Origin: Streptomyces curacoi
GTDB taxonomy: Bacteria; Actinomycetota; Actinomycetes; Streptomycetales; Streptomycetaceae
Direction: 5' to 3'
Assembly: GCF_001513975.1 (NCBI RefSeq)
Contig: NZ_KQ947985.1
Span: 558,001-622,000, forward strand
DNA length: 64,000 nt
The notes under the pieces: generated by a model
What the model saw: the letters and a program-made list of their open reading frames with translations, nothing else
Databases searched by the model: none
What the model was told of the DNA's origin: nothing
Made by a program: the position numbers and the translations under genes
Shown here: piece by piece, positions 1-64,000 of the stretch
How the letters are laid out: each line of letters begins with the position of its first letter
Position numbering within the stretch: position 1 is the first letter of the stretch

Positions 1-123
1 CTGGCGATCACCCTGGAGAACGTAAAGCTGCACGGCGGAACGATCCGCGCGGGGAACCCGCCCGGCGGCGGTGCCGTCTTCACCGTCGAGATACCGCTGC
101 ACGCGGAGGGGGCCCGGGGATGA
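1..123 (+). CDS. Sensor histidine kinase, C-terminal end (partial)
   Basis: The window opens inside this gene; 40 codons remain before TGA. The residues include LAITLENVKLHGGTI and GGGAVFTVEIPL, the last part of a HATPase_c domain (the G2-box glycines and the closing beta strand). The protein would phosphorylate a response regulator encoded to the left of the window. Its stop overlaps the start of the next gene (ATGA), so the two are probably translationally coupled. Dimerisation and sensor domains lie outside the window, so the signal is unknown. Confidence 0.85.
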   Translation: MAITLENVKLHGGTIRAGNPPGGGAVFTVEIPLHAEGARG

Positions 124-755
124 GGCGCACGCGGACGCGCAGACGTGCGAGGGCCGTTGCCGCCGCCGTCACGGCGGCCGCACCGCTGCTCGGTGCCTGC
201 GGCATCCAGGAGACCGACGTCATCGAGGCGGGCGGTCCCGCCTCCTTCCAGGCCTTCCTCAACCGCGACCACGACATGCTGCTCTTCTTCCGTTCCCCCG
301 ACGGAGGACTGAGCCCCGTGATCCGGACGACCGAGCCCTCGGCCGGGTTCGGCGACGAATACGTCGAGCCGGGCTCCGCAGACCAGAACAGCACCGACAC
401 GGCCGGACCGGTCCCCACGGAGAAGGCCGTCCTGGCGTTGCTCGCCGGCCCCCGGGAGGAAGACCGAGCCGCCGGCCTCAGCACCTCCCTCCCCGCCACC
501 CGCCCCGGCGGAACCGTCGAGGTCGAGCCCCCCTCGAACGGCAAGGTAACAACCCGCCTCCCCCTTGCCCTGCAGGACCTGAACAGCACTGCTCTACACC
601 AGCTGACCTGCACGATCGCCTACAGCCACAACACCGACGGCCAGGTCGTCGTGGAACTGACGGACCAGGACGGAACATCGAGGACCGGCACTTGCGGACT
701 CGCTCCCCGCAACAGCGGGGAGGCGCCCGCGGAACCAGGGCCGAGCACTCGATGA
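120..755 (+). CDS. Secreted lipoprotein coupled to a sensor kinase
   Basis: A 211-residue protein with an Arg-rich start, an Ala-rich hydrophobic segment and a lipobox LGAC at about residues 25-28, so it should be lipidated at Cys28 and anchored outside the membrane. The body carries a stretch (about 100-135, with ALLAGPREEDRAAGL) resembling GerMN-type lipoproteins often found beside streptomycete two-component systems. The ATGA overlap with the kinase suggests it belongs to the same sensing unit, perhaps tuning the kinase. The GerMN assignment is by eye and tentative. Confidence 0.8.
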   Translation: MRRTRTRRRARAVAAAVTAAAPLLGACGIQETDVIEAGGPASFQAFLNRDHDMLLFFRSPDGGLSPVIRTTEPSAGFGDEYVEPGSADQNSTDTAGPVPTEKAVLALLAGPREEDRAAGLSTSLPATRPGGTVEVEPPSNGKVTTRLPLALQDLNSTALHQLTCTIAYSHNTDGQVVVELTDQDGTSRTGTCGLAPRNSGEAPAEPGPSTR

Positions 756-887
756 TGTGGGATGAGAGGGGCCTTTCCGGCCTGCAGGCGCAGTTGGCAC
801 ACGAGATGCTGAGTCGTGTCACGGCGTTCTCGCTCGGGCGGGAAGTCCGGCTCGTCCGTGGGGTGGTGACTTCCCCGGACCGACGCG

Positions 888-1463
888 GTGTCGGTCGCGT
901 GGTCCTGTGGGACGGGGCAGCAACTGGACAGCTCGGTCGCGTTCGACGTGCCGCTCACGGATCGGCACGGCGGAAACATCCCCTCGGGGGACCTTGCGGC
1001 CGCCCTGCGCGGCGCATTGGCCGCCTGCTCCGGACGCGAGGTCGAGGAGGCTCCACGTGACGTCTTCGGTATCCCGGTGATTGACGCTTCCGCCACTGTC
1101 CACGCCTTCGTCGCCCAGCCGCGGTTCCAGGTGGCGGATGCACTGCATGCCGCGGCGGCAGCGTTCTCCGTCCCCCCGGAGCCGGACGAGCCCGCGGAAC
1201 TGCGCCTGTGCGGGTTCTTGCTCCTCGATCAGGCGACATGCCGTCTCTATCTGGACACCCCCGCGTCAGAGGGCGCTCCGCCATTCGGTGTCGACCTTCC
1301 CCTTCGGGACGAAGAAGGCACCGTCGTCGCCGGTGTGACGGCAGTGCACGCCGCCCTGCCGGTCCTTCTGCTGCTGGGGGAGTTGGAACGTATGCGGAAG
1401 AACGTCCACGACCCCTACTGCCGTGCCGTCTACGACTTGGTGGACTGGCTCTCGGGTCGCTGA
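888..1463 (+). CDS. Hypothetical protein, possibly frameshifted at its 5' end
   Basis: A 191-residue reading frame with actinobacterial codon use but no domain I recognise. It starts at GTG and ends YDLVDWLSGR. Coding character also extends upstream in another frame from an ATG at 752 (residues include LSGLQAQLAHEMLSR and VRLVRGVV), which turns to nonsense after about 890 exactly where this frame becomes convincing. The natural protein may therefore start at 752, with a one-base lesion near 905-925. As drawn there is no obvious ribosome binding site. No signal peptide or membrane segment is seen. Confidence 0.5.
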   Translation: MSVAWSCGTGQQLDSSVAFDVPLTDRHGGNIPSGDLAAALRGALAACSGREVEEAPRDVFGIPVIDASATVHAFVAQPRFQVADALHAAAAAFSVPPEPDEPAELRLCGFLLLDQATCRLYLDTPASEGAPPFGVDLPLRDEEGTVVAGVTAVHAALPVLLLLGELERMRKNVHDPYCRAVYDLVDWLSGR

Positions 1464-1834
1464 CTGAGCAGTCCCGGGGGTGCGGGGCGTCAGGCCTCGT
1501 TCGAGCCGTGCGCTGCGATGCTGCGGCGATCAGCCACGCGCAGGCGCGGACCGTTCAGCCGTACGGCAGCTCCTGGTGCGGGAGTTCGGCTGGGACCGGC
1601 GCTCGGGAACGAGCCGGGGAACAAGCCGGGTGGCCGACGTCGCTGTCCGCCCCGGCCGGAATGGGTCAGGTTGCGGTAATTCTCCCCGCCTCCAAGCATG
1701 GGCTCAGGTGAACAGCGACAGAGCCCGTGGGAGGGCACGTCCCGGGGAGACATGAGAGCCATGACGTTTCTTGCGGTTCGGTCCGCCGACCGTCGCCGGA
1801 CCAGGCGCACGCGACCGGCGCGCGTGCGGTCGAC
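1464..1834. other. Intergenic stretch, no gene seen
   Basis: About 370 bases between the hypothetical gene and the SDR leader. No frame has convincing codon use, and no tRNA, strong hairpin or clear promoter was found. It presumably holds the promoter of the downstream oxidoreductase. Confidence 0.5.
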
Positions 1835-1861
1835 ATGACCGACGAGGGCAGGCCGCTATGA
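1835..1861 (+). CDS. Eight-codon leader ORF made by a 23-bp tandem duplication
   Basis: ATG at 1835 opens MTDEGRPL and stops at TGA 1859-1861, overlapping the ATG of the next gene as ATGA. Bases 1835-1857 and 1858-1880 are tandem copies differing at one position, so the leader repeats the start of the downstream gene. The duplicated sequence also supplies GAGGGCAGG about 7 bases before the 1858 start. Whether it is translated is not known; the geometry favours coupling or ribosome loading. Confidence 0.45.
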   Translation: MTDEGRPL

Positions 1862-3369
1862 CCGACGAGGACAGGCCGCTGCGCTGTCTGGTCACCGGCG
1901 CCACCGGTTACCTGGGCGGCAGGCTGGTGCCGGAGCTGCTGGCCGCCGGGCATTCCGTGCGCTGCCTGGCCCGCTCGCCCGGCAAGCTGCGGGACCATCC
2001 GTGGGCCGGGCGGGCGGAGACCGTGCGCGGGGACGTGACGGACGAGGTGTCCGTGCGCGCGGCGATGGAGGGAATGGACGTCGCGTACTACCTGGTGCAC
2101 GCGCTGGGCACGGGGCGGGATTTCGAGGAGAGGGACCGGCGTGCGGCCAGGATCTTCGCCGAGCAGGCGCGCGCCGCCGGGGTCCGGCGGATCGTCTACC
2201 TCGGCGGGCTGACCCCTTCCGGAGTGTCCGAGCACGAGCTGTCGCCCCACCTGCGGTCCCGCACCGAAGTGGGCCGCATCCTCCTGGCCTCAGGGGTGCC
2301 GACCGCCGTACTGCGGGCAGCCGTGATCATCGGTTCGGGGTCGGCCTCGTTCGAGATGCTGCGGTATCTGACCGAGCGGCTCCCCGTCATGGTGACTCCG
2401 AGCTGGGTGCGCACCCGTATCCAGCCGATCGCCGTCCGCGACGTGCTCAGCCTGCTCGTGGGGTGCGCGCGGCTGCCGTACGACGTGAACCGCGCCTTCG
2501 ACGTCGGCGGGCCGGACATTCTCACGTACCAGGACATGATGCGGCGGTACGCCGCCGTCGCCGGCCTGCCCAGGCGCGTCATCCTCCCCGTGCCGCTGCT
2601 CACCCCCCGGTTGTCCAGCCTCTGGGTCGGCCTGGTCACCCCGGTGCCGGGTGCCCTCGCCCGCCCGCTGGTCGAGTCGCTGAAGCACGAGGTGATCTGC
2701 ACCGAGCGGGACATCGACCGATACGTGCCGGGCCCGCCGGAGGGACCCCTCACCCTCGACCGGGCGATCCGGCTGGCTCTCAGGCGCGTGCAGGACGCGG
2801 ACGTGGCCACCAGATGGTCCTCGGCGTCGGCTCCCCGCGCCCCCAGCGACCCGCTGCCGACCGACCCCGACTGGGCGGGCGGAAGCCTCTACACCGATCA
2901 CCGGGAGCGCACGGTCGCGGCCTCGCCGCAGGCGCTGTGGCGGGTGGTCGAGGCGATCGGCGGCGAACACGGCTGGTACTCCTCACCGCTCGCCTGGTCC
3001 CTGAGAGGGTGGCTGGACACGCTGGTCGGCGGTGTGGGCCTGCGCAGGGGCCGCAGGGACGCCACCCGGCTGCGGGTCGGCGACAGCCTGGACTTCTGGC
3101 GCGTGGAGGAGATCGAGCCGGGCCGGCTGCTCAGGCTGCGCGCGGAGATGCGGCTGCCGGGACTGGCCTGGCTGGAGATGGCCGTGGCCCGGGACACACA
3201 GGGCCGCACGGTGTACCGGCAGCGGGCACTTTTCCATCCGCACGGACTGGCCGGACACGCGTACTGGTGGGGCGTGGCGCCCTTCCACGCCGCGGTCTTC
3301 GGCGGCATGACCCGCAACATCGCCGCCGCGGCCGAGTCGGCCGCCGAGGAACCAGCCCGTGCGCACTGA
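1858..3369 (+). CDS. SDR-family NAD(P)-binding oxidoreductase with C-terminal DUF2867-like domain
   Basis: A 503-residue cytoplasmic protein. The N-terminal third is an atypical short-chain dehydrogenase/epimerase fold: GATGYLGGRLVP at about residues 14-25 is the glycine-rich dinucleotide loop, with DVTD and a YYLVHALG segment after it. From about residue 345 there is a DUF2867-like domain (PQALWRVVEAIGGEHGWY, later VYRQRALFHPHGLAG and a YWWGVAPFHAAVF tail). The fusion is common in actinobacteria; the substrate is unknown. ATG 1858 is preferred because GAGGGCAGG precedes it and family homology begins there. Only 16 bases separate it from the photolyase remnant, so the two probably formed one operon. 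Confidence 0.85.
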   Translation: MTDEDRPLRCLVTGATGYLGGRLVPELLAAGHSVRCLARSPGKLRDHPWAGRAETVRGDVTDEVSVRAAMEGMDVAYYLVHALGTGRDFEERDRRAARIFAEQARAAGVRRIVYLGGLTPSGVSEHELSPHLRSRTEVGRILLASGVPTAVLRAAVIIGSGSASFEMLRYLTERLPVMVTPSWVRTRIQPIAVRDVLSLLVGCARLPYDVNRAFDVGGPDILTYQDMMRRYAAVAGLPRRVILPVPLLTPRLSSLWVGLVTPVPGALARPLVESLKHEVICTERDIDRYVPGPPEGPLTLDRAIRLALRRVQDADVATRWSSASAPRAPSDPLPTDPDWAGGSLYTDHRERTVAASPQALWRVVEAIGGEHGWYSSPLAWSLRGWLDTLVGGVGLRRGRRDATRLRVGDSLDFWRVEEIEPGRLLRLRAEMRLPGLAWLEMAVARDTQGRTVYRQRALFHPHGLAGHAYWWGVAPFHAAVFGGMTRNIAAAAESAAEEPARAH

Positions 3370-3385
3370 AGGGGGCCAAGGAATC

Positions 3386-4310
3386 GTGCGCGTCTCGGTC
3401 GCCCTGTTCACCGCGGACCTGCGGGTGCACGACAACCCGGTCCTGGTGGCCGCCCTGAAGGGCTCGGAATATGTGGTTCCGCTCTTCGTCGTCGACACCG
3501 GCATGCGCCGCACCGGCTTCGTCGTACCCAACCGGGCGGCGTTCCTCGCCGACAGCCTGGCCGACCTGGACTCGGCCCTGCGGGCCCGGGGCGGCCGGCT
3601 GGTGGTGCGCGTCGGCGACGTGGTCGAGGAGACTGCCGGGTCGCGGCGCAGACCGGGGCCGCGGTGGTGCACATCGCGGGCGGGACCAGCCGCTACGCGG
3701 TACGGCGCGAGGACCGGCTGCGCACGGAGCTGGCCGGCGACCGACGCACTTCGGCTGCCTGTCACCGACCGAACTGCTGCACCGGGCCCGCGCCCAGGAC
3801 AACCCCGGAGCGCATGCCTTCGTACGCCAACTCGCCTGGCGGGACTTCCACCACCAGGTCCTGGCGGCCCGCCCCGACGCGGCCACGTACGACTACCGCC
3901 CCCGGCGCGACCACTGGCGCCACGCCCCGGAGGAGACCGAAGCCCGGCAGGAGGGCCGCACCGGCTACCCCGTCGTCGACGCGGCCCTGCGCCAGCTGAG
4001 CCATGAGGGCTGGATGCCGGGCCGGGCCCGCCTGCTCGCGGCGAGCTTCCTCACCAAGACGCTGCATGTGGACTGGCGGGTGGGAGCCCGTCACTTCCTG
4101 GACCTCCTCGTCGACCGCGACATCGCGAACAACCAGTGGCTCCCCGAACTCCGAAACCTCGACGCCCCGATGATCCACCGCGCCCCGCACCTCGCCGCCG
4201 CCGCCCGCGCGGACCTGGACTACCCGGCCCCCATCGTGGACCTCGCGACGGCCACCGCCCGGTTCAGGGAGGGGCGGGGGCCCGCCGGGTCACATACGGC
4301 ACGCGGGTAG
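3386..4310 (+). pseudogene. phr: Deoxyribodipyrimidine photolyase, decayed
   Basis: Cryptochrome/photolyase sequence runs through three frames: from GTG 3386 (VALFTADLRVHDNPVL, antenna domain), then about 3664-3740 (VVHIAGGTSRYAVRRED), then about 3747-4310 (HFGCLSPTELLHRA, FVRQLAWRDFHHQVLAARP, GYPVVDAALRQL, LTASFLTKTL-like, DWRVGARHFLDLL). At least two frameshifts are present. Two internal blocks normal for the family are missing: the linker between the antenna and the FAD domain, and the segment after NNQ that normally holds the NWQWVAGTG and NP motifs contacting FAD, where NNQ runs straight into WLPEL. The product could not bind FAD or repair DNA. The full-length family is about 450 residues; this keeps roughly 300. 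Confidence 0.85.
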
Positions 4311-4377
4311 AACACCCAAGGTCCAGCCCGCCGGAGCTTCGCGAGCGCACAGTACCGAGGCGTTCACAGCGTGACAT

Positions 4378-4409
4378 GCGGGGCCGCGCGCGCGTCGGCG
4401 CGGCCCCGC
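4378..4409. terminator. Bidirectional hairpin between convergent genes
   Basis: Perfect 12-bp GC stem (GCGGGGCCGCGC paired with 4398-4409) with an 8-base loop, lying between the photolyase remnant (+) and the LVIVD gene (-). No U-tract follows, as is usual in streptomycetes. Confidence 0.7.
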
Positions 4410-4445
4410 GTGGTCAGTGGTCCCGTTCCGGACCGCGCCCGGTGC

Positions 4446-6341
4446 TCACATTCCTCCTGTGTACTCGAAGATGTAGAGCCCGTGGTCGCGGTCCGAGGCG
4501 GCGACGTACTCCTTGCCGCCCGACTCGAAGACCTGGGCGCCCCAGAAGTTGTTGCCGCTCTCGTCGATGTAGTGGCCCACCTCGACGATCTCGTCGTCGA
4601 CGATCTTCGCGACGCGCAGACCGGCCGTGTAGTACGAGAAGTAGAGCAGGTCGGCCCGCTGCTCGGAGACGGCCACCTCATGGATGGAGAGGTCGCCGGA
4701 GCCCGACGCGTGGGCGGGGTCGTGCGCCTCGGGAACGGCGTAGGTGTCCAGCTCGGTGAGCTTGCCGTTCTCGTTGCGGTAGAGGTGCGCGTAGCCCCAG
4801 CCGTCGAAGTACGACGAGAAGGTCAGCCGGTCGCCCTTGGTACCGAGCGCCACCGGCAGCTGCGCCGGGCCCGTTCCCGCCAGGCAGGCCGCGTCGTCAT
4901 AGGGCTGCCCGAAGATGGCGAAGCCCTGGCCGCGCGGTGCGACGCCGAAGGTGGGGATGTCGCCCTCGACGCTCATGCCGAGCGTCTGGTCGCAGGCGTC
5001 CGTGCCGGTGCGGTTGAAGACCAGCACCGCGTCGTAGCCGCCGGCCGCGACGACGCTCGCGACCTTCTCACTGAACGTGCACACGCCCCGTTCGACGACG
5101 GCGACGTCCACGGCGTTCGGGTCACCGGCAGGCACAGCCGGGTCGCCGGGGCAGGCCTGGCCGGCGAAGACGGAGTCGCCGGTGATGCTCTGGCCCTCCT
5201 CCAGGCGCGTGGTGTTGCTGCCCTGGCTCGCCGTCAGCTCGGTGCCGTCGGTGAGGTTGCGGGCGGTGAGCGCGTACGGCCCGAAGTCCTCGTCGGCGCC
5301 GATGACGTACTTGTTGTCGAGGGTGAACTCCGCCTGATGGGCGTTGCCTTCGGGCGCGACCTCCAGCCCGCTGTCCAGTGCCTCGGGGTCGAGCGCGGCG
5401 AAGTCGGTGTCGCCGAGGTAGGTCGCTTTGGTCGGGTCGGTCACGTCGAGGGTGACGTAGCCGCCGTCCCAGTAGGAGGCGAGCATGATCTGCCGGCCGC
5501 CGATCTCCTTGACGACCATGTCGTGCAGGAAGATCTCGGTGAGGTTGGCCGGGGCGTCCTGGACGATCTGCGGGAACGCCTCGTCGAGGTCGTACTCCGC
5601 GATGACCTTCGCCTTCTTCGGGTTGGTGATGTCGACGATGTCGACGTCCGGCCCCTCCTCGTTGTCGACGATGACGGCGTACGCCTTGCTGCCCGCGTCC
5701 CAGGCGTAGACGCTGTGGATGTCGTTGGCGTCCTTCTTGCCCTGGCCCATGACCGTCTTGTCGCCCAAGCCCTCCGCGAGCGGGGTGGGGTGCGCCGGGT
5801 TGCTGACGTCGTAGATGTTCATGCCGCCGAAGCCGGCGGCGTCCTTGCACTTCTCGTTGTTGCTGACCAGCACGTCGCCGTTGAAGTACGGGGTGTCGAT
5901 GTGCAGGGTCTGGATGCCCTCACCCGGTGCGCTGCCCTCCTTCGCCTGGATGAAGGCGACCTCCTTCGGCGCGGCGGGCTTGCGGATGTCCACGACGTGC
6001 ACGCCGTTGTACTTGCAGGTCGCGCCGCCCCAGGCGGCGAGGTAGGCGTACCCCTTGAAGACGCCGACGTCGGCGATCTTCTCCGGTTCGACGTTCTTCA
6101 GGCCCAGTTTGCTGACGAGGCGGACGTTCTCGCTGCCGGCGGGGAGGTGGCCCTCGTCACCACCGTGCTGGTGGCTGTGGTGATCGTGTGTGGCCCCGGC
6201 GTTGTCGATACCGCCGTCGTCGGCGGAGACACCGTCATGTGCTCGGGCGACACCGGCGAAAGCACCGGCGACGAGACCCGCCACCGCGAGACAACTCACG
6301 GCACGTACGCGGATCCTTGCTCTGCCCACGGCTCTTCCCAT
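4446..6341 (-). CDS. Secreted LVIVD-repeat protein with a protease-associated (PA) insert
   Basis: A 631-residue exported protein. A signal peptide (about 1-37, ending GVARA) is followed by a His-rich stretch (HDHHSHQHGG) and then beta-propeller-like LVIVD repeats (GVHVVDIRKPA, MNIYDVSNPAHP, VDIVDITNPKKA, VTLDVTDPTKA). A PA-type insert at about 415-520 contains VAVVERGVCTFSEKV and AVLVFNRT; a final propeller segment follows. The family is thought to be a surface or extracellular beta-propeller; no enzyme activity is established. ATG 6341 is chosen because AAGGAG sits 5 bases before it. The gene stands alone, convergent with the photolyase region. Confidence 0.88.
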   Translation of the reverse strand: MGRAVGRARIRVRAVSCLAVAGLVAGAFAGVARAHDGVSADDGGIDNAGATHDHHSHQHGGDEGHLPAGSENVRLVSKLGLKNVEPEKIADVGVFKGYAYLAAWGGATCKYNGVHVVDIRKPAAPKEVAFIQAKEGSAPGEGIQTLHIDTPYFNGDVLVSNNEKCKDAAGFGGMNIYDVSNPAHPTPLAEGLGDKTVMGQGKKDANDIHSVYAWDAGSKAYAVIVDNEEGPDVDIVDITNPKKAKVIAEYDLDEAFPQIVQDAPANLTEIFLHDMVVKEIGGRQIMLASYWDGGYVTLDVTDPTKATYLGDTDFAALDPEALDSGLEVAPEGNAHQAEFTLDNKYVIGADEDFGPYALTARNLTDGTELTASQGSNTTRLEEGQSITGDSVFAGQACPGDPAVPAGDPNAVDVAVVERGVCTFSEKVASVVAAGGYDAVLVFNRTGTDACDQTLGMSVEGDIPTFGVAPRGQGFAIFGQPYDDAACLAGTGPAQLPVALGTKGDRLTFSSYFDGWGYAHLYRNENGKLTELDTYAVPEAHDPAHASGSGDLSIHEVAVSEQRADLLYFSYYTAGLRVAKIVDDEIVEVGHYIDESGNNFWGAQVFESGGKEYVAASDRDHGLYIFEYTGGM

Positions 6342-7062
6342 GGCTCTCCTTGGTATGAGAGTGAAGGGGCGCGGGGGGCAGCCAGGGCAACTTAGTCTGT
6401 GCGAGTCCTGTGAGGGAAGGGTTGTGCCACCGCGTCGACGTGATCGTATTCGCCGCTGGCTCGGAGGGAGCGTCAGCGGTGGGATGCCGGTGGTCTGGTG
6501 GGCCCGGGGGTTCTGCAGACCCTTAGCGGACGGTGGCGAGCGGGAGGCTCGTCTCACCATCGACACAGGCACCGCCACAGGCACAGACACTGACCAACGG
6601 TCTCCTCGCGTGTTCTGCTCCACCGAGTCGTAGACGAGGAGGGCGTCAGGGTTGCGGTATCCCCTCAGGTATCGGTACCTGCTGAGAGTCCTGCGCTCAC
6701 TTCTCAAGCGCATCGCGGAGACCGCCGTCGACGATCCGAACCTGCCTCAGGGCCGCATTACCAAGAGCGTCGGCGGAATGCAGGAGGTGCTCGTCTCGGG
6801 CCACAATCTGGTCCGGATTCTCGATGTGTTCCGCACCGTCGCACATTCCGAGGATCCGGCCCGCGGTGCTCGGGGCAGGACGCTGTACGAGAGGATCTCG
6901 GCGGTGGCCGACATGGCGGATCCGGCTGACTCGGCGGGCAAGACCACTGGCTTCATTGTGCGTATCGACGACAGCTTGCGTGAGCGACACCCACAAAAGC
7001 CCTCATGGGCCCTGACCACGCCAGCTGCACTGACAACGACTCCGGCGTCCGCCACCGCCGTG
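6342..7062. other. No firm gene; possible + strand coding remnant about 6690-7000
   Basis: The first 300 bases hold the upstream region of the LVIVD gene (- strand) and a palindrome CAGGTA-tcgg-TACCTG at 6666-6681. From about 6690 to 7000 the + strand reads plausibly (LKRIAETAVDDPNLPQGRI, GHNLVRILDVFRTVAH, SAGKTTGFIVRIDDSL) but has no good start and runs into low-quality sequence. It looks like an unrecognised gene fragment. Confidence 0.35.
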
Positions 7063-7485
7063 CTACGTGGTTTGTTCAGCGTCGAGTTGGTGGTCGGCCC
7101 AAATGTAGCTTTCGGGGAGCAGGTCGGTGATGGAGACGGTCCGGAGACGGTCGTCTGCGCCGACGATGACCTTCAGGGCTGGGAAGTAGTCGAGAAGGAC
7201 TTGGCGGCAGCGGCCGCATGGGGGAACGACCCCGCGGTCGCGGTCGCCGACGGCGACGATCGTGTCCAGCTCGTAAGCGCCCTGGGCAGCCGCCGCACCG
7301 ATGAGGACCAACTCGGCGCACGGGCCTCCCGTGAAGTGGTAGGCGTTCACCGCGGTGACGATCCGTCCGTCCCGGGCACGGGCCGCGGCGGCCATGGTGT
7401 GGTTGTCGCCGCGGCATCGAGTGCGCGCGACGTGGGCTGCGGCCTGGATGAGTTCGTGGTCGGCGGGGTAGGGGTGTGTGGTCAT
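7063..7485 (-). CDS. Cytidine/blasticidin-type deaminase
   Basis: A 140-residue protein of the cytidine deaminase fold. The zinc site is clear: PCAE at about residues 56-59 (Cys as ligand, Glu as catalytic acid) and PCGRCRQ at about 89-95 (two Cys ligands). Known members hydrolyse cytidine, or blasticidin S, to the uridine form. This one has PCAE rather than HAE, which is the form used in the CDA/blasticidin deaminase group. It is a short single-domain cytosolic enzyme standing alone beside an IS630 remnant, so it may be a resistance or salvage gene gained by transfer; which substrate it uses cannot be told. Confidence 0.85.
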   Translation of the reverse strand: MTTHPYPADHELIQAAAHVARTRCRGDNHTMAAAARARDGRIVTAVNAYHFTGGPCAELVLIGAAAAQGAYELDTIVAVGDRDRGVVPPCGRCRQVLLDYFPALKVIVGADDRLRTVSITDLLPESYIWADHQLDAEQTT

Positions 7486-7506
7486 CTTCTCTGCCTTCGT
7501 GCGGTG

Positions 7507-7800
7507 TCAGGCGACGTTGGCGCGAGTGACGATCGTGTGCAACCGAATATCGGCGGTGTGCTTGTTCCGCCAGATGATGTAGCGGCGGATCATGCTGCCT
7601 GGGCCTTGGGGGCGGGGTGGTCGGTGCCGTCAAGGGCGAAGTAGCGCAGGGCGGTGAACTGGGCCTCGATGCGGTTGAGCCAGGAGAGGTGTTCGGGGCG
7701 TAGGCGATCTCGACGTTGTCGGCCTCGGTCAGTCCGCCACCCGGCGGCACCGCTTGGTAGTCAGGTGCGGGGAGTAGTTGTCGCACACGATCGCAATGCG
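7507..7800 (-). mobile_element. IS630-family transposase, 3' remnant
   Basis: The C-terminal part of a Tc1/IS630 transposase is readable on the minus strand: VRIAIVCDNYSPHLTTKRC near 7800-7740 (the second catalytic Asp region), a frameshifted middle, then MIRRYIIWRNKHTADIRL and TRANVA before TGA at 7507-7509. The N-terminus and first Asp are absent and there is at least one frameshift, so it is dead. No inverted terminal repeats were recognised. The sequence just beyond (7800-7910) does not match the family and marks a junction. Confidence 0.75.
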
Positions 7801-7915
7801 GACTGTGGTTGCAGGTCACGGTAGGTGGCGTCCGGGTCACGGCCGGGATCCGGGGCGAGCGCGTCCCAGGCGGCGACATCGAATTGCGGTCGGTTCTTCG
7901 AGGGGCCTAAGAAGA

Positions 7916-7941
7916 CCCTCGGCTGGTTGGCCAGCCGAGGG
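7916..7941 (-). terminator. Rho-independent-like terminator of the small membrane-protein gene
   Basis: Perfect 11-bp stem (CCCTCGGCTGG with 7931-7941) and a TTGG loop. Read on the minus strand it is followed by TCTTCTT, and it lies 49 bases beyond the stop at 7990. Confidence 0.7.
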
Positions 7942-7989
7942 AATCAGTCGCAGTAGCTATGTCTGCTGCTGGTGGCCTGCTGAGCCTAT

Positions 7990-8235
7990 TCAGCCGTCGT
8001 GGTTCGAAGTCTCGTCCTCGCCCTGACTGTGCGGGGTACCACCGCGCATCGCCTGGACAGCCCGCCGCCACGAGCTCACGACTTCGGGTAGCTGGTCGAG
8101 GGCGCCTTTGACGACGAACAGCGTCACGGTAACCACGCTGGAGATCGTCAGCAGGGCGATGATCAAGCTGTCACTCAAGGCTCTGGCCTCTCTGATGAGC
8201 GGTCGAACCTCTCCCGGCGGGATCAGTTCGACCAT
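7990..8235 (-). CDS. Small single-span membrane protein, unknown function
   Basis: An 81-residue protein. Residues 1-20 are polar (MVELIPPGEVRPLIREA), about 23-45 form a transmembrane helix (SLIIALLTISSVVTVTLFVV), and the tail is charged (SQGEDETSNHDG). No family is recognised. The start codon lies inside a perfect 12-bp inverted repeat (8224-8255), so the initiation site can be sequestered in a hairpin; no standard ribosome binding site is visible. A terminator follows at 7916-7941. The size and codon use support a real gene, though the start could lie further upstream. Confidence 0.55.
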   Translation of the reverse strand: MVELIPPGEVRPLIREARALSDSLIIALLTISSVVTVTLFVVKGALDQLPEVVSSWRRAVQAMRGGTPHSQGEDETSNHDG

Positions 8236-8255
8236 TTCTGGGCATGGTCGAACTG
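8224..8255. repeat. Perfect 12-bp inverted repeat over a start codon
   Basis: CAGTTCGACCAT (8224-8235) and its exact complement (8244-8255) flank an 8-base loop. The left arm contains the ATG of the minus-strand small membrane protein, so the arms could act as an operator or as a start-occluding RNA hairpin. Confidence 0.7.
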
Positions 8256-8807
8256 GCTTCCCGCCGGCACAAGAATTCAGCTCGGGGGCTTCGGCCCCCA
8301 CGTTGGGTACTGCGGGTCCTGCAAAAGGGGCGGCCTCGGAGAGGCCAACAGGGCCCAACAGGGAGTGGTGCCGGCCACTTCTCCTGCAGGCGTCTGTTCT
8401 TCCTGGCACCCCAGCACGAGGCCGGGCCGCCCAGGGCGCGGACAGGTACGTCGGAATCCGCACCTGAGATTGCCTGGAACCTAGCGCGAGCGCTTGGGAT
8501 CCGCATCTTTCTCGGTGTTTGAGCACATATCAGCCCTGGTTCATGTCACGATGCGCCGCTGCTGCTTGGCGGCGATCCACGCAGACTGCTCGGCGAGCAG
8601 TGGCCCGGCGTCCCTGCCCGAGGACGCGGCGCCAGCGAGCGGGGCGATGTCTGCCGGCATCCGATCGCCAGGCGCCACAGCCTCACGGCCAGCCTCCGCC
8701 ACACCCGCGTATCTCATGTGACGGACCCAGTGGGGGCTTCGCCGTATGCAGCCGGGGCCGCCCCACGCCACGTTCGCTCGACATCGGAGGGCTGTCGCGG
8801 GTGCCGG
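8256..8807. other. No gene seen; contains a UUCG hairpin
   Basis: No frame has sustained coding character. A compact hairpin GGGGGC-TTCG-GCCCCC lies at 8284-8299 and a weaker GGCCTC/GAGGCC repeat near 8332. The minus strand at about 8541-8710 reads ADIAPLAGAASSG and QSAWIAAKQQRRI, which may be a small coding remnant that I do not recognise. Confidence 0.4.
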
Positions 8808-8940
8808 TCAGTGGCAGGCGCGGATCATCACTGCGAGGACGGGCGAGGCCGGCGACGGCTGGCTGTGTCCGATGTCCTCGTATCCCCACGACTCGTAGAG
8901 CGCGTGGACCTTTCCGTCACAGGCGGCCGGGTTGTCACTT
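8808..8940 (-). pseudogene. GNAT acetyltransferase, C-terminal scrap
   Basis: About 40 residues remain: KVHALYESWGYEDIG followed by PSPASPVLAVMIRACH and TGA at 8808-8810. ALYESWGY is the typical last helix of GNAT N-acetyltransferases. Everything before it, including the acetyl-CoA loop, is missing. It lies directly downstream of another pseudogene. Confidence 0.6.
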
Positions 8941-8957
8941 CGCAGGACGGTGACGCT

Positions 8958-10420
8958 TCACCCCTCTTCCAGATCGAGAGCCGTTTCCTCAACTGCGAGG
9001 TACGTGCCTGTGGTTGCCGCCTCCAGGTATCCATCCCGGGCGGGGATCGCGGGCTCAGGGCTGAGGTCGATGAGCTGCTCCCACGTCCGCTCGTCCCCTT
9101 CTGCAAAGCCACGCCGAACAGCTGCCAGGTAGCCGCTCCTCTGCTCAGTCCTGAGGTGCTGCACCAGGCTTCGATCCTCGGCCGCTTGCTGTGCGTATCG
9201 CATGTCACTCACTTGCCGATCTCCATCGTCGGCGATCCGACGAAGTGGAGACTCCAGTGAACGGACATCAGCCGGTAGTGGCAATCCGCTTATGTAGGGC
9301 GTGTATTCGGGGCGCATCCTGCGAGCTTCTTCCACGATGCGGCGTTCCAATCCAGCGAGTTCGCGGCACGCGCTGTACAGCCGACGAGACATCCCGAGGA
9401 CGAGGTCCGCTCCTGGAATTCTGCTGGTCAGCATGTCCAGGCCGTTCTGGTTACGGATCGTTCCCTCAGCGGCGGATTCACCGACCCGGCGGCGCAGATC
9501 ATCCATAGCAGAGTCGCGTTCCAATAGGCGCAAGGGGTCCGAGCGCTGCGGACCTGTCCGGCCTCAGGTCTCCCGACGGGGGTGACTCGCAGCAGGGCCG
9601 GCGGCAGCGATGCCAAAGTGAAGTACGTCATCATGCGGGCACGCGCGAGTTCCAGCAAAACCTCACCGCTGTCCTGGGCCTGGTCGTCCGTCCCGGTTAC
9701 GGCATCGTCGCCACCATGGTCCACCCTCGCCACGTCGATCATCATGAAGAGGCGTTTTTCGAGGCTCGTGCCACACAACACCTTGTGGTGCGGCACGGGG
9801 AGCAGGGCACCTACGTCCAACTACTTGGCCCCTTTCACGCGGGAGGGCGTTCGTAGCCAGCGGCCTCCCTTCGCCTGGGACAACCAGACTTCGGAATCTG
9901 CCGGATGCGTCCCGAACAGGTCGGGCAGGCTGCTGGTCTTCTCCCAATCCGGAGCAGCTCCGGGCGGTGCTGCGCTTTCCGCATGCGTCGTAGGGCCGAG
10001 CCCCATGAGTGTGCCGCAGGCCCACTCGGCCATCGTCATGCCGATGTGATAGCCGAACGCCGTACGGGTCGAGCTTTCTGTCCCGTGGGAGTAGACAGCA
10101 CTCGGGATGCCGTTCCACCTCGGTCGTGCCCCTTGGCCCGTCTGCACGCTGTCGCGAACCAGGTAGGCCGACAGCGGATACCGCCGTGCCATGATCTCGC
10201 GGCGGGCCAGTCGGGGTACGGATGCCAGCCACGGGGTGATGTCGCGGCCGACTGTGGCGGTGGCGTCGAGCAGAGCACGCCATGTTGTGGTGACGAGGTA
10301 GTCCCCGTCTGGAGGGATGCTGCTCGATGTCGGCCAGGGCTGCTGGGCCTTCTCCACCTCTGTCCGCGACGGCCCTACGGTCTCGGGATCTGAGGCGCCA
10401 CTGACCTGGAGCTTCATCAT
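8958..10420 (-). pseudogene. Unrecognised ~485-residue protein broken by an in-frame TAG and a frameshift
   Basis: One continuous protein is spread over three pieces on the minus strand. The first (10420-9824) contains GDYLVTTTWRALLDATAT and GYHIGMTMAEWACGTLMGLGP and ends VKGAK-TAG. The second continues in the same frame (LDVGALLPVPHHKVLCGT, GEVLLELARARMMTYFTLA) to about 9545. The third is shifted (about 9545-8958: LRLLERDSAMDDLRRRV, MRPEYTPYISGLPLP, RTWEQLIDLSPEPAIP, ending DLEEG). I do not recognise the family, but the uniform style and absence of internal restart sites argue for one gene with two lesions rather than three genes. No membrane segment or signal peptide. Its 5' end abuts a tRNA-Gly fragment at 10420. 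Confidence 0.65.
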
Positions 10421-10590
10421 GGAGCGGGTGACGAGAATCGAACTCGCGCTCTCAGCTTGGGAAGCGATGGCGCTTGGGCGGGCCGATGGCTCTGACGTCC
10501 GCAGGCGGCTTTCGCTCGGGCGGTCGTGCGGGTCGGATCACACCGCTGTTGACCGTGGTCGTCCGCCCTTACGGGCACGCTATGGGCACG
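10420..10590 (-). repeat. tRNA-Gly(CCC) 3'-half, copy 1 (att-like) with conserved flank
   Basis: Read on the minus strand, 10465-10421 is the 3' half of a tRNA-Gly: anticodon-stem half with loop TTCCCAA (anticodon CCC), the T arm (GCGAGTTCGATTCTCGT) and the acceptor end CACCCGCTCC. No 5' half adjoins. A block at about 10536-10590 matches 20347-20402 at the same distance from the core. This is the pattern left where integrative elements use a tRNA 3' end as attachment site. Confidence 0.8.
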
Positions 10591-11098
10591 GTCACCATCA
10601 GTGGCCGAGGCATACGTGCGCGCGGCGCTTCGCACCGACCGGCGGGCTTCGTCTGCAGGGCTGATCTGAAGTGTCCGTTGCGACTGCAGATCCGACACTC
10701 AGACGCGGCCTCGTCGCTGAGCAGCGTTGAGCCGTCGCCGTCGAGGTTGTGCTCGGATCCGAGGAACCGGGAAGTGCGCGATGCCGGCAGGCCCGGCGAT
10801 CCGCCCGAGCCGGGGCAGGGCGGGGCCGAGAGCCCAGACGGTCGTTCCGGCGGCCGTGGCCCCGTAGGCCGACATGCCCGGGCGCGCTGTTATGGGCGGA
10901 CGCCCCGTCAGGACACAACCGGCCAGGGACGTTTGCGGCCATCGGATCTCTCTTCCGGCACCCCTGACCTGCGGCGAAAGTAGTTCCTGACACCGGGCGC
11001 CACACCCGCGAACAACCCTCACAGCTGCACCTGCAGGGCAGCTGTCCGGGCCAGGGACGTGCGTTCGCCCACTCGACTTCCGTGCCGCAGGAGAGACC
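10591..11098. other. Intergenic stretch upstream of the NlpC/P60 gene
   Basis: No reading frame here is convincing. The last 100 bases presumably hold the promoter of the downstream gene. I looked for a ydaO-type (c-di-AMP) riboswitch, which precedes some streptomycete wall-hydrolase genes, and did not recognise one. Confidence 0.4.
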
Positions 11099-12388
11099 AT
11101 GAAGCTGAGCAACGTCATTCGCCGTACGTCCGCCGCCCTCGCCGTCGGGGCGATGTCCCTGGGGCTGGTCACCGTCGCCGGCGGGGCCGCGCAGGCCGTT
11201 GCCTCGTGCACCGGTGATGTGTCGATCTACGGCACGCTGTCGGACGGCCGGCTGACGTACACGCAGATCGAGCCGAACACCGGCGACCGCGTGAAGACGC
11301 TCATCGGCCCGGGCCTCGGATTCACGCCGAAGGCGATGGCGACGCTCAACTTCAACACGGTGCTGGTCACTTCGACGGCCGGTGACCTCTACCGCGTCGA
11401 CATCCAGACCAACAACACCTCCCTCGCTCTCGCCGGAGTCACCAAGATCTGGGACGGCGGCTGGACCTTCGACAAGATGGTCTACGACGGCGCGGGCCAC
11501 CTCTACGGCACGGTCGAAGGGCAGCTTCACCAGTACCTGGTGTCGCAGGACAAGCCTTCCGGGTCGGCCCACATAGGCCAGCACGTCGTGATCGACACGG
11601 GCTTTGTCCTCAAGACGCTGGCCGCCGCGGGCGATGACCGCATCATCGCCTCCACCTCGGACGGACGCCTGCTCAGCTACAAGATCAACGGTGTGAACGA
11701 CTGGGACCGCGCGGTGCTGAAGTCGAGCGGCTGGTCGGCGGTCGACTCGCTGTCCTCCCCCGGCGGGGGCCTCTACTACGGCCGTACCAACGGCGGCATG
11801 TACTGGTACCACGACGCCGACCCCACCGACGCGGACGGCTCCGACATCGCGTACCACCCGAGCGACCCGGTGGACGCCTCTGGCTGGACGCAGACCCTGC
11901 TGTCGGCGTACGCGGACAACTGCGCCTACGTGCCCCCGGCCCCGCCGCACTCGGTGCAGGGCGGCACGATCTACCGCAGCGAGGTCATGAACCGGGCCAG
12001 GGACTGGTACAACCGCAACATCCAGTACAGCCAGACCGCTTACGCCACCGACATCGAGGGCGACGACACCTACCGCACCGACTGCTCCGGCTTCGTCTCC
12101 ATGGCCTGGCACCTCACCTCCTCGCTGACGACGCGGACCCTCGACAACGCCGCCACGCAGATCTCCAAGGCCGACCTCCGGCCCGGCGACGCGCTGAACT
12201 CCAGCAGCGAGGGGCACGCGGTCCTCTTCGCGGGCTGGAAAGACCAGGACGCCGGCACCTTCTACTACTACTCCGAGGGCAGCCCGGACTCGGACATGAA
12301 CTACCGTTCCGCGAACGCCTACAGCGGCACCATCGACAGCCACCCGGCCTCGGCGTATGTAGCCCTGCGCTACGACAAGATCGCCTGA
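11099..12388 (+). CDS. Secreted tachylectin-like / NlpC-P60 cell-wall peptidase fusion
   Basis: A 429-residue exported protein: signal peptide about 1-35, a tachylectin-2-like beta-propeller lectin about 38-280 (repeated GRLTYTQIEPNTGD, FNTVLVTSTAGDLYRVD, GLYYGRTNGGMYWYHD units), then a C-terminal NlpC/P60-type domain about 300-425. The catalytic Cys is in TDCSGFVSMAW (about 329) and the His in EGHAVLFAGW (about 373). NlpC/P60 enzymes cut stem peptides of peptidoglycan; the lectin part presumably binds wall or glycan. GGAGAG precedes ATG 11099. Its lectin half is paralogous to the convergent gene ending at 12989. Confidence 0.88.
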   Translation: MKLSNVIRRTSAALAVGAMSLGLVTVAGGAAQAVASCTGDVSIYGTLSDGRLTYTQIEPNTGDRVKTLIGPGLGFTPKAMATLNFNTVLVTSTAGDLYRVDIQTNNTSLALAGVTKIWDGGWTFDKMVYDGAGHLYGTVEGQLHQYLVSQDKPSGSAHIGQHVVIDTGFVLKTLAAAGDDRIIASTSDGRLLSYKINGVNDWDRAVLKSSGWSAVDSLSSPGGGLYYGRTNGGMYWYHDADPTDADGSDIAYHPSDPVDASGWTQTLLSAYADNCAYVPPAPPHSVQGGTIYRSEVMNRARDWYNRNIQYSQTAYATDIEGDDTYRTDCSGFVSMAWHLTSSLTTRTLDNAATQISKADLRPGDALNSSSEGHAVLFAGWKDQDAGTFYYYSEGSPDSDMNYRSANAYSGTIDSHPASAYVALRYDKIA

Positions 12389-12546
12389 CGCCCCAGCCGC
12401 AGCCCCGCCCCGTTGCCCCCCGAGGGCCCCGCCGACACCGGCGGGGCCCTTTCGGCATACCTGGCCCAAAGCCGCCACGGCCATGGTCCGACCCAGGGCG
12501 CCAGCCTTGATCACTGTCGGCCGGGCGGGAAGATCGCCTACTGTCC

Positions 12547-12867
12547 GTGGAGCACCTACCCCACTCCGTGACCAAGGGAGCGACCCTACTCAGGACCGGC
12601 AGAATCCTCACCACCGTGGCCGCCGCGGCGGCCGGCCTGCTCCTGGCGGCCGGGCAGGCCGGGGCGGCGCCGTACTGGCAGACGGTCTCCACCAACTCCA
12701 ACTGGACCATCTCCGGTGACGTGTACTCCGACTTTGCCCTGTCCGCCTCCTGCTTGTCGTACACCCTGGCCGTCGGCGAGCGCCGCGGCTACGGGGGCTC
12801 CGTGGAGCTCCGGGTCAACGGGATCGCCAACTCCACGGAGCCCCCCTCCACTGAGTGCGTGTCCTGA
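12547..12867 (+). CDS. Small secreted protein, unknown function
   Basis: A short exported protein: a hydrophobic signal about residues 17-40 (TVAAAAAGLLLAAGQAGA) followed by a mature part of about 65 residues (WQTVSTNSNWTISGDVYSD, ELRVNGIANST) with two Cys residues that could pair. GTG 12547 gives 106 residues; GTG 12568 (99 residues) is equally possible and gives a more usual signal peptide. No family recognised. It lies between the two lectin-hydrolases, on the same strand as the first, and may be cotranscribed with it. Confidence 0.6.
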   Translation: MEHLPHSVTKGATLLRTGRILTTVAAAAAGLLLAAGQAGAAPYWQTVSTNSNWTISGDVYSDFALSASCLSYTLAVGERRGYGGSVELRVNGIANSTEPPSTECVS

Positions 12868-12911
12868 CCCGCACGCCCGCCTGCCCGCACGCACGTCCGC
12901 CCGCACGCCCG

Positions 12912-12965
12912 CACGACACAAGGGCGGCGCCCCCTCCTCCGAGGGGGCGCCGCCCTTGTGTCGTG
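12912..12965. terminator. 25-bp perfect hairpin between convergent genes
   Basis: Arms 12912-12936 and 12941-12965 are perfectly complementary over 25 bp with a CTCC loop. It sits between the secreted small protein (+) and the lectin-transglycosylase (-), so it can terminate both. Confidence 0.85.
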
Positions 12966-12988
12966 TCCGTAAGTCCGTAACTACCCGT

Positions 12989-14176
12989 CTAGTACCAGTT
13001 GTTCGCCTGCCAGAAGCTCCATGCGTTGCACGGAGAGCCGTAACGGCCGTCGATGTAGCTCAGGCCCCATCTGATCTGGGTCAGCGGGTTCTCGTGCCAG
13101 TCGTCGCCCGCGACGTCCATCTTGGCCGCGGGCAGCGCCTGCGGGATGCCGTACGCGCCGGAGGACGGGTTCGTGGCGTTCCAGCGCCAGCCGCTCTCGT
13201 GATCCCAGAGGTTCTCCAGGCAGGCCCACTGGGTGGTGTTGGCCCAGGCCGCGTCCTTCTCGTTCATCAGCTGCCGCCCGGCGGCCTTGACCTCGGTGAT
13301 GTTGTCGCGGTCGACGGTGTCCACGGAGGTCGTGCAGGTATAGGTGCCGGGCTGCGCGGACAGCAGCTTCTGCGTCCAGCCGCTGGTGTTGACCGGGTCG
13401 TCGAGGTGGTACGTGATGTCCGCGCCGGAGCCGTCGGTCGGGTTGGCGTCCTTGTACCAGTACATGGCCCCGGTGGAGAGCCGCCCGTAGTACAGCCCGC
13501 TGCCCGGGGAGACGAGCTGGTTGAAGCCCGACCAGCCGGAGGACTTCAGGGTGTTGCTCTTCCAGGAACCGGCGCCTGCGACGGTGTAGTCGAGCAGCCG
13601 TCCATCCGCGGTGGTGGCGCCGAGCCGGTCGTCGCCGGTGGCGGTGAGGGTCTTCAGGACGAACCCGGTGTCGATCTCGGTGCGTACGCCGATGTGCTGG
13701 GAGCCGGCCGGCTTGTCCTCGGTGACGTTGTAGCGCAGCAGCAGGCCGGAGGTGGTGGTGCCGTAGAGGTGGCCGTGACCGTCGTAGGTCAGCTTGTCGT
13801 GGGTCCAGCCGCTGTCGGCGATCCTCACCGGCGGGTTCAGCAGGGCGAGGCTGGTGTTGTTGGTCTTGATGTCGATGCGGTAGAGGGCGCCGCTGGTCGA
13901 TGTCATCAGTACGGTGTTGAAGTTGACGGTCGCCATGGCCTGCGGTTCGAAGCCGAGGTCCGGTCCGACGAGCACCTTGGCGAGGTCGCCGGTGGCCGGG
14001 TTGATCTGGCTGAACGTGAGCCTGCCGTCGGTGAGTACGCCGTAGATGTTGACGCCGCCCGAGCAGGTGGTCGCCGCGTCGGCGGTGGGGGCGGTCACCG
14101 TGAGGAGTCCGGTGCTCAGGGCGGCGGCGGTCAGCAGACCTGTGACTCTACGGCCGTTGGTGCGGATGTTCTTCAC
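12989..14176 (-). CDS. Secreted tachylectin-like / lytic-transglycosylase-like fusion
   Basis: A 395-residue exported protein: signal peptide about 1-35, a tachylectin-like lectin domain about 36-280 closely resembling that of the gene at 11099 (GRLTFSQINPATGD, FNTVLMTSTSGALYRID, GLYYGRLSTGAMYWYKD), then a C-terminal domain about 300-395 of the transglycosylase type seen in actinobacterial wall hydrolases: WACLENLWDHESGW with the likely catalytic Glu, GAYGIPQALPAAKM, WGLSYIDGRYGSPCNAW. Such domains cleave the glycan strand. Same lectin with a different cutter suggests the pair attacks glycan and peptide bonds of one target. Convergent with the partner across a 25-bp hairpin. Confidence 0.88.
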   Translation of the reverse strand: MKNIRTNGRRVTGLLTAAALSTGLLTVTAPTADAATTCSGGVNIYGVLTDGRLTFSQINPATGDLAKVLVGPDLGFEPQAMATVNFNTVLMTSTSGALYRIDIKTNNTSLALLNPPVRIADSGWTHDKLTYDGHGHLYGTTTSGLLLRYNVTEDKPAGSQHIGVRTEIDTGFVLKTLTATGDDRLGATTADGRLLDYTVAGAGSWKSNTLKSSGWSGFNQLVSPGSGLYYGRLSTGAMYWYKDANPTDGSGADITYHLDDPVNTSGWTQKLLSAQPGTYTCTTSVDTVDRDNITEVKAAGRQLMNEKDAAWANTTQWACLENLWDHESGWRWNATNPSSGAYGIPQALPAAKMDVAGDDWHENPLTQIRWGLSYIDGRYGSPCNAWSFWQANNWY

Positions 14177-14303
14177 TTCTGGTTCCCCCGGGGGCGGTTG
14201 AGGTCGGGCAGGGCAGACGCACGCGTAAGGCGAACAGGCGGGCGTGGGACGCGGGCCGGCTGTGGCACTCGTGGGAGTCGCCGTCAGTGGCGCCGCGGAC
14301 GGC

Positions 14304-14477
14304 TTACTGCCAGCCGGCGTCGGCCGGGGCGGTCTGCCAGCCGGCGTCCGCGGCGAGGACGGAGGAGGACTCAGCGGCGTCCGTCCCGTATGCCGAGGTG
14401 ACGGCCGGGGCGGCGAGGGCCGCGGCGACGACGAGGGAGACGACCGCGGCGGCCTTGGCGATACGGATGCGAGGCAT
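14304..14477 (-). CDS. Small secreted peptide with repeated AGWQ end
   Basis: 57 residues: MPRIRIAKAAA basic start, hydrophobic signal about 12-30 with a plausible cut after SAYG or PAVTSA, then a mature peptide of about 25-30 residues ending ADAGWQTAPADAGWQ. The ADAGWQ unit is duplicated and the protein ends right on it. GGAAGG lies about 11 bases before ATG 14477. I do not recognise a family. Secretion, tiny size, a repeated C-terminal motif and a neighbouring TrmB-LuxR regulator fit an extracellular signal or small bioactive peptide, but that is inference. Confidence 0.6.
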   Translation of the reverse strand: MPRIRIAKAAAVVSLVVAAALAAPAVTSAYGTDAAESSSVLAADAGWQTAPADAGWQ

Positions 14478-14645
14478 GGCTGTCCGTTCCTTCCGGGACG
14501 AGGTGTGAGGTCCGGCCCGCTGTCGCGTCCCGCGGTGACGCGCTTCCTGGCCGGTGATCACTAGGTTCGTCGCCGCCGGGGTCCATGAGAAGGGTTCCTC
14601 GGTGGACGGAAAGGGCCTTGGACCGATACGTCCACACAGGCCGCT

Positions 14646-14954
14646 TCAGTCCACCGGTTGCGCCTCGAACGCCAGAGGCATCAGTGGCACCCCGGCCCCC
14701 GTCAGTCGCGCTGTCGCCAACTGCGGGACTTCGCACAGCAGTCGGCCGCAGACGCGGACGGCCCGCTCCTCGGCCTCTCCCAGCCTGTCGGCCAGCAGGT
14801 AGAAGCCCAGGGTGAGCCGGGAGGGGGAGCGGGGATGCACGGCGACGTGCTCGACGTGGTCGCTGGGGACGATGGACGAGCGCACCAACTCACGGACATC
14901 CGGCGGCAGATGGTCGCCGGGAGGGAGTTCCAGATGCGCGTGGACGAGATACAT
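14646..14954 (-). CDS. Conserved-looking small cytoplasmic protein, unknown function
   Basis: 102 residues from ATG 14954, preceded by GGAG at 5 bases. The sequence (MYLVHAHLELPPGDHLPPD, HPRSPSRLTLGFYLLADRL, AEERAVRVCGRLL) looks like a compact alpha/beta protein without signal or membrane segment. It is encoded between the small secreted peptide and the divergent TrmB-LuxR regulator, so it may share their control. No family assigned. Confidence 0.6.
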   Translation of the reverse strand: MYLVHAHLELPPGDHLPPDVRELVRSSIVPSDHVEHVAVHPRSPSRLTLGFYLLADRLGEAEERAVRVCGRLLCEVPQLATARLTGAGVPLMPLAFEAQPVD

Positions 14955-15113
14955 GCGCTCCAGCGTCTCAACGGATGAGCTCGCCAAGTCGGCGCGCCGC
15001 GCGGCCGGTTGTGTCCCTGGCCCGTTCCGGCCTGCCTCTGTGACGAAACGTCTCTGTTCTGCGAAGATCAGCGCTGAAGAGGGGTCGTTGTGTGCAGAAA
15101 CGGGGGGACGCAC

Positions 15114-16109
15114 GTGCTGACCGCACTCGGACTCGACTCCGTCGCGGAGACGGTGTACCGCGCCATGCTCAGACATCCGGCCGCCGGTGTCGCGGACCTC
15201 GGCGACACCGTGGGGCTGTCCGAGGAGGAGGTGCGCGACGCCCTCGACACCCTGAGCGAGCTGGCGCTGGCGCGTCCCGCCGCCGGGGACGCGGGGCGGC
15301 TGCGGGCGGTCTCGCCGGACATCGGCATGGAGATCCTGATGGCCCGGCAGCAGGCCCAGCTGGCGGCGCAGCAGCAGCGCCTGGAGGCCTCACGGGCGGC
15401 CGCGGCCCAGCTCATCTCGGAGTACGCCGAGCTGCGGCCGGCCGCCAGTCACCCCGGCGTGGAGCAACTGGTGGGGCTCGACCAGATCCGCGACCGGCTG
15501 GCCGTGCTCACCCGTGAGGTGCGCAAGGAATTCCTGACGTTCGCGCCGGGCGGGCCGCAGACCGCGGAGAACATGGCCGCGTCCCGGCCGCTCAACGAGG
15601 ACCTGCTCGGCCGCGGGGTGCGGATGCGCACGATCTACCTGGACAGCGTGCGCGCCAATCGGCCCACTGTGGAGCACGCCAACTGGCTGGCCCGGCTGGG
15701 CGGTCAGGTCCGCACGGTGCCGTCGCTTCCCACGCGGATGATCCTCATGGACCGGCGGATCGCCATGATCTCCGTCAGCAGCGACGACACCGCCGCCGGC
15801 GCGGTGCTCCTGACCGGACAGGGCACGCTCACCGCACTGTGCGCGCTCTTCGAGACCACCTGGGAATCCGCCCAGCCCCTCGGCCAGCTCGTCTCCACCG
15901 ACGCGCACGGCCTCACCGGTCAGCAGGCCACCGCCCTGCGCCTGCTCGCCGAGGGTCACACCGACGAGGCCATCGCCAAGCGCCTCGGAGTGTCCCATCG
16001 CACCGCCCGCCGAATCGCCTCCGAGCTGATGGACCGCCTCGGCGCGCGCAGCCGCTTCGAGGCCGGCGTACGCGCCGTCCAGCAGCGCTGGCTCCCCGCC
16101 CACCCGTGA
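15114..16109 (+). CDS. TrmB-type / LuxR-type transcriptional regulator
   Basis: A 331-residue regulator. The N-terminal TrmB-like winged helix is at about 1-70 (LGLDSVAETVYRAML, VGLSEEEVRDALDTL), a helical linker follows (ARQQAQLAAQQQRLEASRA), and a PLD-like sensor portion (FLTFAPGGPQ, RTIYLDSVRANR, RRIAMISVSSDD) precedes a C-terminal LuxR helix-turn-helix at about 265-330 (LLAEGHTDEAIAKRLGVSHRTARRI). Such regulators are abundant in streptomycetes and often control adjacent small secreted-peptide or biosynthetic genes. GTG 15114 is preferred because GGGGGGA lies just before it; GTG 15090 is the alternative. A hairpin follows the stop. Confidence 0.85.
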   Translation: MLTALGLDSVAETVYRAMLRHPAAGVADLGDTVGLSEEEVRDALDTLSELALARPAAGDAGRLRAVSPDIGMEILMARQQAQLAAQQQRLEASRAAAAQLISEYAELRPAASHPGVEQLVGLDQIRDRLAVLTREVRKEFLTFAPGGPQTAENMAASRPLNEDLLGRGVRMRTIYLDSVRANRPTVEHANWLARLGGQVRTVPSLPTRMILMDRRIAMISVSSDDTAAGAVLLTGQGTLTALCALFETTWESAQPLGQLVSTDAHGLTGQQATALRLLAEGHTDEAIAKRLGVSHRTARRIASELMDRLGARSRFEAGVRAVQQRWLPAHP

Positions 16110-16115
16110 ACAAGG

Positions 16116-16142
16116 AACCCCCAGGGTTTTTACCTGGGGGTT
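16116..16142. terminator. Hairpin after the regulator, also in terminator position for the tRNA-Gly fragment
   Basis: AACCCCCAGG paired with CCTGGGGGTT around a 7-base T-rich loop. It ends 6 bases before the tRNA-Gly 3' end, the same arrangement as at 20200-20226, so it may derive from the tRNA gene's own terminator. Confidence 0.75.
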
Positions 16143-16147
16143 TCACA

Positions 16148-16230
16148 TGGAGCGGGTGACGAGAATCGAACTCGCGCTCTCAGCTTGGGAAGCGACGGCG
16201 CTTGGGCGGGCCGTATCGCGCTGACGTGCG
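16148..16230 (-). repeat. tRNA-Gly(CCC) 3'-half, copy 2 (att-like)
   Basis: Bases 16148-16193 are identical to 10420-10465: acceptor end, T arm and the 3' half of the anticodon arm of tRNA-Gly on the minus strand, without a 5' half. Similarity to copy 1 continues for about 25 more bases (GGCGCTTGGGCGGGCC). Confidence 0.8.
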
Positions 16231-16870
16231 GGCGCCAAGACCGGTGGGCAGATCGTGGGGCAGCTCGTGTTCTCGGACGGGCTCGGTGTTGAGGCGGGCT
16301 CGGTCGGACGTCCGGTCGGGGAATGCCTTCGCGCGTGCGCAGGGCTTGAACGACGCCCGTCCTGCACTGCAAGGTCGATGGGCGCGGCTTTCTGCTCGAC
16401 CATTTCGATGGAGGTCCAAGGACCCTCGTCCTGACGAACTCGCGCGCGGCATCCCGGTACTTCCCCGCGGAGTCGGTGGCCAGTTGGAAACGGATCCACA
16501 GCAGCAGTACGTGCTCCGGGCGGTGGGCAAGCCCGGGTCGTCCTCGCGCGGTCCCGGATCTCGACTTCGCCGAAGTCTCTCCGTTCCTTCACGCGTCGTT
16601 GCGCAGCCTCGCACTCCTGGAGAAGGGCGGTCGACGCGAGCCATGGCCGACCTGCGGGGGCCAGAAGAGCAGCACGGGTATCTGCCCGGTGCCCACGCGG
16701 CCGTCCGTCTCCCGGCCACCCCGCAGGTGCGGCTCTTCCGCGAGGCGTCACCCACCAGGAGGCGCTCCACCAGTACCGTCATCCCCGATCCGGCCTCTGC
16801 GGGGATGACCAGGCGGCCGGTGGGGATGCGCTCGGCCCTCCGCGTCATCCCCGCGAGCCTCCGCGCGTCG
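16231..16870. other. Degenerate stretch, no intact gene
   Basis: Short minus-strand islands look formerly coding (around 16560-16740, ECEAAQRRVKERRDFGEVE and VERLLVGDASRKSRTCG in different frames), but no frame is open with good codon use. Around 16778-16855 GTCATCCCC occurs twice, once as half of a palindrome with CGGGGATGAC. I see no integrase next to copy 2. Confidence 0.4.
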
Positions 16871-19213
16871 TCACACCACAGCGCCTGAATCCCGCGCCCG
16901 CCCGCGTCGCTCCAGCGGACCGCGCGCCCCGCTGTCCTCGCTGCGCCCGGGGCGCACCGGCGGCGCCGGGTGGCTGCCATCGAGCTGCACGGCGATCGGC
17001 ACGGCAGTGAACACCGTCGACGCCATACCGATCACCACGCCGGCGATCAGCGCCACCGAGAAGTCCGCGAGCGAGTCACCGCCGAGCACGGCCAGGGCTG
17101 CCAGGATGAACAGCGCGCCCATACCGGTGTTCACCGTGCGCGGCAGCGTCTGGATGACGGCCTTGTTCGCGGTGGTTTCCAGGTCCGCCGCCGGATCGCG
17201 GCGGCGCGCCTCACGCACCCGGTCGAAGACGACGACGGTGTCATTGACGGAGTATCCGATGACCGTGAGCAGGGCCGCCAGGAAGACGCTGTCGACGGGC
17301 TTGCCGAGCCAGGCGAACAGGCCCACCACAAGCAGCACGTCGTGCACCATGGCCGACACCGCCGCGGCGGCGAACGTCCACCGGAACCGCACGCTGAGGT
17401 AGATCAGCTGGGCCGCGACGGCGATGCCGAGCGCGATGAGCGCGTGCCGGCGCAGTTCGTCGCCGAGGCTCGGGCCGATCAGCTCGTCCCGCTCGACGGT
17501 GACCTCGCCGCCCTCCTTCGCCAGCGCCGTTCTGATCGTGTGCTGCTCGTCGTTGCTCAGCTCACCGGTGCGTACCGAGATGTCCCCGTTCCCCGACTCC
17601 TGCACCACCGCGCGCGGGAACCCGGCGTCCGTGACCGCCGCCCGCGCCGCGTCCACGTCCACGGGCCTGCTGGTGCTGTACTCCACCAGACGCCCGCCGG
17701 TGAACTCCACCCCGAATTCCAGGCCGCGCAGGCCGATTCCGGCGACGGCGACCACGATCAGCAGCGCGCTGACGCCGAGCCAGCGGCGTCGGTGGTGCAC
17801 CAGGCGGGGTTTGCGGTGCGCGAGCCAGGCACGCACCCGGCCGGTGGAGGTGATCCCGGTCAGGCCGGGCCGGTTGCGCACGAAGCGGCGCCGGATCGCG
17901 AAGTCGGCGAGGACCCGGGTAATCACCAGGGCCGAGATCATCGAGACGAGGACACCGATGGAGAGCGTGACGCCGAAGCCCTTGACGGGGCCGGTGGCGA
18001 AGAAGAAGAGCAGCCCGGCCGCGAGCAGCGTGGTCACGTTCGAGTCGACGACCGCGCTCCAGGTCTTGCCGAAGCCGGTGCGCAGCGGCTTGTCCAGGTG
18101 CGCCGAGGCCGACTTCAGGGCCCGGACTCCCAGATACTCCTCGCGGGCACGCTCGAAGACCAACACGTTCGCGTCCACCGCCATGCCGATCGCCAGGACG
18201 AAACCGGCGAGTCCGGGCAGTGTCAGGGTCGCGCCCAGAGCGACCAGTACGGCGTAGGAGATCAGCCCGTACAGCGCGAGCGCGATGGTGGCCAGGGCGC
18301 CCAGCAGCCGGTAGACGACGAGGATGAACAGCCCCGTCAGGGCGAGCCCGATGATCGCGGCCTGGGTGCTGGCGGCAATGGCGTCGACACCGAGCGTGGG
18401 GCCGACGGTGCGCTGCTCCACAACCTCCACGGGCACCGGCAGCGCACCACCCTTGACGAGCGCGGCCAGATCGCGGGCCTCTTCCCGGCCGAAGCCGCCG
18501 GTGATCTGCGTGGAGCCGCCGGAGATGCCGACCTTGCACGCCACATCCGCGTTGACGCCGGGCGCCGAGAGGACCTTGCCGTCCAGGACGATGGCGACGC
18601 GCCGCTCGGGGGCGCCCTGCGGGGCACAGGCCGCCGCCCCGGTGACCCGTGCCCAGTCCTTGCCTGCCTGCCCGCGGAAGGTGAGGTTGACCATCCAGCC
18701 CGACATCGTCTGCTGGTCGAGCACCGCCTCGGCGTCCTTGACGCCCTCGCCGGTGAGGGCGGTGGGCCCGAGCTTGAGGAACGCCCCCTTCTGGTCGGGG
18801 TCGGCCAGGGTGCGCGAGCCGTCCTTGGCCGGCTTCCCCTTGTTCTCATCCGGCTTGTCCGCCACGCCCTGCACCGGGTGGACGGTCAACTGCGCGGTGC
18901 GGCCGATGACTTCGGCGGCCTCCCGCGGGTCCTGCAGGCCGGGCAGCTCGACGAAAATCCGCTGCTGTCCGGACCGGTACAGGCTCGGCTCGGACACGCC
19001 GAGCGCGTCGACCCGCTGGCGGAGCACCTCCAGGGCCCGCTGGGTCGATTCGGCATTGGCCTTGACGACGGGTGAGTCCTTGGTCTCCAGGACGATCTGG
19101 GTGCCGCCGCGCAGGTCGAGGCCGAGGCGGGCGGACTGAGTGAGAGCGAAGAAGAGCGAGGCGGCGATCACACCTAGGGCGACGATCGCCCGCCACATGG
19201 GCGCGCGAGACAT
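16871..19213 (-). CDS. secDF: Protein translocase SecDF, fused
   Basis: A 780-residue membrane protein joining SecD and SecF. The SecD half starts with a membrane anchor, then LGLDLRGGTQIVLETK (the conserved D1 motif) and a large periplasm-type domain, then six membrane segments (IGLALTGLFILVVYRLLG, PGLAGFVLAIGMAVDANVLVFERAREE). The SecF half begins about residue 475 with GVEFTGGRLVEY and has its own six spans, including GYSVNDTVVVFDRVREAR. SecDF uses the proton-motive force to pull exported proteins through SecYEG. ATG 19213 follows GGAG. Streptomycetes usually have separate secD and secF elsewhere, so this is probably an additional fused copy. Confidence 0.92.
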   Translation of the reverse strand: MSRAPMWRAIVALGVIAASLFFALTQSARLGLDLRGGTQIVLETKDSPVVKANAESTQRALEVLRQRVDALGVSEPSLYRSGQQRIFVELPGLQDPREAAEVIGRTAQLTVHPVQGVADKPDENKGKPAKDGSRTLADPDQKGAFLKLGPTALTGEGVKDAEAVLDQQTMSGWMVNLTFRGQAGKDWARVTGAAACAPQGAPERRVAIVLDGKVLSAPGVNADVACKVGISGGSTQITGGFGREEARDLAALVKGGALPVPVEVVEQRTVGPTLGVDAIAASTQAAIIGLALTGLFILVVYRLLGALATIALALYGLISYAVLVALGATLTLPGLAGFVLAIGMAVDANVLVFERAREEYLGVRALKSASAHLDKPLRTGFGKTWSAVVDSNVTTLLAAGLLFFFATGPVKGFGVTLSIGVLVSMISALVITRVLADFAIRRRFVRNRPGLTGITSTGRVRAWLAHRKPRLVHHRRRWLGVSALLIVVAVAGIGLRGLEFGVEFTGGRLVEYSTSRPVDVDAARAAVTDAGFPRAVVQESGNGDISVRTGELSNDEQHTIRTALAKEGGEVTVERDELIGPSLGDELRRHALIALGIAVAAQLIYLSVRFRWTFAAAAVSAMVHDVLLVVGLFAWLGKPVDSVFLAALLTVIGYSVNDTVVVFDRVREARRRDPAADLETTANKAVIQTLPRTVNTGMGALFILAALAVLGGDSLADFSVALIAGVVIGMASTVFTAVPIAVQLDGSHPAPPVRPGRSEDSGARGPLERRGRARDSGAVV

Positions 19214-19275
19214 GAGTTCTCCACGAGGGGCAGGCAGACGGAATCGACGTCTGCGCCGGGCGCGGAGGCGAACCG

Positions 19276-19674
19276 TCAGGCGTCGATACGGACTTCAGTG
19301 CTCCATCGGGACGGCGGGCCGCGCGGGCGATACACGTGGCCGCCCCGGCTCGCTCCCGGGGCTGCGGCCGCCACGGCCACGGCGGGGCCGCCGACTGCGC
19401 GGTGCGGGGCTGCCTCCCCGGCGCCAGGGCCCAGGAAGCCGTGGATCGGGTACGGCACGGCGTGGGCGTGGGCGCGCACGGGGTGCGCCACGGTGACGGG
19501 TCGCTGCGCGTCGGCGGTCGCGGACGCCTGCGTGGGCGCCGTCGCGGCCGTGCCCGTCGAGGACGGGCGGGGCGCCGACTTGGCCGACACCGGCAGGAGG
19601 AAGGTCAGGACCGCGAGCAGCGCGGAGAGCACGACGGCGGCCGGAGGCGTGGGGTGTGCGCGGTGCTGCTGCAC
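19276..19674 (-). CDS. Putative Pro/Ala-rich exported protein upstream of secDF
   Basis: 132 residues from GTG 19674. An N-terminal hydrophobic segment about 11-30 (AAVVLSALLAVLTFLLPV) is followed by low-complexity Ser/Thr/Ala/Pro sequence and a His-containing part (AHPVRAHAHAVPYPIHG). It ends 62 bases before secDF on the same strand and could be cotranscribed with it. No family recognised. Low complexity makes the coding call uncertain. Confidence 0.4.
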   Translation of the reverse strand: MQQHRAHPTPPAAVVLSALLAVLTFLLPVSAKSAPRPSSTGTAATAPTQASATADAQRPVTVAHPVRAHAHAVPYPIHGFLGPGAGEAAPHRAVGGPAVAVAAAAPGASRGGHVYRPRGPPSRWSTEVRIDA

Positions 19675-19683
19675 GCCTCTTGC

Positions 19684-20199
19684 CCCCCGGTCAAGTCGTC
19701 GTAAGCGATCGGCAGTTGGGCACTGCGAGCCGACGCTCGGCTCGTCCGGCCATCAGTGACACGAACGCCGTCGGGCGCCCGGAGGTTCCCGACTCACCGC
19801 AGGAATGTTGCTGTCGGCGAAGTGTGGCCCCCTGAGCCCGTGCCGCCGCACCTCAGCAGCCGGAGTCGGCTACGCCCCTTCTCTCGGACCGGGTTCCGCG
19901 GTGGTGCGGGTGATGGCGCGATCACCGCCAGGCGATGACGGTGTTCCGTCCGCCCACTGGATCGTGACCAGGCGCTCGTGCCGTACGCGCCTATCGGCGA
20001 TGCGCTCCTGGCCCGGAAGGTGGATGAGCTCTCGACCACCACTGCGCGTCCGTCGAAGCGCCACCGCGTCATCGCGGCGAGTACGTCCTCGGCGACACCC
20101 GCGCCGACCGCGATCGTCGCGATCTCCTCGCCGGTGGCCAGCGCGGGGCAGCACCGGTTTGACCATGTCCGCCTCCCGGGTCGGCAGGCCCAGCAGAAC
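19684..20199 (-). pseudogene. Unrecognised gene remnant next to tRNA-Gly copy 3
   Basis: Coding-like minus-strand islands in two frames: GLPTREADMVKPVLP near 20150-20190, then GEEIATIAVGAGVAEDVLAAMTRWRFDGRAVVVES near 20030-20130, then loss of character. The shift between them indicates a frameshift. Family not recognised. There is no convincing start or stop, so it is best read as decayed. Confidence 0.4.
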
Positions 20200-20226
20200 A
20201 AACCCCAGGTCGCTGACCTGGGGTTT
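20200..20226. terminator. 12-bp perfect hairpin, apparent tRNA-Gly terminator
   Basis: AAACCCCAGGTC paired with GACCTGGGGTTT around GCT. It lies 5 bases beyond the tRNA 3' end in copy 3; versions of the same hairpin or its half occur beside the other copies. Confidence 0.75.
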
Positions 20227-20230
20227 CATA

Positions 20231-20402
20231 TGGAGCGGGTGACGAGAATCGAACTCGCGCTCTCGGCTTGGGAAGCGACGGCGCTCGTGAGGCGCATAGC
20301 TGCTGACCTGCGGGGATTCATTGTGGAGGGGCTATTGCACGGGCCTGATCGCACCGCTGTCGACCGTGGTTGTCCGCTCTTGCGGGCACGGATAGGGCAC
20401 GG
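20231..20402 (-). repeat. tRNA-Gly(CCC) 3'-half, copy 3 (att-like) with conserved flank
   Basis: Bases 20231-20276 match copies 1 and 2 with one substitution in the anticodon stem. A block at about 20347-20402 matches 10536-10590, lying about 70 bases from the core in both cases, which suggests the two ends come from the same class of integrating element. Confidence 0.8.
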
Positions 20403-20825
20403 CGGCGACCTGTACCGTCGGCAGCGACCTCAGGCCCTCGGGGTGCCGTGCCGTACGCGGGTCAGTTCAGGCGTGTACGCACGGTATTGCTTGCGTGGTC
20501 GCGGCTGCGGTGTCGCTGTTCCAGCGGCGGTGGGCCTCGGCAAGCGTCCAGCAGTCACGCGCGCCATCAGCCGGGGCTCACGGGGAGGGGGGGCAGCCCA
20601 CAGCTTGCCCATCGCTGCCATCCATGACTGCTCGGCCGCCACGGCCACCTGGTCCTTGATCGCCTTCACAAACGCTCATGATCAAGGTGGCCGTTCGGTT
20701 GCCCGCAGGTACCACCGCCGATCAGGGCAGGCCCTCGATGAGCAAGAACCGCGGCTGCCGTGTCTGTCTGCCCGGCGTTCCGGGAGGTAGCTTGGTGGAG
20801 AAGGCCCCTGAAGGAGGGCGATTCG
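20403..20825. other. No gene seen upstream of the NfeD gene
   Basis: A minus-strand frame at 20430-20669 starts VKAIKDQVAVAAEQSWMAAMGKLW and then becomes low complexity; it may be a coding scrap. GAAGGAGG just before 20826 belongs to the NfeD gene. No integrase is present beside copy 3. Confidence 0.4.
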
Positions 20826-21263
20826 ATGCCGTGGTTCGTATGGCTGCTCGCCGCCGCGGCGCTGGGTGTCGCGGAGTTCTTCACGCTGACACTGGTCTTC
20901 GGATTGCTGGCGGGCGCTGCGTTGGTTGCCGCCGTGGTCGCCGGCGTGGGCATTGGCCTTCTCGGCCAGCTCGTGGCCCTCGGAGCAGCAGCGGCGGTTG
21001 GCCTCTTCATGGTCCGTCCTGTCGCGCTGCGGCATATGGCACAGCAACCCCTCACACGCGAGGGCAGTGATGCGCTGATCGGCAAGCGGGCTGAGGTCAT
21101 GCAGGAGGTCACCGCGACCCGCGGCTTGATCAAACTCTCCGGTGAAGAGTGGTCCGCCCGCGCCCTCGACGAAAGCCTTGTGATCCCGGTGGGGGCGCTG
21201 GTGGATGTCATGGAGATCGATGGCGCCACGGCCATCGTCTACCCCCGCGAACTCCTTCCATGA
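20826..21263 (+). CDS. NfeD-family membrane protein
   Basis: 145 residues: two or three membrane segments in the first 65 (FVWLLAAAALGVAEFFTLTLVFGLLAG, GLLGQLVALGAAAAVGLFMV) and a C-terminal NfeD OB-fold domain (GSDALIGKRAEVMQEV, GLIKLSGEEWSARAL, VGALVDVMEIDGATAIV). NfeD proteins pair with SPFH-domain proteins in membrane microdomains. The partner follows 29 bases downstream. A strong ribosome binding site, GAAGGAGG, precedes ATG 20826. Confidence 0.9.
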   Translation: MPWFVWLLAAAALGVAEFFTLTLVFGLLAGAALVAAVVAGVGIGLLGQLVALGAAAAVGLFMVRPVALRHMAQQPLTREGSDALIGKRAEVMQEVTATRGLIKLSGEEWSARALDESLVIPVGALVDVMEIDGATAIVYPRELLP

Positions 21264-21292
21264 ACGGCTGAACACACAGCAACGGAGGCACT

Positions 21293-22399
21293 GTGGATCC
21301 AGTTGTCATCCTCACTCTTGTGGCGGCCATCGTTGTCGTCTTCCTCGTGGCCTCCACTGTGCGGATCGTCCCGCAGGCACGCCGCTACAACATCGAGCGG
21401 TTCGGCCGATATCGCCGGACGCTGCAGCCCGGCCTGAACCTGGTCCTGCCCGTGGCGGACCGCATCAACACCAAGCTCGACGTGCGTGAGCAGGTCTATT
21501 CGTCCGATCCCAGGCCGGTGATCACCGAGGACAACCTCGTGGTGAACATCGACACCGTGCTCTACTACCAGATCACGGACCCGCGGGCGGCGGCCTACGA
21601 GGTTGCTGACTACCTCCAGGCGATCGATCAGCTCACCGTGACCACGCTGCGCAACGTCATCGGCAGCATGGACCTGGAGGAGACGCTCACCTCGCGTGAG
21701 GAGATCAACTCCCGGCTCCGCGCCGTCCTCGACGATGCCACCGGCAAGTGGGGCATCCGGGTCAACCGCGTCGAGATCAAGGCCATCGACCCACCGCACA
21801 CCATCAAGGAAGCGATGGAGAAGCAGATGCGGGCCGAGCGTGACAAGCGCGCGGCCATCCTGCACGCCGAAGGGGAACGGCAAGCCAAGATCCTTACCGC
21901 GGAAGGCACGAAGCAGAAGGACATCCTGGAGGCCCAGGGCACGCAACAGGCCATGATCCTGCGGGCGGACGGCGAGGCCAAGGCAGTGGAGCTCGTCTTC
22001 CAGGCCGTCCATCGCAACAATGCCGACCCCAAGATCCTGGCCTACAAGTACCTCGAGACGCTTCCGCACTTGGCCAGCAGCGACAACAACACGTTCTGGG
22101 TGATCCCGGGGGAGCTGACCGAGGCGGTCCGGACCGTCACCCGTGCGTTCGGTGACCAGTCGACGGCAGGCCCTCCCACTGTGCAACCTGGGGAAGCAGC
22201 CACTGCCGACGATGACGACACCTCGGACGAAATCCGGATTCCGCAGCTCGATGCAGGCTCGACGGCTTCCCTCGACGCCGCAACGGCTGCTGACGAGGCC
22301 GAGAAGCAGGCCGCCGCCGCGGTGAGCGATGCCAAGGCGGAGGCCGAGGCTGCGAAGTCGCCCCAAGTGCCGCGCCGGGGGCGGACGTCCGGCGATTGA
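21293..22399 (+). CDS. SPFH-domain (stomatin/prohibitin-like) protein
   Basis: 368 residues from GTG 21293 with GGAGG before it. A single N-terminal membrane anchor (about 3-24) is followed by an SPFH domain (RIVPQARRYNIERFGRY, GLNLVLPVADRI, DNLVVNIDTVLYYQITDPRAA), a long coiled-coil (EAMEKQMRAERDKRAAILHAEGERQ) and an Asp/Glu- and Ala-rich tail with an EAEAAKSPQ end. It probably oligomerises as a membrane scaffold with the NfeD protein, possibly supporting membrane integrity under stress. Confidence 0.92.
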   Translation: MDPVVILTLVAAIVVVFLVASTVRIVPQARRYNIERFGRYRRTLQPGLNLVLPVADRINTKLDVREQVYSSDPRPVITEDNLVVNIDTVLYYQITDPRAAAYEVADYLQAIDQLTVTTLRNVIGSMDLEETLTSREEINSRLRAVLDDATGKWGIRVNRVEIKAIDPPHTIKEAMEKQMRAERDKRAAILHAEGERQAKILTAEGTKQKDILEAQGTQQAMILRADGEAKAVELVFQAVHRNNADPKILAYKYLETLPHLASSDNNTFWVIPGELTEAVRTVTRAFGDQSTAGPPTVQPGEAATADDDDTSDEIRIPQLDAGSTASLDAATAADEAEKQAAAAVSDAKAEAEAAKSPQVPRRGRTSGD

Positions 22400-22739
22400 G
22401 CTCACCCTCGGCTGTCGCCGGGGAGCGCCGTGAGGCGCGGATGCTGACCGAGATGACATGGCAGCTGCCACCCGAGACCTGCTGGATTGCTCACTCGCGC
22501 TCTCGATGGCGGCGTTCCGGCCTGGCGGGGGTTCCCAAGCCACTGACCTGGGGTTTCCCTCTGGAGAAGGTGACGACCGTGGCGTCAAGGGGCCCTTCGC
22601 GTCGGTAGCGGGCCCAGGGGAGCGAGAGACCCGACACCGAACCGCAACCGTCCACGAGTCTTGGCTCCCCTTCGTGCCCAGCCGTCGTACAGCAGGCACC
22701 ACCGGATAGCTCCGAACGCTTTTGGAGCGATCTGTCCGG
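22400..22739. other. Intergenic stretch with a degenerate tRNA-Gly/att copy
   Basis: Bases about 22532-22580 resemble the terminator-plus-acceptor region of the att-like copies (CACTGACCTGGGGTTT then GGAG-AGGTGACGA), and CACTCGCGCTCTCGATGGCG near 22489 resembles the adjacent core, so a rearranged fourth copy is likely. No gene was found. Confidence 0.45.
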
Positions 22740-23513
22740 CTATTGCACGTCGACGTAGTCGCCTGACGCCGAAACGGCCGGGGTGGTCGACGTGCCGGCA
22801 AAGCTCCAGCGCCAGTAGCCGTCCACGGATGCGGTGGTCGTGGTTTTCAGGTCACCTGTGCTGGAAGTGTTCACCGTCTTGACGGTGGCGTAAGTGCTGG
22901 TGCCCGCGTTGCGGAACTGGAGCTTGACCGGCTGCGCGGTGTAGCCCGTGTAGGCGTCGGTATCCCAGTTCGCCCGGGTGAGCCTGCCCGTGACCGTGAG
23001 GGTCTTGCCCTTGGCTATCGGTTCCGGAGAAGCGTTGACGGTCAGCTTGGAGAACCGTTGCAGGCGGGTCGTCGTGTAGGCGTCCCGCTGGGTCCAGCTG
23101 TCGTCGTTGGCCCAGACCTCGACTCCGACCTTCCAGGTCCCGGCGTCGGCGTTGGTGAGCCACCAGTCCGGTTCGAAGGTGAAGGTCTTCGAGCAGGTGG
23201 AGGTGGTCGCACTGGAGGCCACGCAGTCCGCGGGGGTGGTGTCCTCATTCGGCGTGATGTAGCCGTCGGGGTTGCTGGGATCGGATCCGCGCCACAGGTG
23301 GAAGTCGGCGTCCCAGATGCCCGAGGGATCGGTGGCGGTCACCGAGACCGTGACCGTCTTGTCGGTGAGACCGACAACGATGTTCTTGCCGCCGTTGACC
23401 GAGACATTCGTGATCTGGATGTCGCCGACAGTCTCGTCCGCGTACGCGGCAGGGCCGAAGAACCCGCCCAGGGTGGTGGCGGCGAGCACAGCGAAGATCG
23501 CGCGTCTGCGCAT
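22740..23513 (-). CDS. Secreted Ig-like-fold protein, unknown function
   Basis: 257 residues: signal peptide about 1-25 (FAVLAATTLGGFFGPAAYA), then beta-rich repeats typical of extracellular Ig-like modules (VGDIQITNVSVNGGKNIVV, TVTVSVTATDPSGIWDADFHLW, and a second part PIAKGKTLTVTGRLTRANWD, GYTAQPVKLQFRNAG, VDGYWRWSFAGTSTTPAVS). One Cys pair (ADCVAS / STCSKT) may form a disulfide. This type is common in streptomycete secretomes; no enzymatic motif is seen. GGGAG precedes ATG 23513. Confidence 0.8.
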   Translation of the reverse strand: MRRRAIFAVLAATTLGGFFGPAAYADETVGDIQITNVSVNGGKNIVVGLTDKTVTVSVTATDPSGIWDADFHLWRGSDPSNPDGYITPNEDTTPADCVASSATTSTCSKTFTFEPDWWLTNADAGTWKVGVEVWANDDSWTQRDAYTTTRLQRFSKLTVNASPEPIAKGKTLTVTGRLTRANWDTDAYTGYTAQPVKLQFRNAGTSTYATVKTVNTSSTGDLKTTTTASVDGYWRWSFAGTSTTPAVSASGDYVDVQ

Positions 23514-23832
23514 GAATCTCCCAAGTGAAGAGGGTGAACCCGCCGGATACGGGACACGGCAGGTGGATGAGTGGCCAACGCTGGGCAGCCGAACGCGGTT
23601 CGACCACGTTTCAGTGATCCGAACTGAGCATGGGCTCCCTTGACGTCAGGCGATGAGATTGCGCACTTCTCCAGCGTTCGGTGCGACACAGCCGTCACAC
23701 CGTCCGGGGTCTGACGGCGTTGTCGGACGTCCAACCGGCTTCGGGCCGTACCACTGGAGTGCCAGGCTGGTGCCTAGGTCGAAGGCACTCCTCTGCCGCG
23801 GCGCGCAATCGTCGCCGGCGCCGGGCGCCGCG
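23514..23832. other. Intergenic stretch, divergent promoters expected
   Basis: About 320 bases between the secreted Ig-like protein (-) and a small + strand gene. Promoters for both must lie here, but no motif was clear enough to name. Confidence 0.4.
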
Positions 23833-24110
23833 ATGTCCACGGAGCTGTCCGGCGCCGTTGTGGCCTCGCCGGCACGACCCGCCCGGCGGCGCACCACGGC
23901 GTTTCTCGGCATCGCCGGGGCGGTTCTCTTCGGAGTCTCGTTCCTGGTCGGCACGACCCTGAGCACTGAGGCGAGGGCCTCGCCCGGGACAGCAGCCCTC
24001 GACGCCGACGCCGCAGCAGACCACCTCCCGCCCCCGACGATCAGCCCGACAACCCGCCTGGCAGCGCACCGCCGTCCACGACCTCATCGCCCAAGCCGGG
24101 CAAGAAGTAG
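23833..24110 (+). pseudogene. Small single-span membrane protein, frameshifted
   Basis: ATG 23833 opens MSTELSGAVVASPARPARR with a transmembrane helix (FLGIAGAVLFGVSFLVGT) and TEARASPGTAALDADAA. Near 24022 the reading breaks: the frame continues into Arg-rich nonsense, while a shifted frame gives PAPDDQPDNPPGSAPPS, TTSSPKPGKK and TAG at 24108-24110, a natural hydrophilic tail. A one-base change in a C-run is the simplest cause. Function unknown; it could be a sequencing error rather than true decay. Confidence 0.5.
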
Positions 24111-24237
24111 AGCGGCAAGCCCAGGCCGAAGGGCTGACCACGGCACCAGTGCCGGCCGCGGCCCGGGCGGCGACACGGGGGCGGGCCGGAGCCCCCGCAG
24201 GGGTGCCGGCCCGCCCGGATCTTCCGAGGGGGCCGCG

Positions 24238-27200
24238 TCAGCGGAAGCGGACCCGCACGCTGTCGCGTGCCGTCTCAGTGCCGCGTTCCACCAGACGTAC
24301 GACGATGGTGCGGTGGCCGACGCCGTAGGAGGACGTGGTCAGCCGGAACGACCAGTCGGCGAGCCCCTCGGCGGGCCGCCAGGCGGCCGGGTCCACGGGA
24401 GCGTTGCGGCTGACGACCTGCCACTCGACGCGGGCATCCGGGACGACCCGGAAGCTCGTCCGGGTGGCCTGCGACGGAGTGCCGTCCCGCACCGCGCGCG
24501 CGTACAGCACGTGTTCGCCCACGCCGAGACGCCCGGCATCGGCCCGCCAGGTGCCGGTGGCCTCGTCGAGCTCCGCGGAGAGCGGGGAGGCGAAACCGGC
24601 GTCGTCCACGGACACCTGCACCCGGCGGGTTTCCGGTCGGCCGCCGACACCTTCGGGGTCGGTGCCGGCGTCGGGGAAGGCGAACCGGCCGCCGGCCACG
24701 ATCGTCTCGCCCTCGCGGACCTCGCCGCCGTCGGCGGGTGCCTCGATGCCGGCGCCGAACTCCAGGCCGGAAGGCGGCAGCACCGCCGGGTCGGCCGTGA
24801 GCCTCGTCGCGTGGTCGCCCTCGTAGCCGACGGCGAGCAGCGCCGTCGTGTCGGACAGCAGCTGGACGGTCAGCTGCTCGCCCGTGAAGGCGTGCCGGGC
24901 GGTCTCGAACTCGATGGTGAGCTTCGTCCACGAGCCCGTGACCAGCTGGGTCGTCGCCTTGCCACGGCCGATCTCCCGGTCGGTGGCGAGGAGGACGACG
25001 GACGGGCCGACGAGTGCAGCCGGGGCGCGCGTCCGAACGTACAGCTCGGCCCGCACCTTCGAGCCCGCGGCGAGCGGTGCGTCCAAGGTGTCGGTGGACG
25101 GGTGCGCGGCCGTCGGCAGATACGGTGCCGCGGAGGACAGGGTGTCACCGACGGCGCAGCCGTCCGCATCGCCCGCCCGGTCGGTGCGGTCCATGGTCCG
25201 CTCGGCCCCGCAGCCGGGATCCTGGTGCAGGTAGTAGCTGAACGCCCGCTCCGAATAGGCCCCTTGCGACTCAGCGGTCTGCTGCGCGGCGAGCGTCCTG
25301 CGCAGTACGCCCAGCGTGCCGTCGAGCGTCGCCACGTCGTCGAGGCCCGCCGAGACGCCGCTCGGCAGCGGCGCGGGATCCTCGGTTCCGTCCCCGTCCC
25401 GGTCGTAACCGCCCCAGATGCTGTCGCGGACGGCCCGGTCGGCGGCGAAGAAGTCGTCCTCGACCGGGCGTTCGGGCAGCAGGGCGCGGCCGAGCAGGAC
25501 ATCCGCGGCGCGGCGCGCGGTCTCGGGTGTGGCGGCACCGTATCCCTCGAAGAGGACGTTGCCGGCCGTGTGCGGTGAGGCGAGCGGCCAGCTCGCGGAC
25601 GGCAGGTCGTCCTCGCCGAGCGGGAAGGCGTTCTTCAGGACCGCCTCACGCAGCTCACCCCGGGTCAGCCTGCCGTCCCGCAGGTACACACTCCCGTCGA
25701 GCGCGGCGCCTTCGGCGACGACCTGGCCGCTCTTCTGCCCGGCCCGCCCGTCACCGATCGCCTCGCGCACCCGCTGAAGCGTCGTACCGAAGACACCGGC
25801 CGTGTACGGCGTCGCGGCCGAGGTCCCGCTGAACTGGTCCTGGCACAGCACACCGGTGTGGCAGGCCGAGGGCAGGCTTCCGATGCCCCAGGACGACAGG
25901 TGCACGGGGATGCCGTCCCCGACGACGGCCCGCTGGTCATCGCGGCGCAACGCGCCGACGGTGATGTTCCAGTCGGGTCCGGTCTGGTCCGAGTGCCAGG
26001 TGCTGACGGGCACGTCGAAGGCGTTGCCGACGCCGTTGCCCGCGGCGAACAGGACGGTCTGGCCGCGCTCGGCGGCCTCCTTGGTGACTTCCTCGCCGCT
26101 GAGCACGGGGCCGACGGGGGCGCCTCCCACGTACCCGAAGGAGTGCGAGGTGATGTCGACCCAGGGGTACTTGGTGGCGACCGTCTCGTCGAGTCCCTCG
26201 ACCGTCACCAGCAGGCAGGTGGGGCAGTAGCCGTAGCGGTTGCCGGCCGAGACGGACGCGGAGCCGGTGCCGTGCCCGTGGTCGTCGAGGACCGGATGCG
26301 CGCCGTCGACGCTCGACGAGTACGTCCCGATGATCTTGGTCCCGGGGATCCAGTGGAGCTGTCCGCCCTTCACCCGCTCGCCGGTCCACAGATCCCTGTC
26401 CTCCTCGGGCAGATAGCCCTTGCCGAGGGTGACGGGGATCGCGGGGGCGGAGGCCGGGTAGCCGGGGATGTACTCCGAGGGGTGCCGGGTGAAGTTCTTC
26501 GTCAGCGCCAGCACGTCCGGGTCGGGGTAGGTGCGGGCGGAGAACTCCAGGTGGTAGGGGTTGATGCCGGTGTCGGCGATGCCGATGACGGTGACCGGCG
26601 GCGCCGCGTCCAGCCGGTCGGCGTCACCGACGAGCACGGAGGTGGTCTCGCGCCGTTCCAGGCCCCGGGCGTCGGTCGCCTTGAGGGTGACGAGGTGCCG
26701 GCCGTCGGGCAGCTGCGGGGTGACGGTGGTGCCCGTACCGTCGCCGAAGCGGCCGTCGCCGTCCAGGTCCCAGGCCGCCGCCACGGGGTCCGTGCCGCCG
26801 GTGATGGTGCCGCTGAGCCGTTGCTCGGTTCCCGTCTCGAACTTGTACGGGCCCCCGGCCTTCACCTCGGGCCGCGGGTCGGCGGTGATGCTGCGGGCCA
26901 CGACCTGCGCGGTCACATCGGCGGCGACCGTGGCCCATTTGACGGCCACGACCTTCCAGGTGCCCTCGGCCGGGTCGGCCACGGACGTCTTCTCCGGATG
27001 CCCGGCCGATTCCGACTGCGCCACCACCTTCCCCGACGGGTCGGTGACGCGCAGGTCGTAGTCCTGCTCCGGCGTCGTCCAGGACAGGGTGACGTCCAGG
27101 GACCGGACGCCGGAGGGCACGTCGAAGGGGAACTCGACGCTCTGGTCGGCGGGGAAGACGCCGGGCGTCGGGTCGTTCCTCGTCTCGTCCAGCAGTTCGC

Positions 27201-27705
27201 TGCTCGTCTCCTCGCCCACGACGGCCTTGACGGTGTCGCTCGTGCCGACGCCCGCGGCATCGGTGACGGTGAGCCGGATGTCGTACGTGCCCGGGGCGAG
27301 GCCCGTCGTGTCGAAGGCGGGGCTCGCCGAGTCCGCGCCGGTGAGCCTGCCGTGCTCGGAGGTCCAGGCCCAGGTGTAGGGAGCGGTGCCGCCGTAGGCG
27401 CTGCCGAGGAGCGGCGCCTTGTCGCCCGCGGTGACGAAGGGGCTGTCGCCCGCGTCGGCGTGCAGTGGGCCGGGTTCGGCGGGTTGTTGCGGGGAGCCGG
27501 TGCGGGCGGTGCCGGCCACGTCGACCGTGCCGCTCAGCGGCTGCTTGACCGTGCCGTCGTCGGTGACCGGCTGACCGCCGACGGAGGAAACCGTGACGTC
27601 CGGGCCCTCCGCCGCGGCGGCGCCCGTGAGGGGGAGCAGCGAGAGGGACAGGGCAAGTGAAGTGAAGGCGGCCAGGCGCCGGAAGCGTACGCGCACGCGG
27701 CTCAT
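24238..27705 (-). CDS. Large secreted S8 (subtilisin-like) serine protease
   Basis: 1155 residues with a signal peptide about 1-32. The N-terminal part has an Ig/PKD-like stretch (YDIRLTVTDAAG), a pre-peptidase C-type domain (SLDVTLSWTTPEQDYDLRV) and a PKD domain (AAWDLDGDGRFGDGTG). The peptidase domain has Asp at about 377 (VIGIADTGINPYH), His at about 477 (DDHGHGTGS) and Ser at about 628 (FSGTSAATPYTAG), a complete triad. C-terminal beta domains follow. It should degrade protein outside the cell. ATG 27705 overlaps the stop of the upstream carboxypeptidase as TGATG, so the two are translated together. Confidence 0.9.
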   Translation of the reverse strand: MSRVRVRFRRLAAFTSLALSLSLLPLTGAAAAEGPDVTVSSVGGQPVTDDGTVKQPLSGTVDVAGTARTGSPQQPAEPGPLHADAGDSPFVTAGDKAPLLGSAYGGTAPYTWAWTSEHGRLTGADSASPAFDTTGLAPGTYDIRLTVTDAAGVGTSDTVKAVVGEETSSELLDETRNDPTPGVFPADQSVEFPFDVPSGVRSLDVTLSWTTPEQDYDLRVTDPSGKVVAQSESAGHPEKTSVADPAEGTWKVVAVKWATVAADVTAQVVARSITADPRPEVKAGGPYKFETGTEQRLSGTITGGTDPVAAAWDLDGDGRFGDGTGTTVTPQLPDGRHLVTLKATDARGLERRETTSVLVGDADRLDAAPPVTVIGIADTGINPYHLEFSARTYPDPDVLALTKNFTRHPSEYIPGYPASAPAIPVTLGKGYLPEEDRDLWTGERVKGGQLHWIPGTKIIGTYSSSVDGAHPVLDDHGHGTGSASVSAGNRYGYCPTCLLVTVEGLDETVATKYPWVDITSHSFGYVGGAPVGPVLSGEEVTKEAAERGQTVLFAAGNGVGNAFDVPVSTWHSDQTGPDWNITVGALRRDDQRAVVGDGIPVHLSSWGIGSLPSACHTGVLCQDQFSGTSAATPYTAGVFGTTLQRVREAIGDGRAGQKSGQVVAEGAALDGSVYLRDGRLTRGELREAVLKNAFPLGEDDLPSASWPLASPHTAGNVLFEGYGAATPETARRAADVLLGRALLPERPVEDDFFAADRAVRDSIWGGYDRDGDGTEDPAPLPSGVSAGLDDVATLDGTLGVLRRTLAAQQTAESQGAYSERAFSYYLHQDPGCGAERTMDRTDRAGDADGCAVGDTLSSAAPYLPTAAHPSTDTLDAPLAAGSKVRAELYVRTRAPAALVGPSVVLLATDREIGRGKATTQLVTGSWTKLTIEFETARHAFTGEQLTVQLLSDTTALLAVGYEGDHATRLTADPAVLPPSGLEFGAGIEAPADGGEVREGETIVAGGRFAFPDAGTDPEGVGGRPETRRVQVSVDDAGFASPLSAELDEATGTWRADAGRLGVGEHVLYARAVRDGTPSQATRTSFRVVPDARVEWQVVSRNAPVDPAAWRPAEGLADWSFRLTTSSYGVGHRTIVVRLVERGTETARDSVRVRFR

Positions 27706-29816
27706 CAGCTCTGGCTCCACTTCTGCGCGCAGGTCTTCAGATCGGCCTTGACGCGCTGACCGCGGTCGACCACGACGGGCACCTGTTGCAGGACCTTCCC
27801 GTTCCTCTCGCAGGAGAGCGTCCAGTTCTCGACGAGTCCGCCGACCTCCTCGGTGGTGGCGTCATAGAGGGAGGCGGTGAGCTCCCAACTCGGCGTCGCG
27901 GACGCCCAGTTCTCCACCCGCAGCACGTAGTCGCCCAGCGCGGGGGAGTCGAGGAGTACCCGCTCCTTCTCACCGACGGAACCGGTGGACCGTCCGACTT
28001 CCGTGAGCGTGCCGTCGGCGTTCTTGCGCAGTACGTACAGGTCGAGATCGTCCGGGGTGGGCCAGTCGAGCCGCACCTCCAGGAGGTCGGCGGCCCGGTC
28101 GACGGTGAACTCCCGCTCCATGGGCTGCGCGGGCAGCGTCGTACCCGTGTACGTCTGCCGCTTCAGCGGCTCGGAGCCGACCACCCGGATCTGGCGGGCC
28201 TTGACGACGGGCCGGGTGGAGGGGTTGACGTGCCAGGTGTAGCCGCCGCTCGCGCCGACGGTCATCGTCGTGTCCAGGGTGTCCGCGACGGCGCCGGACC
28301 AGGTGGGCGTGGCGAAGGTCTTCTTCAGCCGCAGCGTGGCTCCGGCGGGCGCCTTGCCGGTGATGACCGAGTGCGCCGCCGGGTCGACGGCGTTCTCCAG
28401 CGCGAGCAGGAACGCCTCACGGTTGCCCTTCCCCGCGTACTCGCCCGCGCCGAGGTATTCGTCGACGACCTCCGGGAATGGCGGGTGGAATTCGTCGGGC
28501 CCGATCTCGAAGGTGTAGCCGTAGCCGCCGGTCGCGTTGTACGACCAGTCCTCGGTGGTTCCGGTGGTGTCGTACAACTGCCAGCTGTGCTGGCTGGTGT
28601 AGCCGTTCTGCGCCGCCATCCGGTCACCGAGCTCCTTCATCGCGGCCTCGTCCGGCGGGTCGCCGAGGGGCAGTCCGTCCGGACCGGTGGTGTCGGGCGC
28701 GACGCCGTTCGGACGCAGCACCAGATTCGAGAAGGTGTGGTTGGTGATGAGCCCGGTGACCTGCCGCCCGCTGATCAGTTCGCGGATGTTCTGCGTCTCC
28801 GGCTCGGAGAAGGGTGCTGCCCCGCGGTAGGTGGCCTGCACCGGCTCCGCCGCCGCGCCCGGACCGCCCCAGAAACCACCGTAGTTGCGGTTGAGGTCGA
28901 CGCCCGCGCCGAAGCCGCCGGGGCTGCTCGCGAGGGCGCACTCGTTCGCGAACGGGGCCAGTCCGTCGGCCATACGGCAGTTCTTGCGCTTGTACGCGTT
29001 GCCGGGCGTGGCGAGGATCGACCCGGTGCCGCCCTCGTCGATGCCGCGCAGGTCGACCAACTGCCCGTCGTTGAAGGACTTCTCGAAGCCGTCGACGTTG
29101 ACCACGGGCACGACGATCACCCGTGCCTTCTTCAGCAGGGAGGTGATGCGGTCATCGCTGCCGTAGCCCCGGACCAGGTCGAAGGCGAACTCGATGGCGT
29201 GCTCGCCTGAGGGCCATTCACGGGCGTGGTGCAGCCCCATCATCAGGAAGACGGGCCGGCCGTCCTCGGGGGCGTCCACGTCGTGCGCGATCTCCACCGC
29301 GTACACGGTCTTGCCCTCGATGCTCTTGCGCGGCAGGGCGAACGTCCTCACGAGGCCGGGGTGTTCCGCGGCGAGACGGTCCATGTCGGCGTGGTAGCCG
29401 GCGAGTGAGCGGTAGGAGTCCCGTCCCGAGGGCAGGGGCGAGACCGCGGTGGAGGCGGCGTAGGCGCGGTTCGCCGCGTTGACGTCGGACTCGCGTTGCA
29501 CCAGGTCGGGTATGCGCACCTGCCAGTCGAAGCCGGCACCGGCCAGCGCCAGTTCGTCGGCCGCACGGTGCAGGACGACCTCGACATAGTCGTGTCCGGC
29601 GTGCTCGGTCAGGTCGAGGCCGAGCGCGACGAGGCGGTCCTTGTCGGCGCGTGTCGGGGTACTCACCGTCACCAGTTGCGGGCGGAAGCCCTCCATCGCC
29701 ACTGCGTCCGACGCCGGCGAAGCGGGCGCCGGCCAGCCACCGGCCACGACAGCGGTCACGACCACGGCGCAGGCGATCAGTCTGCGTCTGCGAGATCGTC
29801 GGGATGCACCAACCAC
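27705..29816 (-). CDS. Secreted M14 zinc carboxypeptidase
   Basis: 703 residues. A twin-Arg-like basic start (RRSRRRRLIACAVVV) and hydrophobic signal precede an M14 domain. Zinc ligands are in HHAREWPSGEH (HxxE at about 196-199), substrate residues in DLNRNYGGFWGG, and the general base Glu is in YTFEIGP at about 437. The last 180 residues are beta-rich with a pre-peptidase C-like domain (RLDWPTPDDLDLYVL). It trims C-terminal residues of extracellular peptides and fits with the coupled endoprotease. GTG 29816 is chosen because TAGGAG lies 6 bases before it; the frame stays open further upstream without a good binding site. Confidence 0.9.
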   Translation of the reverse strand: MVGASRRSRRRRLIACAVVVTAVVAGGWPAPASPASDAVAMEGFRPQLVTVSTPTRADKDRLVALGLDLTEHAGHDYVEVVLHRAADELALAGAGFDWQVRIPDLVQRESDVNAANRAYAASTAVSPLPSGRDSYRSLAGYHADMDRLAAEHPGLVRTFALPRKSIEGKTVYAVEIAHDVDAPEDGRPVFLMMGLHHAREWPSGEHAIEFAFDLVRGYGSDDRITSLLKKARVIVVPVVNVDGFEKSFNDGQLVDLRGIDEGGTGSILATPGNAYKRKNCRMADGLAPFANECALASSPGGFGAGVDLNRNYGGFWGGPGAAAEPVQATYRGAAPFSEPETQNIRELISGRQVTGLITNHTFSNLVLRPNGVAPDTTGPDGLPLGDPPDEAAMKELGDRMAAQNGYTSQHSWQLYDTTGTTEDWSYNATGGYGYTFEIGPDEFHPPFPEVVDEYLGAGEYAGKGNREAFLLALENAVDPAAHSVITGKAPAGATLRLKKTFATPTWSGAVADTLDTTMTVGASGGYTWHVNPSTRPVVKARQIRVVGSEPLKRQTYTGTTLPAQPMEREFTVDRAADLLEVRLDWPTPDDLDLYVLRKNADGTLTEVGRSTGSVGEKERVLLDSPALGDYVLRVENWASATPSWELTASLYDATTEEVGGLVENWTLSCERNGKVLQQVPVVVDRGQRVKADLKTCAQKWSQS

Positions 29817-30073
29817 ATGAACTCCTACTCGCCAGGAGACACGCCGGCTGTCCCGAGCGCGCCTTGTGGGCGGCCGGTTCACCGGGCGTTGCCCGATCAT
29901 GTGGGGGTGGCGGACAGAACCTACCCCTCCGGATACGGCCCGTACACAGGTTCGCGTGAACAGGGGAACGCTCGGCGTAGGAAGCTTCCATGAAGGGGAC
30001 CTGTGACCACCCCTCGGTGTACGGACGTGCCGGTCAGGATGCGTTCAGGCAGCCGGTGGCACGGTCGGGACCC

Positions 30074-30949
30074 ATGGCATACGAGACATCCGAGACTCCA
30101 CGAACCCCCGCCGCCCCCGCCGCCCCCGCCCCCGCGACGGCCCCGGCCGGCCACCGTCTGCGCTGGAACAAGGTGCCCGAAGTCACCGTGTACTTCTGGG
30201 TGATCAAGGTGCTGTGCACGACGGTCGGCGAGACGGCGGCCGACATGCTGAACGAGAAGCTGGGCCTGGGCCTGACCGGTGTGTCGCTGCTGATGAGCGT
30301 GCTGCTCGCGGCGGCGCTCGTCTGGCAGTTCCGTACGACCGCCTACCGACCCGGTGTGTACTGGCTGGCCGTGGCCCTGATCAGCGTCGTCGGCACCCTG
30401 ATCAGCGACAACCTCACCGACAACCTGGGGGTGCCGCTGGAGTTGAGCAGCACGGTGTTCGCGCTCCTCCTCGCTGTCGTGTTCGTCGTCTGGTACCGCC
30501 GCGAGCGGACCTTGTCCATCCACAGCATCGACAGCCTCGGCCGCGAGTCGTTCTACTGGCTCGCGGTGCTGTTCACCTTCGCGCTGGGCACGGCGGCCGG
30601 TGACCTGGTCGCCGAGCGCATGTCCCTCGGCTACTGGGTGTCGGCGCTCCTGTTCGCCCTCGCGATCGCCGCGGTCGCCGTGGTGCACTTCGCGCTCGGC
30701 TTCGATGCCGTGTGGAGCTTCTGGATCGCGTACGTCCTCACCCGGCCGCTCGGTGCCTCGGTGGGCGACTACCTGTCGCAGCCGACCGCGGACGGCGGCC
30801 TCGGCCTGGGCACGGTGGTCACCAGCGTGCTGTTCCTCGCCGTCGTCCTCGGCCTCGTCGTGTTCCTGACGGTGACGCGGAAGGACGTCACAGAGCCCGC
30901 CGCCGGGGACGCCTCCGAGCGGGGGCCGGTCATCCAGCGGGCAGGCTGA
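30074..30949 (+). CDS. DUF347-type multi-span membrane protein (copy 1)
   Basis: 291 residues from ATG 30074: a Pro/Ala-rich 25-residue cytosolic lead, then about eight membrane helices arranged as internal repeats. The family signature recurs: NKVPEVTVYFWVIKVLCTTVGETAADML at the start and ESFYWLAVLFTFALGTAAGD in the middle, with a LTRPLGASVGD segment near the end. COG4705/DUF347 proteins are uncharacterised. A paralogue lies at 36513. Its end overlaps the 3' end of the opposing histidine kinase by 20 bases. Confidence 0.85.
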   Translation: MAYETSETPRTPAAPAAPAPATAPAGHRLRWNKVPEVTVYFWVIKVLCTTVGETAADMLNEKLGLGLTGVSLLMSVLLAAALVWQFRTTAYRPGVYWLAVALISVVGTLISDNLTDNLGVPLELSSTVFALLLAVVFVVWYRRERTLSIHSIDSLGRESFYWLAVLFTFALGTAAGDLVAERMSLGYWVSALLFALAIAAVAVVHFALGFDAVWSFWIAYVLTRPLGASVGDYLSQPTADGGLGLGTVVTSVLFLAVVLGLVVFLTVTRKDVTEPAAGDASERGPVIQRAG

Positions 30950-32318
30950 TCACGAACCCCGCCCCGGGTGTGTGGCCGGAGGCGTGGGTCACCTCACCGC
31001 CGGCGGAGCGGGCCAGGCGTCGTGCGAGCGGCAGTCCCAGGCCCGCCCCGCCGTGCCCGTCGGCGGGATCGGCACGCCGCCCCGGCTGGAACAGCTGCCC
31101 GGCGAACGACGGCGGTACGCCGGGGCCGTCGTCGGTGACGTCGACGAGTACGCCGTCCGGCTGCCGGCTCGCCACCACGGTGACGTGTGAGCGCGCGTAC
31201 CGCAGGGCGTTGTCGAGGAGAGGACTGACGATGCGTTCGAGGAGCGCGGACGGGACGCCGGCTTTCAGATCCGGGTGCGTGACGTCGACGACGACCTTCA
31301 CGTGTCCGGGGATCCCAAGACGTTCGGTGAGCGGGCGCAGCACGGACAGGACGTCGGCGGTTCCGGGTGCGGTGGAGGCGCTGCCCCGGGCGTCGTCCAG
31401 CAGGGTGTCGCAGATCGTGCGCATGGTCTGGGCGGCGTCGGTGATGGCCGCGTGGGTGGTCCGGGTGTCGGCGTCCGAGCGCGGTCGGGCCTGCCACCAG
31501 TCGAGTTCGGCGATGATCCGGCTGAGCGGGGTGCGCAGTTCGTGGGACAGCTCTGCGGTGAGCTGCTGTTCGTGGCGCAGTACCGCCCGGATGCGGTCCA
31601 GGAGGGCATCCAGCGACACGCCGAGGCGGGCGAGTTCGGTGGGCTGTTCGGCGGCGCCGAAGCGTGCGGTGGAGGCGACGGCGCTCCATTGGCCGGCCTG
31701 GTCGGTCATCGTGCGGACGGGACGCAGCGCTCGGCCGACCGCCAGGCGCGTCAGCACGTAGGTGCAGGCGAGCACGACGGCGTCGAGGGCGAGGGACGCG
31801 AGGAGCAGGGTCTCGGCCGAGCTGCGGTAGGGGGACAGGTTCAGGGCGGTGACGACGGCTGCGGCGCCGCCTATGGCCTGCGCACACAGTCGGACGGGGT
31901 CACCTGGGCGCTCAAGGGTGGTGCAGTGCTGCCCGCCCCGTGCGGCGAGCCGGGTGGCGGCGCGGGTGACGGGGCTGGTGGGCGGGGCGGAGGGTGGCCG
32001 TTCGAGCAGACGGGTGCCCGCGTAGATCCACACGTTCGTGTCGAGGAGTTCGTCGTTCGAGGTCTCCCGGACTCGCACTCCTGTACTGCTGGTGTCGATG
32101 GTGGTGGCGACGGCCGCGGCCCGCGTGCGCAGTTCGTCGTCCGCCTGCTGCTGGAGGTGCCGGCCGACCACGGTGTTGAACACAACGGTGAGGATCACCA
32201 TCAGGAACGCGGCGGTGGTGAGGGCCACCAGGGAGAGTCGGCCGCGCAGTGTGCGGGGCGCCAGACGGGCGAGCAGCGGGGAGGCCGGCCGGGAGAGCCG
32301 GGAGAGGAGTCCGGTCAT
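30930..32318 (-). CDS. Two-component sensor histidine kinase
   Basis: 462 residues: membrane helix about 30-50, extracellular domain about 55-165, second helix about 170-190, HAMP (RALRPVRTMTDQAGQW), HisKA with the phospho-acceptor in ELSHELRTPLSR, and HATPase with DNALRYARSHV, DDGPGVPP and GGAGLGLPLARRL. It would sense an envelope signal and phosphorylate the regulator encoded just upstream, with which it shares an ATGA overlap. Downstream of PAP2 and DedA genes on the same strand, so possibly one long operon. Confidence 0.92.
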   Translation of the reverse strand: MTGLLSRLSRPASPLLARLAPRTLRGRLSLVALTTAAFLMVILTVVFNTVVGRHLQQQADDELRTRAAAVATTIDTSSTGVRVRETSNDELLDTNVWIYAGTRLLERPPSAPPTSPVTRAATRLAARGGQHCTTLERPGDPVRLCAQAIGGAAAVVTALNLSPYRSSAETLLLASLALDAVVLACTYVLTRLAVGRALRPVRTMTDQAGQWSAVASTARFGAAEQPTELARLGVSLDALLDRIRAVLRHEQQLTAELSHELRTPLSRIIAELDWWQARPRSDADTRTTHAAITDAAQTMRTICDTLLDDARGSASTAPGTADVLSVLRPLTERLGIPGHVKVVVDVTHPDLKAGVPSALLERIVSPLLDNALRYARSHVTVVASRQPDGVLVDVTDDGPGVPPSFAGQLFQPGRRADPADGHGGAGLGLPLARRLARSAGGEVTHASGHTPGAGFVISLPAG

Positions 32319-32977
32319 GACAGGCGGTGGCCGATTCCGCGGGCGGTGGTGACGGTCAGCTCGCTGCCGCTGTCGCGCAGCTTGCGGCGCAGCCGGGTCA
32401 GGTACTGGTCGAGGGTGTTGTCGCTGACGTGCGCGCCCTCGGGCCAGCCCGCTCTGACCAGCTCGCGCCGGCGCACGAGGTCGCCGGACGCGGCCATGAG
32501 CGCGGCCAGCAGGCGGAACTCCGTCGGCGTCAGGTCCACTTCGGCGCCGCGGACGGTGAGTCTGTGCCGGACGGCGTCGAGGACCAGGTCACCGGTCGCG
32601 GCGGCCGGGCGAGGGCCGGCGCGTTTGACGGCGGCCCGCAGCCGGGCGGCGAGCTCGGCGAGGTGGAAGGGTTTGGGCAGGTAGTCGTCGCCGCCGGCGG
32701 AGAACCCGCTGAGCCGGTCGGTGATCCGGTGATGGGCGGTCAGGAAGACGACCGGGGCCAGAAAACCGTTCGCCCTCATCGCCTGGCAGACGTCCCGGCC
32801 GTCCGCGTCGGGCAGGCCGACATCGAGTACGGCCGCGGCGAGATCGGCGGTGGCCAGGCGCAGGGCGGTCGCCCCGTCCGGCGCGGGCACGGTGTCGAAG
32901 TCCTCGTCGCGCAGTCCGCGCAGCAGGACGTCACGCAGGGCGTGATCGTCCTCGACGACCAGGATCCTGGGGCGCAT
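32315..32977 (-). CDS. OmpR/PhoB-type response regulator
   Basis: 220 residues: receiver domain about 1-115 with acidic pocket VVEDD, phospho-acceptor Asp in AAVLDVGLPDADG, switch Thr in FLTAHH and Lys in YLPKPF; then a winged-helix DNA-binding domain about 130-220 (VDLTPTEFRLLAALMA, VSDNTLDQYLTRLRRKL). It pairs with the kinase downstream. Its start lies inside the end of the upstream PAP2 gene (47-base overlap), indicating operon expression. Confidence 0.93.
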   Translation of the reverse strand: MRPRILVVEDDHALRDVLLRGLRDEDFDTVPAPDGATALRLATADLAAAVLDVGLPDADGRDVCQAMRANGFLAPVVFLTAHHRITDRLSGFSAGGDDYLPKPFHLAELAARLRAAVKRAGPRPAAATGDLVLDAVRHRLTVRGAEVDLTPTEFRLLAALMAASGDLVRRRELVRAGWPEGAHVSDNTLDQYLTRLRRKLRDSGSELTVTTARGIGHRLS

Positions 32978-33692
32978 GCTCCGCCACCTCCTCCGTCGTG
33001 TCTGTCGTGTCTGTTGTTCCGTTCGCCGTCGTGTCTCCGGTACCGGCGATGACCTGCTCGGGCGCCCACCTGGCGACGGCGGCCAGGCACAGTCCCAGCC
33101 AGCCGATGCCGAACAGCCAGCCGCCGAGGACGTCGGTGAACCAGTGCACCCCGAGGTAGACGCGGGTCAGCCCGACCAGCGCGCCCCAGCAGCAGGCGGC
33201 GAGCGCCAGCAGGGCTTTGCCACGCGGGCCGCGCGCGAGCACCGCGACGACGAGCAGCCCGGCGGTGAGGGTGGCGGTGGTCGCGTGGCCGGAGGGGAAC
33301 GACCACCCCGAGGCGTGCGTCGCCCACTCGGCCCGGGGCGGACGGGGCCGGGCTGTCAGCCGCATCACCCCGTACCGGGCCGCCTGCCCGGTCCCGAGGC
33401 ATGCGACGCAGAGGGCGACGGCGAGCAGACGGCCGCATACGGCACGTGCGGCCACGAGACCCGCCAGCACGGCGAGGACGTACGGCACCACACCCGTGCC
33501 GGTGGCGGTGAGCCCACGGGCCAGCGCCACCGCCACGGCCGGACGGTGTGCCAGAGGCCAGGAGTGGAGGTCCTCGTCCGTGAACGGGACGGCGCCGTCG
33601 CCGCCGACCACGACAAGGGCCAGGAGCCCGAACGCCGTCAGGGCGCCCAGCCCTGTGCAGCCGGCCAGGTCGGCGACGTCCTTGCGGATCAC
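32931..33692 (-). CDS. PAP2-family membrane phosphatase (copy 1)
   Basis: 253 residues with about six membrane helices. The three PAP2 motifs are present: RLTARPRPP, SFPSGHATTAT and RVYLGVHWFTDVLGG, with the catalytic His residues. Such enzymes dephosphorylate lipid phosphates, for example undecaprenyl-pyrophosphate or phosphatidic acid, at the outer face of the membrane. The C-terminus is Thr/Asp-rich. GTG 33692 overlaps the stop of the second PAP2 gene (GTGA). Confidence 0.9.
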   Translation of the reverse strand: MIRKDVADLAGCTGLGALTAFGLLALVVVGGDGAVPFTDEDLHSWPLAHRPAVAVALARGLTATGTGVVPYVLAVLAGLVAARAVCGRLLAVALCVACLGTGQAARYGVMRLTARPRPPRAEWATHASGWSFPSGHATTATLTAGLLVVAVLARGPRGKALLALAACCWGALVGLTRVYLGVHWFTDVLGGWLFGIGWLGLCLAAVARWAPEQVIAGTGDTTANGTTDTTDTTEEVAEHAPQDPGRRGRSRPA

Positions 33693-34294
33693 GGTGCCAC
33701 CAGCAGCGGACGCAGCCGCGTCGCGGTCAGCCGTCGCGCCAGCGCGTCGGGGTGACGGCGCACCACGGCCGTCAGCAGGAACGCGACGAGAGCCCCGACG
33801 AGGCCACCGGCCACGACGTCATGGGGGTAGTGCGCGCCGACCCAGACCCGGGAGGCGGCCATCGCGCAGGCGGCCACCACCGCGACCGTACCGAGCCGGC
33901 GGGAGACGAAGAGGAGTGCGACGGCGGCCGCGGCGGCGATGGCCGCGTGATTACTGGGGAACGACCAGTCACCCGGCGCGGGGCACGCTTCCAGCGTCAC
34001 CACCCGCAGGCTCTGACAGGGACGGTCCTCGCGCACCACCAGCTTCAGCGCGTCGTTCACCGCGTACGCCACCACGACCGTCACCGGCGCGGCCAGCGCG
34101 ATCAGCGCCGCACCGGCGCCCACGTGCCGCGCCCGCCACCAGCCCACGGTCATGAGGACGGCGAACACCGCGAGCCCGTACGTCGACCAGACCGACACGA
34201 TGCTGTCCAGCCAGGCCGGGGAGCGGTGGGCGAGGTCCACCACGTCGGTGTAGGCGGAGCCGTCGATGACGGCTCCGTCGAAGGCGAGCATCAT
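33689..34294 (-). CDS. PAP2-family membrane phosphatase (copy 2)
   Basis: 201 residues, about five membrane helices, PAP2 motifs KLVVREDRPC, WSFPSNHAAIAAA and RVWVGAHYPHDVVAGG. PSNH replaces the commoner PSGH, which is also found in active undecaprenyl-pyrophosphate phosphatases. ATG 34294 follows AAGGAGG and overlaps the DedA stop. Two different PAP2 enzymes in tandem with DedA suggest lipid-carrier recycling. Confidence 0.9.
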   Translation of the reverse strand: MMLAFDGAVIDGSAYTDVVDLAHRSPAWLDSIVSVWSTYGLAVFAVLMTVGWWRARHVGAGAALIALAAPVTVVVAYAVNDALKLVVREDRPCQSLRVVTLEACPAPGDWSFPSNHAAIAAAAAVALLFVSRRLGTVAVVAACAMAASRVWVGAHYPHDVVAGGLVGALVAFLLTAVVRRHPDALARRLTATRLRPLLVAP

Positions 34295-34977
34295 CCGCGT
34301 GCCTCCTTCGCCCTCGCCCGGCGGGAGCGGGAGAGCTCGGCGGCGAGGGGGACCAGTGACAGGGCGACGATCAGCGCGACCATCGGGAGCAGGTAGTGGT
34401 CCACGTTCGGTATGGAGGAGCCGAGGGCATAGCCGGCGAGGGCCAGGCCCGTGCTCCAGACGAGTCCGCCGGCCACCTGCCACACGGTGAACGTTCGTAC
34501 GGGCACCCCCAGGGCGCCCGCCAGGGGATTGAGTACCGTGCGCACCACCGGGACGAAGCGGGCCAGCACGATCGCCTTCGCGTGCCCGTACCGCTCCAGC
34601 AACTCCTCCGCGCGCCGGGCTCCCTGGTGCAGGCGGGGCGAGTCGCTGCGGCCGAGCAGTGCTCCACCCGCCTTGCGCCCGATCACGTAGCCGCACTGGG
34701 AGCCGGCCAGTGCGCCCGCGGCGGCGACGAGCAGCAGCGGCGTCAGGGACAGGCGCAGGCCGCCGGGCGCTGTCCCGGTGCACAGCAGCCCGGCTGTGAA
34801 GAGGAGGGAGTCGCCGGGCAGGAAGAAGCCGATCAACAGCCCTGTCTCGGCGAACAGCACCACGCCGACACCCAGCACGCCGAAGGCGGAGAGCAGGGAC
34901 TGGGCGCTGAGAGGATTCACCGCCAACTGCGAAGTCGCGGGCGCGGCCATGGTCGCGAGCCCTGCCAGTCCTGTCAT
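34291..34977 (-). CDS. DedA-family membrane protein
   Basis: 228 residues with the DedA pattern: VVLFAETGLLIGFFLPGDSLLFTAG near the start, QCGYVIGRKAGGALLGR, and ARFVPVVRTVLNPLAGALG with the conserved Arg residues, plus C-terminal helices. DedA/UptA proteins recycle undecaprenyl phosphate across the membrane in bacteria where they were studied. First gene of a five-gene minus-strand operon (DedA, PAP2, PAP2, regulator, kinase), divergent from the BlaI-type repressor gene. Confidence 0.92.
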   Translation of the reverse strand: MTGLAGLATMAAPATSQLAVNPLSAQSLLSAFGVLGVGVVLFAETGLLIGFFLPGDSLLFTAGLLCTGTAPGGLRLSLTPLLLVAAAGALAGSQCGYVIGRKAGGALLGRSDSPRLHQGARRAEELLERYGHAKAIVLARFVPVVRTVLNPLAGALGVPVRTFTVWQVAGGLVWSTGLALAGYALGSSIPNVDHYLLPMVALIVALSLVPLAAELSRSRRARAKEARG

Positions 34978-35037
34978 ACGCGAGCCCTCTCATACTGGAC
35001 GGACGGGAGCACGTGACACGACACGGCACCCTACTGA

Positions 35038-35072
35038 CTACAATCCTGTAGACGGTCTACTGCACTGTAGAC
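35038..35072 (+). promoter_or_regulatory. Double BlaI/MecI-type operator
   Basis: Two dyads, CTACAATCCTGTAG (35038-35051) and GTCTACTGCACTGTAGAC (35055-35072), are centred 19 bases apart just before the BlaI-type gene. Core CTAC/GTAG with a 6-base centre is the BlaI box form, so the repressor probably binds here and may also affect the divergent DedA operon. Confidence 0.8.
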
Positions 35073-35096
35073 GACGGCGGGGTGAGGATCGTTCCC

Positions 35097-35468
35097 ATGA
35101 CCGACGCGAAGGACGAACGCCGACCGGCGGGCGAGCTCGAGGCCAGTGTCATGGCCGCCCTGTGGGCCGCCGGCGCGCCCCGCACACCGGGGCAGGTGCA
35201 GGCCGACCTCGCCGTGGACCTGGCCCGCACCACCGTCACGACGATCCTGACCCGCCTGCACGACAAGGGCGTTGTCGGCCGCGAGCGGCAGGGCCGCGGC
35301 TACGCGTACTTCCCCGTCGAGGACGCCCCCGGCCTCACGGCCCGCCGCATGCACAGCGAACTGGAGCGGGACGCCGACCGCGAGACGGTCCTGGCCCGCT
35401 TCGTCGCCAAGCTCAGCTCCGACGACGAGCGGATCCTGCGGGAGCTGCTGGAATCGGGTGAGCAATGA
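35097..35468 (+). CDS. BlaI/MecI-family transcriptional repressor
   Basis: 123 residues: N-terminal winged helix about 10-75 (ELEASVMAALWAAGAPRTPGQV, RTTVTTILTRLHDKGVVGRER) and a helical dimerisation tail (RRMHSELERDADRETVLARF). These repressors are inactivated by cleavage when a partner M56 metalloprotease senses its signal. The partner follows with an ATGA overlap. The start is ATG 35097, right after the double operator, implying autoregulation. Confidence 0.93.
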   Translation: MTDAKDERRPAGELEASVMAALWAAGAPRTPGQVQADLAVDLARTTVTTILTRLHDKGVVGRERQGRGYAYFPVEDAPGLTARRMHSELERDADRETVLARFVAKLSSDDERILRELLESGEQ

Positions 35469-36397
35469 CCGTCCTGCTGCTGGTCGCCCCGCTGCTCCTG
35501 CCCTTCGCGGTAAGGCCGCTCGCCGGGCGCACGCTCGACCGCCTCGCCCCCGTCACCGCGCTGTGGACGCTGACCTTCACCGCGGTCGCGCTGGCCGGCG
35601 CGTCCGTCTCCGCGCTCGGCGCGCTGGTCCTGACCGGCCTGCTCAAGCTGCCTCTGCTCGCCGCGCTCGGCGAGCTCGTCCACCCCTTGCACACGCCGCC
35701 GGACACCCTCGCCCTGCCCGCGGCCGCCGCGGCCACCGGTGTCCTCACCGTCAGTGCGTGGACGCTGCTGCGTTCGGCCCTGACCCAGATGCGTGCCTTC
35801 CGTACCGCCCGGAGGCAGGCCGACCGCAGCGCCACCGCGGGCGACCTGTGCGTCGTCGACTCACCCCACCCGGACGCCTACGCCCTGCCAGGCCGGCCGC
35901 ATCGCATCGTCGTCACCACCGGAATGCTCCGCAGCCTGGGCCCCGCCGAGCGCGAGGCCCTCTTCGCTCACGAGCGCGCCCACAACGCGGGCGGCCACTA
36001 CCGCTTCCTGCTCGCCGCCGAGCTGGCGGCCCACTGTCACCCCGGACTGCGGCGCGTCCGCGACGCCGTCCGGCTCGCCGCGGAACGGGCGGCCGACGAA
36101 GCCGCCGCCACCGCCGTGGGCGACCGGCAGCTCACCGCCCGTGCCATCGCCCGCGCCGCCATCGCCTCCCACGCCTCGCCCTCCACCCGCCCCGGCTTCG
36201 CCTCCGCCGCGACCACCGGCCCCGTCCCCCAGCGGGTCGCGGCCCTCCTCTCGCCTCCCGTGCAACGTCCCCGCACGGCCTCCTGGATCGCCCTGCTCCT
36301 CGCCGCCTGCACGGCCGTCTCCGCCTGCGCCGCGGCCACCGGGATGATCGTGTTCCATCACGAGGTGGAGATCGCTCAGGGCGAGGTACGACCGTGA
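35465..36397 (+). CDS. M56-family membrane metalloprotease
   Basis: 310 residues with four predicted membrane segments and a zinc-protease motif HERAH at about residue 169 (ALFAHERAHNAGGHY), the M56 form of HExxH. A metal-binding Glu is likely in ERAADEAAA. It lacks the large penicillin-binding sensor domain of BlaR1, as is usual for actinobacterial M56 proteins, so the inducer is not evident. It presumably cleaves or triggers inactivation of the coupled BlaI-type repressor. Confidence 0.92.
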   Translation: MTVLLLVAPLLLPFAVRPLAGRTLDRLAPVTALWTLTFTAVALAGASVSALGALVLTGLLKLPLLAALGELVHPLHTPPDTLALPAAAAATGVLTVSAWTLLRSALTQMRAFRTARRQADRSATAGDLCVVDSPHPDAYALPGRPHRIVVTTGMLRSLGPAEREALFAHERAHNAGGHYRFLLAAELAAHCHPGLRRVRDAVRLAAERAADEAAATAVGDRQLTARAIARAAIASHASPSTRPGFASAATTGPVPQRVAALLSPPVQRPRTASWIALLLAACTAVSACAAATGMIVFHHEVEIAQGEVRP

Positions 36398-36512
36398 CCG
36401 GCCATCGCATTCAGAACTTCCGGTAGTTAATGGCAACTTATACGCCAGAAGCCCCCAAACAATGGCAAAGGCATCTGGGGCAAGACCAGTTGACCATGCC
36501 ATCGTGCGAGCC

Positions 36513-37304
36513 ATGACGACTCAGCCCCTCCTCGATGACCGGCGCCGCGTTCCCCTCCGCCCGATGGCGAACAAGGTGCCCGAAGCGACCGCCTCCTTCT
36601 GGATCATCAAGATCCTGACGACCGGTATGGGGGAGACGGCATCCGACCTCCTGGCCCGCATGCTCGGCCCGGTACCGGCGGTCGCTCTGGGCGGACTTGC
36701 CCTGGTGGCCTCCCTGGCCGTCCAGTTCACCGTCCGCCGCCACATCGCCTGGGTGTACTGGACCGCCGTCGTCATGGTCAGCGTGTTCGGCACGATGGCG
36801 GCCGACGTCCTGCACGTCGGTCTCGGCGTCCCCTACGCGGTGTCGACTCCCGTCTTCCTCGCCACGCTGGCCGCCGTCTTCGTCCTCTGGTACGCGACCG
36901 AACGGACGCTGTCCATCCACGGCATCCACACCCGCCGCCGTGAGGGCTTCTACTGGGCGGCTGTTCTGGCAACGTTCGCCCTGGGAACGGCCGCGGGAGA
37001 CCTCACCGCCACCGCCGGCCTCGGCTACCTGGGTTCCGTCATCCTCTTCGCGGCCGCGATCTGTGTGCCGGCCCTGGCCCACCGCTGGGCCGGCCTGAAC
37101 GCGGTGGTCGCTTTCTGGTCCGCGTACATCGTCACCCGCCCCCTCGGTGCCTCCCTCGCCGACTGGATGGCGGTCGGCACCTCCCGCGGCGGCCTGGCGC
37201 TGGGCCTGGAGCCGGTCACCCTGGCGTGGACGGCGGCCATCCTGGGCCTCGTCGCCTACCTGGCCACATCGCAGCGCGACAGGCGCAGTGCCGTCGCAGC
37301 CTGA
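36513..37304 (+). CDS. DUF347-type multi-span membrane protein (copy 2)
   Basis: 263 residues from ATG 36513 with about eight membrane helices. It shares the family signatures of the protein at 30074: NKVPEATASFWIIKILTTGMGE, TERTLSIHGIHTRRREGFYW, ATFALGTAAGDL and VTRPLGASLADW. The two flank the envelope gene block. Function unknown in the family. An internal repeat of the four-helix unit is visible. A 115-base gap separates it from the M56 gene. Confidence 0.85.
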   Translation: MTTQPLLDDRRRVPLRPMANKVPEATASFWIIKILTTGMGETASDLLARMLGPVPAVALGGLALVASLAVQFTVRRHIAWVYWTAVVMVSVFGTMAADVLHVGLGVPYAVSTPVFLATLAAVFVLWYATERTLSIHGIHTRRREGFYWAAVLATFALGTAAGDLTATAGLGYLGSVILFAAAICVPALAHRWAGLNAVVAFWSAYIVTRPLGASLADWMAVGTSRGGLALGLEPVTLAWTAAILGLVAYLATSQRDRRSAVAA

Positions 37305-37609
37305 GCGGGTGTGACCCGGCCGCGCTGATCTACCAGCACTGCATGGTGTCTGACCTGCGCCTACGCGGTTTGAATCCCCATGCGCCAAGGGCACGACATC
37401 CGGCAGACGTGTTTCGGCCGCGGGGAACCGTTCCTCTCCGGTCGCGCGCCGACAACGCACGAGCCGACCGCGTGTGCCTTCGCTCATGCGCATCCGGAGA
37501 ATCGTCCAGTAGAAGCTGTGGGCGGGTACCCGTGGTCTGGGCGCGTCCATGTCGTCGACCCCGGTCGTGGGGGTGGGCTCCGCCTGATGTCGCTGCATCT
37601 GAGCTGGTG
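37305..37609. other. Intergenic stretch, no gene seen
   Basis: Convergent gap between the second DUF347 gene (+) and DUF5994 copy 1 (-). No strong hairpin and no coding frame stand out; a tRNA was considered around 37340-37390 and not supported. Confidence 0.4.
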
Positions 37610-38074
37610 TCAAAGGCCGGTGTCGATCAGGATCTGCTGGGCCTGCTTGGGGTTGCCGGTACGGACCGCTTCGGTCATCGCGGCTCGCGCCGCCTCGGGG
37701 GGCGTGTCCGGTGGGACCACGAGCAGGGAGAAGTAGTCCTGGTCCCCTCGGGTCACGAGCGCGGTGTCGTCGCCCACGGAGAAGACGTCGATGTGCACCA
37801 CACGATCGTCGATGGTCATCCGCGTCGGCATTTCGTCCCAGGCCGCGGAGTCCAGGCCGATCCGTGTGATCGGCCCGAGGCGCTCGGTCAGCGCGCTGAT
37901 CAGGCCGGGCAGTTCGGCGGTGAGACTCCTGGAACGGGGCCACCACGCACCGTCGAGGATGCCCCCGCGTTCGTGAGTGGTGGTGAGCCGCAGCAGTGCC
38001 GTTCCGGGACGTATGGATTCGTGCACACCGTCCGCCAGAAATCCTGCCGGAGGCGGGGAATCGGGATCGGGCAT
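37610..38074 (-). CDS. DUF5994-family protein (copy 1)
   Basis: 154 residues, cytoplasmic. Family signature GILDGAWWPRSRSLTAELPGL at about 35-55, then TRIGLDSAAWDEMP and the C-terminal YFSLLVVPPDTPPEAARAAM. DUF5994 is a streptomycete family of unknown function. ATG 38074 is preceded by AGGTGAG. Together with copies at 38127 and 39944 it belongs to a local expansion. Confidence 0.85.
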   Translation of the reverse strand: MPDPDSPPPAGFLADGVHESIRPGTALLRLTTTHERGGILDGAWWPRSRSLTAELPGLISALTERLGPITRIGLDSAAWDEMPTRMTIDDRVVHIDVFSVGDDTALVTRGDQDYFSLLVVPPDTPPEAARAAMTEAVRTGNPKQAQQILIDTGL

Positions 38075-38126
38075 CGTGCTCACCTGCCTGTTCGAAGCCC
38101 TCCTCGCGTCCACGCTACTCCTGCCG

Positions 38127-38525
38127 TCAGGCGCGGTCGCTGAGCGCGGCGGTAATGATCGGCTCGGCCGCCTCCTCGGTGGTGCCGGGCGGCACGACCA
38201 GCAGGTCCCAGCGGCCGTGGCCGGGGGCGAGCAGGACGACGGTGTCCGGGGCGTGCACTGCGACCGTTTTCCGCAGTCGTACGACCTGGTTGGCGACGAG
38301 CATCCGGCCAGGTGCCGCGGACCAGGCCGCTCCGTTCACCGTGACGCCGGCGATGTGTCCCCAGGCGCGCGGCAGTGCGGCGAGCAGCTGCGGAAGCTCC
38401 GCCAGGAGGTCGTAGGAGCGTGGCCACCACACACCGTCGAGGCGACGTGGCAGCGCGCTGTGGGGCGCGAGGCGCAGGCGGAGGAGAGGGCGGGTGGGCG
38501 GTGAGGGTGGCGCTGTGGTGATCAT
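38127..38525 (-). CDS. DUF5994-family protein (copy 2)
   Basis: 132 residues: DGVWWPRSYDLLAELPQLL signature, TVNGAAWSAAPGRM, and the tail RWDLLVVPPGTTEEAAEPI. Shorter N-terminus than copy 1. AAGGAAAC precedes ATG 38525. It ends 52 bases before copy 1 and starts 39 bases after the desaturase, so the three minus-strand genes probably form one operon. Confidence 0.85.
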   Translation of the reverse strand: MITTAPPSPPTRPLLRLRLAPHSALPRRLDGVWWPRSYDLLAELPQLLAALPRAWGHIAGVTVNGAAWSAAPGRMLVANQVVRLRKTVAVHAPDTVVLLAPGHGRWDLLVVPPGTTEEAAEPIITAALSDRA

Positions 38526-38564
38526 GGTGTTTCCTTCGACGGGTTGTGGAGCGGTTGGTTCGCG

Positions 38565-39647
38565 TCAGGCCCGGCGGTCGGCGAGCCGGTCCGACGTGGG
38601 CCAGCGCACGTCGTGCACCCAGCCGAGGCGTTCGAGGAGGCGGATGACGGCGGCCGACGGGTCGATCTGGCCCCGGTCGACGCCGTGCCGGGCGCTGGTG
38701 GGGTCGGCGTGGTGGAGGTTGTGCCAGCTCTCTCCGAAGGAGAGCAGGGCCAGCGGCCACAGGTTGGTGGCCCGGTCGTGACGGCGGGTACGGAAGGGTC
38801 GCTTGCCCAGCACGTGGCACAGGGAGTTGACGCTCCACGTCACGTGGTGGAGCAGGGCGATGCGGACGAGCCCCGCCCACAGCGCGGCGGTCAGCGCGTG
38901 GACCCAGGTGCCGCCGATCGCCCAGCCGATCGCGAACGGCAGTGCGAGCGTGAGGACGCACAGGGCCGGGAAGGCGCGGGCGACAGCGCGTATGTCGCGG
39001 TCGGCCAGCAGGTCGGGGGCGATGGGGGTCCCCCCGCGCGAGCGAAGCCGAGCGTGGGGGAGGTCGGCGGGCGTGGGGTCGTTGCGGAACAGCCAGCCGA
39101 CGTGGGCGTCCAGCAGTCCGCGCAACTGGCCGCGCAGATGGGTGCCGTAGCGGTACGGGGAGTGCGGGTCGCCGGGCCGGTCCGTGAAGGCGTGGTGGCG
39201 GCGGTGCGTGGCGACCCAGCTGATCACGTCGCCCTGGAAGCTCATCGAACCGGCCACCGCCAGCGCGATGCGCACCGGCCGGACCGCCCGGTAGCCGCCG
39301 TGGGTCAGGCCGCGGTGGAAGCCGACGGTGACGCCGAGGCCCGTGACCGTGTAGAGGACGAGTGCGAGGACGATGTCGGCGGGCCGGATGAGGCTGCCCC
39401 ACAGCCACCAGCCGGCCGCGCCGAGCGCCAGGAACGGCAGGACGACGATCGCCGCCGTCACCGCCACGTACACGCGCTCGGCGCCGCCGCGGGCGGGCGC
39501 CGGGACGTCGGACGGGAAGGGCGTCGTTCCGTCGTACCCCTGAGGCGGGCGGGATCCGGCGGGACCGCCGCCGGTGAGGGAACGGTCGCGGAAGAATCGA
39601 ACGGCATGACGGGGCTCCTCGGCCTCGGTGAAGGGGATTCCTCCCAC
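38565..39647 (-). CDS. Acyl-CoA/fatty-acid desaturase (membrane di-iron)
   Basis: About 360 residues. Three His boxes of delta-9-type membrane desaturases are present: GFHRGLTHGG, THRRHHAF and GESWHNLHHADP, among four membrane helices. The enzyme introduces a double bond into fatty acyl chains, fluidising membranes. An insert (ADLPHARLRSRGGTPI) is encoded by a 39-bp genome repeat at 39024-39062. The start is uncertain: GTG 39647 is in frame, but the best ribosome site (GAGGAG before ATG 39607) lies in another frame, giving MPFDSSATVPSPAAVPPDP, so a frameshift near 39550 is possible. Confidence 0.8.
   Translation of the reverse strand: MGGIPFTEAEEPRHAVRFFRDRSLTGGGPAGSRPPQGYDGTTPFPSDVPAPARGGAERVYVAVTAAIVVLPFLALGAAGWWLWGSLIRPADIVLALVLYTVTGLGVTVGFHRGLTHGGYRAVRPVRIALAVAGSMSFQGDVISWVATHRRHHAFTDRPGDPHSPYRYGTHLRGQLRGLLDAHVGWLFRNDPTPADLPHARLRSRGGTPIAPDLLADRDIRAVARAFPALCVLTLALPFAIGWAIGGTWVHALTAALWAGLVRIALLHHVTWSVNSLCHVLGKRPFRTRRHDRATNLWPLALLSFGESWHNLHHADPTSARHGVDRGQIDPSAAVIRLLERLGWVHDVRWPTSDRLADRRA
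39024..39062 (-). repeat. 39-bp palindromic streptomycete repeat inside the desaturase gene
   Basis: A hairpin-forming sequence with CTCCCCCACGCTCGGC on one side and GCGCGGGGGGACCCCC on the other. I recognise it as a dispersed intergenic repeat of Streptomyces genomes. Here 39 bases (13 codons) sit in frame within the coding sequence. Confidence 0.8.
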
Positions 39648-39943
39648 TGGCCGAGACGAGGGGCCGAGGAAGGCGCGGCCGGTGCTCGGCTGCTGTGGTG
39701 ACGTGGATGGGCGGCCGCAGGTGAGGCCACGCTCTCCTGCGCCGCTGGGGATGGGGCGGTGTTCCGGCTGCTTGCTGCGTGCCGGTCGCCTGCGGATCCG
39801 CGGTGCCACGACATCCGCGTCGAGGGCGGGCGGCAAAGGCTGCCAGGATGCGGAACCTGTCCGGGCGATGAACCGCCCGGTGTCGTGGTGCGCCGGGAGT
39901 GAGAGCCGGTCCGTCACCGGTGTACGTCGTGCCCTCGGTCCCT

Positions 39944-40573
39944 TCAGCGTACTTGGCGGGAAGCGAAAAGGGGGTCACGGACCGTAACAGTTGCGGGAGG
40001 GGAGAGCGGGGCCGAGTGGCGCCTCGGTGCTCCGCCCTCGTCTTCCCACTGCTCCATCTGCCCCCGCTCGCGTACGGCCTCGTCCTCGGCGTGGAGGCGT
40101 CGCTCGGCCGCCAGGAGTTCGCTCGCGGTGAGGTGGAGCGCGGGGTCGGCCGCTGCGGCCATGAGCCGCGCGGCCGTGGCGGTCTCGGTCCGGGGCGGGA
40201 CGACGAGCAGGTCCCAGCGTCCGACGCCGTACGAGAAGAGTCGGATCATGTGCGGGTCGAAACCGGACGCGAACCACGCGGCCTTCACCGTGTGCCCGGT
40301 CACGGGCAGGTCGCAGGGCGCCGCCGGCCAGGTGTCGCGGTGGGACGCCATGCGCGACACGCGTCCTCGCGTCGTGTCGAACGCCTCGGTGAGCGCGGGC
40401 AGTTCGGTCATCAGGTCGTCGGTACGGGGCCACCAGGCGCCGCATACGGGACCGGGCGGGAAGGTCGGCGGGCGCAGGGCGAGCCGGGCAGGGCGCGGTG
40501 AGGTGCGTTCCGGGCGGGCCGGGGCGCGGTCGCCGGCCTTGGGCGGTGGGCCTGTGCCGGTGGGCGGGGTCAT
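39944..40573 (-). CDS. DUF5994-family protein (copy 3), extended
   Basis: 209 residues from ATG 40573: a Pro-rich lead, then PVCGAWWPRTDDLMTELPALTEAF and GVGRWDLLVVPPRTETATAARLM as in the other copies, followed by a distinct charged tail (SELLAAERRLHAEDEAVRERGQ). The frame is open further upstream (to 40786), but that part is a Thr/Gly low-complexity run produced by GGTGCC tandem repeats, so the internal ATG is preferred. Its last codons overlap a promoter-like block serving the desaturase. Confidence 0.75.
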   Translation of the reverse strand: MTPPTGTGPPPKAGDRAPARPERTSPRPARLALRPPTFPPGPVCGAWWPRTDDLMTELPALTEAFDTTRGRVSRMASHRDTWPAAPCDLPVTGHTVKAAWFASGFDPHMIRLFSYGVGRWDLLVVPPRTETATAARLMAAAADPALHLTASELLAAERRLHAEDEAVRERGQMEQWEDEGGAPRRHSAPLSPPATVTVRDPLFASRQVR

Positions 40574-40679
40574 GGTCGCGGTTCCTGTCCTGGGGCGGCT
40601 GTCGTACGACTGCCGGTGCGGCGGTGGGCCGGGGTCGGCCCGGCTCGTCGGTGTGGGCGCGTCGTGCCTGGGTTCGTCT

Positions 40680-40732
40680 GTGCCGTGTGTGGTGCCGGTG
40701 CCGGTGCCGGTGCCGTGTGTGGTGCCGGTGCT
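40680..40732. repeat. GGTGCC short tandem repeats
   Basis: Runs of GGTGCC and GTGTGTGGTGCC form a 50-base low-complexity patch upstream of DUF5994 copy 3; length change here would shift or extend an upstream-started product. Confidence 0.7.
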
Positions 40733-40793
40733 GCGGCTGCGGCGGGGCGACGCGTGCATGGATGTGACCTCTGTCCTGTGGGGCATCCTGGCC

Positions 40794-41096
40794 TCAACGC
40801 CCTGCGGCCTTCGGCTTGTTGTGCGTGGTCCGGTCCCGGTGGCGGCGCGGTCGGAAGCGTCCCCGGCCGCCGTCGCGATGATCGCGACGTTCGTGCTCGG
40901 CGGCCGGGGCGGGCGGCGGTGGGGGCGGCGCGGTGTTGCCGGCGGCGCGGTCGGCGGCGGCTGGGCGGCCGGGAAGGAAGCGGCTGTAGGAACGCGAGGC
41001 GATCCTTTCGGCGTGCGCCGAGTTGAGCCGGTGGATCACGTACGCTCCGATGGCGATGAGCACGAGGAACGCGGCGATGGTGAGGGCGGTGTTCAT
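40794..41096 (-). CDS. Small single-span membrane protein
   Basis: 100 residues from ATG 41096: membrane helix about 4-22 (ALTIAAFLVLIAIGAYVI), then RLNSAHAERIASRSYSRFL and a disordered tail rich in Pro, Arg and His (PPPPPPAPA, RRHRDRTTHNK). No enzyme motif. It probably inserts with the basic tail in the cytoplasm. Sits within the DUF5994 group on the same strand. Confidence 0.65.
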   Translation of the reverse strand: MNTALTIAAFLVLIAIGAYVIHRLNSAHAERIASRSYSRFLPGRPAAADRAAGNTAPPPPPPAPAAEHERRDHRDGGRGRFRPRRHRDRTTHNKPKAAGR

Positions 41097-41101
41097 GGCG
41101 G

Positions 41102-41281
41102 TCACGGCCTGACGGTCGGTCGAACGCGAGAAGCGCTGGGGAGAAGCGGGCCCGCCGTCCCACGGACGCGTGGTGCCGGTGGTGCAGTGGTGCCGGTGGT
41201 GAAGAGCAGAAGTACGGCCCTGCGCGGGTCGGGCTCTGGCCACGCGTCGGCGGCGGGGAACGTATCGAAGGCCGAGGTCAT
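41102..41281 (-). CDS. Short ORF, possible truncated gene
   Basis: 59 residues (MTSAFDTFPAADAWPEPDP, AVLLLFTTGTTAPPAP) from ATG 41281, preceded by AGGTCAGCACG, much like the AGGTGAGCACG before DUF5994 copy 1. It may be a small gene or the start of a deleted relative. No family recognised. It ends 5 bases before the next gene, which suggests cotranscription. Confidence 0.4.
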   Translation of the reverse strand: MTSAFDTFPAADAWPEPDPRRAVLLLFTTGTTAPPAPRVRGTAGPLLPSASRVRPTVRP

Positions 41282-41372
41282 CGTGCTGACCTGTCTCCGG
41301 AAACCGCTGCCCTGCCCGGGTTCCGGCGAAGTGTCTCGCCGAGGACGAGACCGGCGCGGGAGCCGGTGTGCG

Positions 41373-41524
41373 ACATGCCCTCGGTACGTCCACCGTACTC
41401 CCGCGCGCCCCCCTCCGATGGGGAGCGGACGGAACCCGCCGTACCCGCCTCGGCGTTCTCGGCCACCTTCGGTCCACAAGGGCGGCGCGGCCCCGGGAGT
41501 ACGGTTGAAGACACCGAGGGCATG
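41373..41524. promoter_or_regulatory. Divergent matched promoter/leader blocks
   Basis: Two inverted copies of CGGGAGTACGG followed 7-8 bases later by ACCGAGGGC and then ATGTCGC: left copy on the minus strand (41402-41369), right copy on the plus strand (41494-41528). Related blocks occur at 39927-39955 and 38098-38123. They are probably promoters of one regulon. Confidence 0.55.
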
Positions 41525-41611
41525 TCGCGCACCGGTTCCGACACCGGTGCCGCTCTCGGCGACCGACGATGCCGGGCCGGATCCGCCCGTGCCCGGGGCA
41601 GGGCTCGCCTG

Positions 41612-42289
41612 ATGACCGTGAACGTGCCGGTTCCGCCGACTACCACAGAGTTCCTCGGGCGATCCGCCGGCCCGGACCGGCGCGGTACGCGGAATCCCAG
41701 CCCGTCCAGGCCGGAACGAGGCTCCTCGCCCCGAGAGGGGCAACGTGTCCGTCCGTTGACCCGGCGTCAGATAGAGGACCATCTGCAGGAACTGGGCGAT
41801 CTGTACGCGGAGACGTCCGGCGGCGGCCCCTGGGCGTGGAACCAAGCCCGCGGCGCCTTCCTGCGGCGGCTGGCGGCCGACGTACGGCGACCGGGATTCG
41901 AGTTGCTGATCGCGGAGACCACCGCGCTGACCGGATGCGCCTACGGTTTCCCCGTACGCGGCGACGGCCCTTGGTGGGAGGGCTTCGACGGATACCTGCC
42001 GGGGAGGCTGCTCCGTCTCGCCGCCTCCGGACGCCTCTTCGTGATCTCCGGGATCCACGTTCCGTCCCGCGTACGCAGGCAGAACCAGGACCGTGCCTGG
42101 AACCTCGCCCGGCGCCTGCAGAAACGGCTGCTCACCGACCACGGTGCCGCCGTCGCCGTCACGCTGGTGAACCGCTCCGATCACAGGACCGTCGAGGCGC
42201 TGCGGTCCTGGGGGTGGCGGTACATCGAAGGCGACACACCTCGGACGGCCCCGCTCGGCCCGTTCCGCGTCCTGGTCCTCGAGACCTGA
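41612..42289 (+). CDS. GNAT-like protein
   Basis: 225 residues from ATG 41612 (an earlier in-frame ATG at 41522 lies in the conserved leader block). After a disordered 55-residue lead, the body has LTRRQIEDHLQELGDLYAE, ELLIAETTALTGCAYGFPV, RLFVISGIHVPSRVRRQNQ and AVAVTLVNRSDHRTVEALRSWGWRY, which follows the strand-helix order of GNAT acetyltransferases, including the final neighbour-pair ALRSWGW. A canonical acetyl-CoA loop (R/QxxGxG/A) is not evident; HVPSRVRRQNQ occupies its position, so catalysis is uncertain. Confidence 0.65.
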   Translation: MTVNVPVPPTTTEFLGRSAGPDRRGTRNPSPSRPERGSSPREGQRVRPLTRRQIEDHLQELGDLYAETSGGGPWAWNQARGAFLRRLAADVRRPGFELLIAETTALTGCAYGFPVRGDGPWWEGFDGYLPGRLLRLAASGRLFVISGIHVPSRVRRQNQDRAWNLARRLQKRLLTDHGAAVAVTLVNRSDHRTVEALRSWGWRYIEGDTPRTAPLGPFRVLVLET

Positions 42290-42307
42290 GCACCTGAGCA
42301 CCTGAGC
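42284..42307 (+). repeat. Triple 8-bp tandem repeat over a stop codon
   Basis: ACCTGAGC occurs three times in tandem; the first copy contains the TGA of the GNAT-like gene. Confidence 0.8.
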
Positions 42308-42347
42308 ACCACGTCCCGCGTCACGGCGGTCACGGCGGTCACGGCTC

Positions 42348-44069
42348 TCACGGCGACGGCAGGCGCAGGGTGAGGAGGGCTACGTCGTCGGTGCTGCCGG
42401 GCGGCATGCGGGCGAGCAGTTGGTCGCACAGCGTGTCCAGCGGTTCGTGGGCGAGAGCGAGGGCGTGGCGGCGCAGACGGGCGAGGCCGGTGTCGAGGTC
42501 GCTGCCGGGGATCTCGATCAGGCCGTCGGTGTAGAGCAGCAGGGTGGAACCCGGCGGCAGGGGCTCCGTGGCGTTCGGCCGGCTGCCGCCGCCAGTGCCC
42601 GGAGGGGCGCCGAGGAGGAGTCCCTGCCCGGCTTCGAGGTACCGCGCCTGTCCGTCCTGGGTCAGCAGGAGGGGCGGCGGATGCCCCGCGCTGGTCCACC
42701 GCAGCGTCCACGGGCCGGTGTGCGGGCTGCCTTCGAGCAGGGCGAGGACGAGGGTGGCCATGGGGACGGTGGTGATGGCGGGCATGGCGTCGTCGAGGCG
42801 GTCGACGACGGCGCCGGGCGGGCCGCTGTGGTCCCAGGCCAGTGAGCGCAGGATGCCGTGCAGTTGCGCCATGCCGGCCGCCGCGGTCAGGTCGTGGCCC
42901 ACCACGTCGCCGATGACCAGCGCGAGCGTGCCGTCCTTCCGCTCGAACGCGTCGTACCAGTCGCCACCGACCTGGGAGCCGGCCGGGGCGGGCTGGTAGC
43001 GGGCGGCCAGCCGGAGGCGGCCGGGCTGGGGCAGTGGGGCGAGCAGGTTGCGCTGCATGGCCTCGGCGACGGCGCGCTGGCGGCCGAAGCGGCGGGCGTT
43101 GTCGATGACCAGGCCGACCCGGCGGCCGATGTCGCTCACCACTTTCAGGTCGTCGGCGTCGAAGGGGTGGGCCGGGTCCGTGCGCACCAGCGTCAGGGCG
43201 CCGGTGGTCTGCCGCCGGGAGCCCAGCGGCACCGTGACGGCGGACGTCGCGCCGGCGGCCCGCAGGAAGCCGCTGTGGACGGCGGCCAGGGCAGATGCGG
43301 TCGGTGCGGCCATGTCCGCCTCGCGCTGCAGGACGGGATCACCGCCGTTCAGCACTTGGACCAGAGGGGAGCGGGCCTCCTCCCCGGCCTCGGGAAGGCG
43401 CTCGTGCCAGTCCTCCTGTGCGGCGTCCCGGCCTTCGGGACCCGTCACCGCCACACGGTGGACCTGTCCGGAACCGACCCGGAGGTCCACCGCCGCCCAG
43501 TCGGCGAGGCGGGGAACCAGCAGGCGGCCCAGCCGGGCGAGGGCCTCATCGGTCTCCAGCGTCTGACCGAGCACGTCGGTGATCTCCGCGACCAGCGTCA
43601 GCCGCTCGGTGAGGTCCTCCAGAGCACGGGTGTAGGCCGCACGCTCCCGACGCGCGCTGCGGTCGCCGGCGGCGTCGGTGAACAGCACGGCCATGCCCAT
43701 GAAGGCGCCGTCGTCCGTCAGGGGAGAAGCGGACCAGGAGACCGCGATCAGGCGACCGTCACCGCGCAGACAGATGTCGCCCTCCCCCCGCGCCTCGGCC
43801 CTCTCGGCCACGGCCCGCAGCAGCGGGCACTGCTCCCGGGGGATCCTGCCGCCGTCCGCATCCCGGTGCAGCAGGTCGTGTGCGTCCTCCCCGCGCATCG
43901 CCGCGGCGGCGCGGCCCAGCAGCCGCTCGGCGGCCGGGTTGACCGCGAGAATCCGTCCGGCGGGGTCCACCACGATCAGGGCCGTGCCCAACTGCCCGAC
44001 GACCCGCCGCCAGAAACCCGGCTCGGCCGCCGACCACCACCGCCCCTCATCTCCCACACCCTCCACCAC
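42348..44069 (-). CDS. PAS-GAF-PP2C (SpoIIE-type) serine phosphatase
   Basis: 573 residues: PAS domain about 20-130 (QLGTALIVVDPAGRILAVNPAAERLLG), coiled linker, GAF domain about 160-320 (TDEALARLGRLLVPRLADWAAVD, VTVPLGSRRQTTGALTL), then a PP2C/SpoIIE phosphatase about 350-570 with metal-binding VGGDWYDAF, VIGDVVGHDLTAA and STDDVALLTL. Such enzymes dephosphorylate anti-anti-sigma factors and so release stress sigma factors; no anti-sigma kinase or antagonist gene is in the window. GTG 44069 is preferred, with GGAGGGG just upstream. Confidence 0.9.
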   Translation of the reverse strand: MVEGVGDEGRWWSAAEPGFWRRVVGQLGTALIVVDPAGRILAVNPAAERLLGRAAAAMRGEDAHDLLHRDADGGRIPREQCPLLRAVAERAEARGEGDICLRGDGRLIAVSWSASPLTDDGAFMGMAVLFTDAAGDRSARRERAAYTRALEDLTERLTLVAEITDVLGQTLETDEALARLGRLLVPRLADWAAVDLRVGSGQVHRVAVTGPEGRDAAQEDWHERLPEAGEEARSPLVQVLNGGDPVLQREADMAAPTASALAAVHSGFLRAAGATSAVTVPLGSRRQTTGALTLVRTDPAHPFDADDLKVVSDIGRRVGLVIDNARRFGRQRAVAEAMQRNLLAPLPQPGRLRLAARYQPAPAGSQVGGDWYDAFERKDGTLALVIGDVVGHDLTAAAGMAQLHGILRSLAWDHSGPPGAVVDRLDDAMPAITTVPMATLVLALLEGSPHTGPWTLRWTSAGHPPPLLLTQDGQARYLEAGQGLLLGAPPGTGGGSRPNATEPLPPGSTLLLYTDGLIEIPGSDLDTGLARLRRHALALAHEPLDTLCDQLLARMPPGSTDDVALLTLRLPSP

Positions 44070-44412
44070 GCCGCCCCTCCAGTCATGGAAACCCTCCGCG
44101 GGCGCATCGGCAGACCGACACACCGGTCGATCGATGGTTCCCCGACTTGGCTCGATCAACTCCGCGACCTTGCCTCCGGCCCGTGGTGTACGACGCGTAC
44201 GGGTAGTGGTCGTCGCCGAGCCGGTCGGCGGCGTACGGGCGCCTTCGGCGTACGACCTGCTCCGGCGTGGACGGTGCCGGTCCGGACGGCACCCGCGCCA
44301 GCGCGGGGCCGGGCGCGGCGGCGCCCGGCCCTGTCAGGAAGGCCACGCGTTCCCGCGGGCGGGGGCCCTCACCCCTGCCTTGCAAGCCCTCGGAGACGCG
44401 GTTCTTGGCCGG
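44070..44412. other. Intergenic stretch, no gene seen
   Basis: The upstream region of the phosphatase gene, about 340 bases with no convincing coding frame. No clear terminator for the preceding DUF6131 gene is visible. Confidence 0.4.
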
Positions 44413-44568
44413 TCACCAGTAGTGGCGTCGTCCGGCGACGGCGTGTCCCAGCGCGCCGAGGACCCACAGGATCACTCCGAGGGCTACGAGGACGATCCCG
44501 ATGGTCCACAGGATGGATATGCCGGCGACGAAGCCGACGACGAGCAGTATGACGCCCAGGATGATCAT
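44413..44568 (-). CDS. DUF6131-family small membrane protein
   Basis: 51 residues, almost entirely two hydrophobic helices: MIILGVILLVVGFVAGISIL and IGIVLVALGVILWVLGA, with the conserved C-terminal end AVAGRRHYW. I recognise the DUF6131 pattern; function unknown. GGGGAGG precedes ATG 44568. Small hydrophobic proteins of this kind are often stress-induced in actinobacteria, which fits the neighbouring Asp23 genes. Confidence 0.8.
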   Translation of the reverse strand: MIILGVILLVVGFVAGISILWTIGIVLVALGVILWVLGALGHAVAGRRHYW

Positions 44569-44702
44569 GACGCCTCCCCTGTGGAGTAGTTCCGGTTCCA
44601 CTGTGAACTGCGAGGGGCCCGGAGGGAAGGGGGGGACCGTGATGGTCGGCCTCCCGAGCCCTGTGCCCAGGGGCAAGTCCGGCGGCAAGCGCTTGCCCCG
44701 CT

Positions 44703-45311
44703 CTATTGCGCGCGGTGGGGTTTGTGGCGAGCGACGCGCAGCCGTGCCTCGGTGGGCATGCGCGGGGAGCCGGTGGACTGGTGGGCGGCGAGCAGCGGAC
44801 CCTCGCAGAGTGCGTTGAGGACAGCGTCCGGTGTTCCCTGAGGGGTGAGGGTGAGGGTGATGTGGGTGCGCGGGTGGGCAGGCCGGCCTGTGATGCGGAC
44901 GTCCGCCTGCTCGACGTCGGGCAGGGCGCGGGCCTCGGTGGCGATGGCGTCGCTGAGTGCCCGGTCGCGCAGTTCGACGCCTTCCTGCGGGGGTGTGCCG
45001 CCGACGGGCATCGCGCCGGGGTGGCGCCGGCGCAGTTGGGCGAGCAGCCACCACAGGGCGAGCAGGGTGATGAGAGCAAGCGTGGCGATGACTGCGGGCC
45101 ACCACCACCAGCCCTGGCTGCTCCAGCGTGCCCGGTCGGCGGAGCTGAGCAGGATGTCGTCCGGGGTGGTCAGGGGCCAGCCGGCGGGCGGCGCCAGGTC
45201 GTGTCGCCGGTAGAGGTCGAGCCCGGCGGCCATGATCAGCAGGCCGCCGCCGAGCATTACCAGTCCGGTGAGGGCCAGCAGGATGCGGTTGAGCACGGGT
45301 CGCGGCGTCAT
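44703..45311 (-). CDS. AmaP-like Asp23 membrane anchor
   Basis: 202 residues: two membrane helices (LLALTGLVMLGGGLLIMAAGL and WWWPAVIATLALITLLALWWLL) separated by a short outside loop, then a cytosolic domain (GVELRDRALSDAIATEARALPDV, HITLTLTPQGTPDAVLNALCE) that resembles Asp23/AmaP folds. In Staphylococcus AmaP holds Asp23 at the membrane; a similar role is inferred from the neighbouring Asp23-type genes. ATG 45311, last gene of a minus-strand run. Confidence 0.75.
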   Translation of the reverse strand: MTPRPVLNRILLALTGLVMLGGGLLIMAAGLDLYRRHDLAPPAGWPLTTPDDILLSSADRARWSSQGWWWWPAVIATLALITLLALWWLLAQLRRRHPGAMPVGGTPPQEGVELRDRALSDAIATEARALPDVEQADVRITGRPAHPRTHITLTLTPQGTPDAVLNALCEGPLLAAHQSTGSPRMPTEARLRVARHKPHRAQ

Positions 45312-45336
45312 GGTCGGGCTCCGTTGCCGGGTGTCG

Positions 45337-46038
45337 TCAGACGGTGCGTCGCCGTACACGTACGACGATGCGGGGAGGACGGGACAGGGCGAGCCGGTCG
45401 CGTTCCTCGTTGAGGACGGCGAAGAGGTCGTCCTTGACCTGCTCGGGGTCGCGGAAGCGGATGTCCGCGCGGGCTTTGACGCGGTGTCGACGCACCCGGA
45501 TGCGAGCCGTGCTGACGCCCGGGACCCGCATGGCGGCGTCGCGCAGCAGAGCGGCGGCGCCGTCGCGGTCCAGTGATGCCCGCAGGTGGGGCGGGGGGCA
45601 GCCGGGAGGGGACCGCAGAGGCAGCAGGCGCCGTAGGCCAGGGGTGAGTGCCAGGGTGATCAGCCAGACGCCGACGGCAGCGGCCACGGCGGCTCCCGTG
45701 AGCATCCACACGTCGTCCACCGGTCGGGTGGCCAGTTCGTCGGCCAGGTGCTTTCGCCAGGCTGCTGCCTGGCGTCCGGCCCGTACGGCGACGACATCGA
45801 ACAGTGCCGCGCCTGCCGCCACGAGAATCGCCGAGGCGACCAGGGCGGCCGGAAGGCGGCGCGCCGACCACGGGCGGTGGGTCGTGTGCTGTCCGTTGCG
45901 GTCGCCCGCTGCCGCGTCCGGTGGGGGCGCGTCGCGTTCGGGAGGTTCGGACTCGGCCGGCTCGTTCGCCGATGACATCGTGTCAGGGCTCATCGGTGGT
46001 GCGGACCTGCGGCCGGGAGGGCCCGGGTCGGGCGTCAT
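45337..46038 (-). CDS. DUF6286-family membrane protein
   Basis: 233 residues: a long acidic, Pro-rich cytosolic lead (about 1-55), two membrane helices (LPAALVASAILVAAGAALFDVV and MLTGAAVAAAVGVWLITLALT), then a cytosolic domain LRASLDRDGAAALLRDAAMRV, STARIRVRRHRVKARADIRF. DUF6286 proteins accompany Asp23 genes in streptomycetes and are thought to be envelope-associated. It starts 48 bases after the Asp23 gene's stop, in the same operon. Confidence 0.85.
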   Translation of the reverse strand: MTPDPGPPGRRSAPPMSPDTMSSANEPAESEPPERDAPPPDAAAGDRNGQHTTHRPWSARRLPAALVASAILVAAGAALFDVVAVRAGRQAAAWRKHLADELATRPVDDVWMLTGAAVAAAVGVWLITLALTPGLRRLLPLRSPPGCPPPHLRASLDRDGAAALLRDAAMRVPGVSTARIRVRRHRVKARADIRFRDPEQVKDDLFAVLNEERDRLALSRPPRIVVRVRRRTV

Positions 46039-46086
46039 TCCGGTTCTCCTTCGTGTGCGGCATGTCGGGCGACCGAGCGCGGCGGC

Positions 46087-46503
46087 TCAGCGGACCCGTC
46101 GCCGCTTCGCGTGGGTGGCGCTCACCAGTCGCCGGATGGTGAGGGTGACTTCTGCTACGTGCAGGCCGGTCAGTTGGGCCACCCGCTCGGCGACGTCGTG
46201 CTGTATCCGCTCACAGACGTGGGGGATGTCGGTGGGATACGGCAGGTCCAGGGCCAGGTGGAGGCGCACCGATCCGGTACGGATGGCGGCGGAGGCGCTC
46301 GGCGCTGCCGATCCGCTCCGGTCCTGCGGTAGGGCGGCACGCCGGGACTGAGCCGCACGTGCGGCCTGGGTGGCGATACGGGAGACCACCTTGTCGGGGA
46401 TGACGGTGGCGCCCCGATCGGCCGGGGGCGGCAGGTCGACGGCCCGCGGCGATGGACTGCGCGCGGTGCCGGGGGGGCCGGCGGAGCCGGGTGGGGAGCT
46501 CAC
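46087..46503 (-). CDS. Asp23/Gls24-family envelope stress protein (1)
   Basis: 138 residues: a disordered Ser/Pro lead, then the Asp23 core GATVIPDKVVSRIATQAARAA, VRLHLALDLPYPTDIPHVCERIQHDVAERVAQLTGLHVAEVTLTI. Asp23 proteins are alkaline-shock proteins that coat the inner face of the membrane. GTG 46503 overlaps the stop of the small membrane protein by 4 bases (GTGA). Confidence 0.88.
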   Translation of the reverse strand: MSSPPGSAGPPGTARSPSPRAVDLPPPADRGATVIPDKVVSRIATQAARAAQSRRAALPQDRSGSAAPSASAAIRTGSVRLHLALDLPYPTDIPHVCERIQHDVAERVAQLTGLHVAEVTLTIRRLVSATHAKRRRVR

Positions 46504-46667
46504 CGCTGCCTCCGTGCGGGAAGTTCGAGGTCACCCTGCAGGACGAGGCCGACGATCAAACCCGCCGCGCCCAGGATCAGAACGAGCAGGAACGCCCAGA
46601 AGCCGCCGAAGTAACCGGCGAAACCCAGGGCCATGCCGGCCGCGAGGCCCGTAGTCGCTGTGTTCAT
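46500..46667 (-). CDS. Small two-helix membrane protein of the Asp23 operon
   Basis: 55 residues: MNTATTGLAAGMALGFAG, then YFGGFWAFLLVLILGAAGLIVGLVL and LELPARRQR. Two hydrophobic stretches, Gly-rich, no other motif. ATG 46667 has GGTGAG upstream, and the stop overlaps the Asp23 start, so this is a genuine coupled gene. DUF2273-type membrane partners often accompany Asp23 proteins; this matches that size and layout. Confidence 0.8.
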   Translation of the reverse strand: MNTATTGLAAGMALGFAGYFGGFWAFLLVLILGAAGLIVGLVLQGDLELPARRQR

Positions 46668-46745
46668 CACTCACTCACCCGTCTCGCGAGCGCCATCCAG
46701 TGATCACCCGCTCACGCCGGGACGCGGCGGTTGACCACGGCCGGA

Positions 46746-47234
46746 TCACCTCACGCGGCCCTCATCCGGTTCGGACTCTTCAGACTCCTCCTCATCAGGG
46801 AGGTGGACGTCATCGACGGCGATGTTCACCTCGACGACCTCCAGGCCCGTCATCCGCTCCACGGCGCTGATCACGTTGGTGCGCACGTCACCGGCGACCT
46901 CGACGATGGAGACGCCGTACTCGACGACGACGTCCAGGTCCACGGCGGCCTGGCGCTCCCCGACCTCGACCTTCACCCCTCGCGTGACGCCGCCGCCTCC
47001 GCCCGGGACGCGCTCCCGCACGGCGCCGATGGCGCGGGCCATCCCCGCACCGAGGTTGTGGATGCCCGGTACCTCGCGGGCGGCCATGCCCGCGATCTTG
47101 GCCACCACGCCGTCCGCGATGGTGGTCTTCCCTCGTGTCTCCGCCGGAGCCCCGGCCCCGGTACGGCCCTTCAGCGCGCTCGTGTCTCCGTCGGGCCGGC
47201 TGCCCTTGCCGACGCCGGTGGTGTTGTCCGTCAT
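46746..47234 (-). CDS. Asp23/Gls24-family envelope stress protein (2)
   Basis: 162 residues from ATG 47234: a polar lead (about 1-45), then KTTIADGVVAKIAGMAAREVPGIHNLG, GVKVEVGERQAAVDLDVVVEYG, VRTNVISAVERMTGLEVVEVNIAVDDVHL and an acidic tail EEESEESEPDEG. This is the canonical Asp23 of the set and the first gene of the minus-strand operon, divergent from the ECF sigma factor. An upstream ATG (47294) lacks a binding site. Confidence 0.9.
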   Translation of the reverse strand: MTDNTTGVGKGSRPDGDTSALKGRTGAGAPAETRGKTTIADGVVAKIAGMAAREVPGIHNLGAGMARAIGAVRERVPGGGGGVTRGVKVEVGERQAAVDLDVVVEYGVSIVEVAGDVRTNVISAVERMTGLEVVEVNIAVDDVHLPDEEESEESEPDEGRVR

Positions 47235-47325
47235 GGCGGTCGCCTCGATCGGTCGGTCGGGCACCGGTGTGATGCCCGTCAGAAGGTTGGACATATGGGG
47301 CGGTCGGCTTCTCACATGCAATGAA

Positions 47326-47358
47326 TGTGATGTGAATCACAGTCTCGGGGTGGGGTAC
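47326..47358 (+). promoter_or_regulatory. CRP-like palindrome overlapping a sigma-B-like promoter
   Basis: TGTGA-N6-TCACA at 47326-47341 is a perfect CRP-family site. GAAT at 47334-47337 and GGGTAC at 47353-47358, spaced by 15, match the streptomycete sigma-B form GNNT-N14-16-GGGTAC. Both lie 36-68 bases before the sigma-factor start and between it and the divergent Asp23 operon. Confidence 0.65.
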
Positions 47359-47393
47359 ACGTTCGTTCGCCCCGAGCCGTGAGCAGGAGCGGC

Positions 47394-47969
47394 ATGATCG
47401 AGCGGACCGGTTTTCCACCTCTGGGATGCGACCTGCCGGACGGACTGCTGGCCGTGCGGGCGGCCGAAGGAGACGAGGACTCCTTCGCTGTTCTCGTCCA
47501 GCGGCACAGCCGGCCCCTCCTGGCCCTGGCCCGTTGCATGCTCGGCAACGCCCAGGACGCCGAGGACGCTGTGCAGGACGCCTTCGTCAGCGCGTGGCGG
47601 CGACTGCCGGAATACCGCCACGGTGCGCAGTTCCGCACCTGGATGTACCGGATCACCGTCAACCGTTGCCTGACCATGCGACGCCGCCGGCTGCCGCCCC
47701 TCCCCTTGGACGCCGTGGCCGAACCCGCGACGGGCGACGAGTGGAGCTCGCCCGCCCGCGCCGCGGAGCAGAACGCGGCCACGGCAGCCCTGGCCCGCGC
47801 GCTCGGCGAGCTGGACGCCGGACAGCGTGTCTGCTGGATCCTGCGGGAACTGCAGGGCCTGCCCTACAAGGAGATCGCCCACGTGACACAGACCAGTGAG
47901 CAGACCGTGCGCGGCAGACTGTTCAGGGCACGCCGGTCCCTGAAGGAGGCGATGGCCCCATGGCGCTAG
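47394..47969 (+). CDS. ECF (sigma-70 family) RNA polymerase sigma factor
   Basis: 191 residues: region 2 about 25-90 (DEDSFAVLVQRHSRPLLALARCML, DAEDAVQDAFVSAWRRLPEY, FRTWMYRITVNRCL) and region 4 about 130-185 (ELDAGQRVCWILRELQGLPYKEIAHVTQTSEQTVRGRLFRARRSL). GAGCAGGAG precedes ATG 47394. It overlaps the next gene by 10 bases, the usual layout for an ECF factor and its antagonist. It probably directs the Asp23 group or itself; the target promoter is unproven. Confidence 0.93.
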   Translation: MIERTGFPPLGCDLPDGLLAVRAAEGDEDSFAVLVQRHSRPLLALARCMLGNAQDAEDAVQDAFVSAWRRLPEYRHGAQFRTWMYRITVNRCLTMRRRRLPPLPLDAVAEPATGDEWSSPARAAEQNAATAALARALGELDAGQRVCWILRELQGLPYKEIAHVTQTSEQTVRGRLFRARRSLKEAMAPWR

Positions 47970-48640
47970 ACGACCCGCACGCGCGGCCGTCCGAACCGCC
48001 CGGAACCGACGGGCCTCGCAACGCCCCAGCCGTGGACGACGCGGTCCCGTTCGCAGGTGACGAGGTACTGCCGTGCGGCCGCCTGCTCAGCCGGGTGTGG
48101 GAACAGGCGCAGGACGCGGCGCCGGCCGCGGATCCGCACACCCTGTCATGTCCCCACTGCCGCGAGGCCGTCGAGGGACTGGCCACGGTGAACGTGGCCA
48201 CGCGGGCGATGCGCGCCAAGGACCCGCCCGGCCTGCAGGCACTCGCCGACCGGGTCATGAGCGTCGTCAGGGCCGAGGTCCGCCTCGGACGGCTGCTGCC
48301 ACTGGCCGACACGGATCTGGATCTGAGGATCGCCGAGAGCGCCGCGGCGAAAGTGCTGCGGCAGGCCGCGGACACGGTGCCCGGTGCGCGGGCCGCGACC
48401 TGCCGGCTCGTGCCCGCGGGTGAGGGCACCGGCGTGCGGGTGACCATGACCCTGGCTGCCGCCCTCGACCGCCCGCTGCCCGAGAGGGTCGATCAGGTAC
48501 GCCGATCGGTCCTCAACGCCGCCGGCCAAGATCTGGGGCTGGCCGTGACGGCTGTCGACATCATCGTGGTCGACGTGCTTGAACCGTTCCCGCCCCTCGA
48601 CCCCGCGGGCTCCGGGCACCTCACAGGCGGTGGTACGTGA
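47960..48640 (+). CDS. Possible anti-sigma factor with Asp23-like domain
   Basis: 226 residues. The lead has CGRLLSRVWEQAQ and HTLSCPHCREAVEGL, with Cys/His spacing like anti-sigma zinc fingers (zf-HC2). The C-terminal half, LPLADTDLDLRIAESAAAKVLRQAADTVPGARAATCRLV to VTMTLAAALDRPLPERVDQVRRSVLNAAGQDLGLAVTAVDI, follows the Asp23 fold. No membrane segment. The 10-base overlap with the sigma gene fits an antagonist. The fusion reading is mine and needs a structure prediction. Confidence 0.65.
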   Translation: MALDDPHARPSEPPGTDGPRNAPAVDDAVPFAGDEVLPCGRLLSRVWEQAQDAAPAADPHTLSCPHCREAVEGLATVNVATRAMRAKDPPGLQALADRVMSVVRAEVRLGRLLPLADTDLDLRIAESAAAKVLRQAADTVPGARAATCRLVPAGEGTGVRVTMTLAAALDRPLPERVDQVRRSVLNAAGQDLGLAVTAVDIIVVDVLEPFPPLDPAGSGHLTGGGT

Positions 48641-49026
48641 TGGCTGCCACCGACGCGACCCCTCTCCTGCGCGTCGCCGCCGAGGCGGCCCTCGCGGTTC
48701 CCGGCGTGGCCGGCCTGCAGCCACGCCTCGCCCACCGCCTCGCGGCGGCCGCCTCGCCCACGCGGCCGGAGACGACAGCTGAACGCATCCCGTCCGAGGC
48801 GAGCGTCCGCGTCGTCCGCATCGACCGGGCGCCGGACGGCCCGGGATGGCACATCGAGGTGCGCTGCGTCCTGGCCGAAGGCCCCAGGGCGTTGGACACC
48901 GCCCGGACCGTCCACCACCAGGTGCGGGCCGCTGTCATCTCCCACCTCGCCGCACACGGCGCCCCGGCGGCAGCCACCGTCACCGTCACGGTCACCCGTA
49001 TCGTCGCCCCGCACCACTCACCATGA
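48640..49026 (+). CDS. Asp23-like small protein, divergent
   Basis: 128 residues from ATG 48640, overlapping the upstream stop as TGATG. It has LLRVAAEAALAVPGVAGLQPRLAHRL, then SVRVVRIDRAPDGPGWHIEVRCVLAEG and HHQVRAAVISHLAAHGAPAAATVTVTVTRIV: two-layer alpha/beta order typical of Asp23 proteins though weakly conserved. Third gene of the sigma operon. Confidence 0.65.
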   Translation: MAATDATPLLRVAAEAALAVPGVAGLQPRLAHRLAAAASPTRPETTAERIPSEASVRVVRIDRAPDGPGWHIEVRCVLAEGPRALDTARTVHHQVRAAVISHLAAHGAPAAATVTVTVTRIVAPHHSP

Positions 49027-49163
49027 GCGCCACACGCGACGGCCACACGCCGAGGCCCCGACTGCTGCGTGCCCTCGGCGCGTCGGCGAACCGGTTGGTG
49101 CATGGTGTGTTACGGGATCGCCATGCGCCAGATGCGGGCTGTCGGGCTGTCGGGCCTCAGCCG

Positions 49164-50483
49164 TCACCGGCGGCGCCGGGCGCGGCTCGGGCCCGTGCCG
49201 CGCTGGTAGATGTCGGGGATGCCGTCGGCGTCCTCGTCGAGGTGCTCCTCCTCCCACAGCCTGCGGTAGATGCTGTTACGCCGTTTGACCAGCAGCGCGG
49301 CCATGCCGGCGGCGAGCAGTGAGCCGACCAGTACAGCGGCCTTGATCCGCTCGGTGTCAGCCGGTTCGGTGAAGGCCACCTCGCCGATGAGCAGTGCGAC
49401 GGTGAACCCGATTCCGGCGAGAACCGCGAGGGCGAAGACGTCGGCCCAGGCCAGGTCGGGGTTGAGCCGGGCCCGGGTGTACCGGGCGGCGAGGTAGGTT
49501 CCCGCGAAGATTCCCACGGCCTTGCCGACGACCAGGCCAAGCACCACGCCCAGCGGCTCGGGACGGGTGAACACCTGGCCCAGCACGGGAACGGAGATGC
49601 TCACTCCGGCGGCGAACAGGGCGAACAGGGGGACGGCGACACCGGCTGATACCGGACGCAGCAGGTGCTCGGCGCGCTCCCCGGGCGAGACATCCTCGCC
49701 CGTACCCTGGTCGCGGGCGCAGCGAAGGATCAGTCCCATCGCCACCCCGGCCACGGTGGCGTGCACCCCGCCGTTGTACATCAGCGCCCAGATGACCACG
49801 GCCAAGGGCACGTACCACCACCATCCGCGCACCCTGAACCGTTGCAGCAGGTAGAAGACGACCAGCCCGCCGACAGCCCCTCCGAGGGCTACCGGGTTCA
49901 GGCGGCTGCTGAAGAACAACGCGATGACCAGGATCGCGCCCAGGTCGTCGACGACCGCCAGGGTGAGCAGGAAGGCCCGCAACGCGGTCGGCATGTGGGT
50001 GCTGAGCACGGCGAGGACCGCGAGTGCGAAGGCGATGTCGGTCGCCATGGGCACCGCCCAGCCGTCGGCACGGCCGCCACCGGCAGCGGCCGTGGCCAGG
50101 TAGATCGCCGCAGGAACCACCATGCCGCACGCCGCGGCGACCACGGGCAGGACCGCGGTCGCCGGGGTGCGCAGCCGGCCGGCCACGAGTTCGCGTTTGA
50201 GCTCGATCCCCGCGACCAGGAAGAAGACGGTGAGCAGCCCGTCGGCGGTCCAGTGCTGCACCGACAGATCCAGCCCGAGCGCCGCCACCCCGAAGTGGAC
50301 GTCGCGCAGCGCCTCGTAGCTCCCGCGCCACGGGGTGTTCGCCCACACGAGCGCCACCAGGGCGGCGATCAGCAGCACCAGGCCACCGACCGTCTCCGTT
50401 CGCAGGGCCCGGGCCACCTGTATGCGTTCCGGCCAGGGCAGCAGTCCGAGGAAGACCGAAGGCTCGCGCGGGGCAGCAGGCAT
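49164..50483 (-). CDS. nhaA: Na+/H+ antiporter NhaA
   Basis: 439 residues with about twelve membrane helices and the full NhaA signature: FFLVAGIELKRELVAGRLR, VPMATDIAFALAVLAVL, and LTLAVVDDLGAILVIALFF carrying the two adjacent Asp residues that bind Na+/H+. It exports Na+ in exchange for H+ and supports growth in alkali and salt. Its place next to Asp23 genes fits an alkaline/osmotic stress role. GGAGG precedes ATG 50483. The C-terminal tail (IYRRLWEEEHLDEDADGI) is acidic. Confidence 0.95.
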   Translation of the reverse strand: MPAAPREPSVFLGLLPWPERIQVARALRTETVGGLVLLIAALVALVWANTPWRGSYEALRDVHFGVAALGLDLSVQHWTADGLLTVFFLVAGIELKRELVAGRLRTPATAVLPVVAAACGMVVPAAIYLATAAAGGGRADGWAVPMATDIAFALAVLAVLSTHMPTALRAFLLTLAVVDDLGAILVIALFFSSRLNPVALGGAVGGLVVFYLLQRFRVRGWWWYVPLAVVIWALMYNGGVHATVAGVAMGLILRCARDQGTGEDVSPGERAEHLLRPVSAGVAVPLFALFAAGVSISVPVLGQVFTRPEPLGVVLGLVVGKAVGIFAGTYLAARYTRARLNPDLAWADVFALAVLAGIGFTVALLIGEVAFTEPADTERIKAAVLVGSLLAAGMAALLVKRRNSIYRRLWEEEHLDEDADGIPDIYQRGTGPSRARRRR

Positions 50484-50914
50484 CGGGAGGACCTCCGGCC
50501 GCGGGCAACGGGCTGGGCACGAGCCCTCCGGTACCGACCGGACGTCCCGGTGCGATCGTGCCCTTATGGCTCATTCGTCACATCTCATCCACCGTAGCCC
50601 GCCCACAGCCGCCCGTGGTGCGGGACCACCAGGGGACTGCGCGAGGCGGCACCGGGGCTGTCGTCGGCGCATCAGCACCCGGGTCATCCCCGAATGAGCC
50701 GAATCCCGGGAGGAGCTGGCCGACGCCTGATCCACACAGTCCGGAGTCCGCCCGGTCGGAGATCACCTCCGGCGGCCACCGTGGTGCTTTCCGCCAGCCG
50801 GAATCGGGCGCGGTTGCGCGTGCACATCGCACAGCTGCGGAGCAGCACGCCGACCTCGGCGGCCACTTCTGTGCCCCGTCGCGCCCAGTGGCCCCCGCCC
50901 CGTTCCAGGACCAC
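50484..50914. other. Intergenic stretch before a permease remnant
   Basis: About 430 bases hold the upstream region of nhaA. No frame has good codon use and no recognisable motif or terminator stood out. Confidence 0.4.
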
Positions 50915-51143
50915 TCAGGGCGGTACCGCGCTCGTCGTCGCGGCCGTCGTCGGCAACCTGCTCGGCATCGTCGCCGCCTGGCGGCGCGGCGGCGTCCACG
51001 ACTCCGCCTTCCCGCCCCTGCTGAATCTTCGTCGGCTGGTTCCCGTACTTCTGGCTGGCGATGGGCGCGCTGTACCTGTACGGGGTGAGCCTGGGCTGGT
51101 TCCCGCTGGGGCACGCGTACGACGCGGGGCCGAGCGGTGATGT
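50915..51143 (+). pseudogene. DppB-type ABC transporter permease remnant
   Basis: Two out-of-frame pieces survive: GGTALVVAAVVGNLLGIVAAWRRGG (about 50919-51020) and GWFPYFWLAMGALYLYGVSLGWFPLGHAYDAG (about 51035-51130), typical of peptide/oligosaccharide permeases. A one- or two-base shift near 51025 separates them and both ends are missing. It abuts the convergent beta-galactosidase gene. Confidence 0.7.
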
Positions 51144-53186
51144 CTACGCAGTCACCCGCTCCCGCAGCTCCGCCCTCGGCTCACGGACGACCGCGACGCC
51201 TCCCTCTGGGACGGTGACCGAGCCGGTGACCGGTTTGCCGGTGAGGAGTTCGACCCCGTCGGCGGGGATCTCGGCGCCGTGGCCGGCGTGGTCGATCAGG
51301 AAGAGGTAGTCCGCATCAGCGCCCCGTCGCCTCACCACCTCGACGCCGGCCGGCACCTCGCGCTCCGGGCACACGCCCGCCTCCTGGCAGATGCGCTTCA
51401 GGGCGGCGGCCAGGGTGGTGGGGTCCGGGTGGGTGGCGAGGTACCAGGCGGTGCCGCTGCCGTACGTATGGCGGGTGATGGCCGGGACGCCCGCCAACGG
51501 TCCGTCCGTGTACGTGGCGACGGCCTCCGCCCCGGTGAGCCGGATGCGTTCGGTCCACAGGTCGGCGGTCGCGTCCTGCGGGACCTGCCCGGTCAGGCCG
51601 ACCGACTGGCCGGGCAGCAGGGGGAACAATTCGTCGCCGTGCACTCCGAGGATCTCCCGGAAGGCTCCTGGGTAACCGCCCAGGCGTATGTGACAGTTCT
51701 CGTCCACTGCGCCGCTGTGGAAGCCCACGGCCAGGGTGCCGCCGCGCTCGACGAACGCCGCCAGGTTGGCCGCTCCGGCGTCGTCGACCAGATACAGGCT
51801 GGGGGCGAGGACGAGCTGGTAGCGATCGAGGTCGGGGGTGTCGGGGCGTATGAAGTCGACCGCCACGCCGGCCCTCCACAGCGGTGCGTACCAGTCCCTC
51901 ACCAGGTCCTGGAAGCGGAGTTCACCGCTGGGCTGGCAGGGCAGTTCCATGGCCCATCGCGCGTTCCAGTCCCAGACGATGGCGATCCGGGCCGGGCTGG
52001 TGCTGCCGCGGACTTCGGCGAGGGCCCGCAGGTCGGCTCCGAGCTGTACGACGTCCTGCCAGATCCGGCTGTCGGTGCCCGCGTGCGGGAGCATCGCCGA
52101 GTGCCACTGCTCGGCGCCCGCCTTCGCGGCCCGCCACTGGAAGTAGGCGATGCCGTCGGCGCCGTGCGCGACGTGGGCGAGCGCGTTGCGGCGCATCTCG
52201 CCGGGGCCCTTGGCCCGGTTGACGGGCTGCCAGTTGATGGCTCCCGTGGAGTGTTCCATCAGCAGCCAGGGTCCGTCGGCCAGGGAGCGGACCAGGTCGC
52301 CGCAGAGCGCGATGTCGATCTCCGACTCCGGGTCGGTGGAGAGCAGGTAGTGGTCGTTGGAGACGATGTCCAGCTCGGGAGCCCAGCGCCAGTAGTCCAT
52401 GGCGTCGAAGTTGTGCATCACCATGAAGTTGGTGGTGGCGGGGATGTCCGGGGCGGCGTGGCGGAGCACGTCGCGTTCGGCGGTGAACAGCGACAGCAGT
52501 TCGTCCGAGCAGAAGCGGCGCCAGTCCAGCTGGTGGGTGGGGTTGGGGTCGGCGCCGGTGGCGCGGGGCGGGATGATCTCGTCCCAGTCGTAGTACCACT
52601 GGCTCCAGAAGGTGGTGCCCCAGGCGTGGTTGAGCGCGTCCAGGTCGTTGCCGTACTTCGCCTTCAGCCAGGTACGGAAGGCGGCGGCGCTGGTGTCGCA
52701 GTAGCAGGCGGCGTTGTGGCAGCCGTATTCGTTGTGGACGTGCCACATCGCCACGGCCGGGTGGTCGGCGTACCGCTCGGCCAGCGCGCCCGCGATGCGC
52801 AGCGCCGCGGTGCGGTAGGCGGGGCTGGACGGGCAGAACGTCTGGCGGCTTCCGTACGACAGCGTGCGGCCGTCGCGGTCGACCGGCAGCGCCTCCGGGT
52901 GGGCCCGGAAGAACCAGGCGGGCGGGCAGGCCGTCGGGGTGGCGAGGTCGGCGGCGATGCCGTTCTCATGGAGAAGATCGAGGATCTTGTCCATGCGGGA
53001 GAAGTCGTAGACACCCTCGGACGGCTCCAGCAGGGCCCAGGAGAAGATCCCGACGCTCACCATGGTCACCCCGGCCTCGCGCATCAGAGCCATGTCCTCG
53101 GCCCACACCTCCTCGGGCCACTGTTCGGGGTTGTAGTCGCCGCCGTAGGCGATGCCGGGCAGGCGGAGACGGCGTTCGGTGGTCAC
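51144..53186 (-). CDS. GH42 beta-galactosidase
   Basis: 680 residues from GTG 53186 (GGAG 8 bases before). The glycoside-hydrolase 42 barrel is clear: IAYGGDYNPEQWPEEVW at the start, acid/base Glu in WHVHNEYGCHNAACYCD (zinc-binding Cys cluster), nucleophile Glu in WLLMEHSTGAINWQP, then trimerisation and beta domains. No signal peptide, so it is cytoplasmic. GH42 enzymes release galactose, or arabinopyranose in some members, from oligosaccharides imported by the neighbouring ABC system. Last gene of the minus-strand sugar operon. Confidence 0.93.
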   Translation of the reverse strand: MTTERRLRLPGIAYGGDYNPEQWPEEVWAEDMALMREAGVTMVSVGIFSWALLEPSEGVYDFSRMDKILDLLHENGIAADLATPTACPPAWFFRAHPEALPVDRDGRTLSYGSRQTFCPSSPAYRTAALRIAGALAERYADHPAVAMWHVHNEYGCHNAACYCDTSAAAFRTWLKAKYGNDLDALNHAWGTTFWSQWYYDWDEIIPPRATGADPNPTHQLDWRRFCSDELLSLFTAERDVLRHAAPDIPATTNFMVMHNFDAMDYWRWAPELDIVSNDHYLLSTDPESEIDIALCGDLVRSLADGPWLLMEHSTGAINWQPVNRAKGPGEMRRNALAHVAHGADGIAYFQWRAAKAGAEQWHSAMLPHAGTDSRIWQDVVQLGADLRALAEVRGSTSPARIAIVWDWNARWAMELPCQPSGELRFQDLVRDWYAPLWRAGVAVDFIRPDTPDLDRYQLVLAPSLYLVDDAGAANLAAFVERGGTLAVGFHSGAVDENCHIRLGGYPGAFREILGVHGDELFPLLPGQSVGLTGQVPQDATADLWTERIRLTGAEAVATYTDGPLAGVPAITRHTYGSGTAWYLATHPDPTTLAAALKRICQEAGVCPEREVPAGVEVVRRRGADADYLFLIDHAGHGAEIPADGVELLTGKPVTGSVTVPEGGVAVVREPRAELRERVTA

Positions 53187-53230
53187 TGGTGGTACTCCGG
53201 GAGGTGTGGGGAACGAGTGGGAGGCGTGCT

Positions 53231-54118
53231 TCAGCCCTTGTTGGCGCCCAGGGTGAGGCCGCTGACGAACTGGCGCTGGAGCACGAAGTAGACGATCAGG
53301 GTGGGGATCGCGGTGAGCAGGGCGCCGGCGGCGACCAGGTTGGGGTCGGTGAAGTACTGACCGGAGAGGTTGTTCAGTGCCGAGGTGATCGGCATGTTCT
53401 CGCCCGTAGAGATCAGGACGATGGCCCAGAAGAAGTCGTTGTAGATCCAGATGGACAGCAACGTCGCCAGGGCGGCCATCGCCGGCTTGCACAGGGGCAG
53501 CACGATCTGCCAGTACAGGCGCCACACCGAGGCACCGTCGACCAGCGCGGCCTCGGTCAGCTCGTGCGGCAGGGAGCGCATGTAGTTGCTCAGCACGAAC
53601 GCGCAGAACCCGGACTGGAACGCCACGTGGATCAGTACCAGGCCCAGCGCCGAGTCGTACAGCTTGCCGCTCATGGTGATGCCGGGCAGGTCGATCAGCA
53701 GGTACAGGCGGTACAGCGGGGTGATGATGACCTGCTGCGGCAGCAGGTTGCCGGCCGTGAACACCAGGAGCAGGAAGAGGTTGACCCGGAAGTCGAAGCG
53801 GCTGACGTAGAAGGCCACACACGACGACAGGAACAGCGTCAGCAGCACCGCCGGGATCGCCACCAGCAGTGTGTTCCCGAAGTAGTGCAGCATGTCCGAC
53901 TGCTGGAAGGCGTTGGTGAAGTTGTCGAGGCTCAGCTTGTCGGGCCAGGAGACGTAGCCCTTGGTGCTGGTCTCGGCGTACGGGCGCATCGCCGCGTACA
54001 TCGCCCACAGCAGGGGCGCGAGCCAGGCCAGCGCGGCACCGGCGAGGAAGACGTGCAGCAGGATCCGGGCGGGACGGACGGGGGTGCGCTGCTTGGCCGG
54101 CGCGCTCACGGTGCTCAT
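53231..54118 (-). CDS. ABC sugar permease, MalG type
   Basis: 295 residues with six membrane helices and the EAA loop (ELTEAALVDGASVWRLYWQIVLPLCKPAM). Belongs to the carbohydrate-uptake-1 permease family. ATG 54118 overlaps the upstream permease stop (ATGA). No ATP-binding subunit gene is in this operon; streptomycetes often supply one shared ATPase, MsiK, from elsewhere. Confidence 0.92.
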   Translation of the reverse strand: MSTVSAPAKQRTPVRPARILLHVFLAGAALAWLAPLLWAMYAAMRPYAETSTKGYVSWPDKLSLDNFTNAFQQSDMLHYFGNTLLVAIPAVLLTLFLSSCVAFYVSRFDFRVNLFLLLVFTAGNLLPQQVIITPLYRLYLLIDLPGITMSGKLYDSALGLVLIHVAFQSGFCAFVLSNYMRSLPHELTEAALVDGASVWRLYWQIVLPLCKPAMAALATLLSIWIYNDFFWAIVLISTGENMPITSALNNLSGQYFTDPNLVAAGALLTAIPTLIVYFVLQRQFVSGLTLGANKG

Positions 54119-55137
54119 GCGCGCCGCTCCTTCCGGAAGGTCGCGATCAGATACGGGATGATCACGGCGAGGGAGATCACCAGCAGGACCACGGCGATCG
54201 CCGAGCCGTATCCGATCCGGCTGGACTCGCCGATGATGTTGTTGGTGACCAGGATCGACAGCAGTTCCGTGCCCTCGGCGCCCTTGTTGAAGACGAAGAC
54301 CAGGTCGAAGGCGCGTAGCGCCTCGATGATCGTCACGACCAGGACGACGGTGTTGGTGGGGCGCAGGGTCGGGAAGATGACGTTCCTGAACGTCTGCCAC
54401 TCGTTGGCGCCGTCCAGCGAGGACGCCTCCCGCAGGGCCGGGTCGACGCCCTTCAGACCTGCCAGGTAGAGGATCATCATGTAGCCGGTGTGGCGCCACG
54501 ACGCGGCGATGAGGACGGACCACAGGTTGAGGTCCGGGTCGCCGATCCAGTCGATGTAGTGGCCGGGCTCGTTCGCGCCGATCAGGTTGTTGATCAGTCC
54601 GGTGTCCGGGTTGTAGACGAGCTGCCAGACGAACCCGATGACCGCCATGGACAGCACGACGGGCAGGAAGAACGCGGTCTGGTACACCTTGCTGAACCGG
54701 ATCTTCTTGTCGAGCTGCACAGCCAGGAACAGGCCGAGCGGAGTCGGGATCAGGATGAGCACGACGAACCAGACGACGTTGTGCTCGACTGCGGGCCAGA
54801 ACTGCGGGTTGTTGGTGAAGAGTTCCTTGAAGTTGTCCAGGCCGACCCATTTGATGGAGTCGAAGCCGATGCCGTCCCAGGTGGTGAAGGCCAGCGCGAT
54901 CGAGGCGAGGGCGGTGACCCAGACGAGGGCCACGTGCAGGATCGTCGGCACCCCGGCCATCAGGCCGAGCGTGACGCGGTCCCGCCGGGTGAGCAGCCGT
55001 CGGTGGCCCAAGGGCGCCCGCAGCCGCTTGGCCTGATCCGTGGTCACATTCTTCGGGTTGCCCGGGGGCGGTACTGCGGCCGTCCCCGGGGTACTGGTGG
55101 TGCCGGTCCCGGTACCGGTGTTCGGTGTGGCGGTCAT
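54115..55137 (-). CDS. ABC sugar permease, MalF type
   Basis: 340 residues: a Gly/Thr/Pro-rich cytosolic lead (about 1-50) and six membrane helices, with the EAA motif ALREASSLDGANEWQTFRNVIFPTLRP. Forms the transmembrane pore with the MalG-type partner. Coupled by ATGA overlaps to the binding protein upstream and the second permease downstream. Confidence 0.92.
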   Translation of the reverse strand: MTATPNTGTGTGTTSTPGTAAVPPPGNPKNVTTDQAKRLRAPLGHRRLLTRRDRVTLGLMAGVPTILHVALVWVTALASIALAFTTWDGIGFDSIKWVGLDNFKELFTNNPQFWPAVEHNVVWFVVLILIPTPLGLFLAVQLDKKIRFSKVYQTAFFLPVVLSMAVIGFVWQLVYNPDTGLINNLIGANEPGHYIDWIGDPDLNLWSVLIAASWRHTGYMMILYLAGLKGVDPALREASSLDGANEWQTFRNVIFPTLRPTNTVVLVVTIIEALRAFDLVFVFNKGAEGTELLSILVTNNIIGESSRIGYGSAIAVVLLVISLAVIIPYLIATFRKERRA

Positions 55138-56444
55138 GCGGACGCGAAGATCGTCTTCTTCTGGCGCTCGATCGACGCCAGCAGGCTGTCGACGCCCTTG
55201 GGGTCACGGACGAACTTCTGCAGCGCGGGCTGCATCACCGTGGAGGTGAAGTCCGGCCGGCTGTCGCGGTCCATGAACTGGGTGAGGTGCTTGGCGCCGG
55301 AGATCGTCTCGTACGCCTTCTTCTGCAACGCGGTGTACGAGGAGGTGTCGGCCTTGTTGGACGCCGCGACCAGGCTCGGGTCGGACTTCAGGTAGATCTG
55401 CTCGGCCTCCGGAGTGCCCAGGAACTCCAGGAGCTTGAGCGCACCGGCCTTGTTCTTCGGGGCCTTGGAGAGCATGAAGCCGTCGGTGGGCGCCTCGACG
55501 GTGTCCTGCCCGTACGCGGAGTTGATCTCCGGGAAGGCGAAGAAGTCCAGGTCGTCCAGGTCGGCCTTGTTGGTGAACTGCTGTGCCACGAAGCTGCCGA
55601 ACAGGTACATGCCCGCCTTCTTCGATATCAGCGTCTGGGCCGCGTCCTGCCAGGTGCGGCCGACGGCGCCCTCCTGGTGGTAGGGGAGGATCTCGGCCCA
55701 GTGGTCGAAGGCGGTGCGGACCTTGGCGTCGGTCCAGGACGCCTTGCCGGCCATCAGCTCGACGTGGAAGTCGTAGCCGTTGGTGCGGAAGTTGATCTGG
55801 TCGAAGGTGCCGAGCGCGGGCCAGGCGTCCTTGTCGCCGAAGGCGAACGGGACGAGGCCGTCCTTCTTCATCTGCTTGCACAGGGCGACGAGTTGGTCCC
55901 AGGTGGTGGGGACCTCGTAGCCGTACTGCTGGAAGACGCTCTTGCGGTAGAAGACGCCCCAGAGGGACGTGGAGATCGGCACGAAGTAGTACTTGCCGTC
56001 CGCGCCCTTGCTGAGCGCCTTCATCGCCTCGGGGAAGTTGCCGCCGATCTTCTGCCACACGTCGTCGATCGGAGTGGCGAGCTTCTTGGCCGCGAAGAAC
56101 TGCATGCGGTAGCCGGCGAACCAGTTGAACACGTCGTCCGGGGTGCCCTGGAGGTAGGAGTTGATCTGCTCCTGGAACGTGTTGTGGTCCTTGGTGTTCA
56201 CGTCGACCGTGATCCCGGACTGCTTCGTGAACGCCGCGTAGATCTCGGCGAACGCCTTCTTCGGCACCGCGTCCGACGCGTTCGACCCGAGGCTGACGGT
56301 CTTCGGGTCGGCAGCCGTACCGCTGCCGCCGCAGGCGCTGAGCAGCGGTATGCCGGCGCCGAGGACGGCTGCGCCACCAATACCGCGCAGGACGGTGCGG
56401 CGGCTGGCAGCAGGCATGGGCCGACCGAGGGAGGAAGAGTGCAT
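55134..56444 (-). CDS. Extracellular solute-binding lipoprotein for sugars, Tat type
   Basis: 436 residues: N-terminal SRRTVLRGIGG is a twin-arginine-like signal, and LLSACGGS supplies a lipobox, so it is exported folded and lipidated. The mature protein has the cluster B/D sugar-binding pattern (PDDVFNWFAGYRMQFFA, GKYYFVPISTSLWGVFYRKSVF, GAVGRTWQDAAQTLISKKAGMYLFG). It captures an oligosaccharide for the two permeases. AGGAG precedes ATG 56444. First gene of the operon, divergent from the LacI regulator. Confidence 0.93.
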   Translation of the reverse strand: MHSSSLGRPMPAASRRTVLRGIGGAAVLGAGIPLLSACGGSGTAADPKTVSLGSNASDAVPKKAFAEIYAAFTKQSGITVDVNTKDHNTFQEQINSYLQGTPDDVFNWFAGYRMQFFAAKKLATPIDDVWQKIGGNFPEAMKALSKGADGKYYFVPISTSLWGVFYRKSVFQQYGYEVPTTWDQLVALCKQMKKDGLVPFAFGDKDAWPALGTFDQINFRTNGYDFHVELMAGKASWTDAKVRTAFDHWAEILPYHQEGAVGRTWQDAAQTLISKKAGMYLFGSFVAQQFTNKADLDDLDFFAFPEINSAYGQDTVEAPTDGFMLSKAPKNKAGALKLLEFLGTPEAEQIYLKSDPSLVAASNKADTSSYTALQKKAYETISGAKHLTQFMDRDSRPDFTSTVMQPALQKFVRDPKGVDSLLASIERQKKTIFASA

Positions 56445-56939
56445 TTCGGCTCCTGACAGGGCGGCCGTGCCCAGGCGGCACGTCGGCCCGCGGGGTGTGA
56501 CGGGGAAGCGGTCGTCCACGCGACCAAGACTCAACACGACCGAACAAATCCGACCGGCGGTTGCGAGGAAGACTGAACGCTCCGGGGAGTCGCTGTCAAG
56601 CCCCTTCGACCTGAGCTCAGGGCCGACCGTACATGTCGAGAAGTCGGACGGCTTACCGTCGGACGGGAACGGCGACTTCGTTTCGTGAGCGGACTTGCGA
56701 GTGAGCTTCTGCCGTTTGACCAGCATGTATAGCCGACAGAGGTGACCCCCTCGCGGTGGCTGCGCAACCCGTCGCCGACCAGCCGCCCTCCATCGGATCC
56801 GCTGCCGCCCACCGGAAATCGATACTGCGGGGACCCTTGACGTACAGCTGTCGGCTACGTAGACATGACCACGCGGTCAGACCGCGTGGTCATACAGTTG
56901 ACCTCCTTCGATGCTGACGCACGGCCGTCGGGAGACTTC
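56445..56939. promoter_or_regulatory. Divergent control region between binding protein and LacI regulator
   Basis: Contains a perfect 14-bp inverted repeat with a one-base centre (56865-56893; arms ATGACCACGCGGTC) and a split inverted pair TAGCCGACAG (56730-56739) and CTGTCGGCTA (56848-56857). LacI operators are palindromes of this size, but the palindrome's centre lies only 61 bases before the regulator start, which suits autoregulation. The pair may be half-sites for the same or another factor. Confidence 0.6.
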
Positions 56940-58004
56940 ATGGCAGCAGTGGTGGGACGGAGCGAGGGCTCCTCTGTGCCGCGCAGCGCGGACGTGGCCC
57001 GCCTGGCCGGGGTGTCGCGCAAGACGGTGTCCCGGGTCCTCAACAACGAGCCGTATGTCTCCGAGGAGGCCCGCACCAAGGTCCTCGCAGCCGCTGAGGA
57101 ACTCGGCTACCGGCTGAACCAGGCGGCCAGGACACTGGCCTCCGGGCGTACCGGCTCCATCGGCGTGGTCGCCCTGGGCACCGCCGGGTACGGGACCGCT
57201 TCACTGCTCGTGCACATCGAGCGGGCCGTGCGCGACGCGGGTTACGCGCTCCGCGTGGTCAACACGCCGGATGGCGACCCTACGGGTATCGCGGGTGCCG
57301 TGGAGTCGCTGCTCGAGCAAGGGGTGGACGGCGTCATCGTCTCCGAACCCATCGTGGAAGGGGACGTCAGCGTCCGCGTCGACGTCCCCGTCCTCTTCCT
57401 GGGGGCACCGCCCGCTTTCACCGCCACCCGCACCGTGACCATGGGTGTGGGCGCACACGAACTGGCGCGGGCGGCCACCGAGCATCTGCTGGATCTGGGG
57501 CACGCGACCGTTCATCACCTCGCCGGCCCGCGGCGCTGGTACGCCACCAAGGACCGTATCGAGGGATGGCGGGCGGCACTGGCGGCACGAGGCGCGCACG
57601 AACCGCCTCTGCTCAACGGTGACTGGTCGGCCGCCTCCGGGTATGCGGCGGGTCGCGAGCTGGCCTCGGACAGCTCGGTGACCGCGGTGTTCGCGGCGGG
57701 CGACGAGATGGCGATCGGCCTGATCCACGCCCTGCGGGAAGCCGGGCGGCGGGTGCCGGAGGAGATCAGTGTCGTCGGGTTCGACGGCAACCCGGTCTTC
57801 GCCTACGTCTCTCCTCCGCTGACCACCGTCCGTCAGCCCTTCGACGCCGCGGCGCGGCAGGGAGTCGGACTGCTCGTCCACGCCATCGAGAAACCGGACA
57901 TGGAACTGCCGCCTGCGGGCGACCCACCGGTCGAACTCGTCGTCCGCGGCTCGACCGCACCGCCGCCGGCCCACAAGGGCCAGAGCCGTTTGCACACCAC
58001 CTGA
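56940..58004 (+). CDS. LacI-family transcriptional repressor
   Basis: 354 residues: HTH about 15-60 (SADVARLAGVSRKTVSRVLNNEPYVSEEAR, LNQAARTLASGRTGSI) with hinge, then a periplasmic-binding-protein-like effector domain (GVDGVIVSEPIVEG, AVFAAGDEMAIGLIHALREAG, VSVVGFDGNPVF-like DG). Binds sugar-operon operators and is released by an inducing sugar. ATG 56940 follows GGGAGAC. Divergent from the sugar-uptake genes, so it is the likely local controller. Confidence 0.93.
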   Translation: MAAVVGRSEGSSVPRSADVARLAGVSRKTVSRVLNNEPYVSEEARTKVLAAAEELGYRLNQAARTLASGRTGSIGVVALGTAGYGTASLLVHIERAVRDAGYALRVVNTPDGDPTGIAGAVESLLEQGVDGVIVSEPIVEGDVSVRVDVPVLFLGAPPAFTATRTVTMGVGAHELARAATEHLLDLGHATVHHLAGPRRWYATKDRIEGWRAALAARGAHEPPLLNGDWSAASGYAAGRELASDSSVTAVFAAGDEMAIGLIHALREAGRRVPEEISVVGFDGNPVFAYVSPPLTTVRQPFDAAARQGVGLLVHAIEKPDMELPPAGDPPVELVVRGSTAPPPAHKGQSRLHTT

Positions 58005-58239
58005 GCACTGAGCCCTTGGCCGACGCAGGACACACGCCGCACGCACCGCGGCAGCCCGCGCACAACGGCCATCACCCCGCAGCCGTCCCGCCACACGGAT
58101 GCTGACCACGCCCTTTTTGTCGCGATGTCGTCCGGCCCTGCCGCCGGCCGACCCGCCCCTGAACCCTGCCGCCCCGAACCTGATCGTCCTGGGGCGGCGG
58201 GCCCGTAGGAAGAACCCCGCCCCGCCATCGGAGCCGCAC

Positions 58240-60297
58240 ATGTCCCCCGCACAGCCAGGCGCCAGACCCGGCGCCGCTCCGCGTTCCGTCCCCGCCGCTC
58301 TCCTGTTCCTGCTGCTGGCCCTGGCCGTCGCGGCAGCGACGCTGGTCCTGCCCGCCGCGGGCAGGGCGGACGCCCTCTCCCGCCCTGCCCAGACGCTCTA
58401 CACCCCGCCCTCCGACGCGCTCTCCCCCGGAAGCTACTACCCGCGGGCCATGCGCCTGCAGCACAACGGCCCGGCCAACGGCACCCTCCTCGCCACGTTC
58501 GAGCAGTACCGCGTGGAGATGCCCGTCTTCCCGATCTACCGCAGCACCGACAACGGCGCCTCCTGGACGAAGATCTCCGAGGTCGCCGACACCCAGAACG
58601 GCTGGGGCATGCGCTGGCAGCCCGAGCTGTTCGAACTGCCCAGGGCCATGGGTGACTTCCCGGCCGGCACCATCCTCGCCGCCGGTGACTCGGTGCCGTA
58701 CGACCGGGGCGGCAGCAAGATCGATCTGTACGCCAGCACCGACCGCGGCCAGAGCTGGACCTTCGTCACCAACATCGCCACCGGCGGTAAAGCCACGGAC
58801 GTGAACGGCAACACCCCAGTGTGGGAACCGTTCTTCCTGGTCTCCGGCGACAGGCTCATCGTCTACTACTCCGACCAGCGCGACCCCGACCACGGCCAGA
58901 AGATCGTCCACCAGGTCTCCACGGACGTCCGCAACTGGGGCCCGGTCGTGGACGACGTCGCGATGCCCACCTACAGCCAGCGCCCCGGCATGCCGACCGT
59001 CGCCAGGATGCCCAACGGCAAATACATCATGACCTACGAGTACGGCGGTTCCGCCGCGGGCAACTTCGCCGTCCACTACAAGATCTCCTCCGACCCGGAA
59101 GGCTTCGACTCCGTCACCGGCATCCCGCTGCGCACCACCGACGGCCTGGTCCCCCAGGGCACGCCCTACATCACCTGGCTGCCCACCGGCGGCCCCAACG
59201 GAACCCTCGTCACCACCGCCCACAGCAGCGACGACCTGTTCGTCAACACACAGAACGGCGCCGCCGACACCTGGACGCGGATGCCCTCCAACGTCGGCGG
59301 CGGCTACAGCCGCGGTCTGCTTCCGCTGGCCGACGGCCACAGTCTGATGGTGTTCAGCGCGGGCTTCGGCGGTGACAACCGCCGCAACCCGGTCACGTAC
59401 AGCACGGTCGACTTCGGCGGGAGCATCTCCGACGGCGCCACCTACACCATGACCAACGCGAACAGCGCCCTGAACCTCACTATCGCCGGCGGCTCCACCA
59501 CCAACGGCACCACCGCCACCCAGCAGGACCCCACCACCTCCACCAACCAGCAGTGGCGCTTCGAGCAGCAGTCCTCGGGCTACTTCAAGATCTTCAACGT
59601 CGCCAGCGGCAAGGTCCTCGGCGTCCAGAACCAGTCCACCGCCAACGGCGCCGCCGTCCTGCAGTGGGACGACAACGGCACGCTCGACCACGAATGGGCC
59701 GTCGCGCCCCATCCGGCCGGCGGTTACAGCATCACCAACCGCATCAGTGGCAAGTTCCTCGAAATCCCCAGTGCCTCCACCACGGTCGGCACCGCCGCCG
59801 TGCAGTGGAGCGGCACCACCTGCGGCTGCCAGCGCTGGAACCTCGCCCAGACCGCCCTGCCGCCCCTGGGCACCGGTCAGTACGTCCTGGTGAACAAGAA
59901 CAGCGGCAAGTACCTCGACATCCCGGCCGGCTCCACCACCGCCGGCACCGCCGCCAACCAGTGGCAGAACACGGCCTGTGTCTGCCAGCTCTTCACCTTC
60001 CAGTCCGCCGGCAGCGGCGCCTGGACCATCAAGAACGCGAGGAGCAACCTCAACCTGGACGTCCAAGGTGCCTCCAGTGCCGCGGGCGCGGCCATCGTCC
60101 AGAACACCGCCTCCAGCGCCGACTCCCAGAAGTGGACCCTCACCGACGCGGGCAACGGCTACTACAAGCTCCGCAACGTGAACAGCACCCTCGTCGCCGG
60201 CGTCGCCCAGTCCTCCACCGCCAACGGGGCAGCCGTCGTCCAGTGGGGCAGCGCCGACCTCGACGACCAGCTCTGGAAGATCGTCCGGATCAACTGA
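58240..60297 (+). CDS. Secreted Asp-box glycoside hydrolase with RICIN domains
   Basis: 685 residues: signal peptide about 1-40, then a six-bladed propeller-like domain about 45-400 with Asp boxes (YRSTDNGASWT, YASTDRGQSWT) as in sialidases and GH93 exo-arabinanases, then two ricin-type lectin domains about 405-685 (NSALNLTIAGGSTTNGTTATQQDP, GKYLDIPAGSTTAGTAANQWQ, SNLNLDVQGASSAAGAAIVQ with QxW motifs). Likely cleaves a plant or cell-surface glycan to feed the adjacent uptake system. GGAG precedes ATG 58240. Sialidase versus arabinanase is not settled. Confidence 0.85.
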   Translation: MSPAQPGARPGAAPRSVPAALLFLLLALAVAAATLVLPAAGRADALSRPAQTLYTPPSDALSPGSYYPRAMRLQHNGPANGTLLATFEQYRVEMPVFPIYRSTDNGASWTKISEVADTQNGWGMRWQPELFELPRAMGDFPAGTILAAGDSVPYDRGGSKIDLYASTDRGQSWTFVTNIATGGKATDVNGNTPVWEPFFLVSGDRLIVYYSDQRDPDHGQKIVHQVSTDVRNWGPVVDDVAMPTYSQRPGMPTVARMPNGKYIMTYEYGGSAAGNFAVHYKISSDPEGFDSVTGIPLRTTDGLVPQGTPYITWLPTGGPNGTLVTTAHSSDDLFVNTQNGAADTWTRMPSNVGGGYSRGLLPLADGHSLMVFSAGFGGDNRRNPVTYSTVDFGGSISDGATYTMTNANSALNLTIAGGSTTNGTTATQQDPTTSTNQQWRFEQQSSGYFKIFNVASGKVLGVQNQSTANGAAVLQWDDNGTLDHEWAVAPHPAGGYSITNRISGKFLEIPSASTTVGTAAVQWSGTTCGCQRWNLAQTALPPLGTGQYVLVNKNSGKYLDIPAGSTTAGTAANQWQNTACVCQLFTFQSAGSGAWTIKNARSNLNLDVQGASSAAGAAIVQNTASSADSQKWTLTDAGNGYYKLRNVNSTLVAGVAQSSTANGAAVVQWGSADLDDQLWKIVRIN

Positions 60298-60317
60298 CGG
60301 CTCCAACCGGGCCATGA

Positions 60318-60359
60318 CCAGGCGCAGGAACCACGGGGCGAAGCGGTTCCTGCGCCTGG
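60318..60359 (+). terminator. 15-bp hairpin after the RICIN hydrolase
   Basis: CCAGGCGCAGGAACC pairs perfectly with GGTTCCTGCGCCTGG around a 12-base loop, 20 bases after the stop. Confidence 0.85.
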
Positions 60360-60486
60360 CGTCCGCCTCGGCCGATCGGCCGAGGCACAGCTGACCGCTC
60401 CTCCCTACAGTGACCGATGTGAAGCTCCTGCCTGCGACTGCCTACCCCACCACGACGGGGACCCGTCGGCAGGCTGCCTGCGTGCG

Positions 60487-60693
60487 GTGGATACCACCAC
60501 GCTGGTCCTGCTGGCCGCCACGGACGTGCTCATCGCCGTCGCCGTCGCCGTCGCCGACGACAAGACGCTCTGGCCGGTGCTCGTGCTCCTGTCGCTCGGC
60601 CTCGCAGCAATTCTCTGGCCCTCCGCCCCTCGGCCCGCATGGCTCACCCCCCACTGCGCGCTGCCGTACCAGCGGGAATTTCCCTGGCCTTGA
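60487..60693 (+). pseudogene. Sensor-kinase-like N-terminal fragment
   Basis: GTG 60487 opens DTTTLVLLAATDVLIAVAVAVADDK and WPVLVLLSLGLAAILWPS, two membrane helices like the lead of a streptomycete histidine kinase, then a shift and stop. The rest of the kinase is absent. Confidence 0.45.
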
Positions 60694-61127
60694 ACGCCGT
60701 CGCCACGACGACCGAGCCGATACGCATGTTCGGCCCCGGTGAGGTGGCGGCGGTCCTGCTCTGCCTGCTGATGATCACCGTCCGTACCTGCCCACCGCTG
60801 TGGGCGGGCCTGTGCGCCGTACTCACCGGCGGGGCAGCCATCGCGGCGCCGCTGCGCTTCTACGCGACGGGCACCCAGGACGACCTCCTGATCCTGGGGC
60901 TCGCGCTGGTCGTCGAGCCGGATGTGGTCTTCGCCGACGAGCCGACCGGCGCCCTCGACCAGACCACCAGCGAGGAGGTCGTACGGCTGCTGACGTCCGT
61001 GACCCGCGAGCAGGGCGCCGCCCTGGTCATGGTCACCCACGACGCCGACGTCGCCGCTCACTGCGACCGGATCCTCCAGGTCCGCGACGGCCGGATCAGC
61101 AGCCACCCCCAATACACCGTCGCCTGA
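60639..61127 (+). pseudogene. Chimera: sensor-kinase membrane part joined to ABC ATPase C-terminus
   Basis: Residues about 15-85 (LALNAVATTTEPIRMFGPG, VAAVLLCLLMITVRTCPPLWAGL, LLILGLALV) read like a kinase membrane region. From about 90 the frame continues as VVEPDVVFADEPTGALDQ, MVTHDADVAAHCDRIL and VRDGRISS, the Walker B, H-loop and end of a MacB/LolD-type ATPase. Walker A and the ABC signature are missing, so it cannot hydrolyse ATP. The junction is near 60900-60910. Confidence 0.65.
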
Positions 61128-61174
61128 CCATTCCCGCCCGCCCTCCTCGCCCGCCCTTTTCAGCGGAGATGCCG

Positions 61175-61770
61175 ATGCGTTCCCCCGTCCTGCCCCTGAC
61201 CTGGCACCTGGCCCGTCCTCCGGCCGCCGCGGCCTGCACAGCCACCTGCTCGCCGCCGGCGCCGCCGCCGTCGGCGCCTTCGTGCTGCTGGTGATGATCG
61301 ACGCCACCCTCGGCTCAGGTGCTCGCGCCGACCACACGACCTGGCGCACGCCGGCCGCCGTGCCCGCCGAGCGGGGACCGCCGTCCAGGCCCGGGCCACG
61401 ACGTACGTCCGCCAGGAGGTCGTCTCCGTGGTGTCGTTGTCCCAGCTGCCCGGCCGCGCGGCGACCCCCGCCCCGCCCGGTCTGAGCTCTTTCCCGAAAA
61501 AAGGCGAGGTGTACCTCTCCCCCGCGCTGGCCGAGTTGATTCACAAGCTGCCCGCGGGCCAACTGGCCGACCGCTTCCCGAAGCCGGCGGCCTACGGCAC
61601 GATCGGCACGGCCGGACTCGCCTCCCCCGACGAGCTGGTCGCCGTCGTGGGCCGGGCGCCGTCCGACCCGCGGTGTCCAAGGCGGCCGGCGGCGGCAACT
61701 GGTACGACGAGGGGCAGACCGAGCGGGCCTACATTGCAGGGTTCTCCGCGGCCAAGCCAAGCCGAGCATA
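61175..61770 (+). pseudogene. FtsX-type ABC permease, frameshifted and truncated
   Basis: From ATG 61175 (GGAG before it) the reading is MRSPVLPLTWHLAR, shifts, continues as HLLAAGAAAVGAFVLLVMIDATLG, shifts to GEVYLSPALAELIHKLPAGQLADRF and AAYGTIGTAGLASPDELVAVVG, then shifts again to GGGNWYDEGQTERAYIAGFSAAKPS and ends abruptly near 61770. At least three frameshifts. The FtsX permease domain proper is gone. It lies just after the ABC ATPase remnant, as in intact ATPase-permease pairs. Confidence 0.65.
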
Positions 61771-62300
61771 TTCACCGGCAGCGACTGCCATAGCGCTCGA
61801 CGATCACCTTGAGCCTTGGGTCACGTTCGGTCGCCACTTTGGCCGGCCGAGTGCCTCTACCGCTGGGAGGTCGGATCGAGTCGTCGATTTGAGTCCTGGC
61901 GAGTTCAAAGAGGGCTACGTTCCCCGGGCTGTTGAGCTAGCAGATGAAGTTAGCCGCTACGGACGGAACGTGATTTTGGATGGACCTGCTGAGCTTGAGC
62001 CGTCCGTGACCAAGGTCGTGGAGCTGTCCGGTGCTCTGGTGGCCGTCTTCCGGGTCAGACAGAGCCTGAACCGGATAGCCGACGAGGAGGGCAGGTTGAT
62101 CGTGCCTACGACACTTCTGAGCTGCCAGACAAGCTCAAGCAGCTAGAGCGAGAGGTTCGGGAGTTCCTCCTCCAGGCTGGTGCGGCGCTGACCACGAGTT
62201 GGCACCAGGGGCGCGTGGTCAACGGCGTTTCAATGGCCAGGCAACTGATCACCGGTTCAGCTGGCCAGCCAGACGAAACGAGCCCACGGCACCGACCCAG
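61771..62300 (+). pseudogene. Unrecognised foreign gene fragment, frameshifted
   Basis: A lower-GC stretch reads YVPRAVELADEVSRYGRNVILDGPAELEPSV, VVELSGALVAVFRVRQSLNRIADEEGRLIV, then after a shift near 62105 YDTSELPDKLKQLEREVREFLLQAGAALTTSWHQ, VVNGVSMARQLITG. The two frames join smoothly, so one base was lost or gained. Start missing. No domain recognised. Codon use and GC differ from the surrounding chromosome, suggesting transfer. Confidence 0.5.
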
Positions 62301-62316
62301 ATCGGTGCCCTGGGCT
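62281..62316 (+). terminator. Hairpin at the end of the foreign fragment
   Basis: AGCCCA-C-GGCACCGA pairs with TCGGTGCC-C-TGGGCT around a 6-base loop with one C-C mismatch; TTCCGTTGTTGTT follows. Confidence 0.7.
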
Positions 62317-62552
62317 TCCGTTGTTGTTGATCCACGTCGGGCACACTCGTACGGTCCAGCCGCCCGGGCTCCACCGTCGGCTAACGCCAGCCTGGGGACA
62401 TGACCGCTTCGTCCCGAAGTAACTTGGGCAGCAGCTGCGCCTTGCGCTGGCGTGCGTCTCACCTGTGCCGATGGTCCGCAGCCGTCCGCGCTTGTTCGCC
62501 GGTTGCGCACGCGTTGTCACGCCGTTAGACACTCCGCGCCCCCCTCGTCCTC

Positions 62553-63530
62553 CTACGTGCCGTCGTTCCGACGGGTTCGTACGGCGTGCCTCAGCTGGCT
62601 TTCCCAGCCTCGCCGATGAGTGATCCGTTCGAAGCCGCGACCGCTCCCAGCCAAAAGATCTACGCGTGATCTCTTGCTGAGTTCCTCCCAGTCCTCAAAC
62701 ATCACGTAGATCGCGTTCCCGTATCGTGCGTTCTCGAAGACGACTAGGTCCGGCGCGAACTGCGCGCCCACGTAGCGCTGGAAGCCGCTGGTGCCGTAGA
62801 GCATCCGCTCGGGACGGAGCGCAAGCAACGCTTCCAACCGGGCCTCTACGCCTTCTCGTCGAGGGTCGTCCCTGCTCAGGCGCAAGCGCCGAGTCAACTC
62901 ACTGATCACAGCGTCCGTTTCACGGGTACCCACAGGGAGAAACTCCCAGTCAAGCGCCATCGCCCGCGCCCACTCATCTGTGGATGTAGTGCAGGCCACC
63001 ACGTCTACGGCTCCCACGTTCTCTTGAAGCAGGCAGAGTGCGAAGAGTAGATCTGCGTCGTGGCCGGCGGCCGTGCGGTCGAGGACGCGGTCGACCCGGA
63101 AAGCGATGGTCACCTGATCGTCATTGCTCGACACCTCTTCCATAGCGATGACGATCTGCTGTCCGTACAGGTGCTCCACCTGATAGACCTGCCGCGTGAA
63201 TGTGATGGGGTGACTGCCCTTAGACCAGTCACCGAAGTTTGGGGTTTCAAAGCCCCAGGATCGAGACACCTTCGGAAGGTCAGTTCGCCGCACGATCCTG
63301 CCCGCAAGGTTCCACCTCGAGAATCGCCCTCGTGCGGCGGGGGGAAGACTCGTCGGCGGGACAACTGGGCTCCCAGCCTGGACGGAAACCCCCAGGTGTG
63401 CCAGCAGGTCGGACTCAAGATCCGAGACGCGATACGACCGCAGGACACCAACCTGGTACTCGTCACTCGGCAGGTTGGCCACCTTGGACCGGACTGAGTC
63501 GGGGATCTTTCTGAAGCTCTTCTGAGCCAT
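62553..63530 (-). CDS. Hypothetical protein, accessory, unknown function
   Basis: 325 residues from ATG 63530, preceded by AAGGGGG. No signal peptide or membrane segment. It has an N-terminal SFRKIPDSVRSKVANLPSDEYQ, a central VTIAFRVDRVLDRTAAGHDADLLFALCLLQENVG and a C-terminal GNAIYVMFEDWEELSKRSRVDLLAG, ERITHRRGWESQLRHAV. The DWEELSKRSRVDLL...HRRGW end recalls accessory proteins of islands, but I cannot name the family. GC content is lower than in the neighbouring chromosomal genes, consistent with transfer. Confidence 0.7.
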   Translation of the reverse strand: MAQKSFRKIPDSVRSKVANLPSDEYQVGVLRSYRVSDLESDLLAHLGVSVQAGSPVVPPTSLPPAARGRFSRWNLAGRIVRRTDLPKVSRSWGFETPNFGDWSKGSHPITFTRQVYQVEHLYGQQIVIAMEEVSSNDDQVTIAFRVDRVLDRTAAGHDADLLFALCLLQENVGAVDVVACTTSTDEWARAMALDWEFLPVGTRETDAVISELTRRLRLSRDDPRREGVEARLEALLALRPERMLYGTSGFQRYVGAQFAPDLVVFENARYGNAIYVMFEDWEELSKRSRVDLLAGSGRGFERITHRRGWESQLRHAVRTRRNDGT

Positions 63531-64000
63531 GCACGCCCCCTTTCAGGCGTGGACCGAGCTCCAGCCAGACGTCACTCTTTGAAGCTGACGCTTGCCGCTG
63601 TAGGGTCCGAGGGCGCCACCAACGCACTAGGCCCCATGTGGAGCTCGACACCAAAGTCGAGGCCCCTGCGTGGGGCCTTGTTGGTTCTTTCCAATATCAG
63701 TAGAGCACTCCTGACACTCCGCCAGCAAGCAACACCCCCATAATTTGTGCTTGGTGCTCAGCGTCGCCACTAGATGTAGTGTCGAGGGGTGTGTTGCTGG
63801 GAACCTTCCAGGCTATCGATTGGCACTGACAGCGAGGCTCCATGCAGGCTCAGTCCCTGTGCTCTGCAGGCTGTAGACGCGTCTGAAGAACGGGGACTTC
63901 GACCTCGTTCAGCACGCTTTCCAACTGTGGTGGTGGACTCTGAGGCTGCGCGCCGGCGGTCACTTGCGTTCGTGGAAGGCCCGTCGTGGGCCCGGCTACA
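63531..64000. other. Right-edge stretch, no gene seen
   Basis: No coding frame is convincing. A stem AGGCCCC-tgcgt-GGGGCCT is at 63660-63678, and an imperfect inverted pair CAGCAAGCAACACCCC / GGGGTGTGTTGCTG spans about 63721-63808, which may be a control region for a gene beyond the window. Confidence 0.4.
63660..63678 (+). terminator. Small hairpin with a T-rich tail
   Basis: AGGCCCC pairs with GGGGCCT over a 5-base loop, followed by TGTTGGTTCTTT. It has no obvious + strand gene before it. Confidence 0.5.

Follow-up and report, generated by a model that had tools for sequence, protein, structure and literature searches.

The Asp23–AmaP system of Staphylococcus aureus is controlled by SigB. 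Asp23 proteins are widespread among Gram-positive bacteria (PMC5437119), and in 2020 their molecular function was described as unclear (PMC6954212). Two groups of ECF sigma factors, ECF286 and ECF292, are predicted to have soluble anti-sigma factors of the Asp23 family (Casas-Pastor et al. 2021, as reported in the review PMC8999054). According to this review, ECF286 has a model protein in Streptomyces and ECF292 one in Mycolicibacterium, and the 2021 classification gives WP_003983642.1 as the ECF286 reference protein. The review (2022) set both groups aside for lack of experimental data; it lists zinc-domain regulators separately (ECF270 and ECF271) and gives no mechanism for the Asp23 type. 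In Streptomyces RsrA, as described in PMC4960319, a protein of 105 aa carries a CHCC zinc site that responds to disulfide stress and in which Cys11 and His37 lie 25 residues apart.

Here, we describe a locus in a stretch of 64,000 nucleotides from Streptomyces curacoi (the window; contig NZ_KQ947985.1). The module encoded there appears to link the Asp23 family of membrane-scaffold proteins to a gene switch of its own via a fusion protein, in which a zinc-binding and possibly oxidation-sensitive brake is joined to a domain of scaffold type. This arrangement offers a prediction of how an envelope system of bacteria that is still poorly understood might be turned on.

Organization of the locus

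The minus-strand operon encodes, in order, an Asp23 protein, a 55-aa membrane protein, another Asp23 protein, a DUF6286 protein, an AmaP-like protein and a DUF6131 protein (gene calls and Pfam); opposite it, on the plus strand, lies an ECF sigma gene followed by the genes of two Asp23-like proteins. The first operon gene, Asp23-1 (46746-47234, minus strand), encodes a canonical Asp23 protein (PF03780, E 3.5e-30) and Asp23-2 (46087-46503, minus strand) a soluble one (PF03780, E 1.4e-8). Both exceed the Pfam cut-off for the Asp23 family, and profile–profile comparison matches Asp23-2 to Asp23-1 with 99.9% probability. The 55-aa membrane protein (46500-46667, minus strand) is weakly DUF2273-like (PF10031, E 0.032), contains one hydrophobic stretch of 38 residues (12-49) and has a homologue in 76 of 80 related loci.

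The DUF6286 protein (45337-46038, minus strand; PF19803, E 3.4e-29) combines two hydrophobic segments (61-88 and 109-135) with a C-terminal domain, and is likely to be a second membrane anchor. The putative anchor encoded at 44703-45311 (minus strand) has hydrophobic segments at 6-34 and 68-94 and matches the NCBIfam AmaP model NF033218 (E 4.1e-13) over model positions 4-158 of 166; it is named AmaP-like only, because its 49.4 bits fall below the equivalog cut-off of 55. In profile–profile comparison, its family matches the DUF6286 family with 95% probability and the fusion protein's C-terminal domain with 75%, but Asp23-1 with only 0.2%; its C-terminal domain is related to DUF6286/Asp23. An accessory member of the operon, the 52-aa DUF6131 small membrane protein (44413-44571, minus strand; PF19626, E 5.8e-7, above cut-off), has a homologue at the equivalent place in 18 of the 80 related loci. 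The genes and their order are thus those that an earlier note on this DNA had read from the letters, including the DUF6131 gene that it had called probable.

The divergent sigma gene (47394-47969, plus strand, with an alternative start at 47379) encodes regions 2 (Sigma70_r2, E 9.9e-19) and 4 (r4_2, E 3.1e-13) as the only sigma domains above the Pfam cut-off, which fits an ECF factor without region 3. The protein also matches TIGR02937 at 99.3 bits (cut-off 42.9).

The zinc/Asp23 fusion protein

The gene behind the sigma gene (47960-48640, plus strand) encodes a protein of 226 aa, in which a zinc-motif domain (approximately residues 35-112) is joined to an Asp23-like domain (approximately residues 115-208); we read this layout from motif conservation, profiles and a structural model, and propose the protein as an anti-sigma factor. 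In the window, its first 10 bases are shared with the end of the sigma gene; among 80 loci, such an overlap measures 10 bases in 53 and 4 bases in 25, together 78. The predicted ligands C39-H60-C64-C67 form a C-x18-21-H-x3-C-x2-C motif resembling that of RsrA-type zinc anti-sigma factors. In an alignment of 80 rows, which includes the window and leaves out one truncated sequence, C39, C64 and C67 are each present in 80 and H60 in 79; in a second, overlapping set (n=55), C39, H60 and C67 are found in all 55 and C64 in 54. The Cys-His gap is 20 residues in the window and 18-21 in 127 of 132 members.

Family models match this domain weakly. Among 47 members, hits to anti-sigma NCBIfam models (antisigmaE 6, RsrA 5, NF052375 1) and to zf-HC2 (1) are all below cut-off, and family-model searches with the window's protein itself gave no match to either kind. 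Compared profile to profile with 10 zf-HC2 proteins from this genome, the domain gave 51% (E 1.5e-4), aligned in register on H-x3-C-x2-C, while five column shuffles gave 0.08-0.5%. Each of the 10 is encoded downstream of a sigma region 2 in the same orientation, at a distance of 0.5-1.3 kb; C39 of the fusion protein lies 581 bases behind one. The zinc domain alone is modelled as four helices (pLDDT 84), and comparison of this model with the PDB returned no zinc anti-sigma fold and no clear match. A PDB sequence search found RslA (3hug) at E 0.088, ranked below eukaryotic zinc fingers.

The Asp23-like domain, which contains a conserved cysteine (C148), scores 14.6 bits against Pfam Asp23 (cut-off 28) and matches the profile of the Asp23-1 proteins encoded at the same loci with 92% probability; sigma against Asp23, as a control, gave less than 1%. 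The third plus-strand gene (48640-49026, with ATG at 48640 or GTG at 48637) encodes a single Asp23-like domain with an 88% profile match to Asp23-1 and no Pfam Asp23 match; an open reading frame whose start overlaps by 4 bases was seen at 66 of the 79 loci inspected. The earlier note had described both products simply as further Asp23-like proteins divergent from the operon. The gene order holds, and the Asp23-like character is supported by the profiles but stays below the Pfam cut-off in both cases; the zinc-motif domain of the first had been overlooked, and because this domain is anti-sigma-like, the plus-strand proteins are probably more than extra coat proteins.

Conservation and sigma-less paralogues

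A sigma gene lies immediately before the fusion gene at every locus of two sets, one of 54 and one made up of the best 80 named loci. Asp23-1 is divergent from the sigma gene in 77 of these 80, and the remaining three contigs stop within 1.5 kb. Within flanks of up to 7 kb, the genes that border the module in the window do not recur at related loci (NhaA 0/80, SpoIIE-type 7/80), so the association is not due to chance. The earlier note had assigned the sigma factor to the Asp23 genes and named its being unlinked elsewhere as one half of a refutation; in other genomes it stays linked.

Paralogous clusters without a neighbouring sigma gene (20/20) have neither a match to the zinc domain nor its motif (0/20). 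Position 148 is Leu or Val in all 20, in contrast to Cys in 80/80 homologues with a sigma gene, and C148 is invariant in the sigma-linked Streptomyces homologues. One sigma-less cluster lies in the same genome (G000 C1, approximately 50.4-53.7 kb); it shares with the window locus the operon of five genes and, divergent from it, a double Asp23-like protein, but has no adjoining sigma gene, zinc domain, C148 (Leu/Val) or dyad.

Beyond the window's family, three loci (L208, L209 and L211) hold the same genes together in tandem instead of divergently. The distant counterparts of the fusion protein at L210 and L211 have Asp23 domains above the Pfam cut-off, and that of L211 (E 8e-17) is fused to a zinc domain. 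L210 has lost three of the four zinc ligands and keeps the sigma gene, the Asp23 domain and C148; zinc is therefore not indispensable everywhere. Nor is C148 universal, since position 148 is Gly in L211. At L212 and L213, the protein encoded behind a sigma gene is short and has the zinc domain but no Asp23 domain.

Upstream elements

A promoter-like dyad, GTNA[C/G]-N16/17-TGTCC, is found at most loci with a sigma gene, ahead of either that gene or the Asp23 operon, and seldom at other places in the genomes scanned; its being shared ties the sigma factor to the operon. In the window, it reads GTGAG-N17-TGTCCAAC (47286-47315, minus strand, directed towards Asp23-1) and is, from its conservation, the site at which we propose that the ECF sigma factor acts. 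The dyad faces Asp23-1 in 43 of 45 close loci (shuffle mean 0.22) and precedes the sigma gene in 1 of the 45, so that autoregulation is not seen in the window's clade; in another clade it precedes the sigma gene in 42 of 57 loci, which suggests autoregulation there. It is found at neither gene in 1/45, 14/30 and 12/57 loci of the three groups, and in none of the 20 sigma-less clusters. The window's dyad is one of 4 matches in its genome, the other 3 lying inside open frames of 590-613 codons. Across 26 genomes, 24 of 33 strict matches are at this locus and 9 elsewhere; a reversed control pattern gave 7 matches.

Two conserved elements lie upstream of the sigma gene itself. A CRP-like palindrome, TGTGA-N6-TCACA (47326-47341), occurs in 42 of 45 close loci (shuffle mean 0.00) and in 6/30 and 0/57 of the other two groups. 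A SigB-type promoter-like sequence, GNNT-N15-GGGTAC (47334-47358, plus strand, towards the sigma gene), has its start inferred from the matched pattern, and its consensus was compared with PMC8346170; in the form GNNT-N14-16-GGGTAY, it precedes the sigma gene in 36 of 45 close loci (shuffle mean 0.73) and in 0/30 and 0/57 elsewhere.

How the module may work

We consider it probable that the sigma factor is held in the cytosol by an anti-sigma factor of zinc/Asp23 type and, once let go, transcribes the Asp23 operon, and that the locus forms a self-contained module. The 226-aa protein would be the soluble anti-sigma factor, with its N-terminal CHCC zinc domain holding the ECF sigma factor encoded just upstream. 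Its Asp23 domain would dock onto, or be displaced from, an Asp23 assembly that the AmaP-like and DUF6286 proteins would tether to the membrane. Oxidation of the zinc site, a change in the assembly, or both would free the sigma factor, the choice of signal being purely conjectural. The earlier note had suggested an envelope-stress module that senses and coats the membrane; because the site is of the CHCC type that responds to disulfide stress in RsrA (PMC4960319), thiol oxidation or scaffold state may be the signal instead of alkaline or wall stress. Freed sigma would transcribe the operon from the dyad, whose conservation is observed and whose recognition is presumed. Clades with a dyad before the sigma gene may add autoregulation; in the window's clade, the SigB-type sequence and the CRP-like site may place the sigma gene under the control of general stress and nutrients. 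More tentatively, a redox-type CHCC zinc domain covalently joined to an Asp23 subunit might be an anti-sigma factor of new design, one that monitors a membrane scaffold from the cytosolic side. Sigma release would then integrate thiol oxidation (zinc site and the class-specific C148) with assembly of the scaffold whose operon it controls, and the zinc domain, which elsewhere lies beside MscS-type channel genes, would be swappable.

In an anti-sigma factor of this kind, the zinc could also be purely structural and the state of the Asp23 assembly the signal, with free Asp23 or lost anchoring competing for the Asp23 domain and so freeing the sigma factor. The C-terminal half of the fusion protein shares a family with the adjoining scaffold proteins and its modelled fold resembles ring-building or oligomerization domains (MamM CTD, Z 11.0; PrgK, Z 10.6), S. 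aureus Asp23 is described as forming filaments, and rings upon anchor loss (PMC6954212), and L210 retains the module despite its ligand loss. We nevertheless judge titration of this kind rather unlikely, as the most N-terminal of the zinc ligands is Cys without exception in the Streptomyces sets and oxidative release in RsrA needs one (PMC4960319); purely structural zinc also leaves unexplained why C148 divides sigma-linked from sigma-less classes, although L211 does without it.

Regulation might also involve no anti-sigma factor, the sigma factor being controlled through its own transcription and the plus-strand proteins being structural Asp23 subunits with a zinc motif for assembly. The two upstream elements of the close clade and the weak family matches of the zinc domain agree with this, but the other two groups have these elements rarely or not at all and yet retain the pair of sigma factor and zinc protein, and the zinc domain is missing from the 20 sigma-less clusters and trails the sigma gene independently of Asp23 at L212 and L213; such an arrangement is very improbable. 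We give slightly less credence still to a general alkaline or envelope-stress coat whose sigma factor simply senses envelope stress. The Asp23, AmaP-like and DUF6286 composition and the function of Asp23 in S. aureus (as given in PMC6954212) speak for it, yet the proposed regulator has no membrane segment save one stretch modelled as a beta strand, and its CHCC site suggests that the signal is cytosolic.

Comparison with known systems

The pairing of Asp23 with a sigma factor is not new as a class, having already been predicted as ECF286/ECF292 (PMC8999054). Compared through the description in that review, the window locus resembles these groups in that an ECF sigma gene adjoins the gene of a soluble, putative anti-sigma factor of the Asp23 family; it differs in the CHCC zinc domain of this protein and in the proposed target operon and promoter. 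A defined fusion protein, cysteine set and promoter, together with a sigma-less control in the same genome, make Asp23 function and ECF286/ECF292 accessible to a few direct experiments in harmless Streptomyces.

With Streptomyces RsrA/SigR, the locus shares the four ligand types in identical order (PMC4960319), but the gap is 20 residues rather than 25 and an Asp23 domain is fused behind the zinc domain. As in S. aureus, one operon holds Asp23 and a membrane anchor (PMC6954212); unlike the S. aureus system, the window has a dedicated ECF sigma factor, two Asp23 proteins, an extra DUF6286 anchor and the zinc/Asp23 fusion. To the ECF286/ECF292 prediction, the present analysis adds the zinc domain, a proposed target promoter and sigma-less paralogues.

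Composition of the module

The window genome (8.4 Mb) carries the divergent gene arrangement that the earlier note had described, namely a minus-strand Asp23 operon opposite an ECF sigma gene with two further Asp23-like proteins. According to Pfam and open reading frame analysis, the minus strand encodes Asp23-1 (46746–47234), a 55-residue membrane protein, Asp23-2, DUF6286, an AmaP-like protein (44703–45311) and DUF6131; the plus strand encodes the ECF sigma factor (47394–47969), a 226-residue protein (47960–48640) and a 128-residue protein (48640–49026). The NCBIfam AmaP model aligns with the proposed AmaP-like anchor over positions 4–158 of 166, but the score is under the model cut-off. The 226-residue protein, referred to here as the fusion protein, is Asp23-like in its C-terminal half; its N-terminal zinc-motif domain had been overlooked.

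Profile comparisons within the fetched loci link Asp23-1 to Asp23-2 (99.9%), to the C-terminal half of the fusion protein (92%) and to the 128-residue protein (88%), while the latter two match each other at only 8%. DUF6286 and the AmaP-like protein match one another (95%), and neither matches Asp23-1 (<1%). The sigma factor, compared in the same way with Asp23-1, the C-terminal half of the fusion protein and the 128-residue protein, scores <1% in each case.

Related loci were collected in two sets, the 80 top-ranking of 225 confirmed loci (L064–L143) and the best-scoring loci of separate searches (L010–L063). Resemblance to the fusion protein was the criterion for both, and whether a sigma gene was present played no part. 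The sets overlap, and their 135 proteins form 103 clusters at 95% identity. The 80 closest loci of the 225 comprise 77 from Streptomyces or unclassified relatives and three from Actinacidiphila or Wenjunlia. Two reduced sets were also defined: A4 with 56 of 81 rows (among those left out are L102, L110, L119, L128 and L138, whose assigned frames extended beyond a stop codon) and A1 with 47 of 55. A DUF6131 homologue occupies the same place in 18 of the best 80 loci. The genes flanking the module were rejected as members: the downstream NhaA-type Na+/H+ antiporter gene (49164–50483, minus strand) recurs in none of 80 related loci and the upstream SpoIIE/PAS/GAF phosphatase gene (42348–44159, minus strand) in seven of 80.

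The spacing of the module varies. The sigma gene lies 2.6–4.1 kb from Asp23-1 in eight loci (L119, L120, L121, L124, L126, L127, L134 and L141) and less than 0.6 kb away in 69 others; large open frames of unknown family lie in the gap in three of the eight, these three having been inspected. The window genome also has a third Asp23 gene (L007; C21:9891–10217), apparently decayed, with two TGA codons within the match.

The zinc domain of the fusion protein

Near its N-terminus the fusion protein carries the zinc motif C39-x20-H60-x3-C64-x2-C67. The three cysteines are invariant in 80 usable rows, the window included, and H60 is present in 79 of them; in the overlapping 55-row set C39, H60 and C67 are found in 55/55 rows and C64 in 54/55. 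These counts retain L083 (80-row set), where H60 is Arg, and L063 (55-row set), where C64 is lost; both were omitted, together with the truncated L117, from the profile that was compared with ten zf-HC2 proteins encoded in the window genome. That profile matches with 51% probability, aligned in register on H-x3-C-x2-C, against 0.08–0.5% in five shuffled controls, and sigma region 2 precedes each of the ten zf-HC2 proteins at a distance of no more than 1.4 kb.

Three NCBIfam anti-sigma models match six, five and one of 47 family members, all below cut-off, and do not match the window protein itself; NF052375 spans residues 25–93 of one distant family member (E 0.0027). A sequence search of the PDB returned a weak match to RslA (E 0.088); two zinc-finger proteins and one TFIID subunit ranked above it. 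Because the Asp23-like domain dominates a fold search with the whole model, the zinc domain was predicted and searched separately; its seven Foldseek matches are all weak, with no zinc anti-sigma protein among them. A C2H2 zinc finger was considered as a reading of the motif and dropped on context only. Identification as a zinc anti-sigma domain is inferred mainly from motif, position and domain swapping.

Domain arrangements across loci

Three arrangements can be distinguished. Class (a), in which a sigma gene accompanies a protein with both zinc and Asp23 domains, accounts for all 54 and all 80 loci of the overlapping sets. Of 150 genomes from the genus, 44 have it, the window genome included, when rows starting before residue 40 with E <1e-15 are counted. 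Class (b) clusters (20/20: 19 fetched, plus the second copy of the window genome) have neither an adjacent sigma gene nor a zinc domain, and each combines a five-gene operon with a divergent double Asp23-like protein. Because these clusters were chosen by matches starting after the zinc domain, the absence of that domain is partly built in; this does not hold for the missing sigma gene or for the loss of C148, a cysteine of the Asp23-like domain. Position 148 is Cys in 80/80 class (a) loci and Leu or Val in class (b). No sigma-profile match lies within about 5 kb on either side of the 19 fetched clusters; the longer stretch examined around the window genome's own cluster has one, 5.4–7.1 kb off and not adjacent. 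L173 was excluded from class (b), as it has C148 and a contig end lies immediately upstream of it.

Class (a) extends beyond the family of the window genome to L208, L209 and L211, where the genes are in tandem, not divergent. The module also occurs in L210 (6419–7006, minus strand), where C39, H60 and C64 are lost and C67 is kept; C148 is kept in L208–L210 and is Gly in L211. Set against 30 of the window genome's 57 sigma loci, the sigma factors of L208–L211 match the window's sigma factor best. Class (c) comes from two distant genomes within the window's phylum (L212, 1–1813; L213, 4897–6493). Behind the ECF sigma gene lies a gene for a short protein of 112–115 residues, which has the CHCC zinc motif and lacks an Asp23 domain, and next an MscS-type mechanosensitive channel gene; this is possibly a tension-linked sigma system. 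Among the same 30 of 57 sigma loci, a different paralogue matches the class (c) sigma factors slightly or clearly better than the window's does.

A promoter-like dyad

The divergent intergenic regions carry the dyad GT[ACG]A[CG]-N15-18-TGTCC, present in the window at 47286–47315 (minus strand). The division of loci into close, third and B groups follows locus range and similarity and is not tree-based. The dyad points towards Asp23-1 in 43/45 loci of the window's clade and towards sigma in 1/45; the corresponding counts are 16/30 and 2/30 in the third group, and 11/45 and 42/57 in clade B, with means of no more than 0.31 in shuffled sequences. Once near-identical systems are merged, a dyad at either gene is found in 26/27 (close), 13/25 (third) and 37/49 (B) clusters, and none occurs on either side of the 20 sigma-less clusters. 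A search of both strands for GGAAC-N15-17-CGT[C/T], the classical ECF motif, gave 0/79, and that motif was rejected.

A stricter form, GTGAS-N16-17-TGTCCAA, used to look for a regulon outside the locus, has four matches in the window genome: three inside open frames of 590–613 codons, and the one at this locus in a 232-codon frame that continues into Asp23-1. The 26 clade-B genomes searched hold 33 strict matches, 24 at this locus (20/26 genomes) and nine elsewhere, the latter to be set against seven matches of a reversed control pattern in the same genomes; four of the 26 have the dyad at both divergent promoters. Seven off-locus sites were inspected, of which five lie in open frames of more than 500 codons (either strand) and the remaining two in frames of 307 and 180 codons. 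DNA this rich in G+C has many long open frames, which makes these figures weak evidence for the off-locus sites being coding.

Upstream of the sigma gene, loci of the window's clade also have a SigB-type sequence (36/45; consensus for comparison from PMC8346170) and a CRP-like palindrome (42/45). Both were rejected as general features of the module, being mainly confined to that clade.

Proposed mechanism and relation to known systems

The Asp23-like domain of the fusion protein yields a high-confidence structure model, which resembles the C-terminal domain of MamM (Z 11.0, rmsd 1.8, 77 aligned) and PrgK (Z 10.6, rmsd 2.1, 81 aligned). Likeness to MamM and to ring-building domains suits a role in oligomerisation and proves no function. 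What the loci show directly is the gene linkage, the conservation of key residues, a cysteine specific to one class and the promoter-like dyad. In the mechanism we propose, the zinc domain would bind the sigma factor, the sigma factor would read the dyad, and release would follow thiol oxidation, altered Asp23 assembly, or both.

In Staphylococcus aureus, Asp23 forms filaments and AmaP serves as its anchor, as stated in PMC6954212. The fusion protein shares its Cys-His-Cys-Cys ligand order with RsrA, a well-studied CHCC protein, for which PMC4960319 gives the ligands as Cys11, His37, Cys41 and Cys44 and states that oxidative release requires the N-terminal Cys. No study of such a sigma/zinc/Asp23 module appeared in the titles and abstract openings of the literature matches listed. 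The closest relatives in the literature are ECF286 and ECF292, which adjoin soluble Asp23-family proteins that a 2022 review (PMC8999054) treats as predicted anti-sigma factors, without experimental data. Here, too, an Asp23-like protein is encoded beside an ECF sigma gene, and the module is a better-defined form of an already predicted kind, not a new category.
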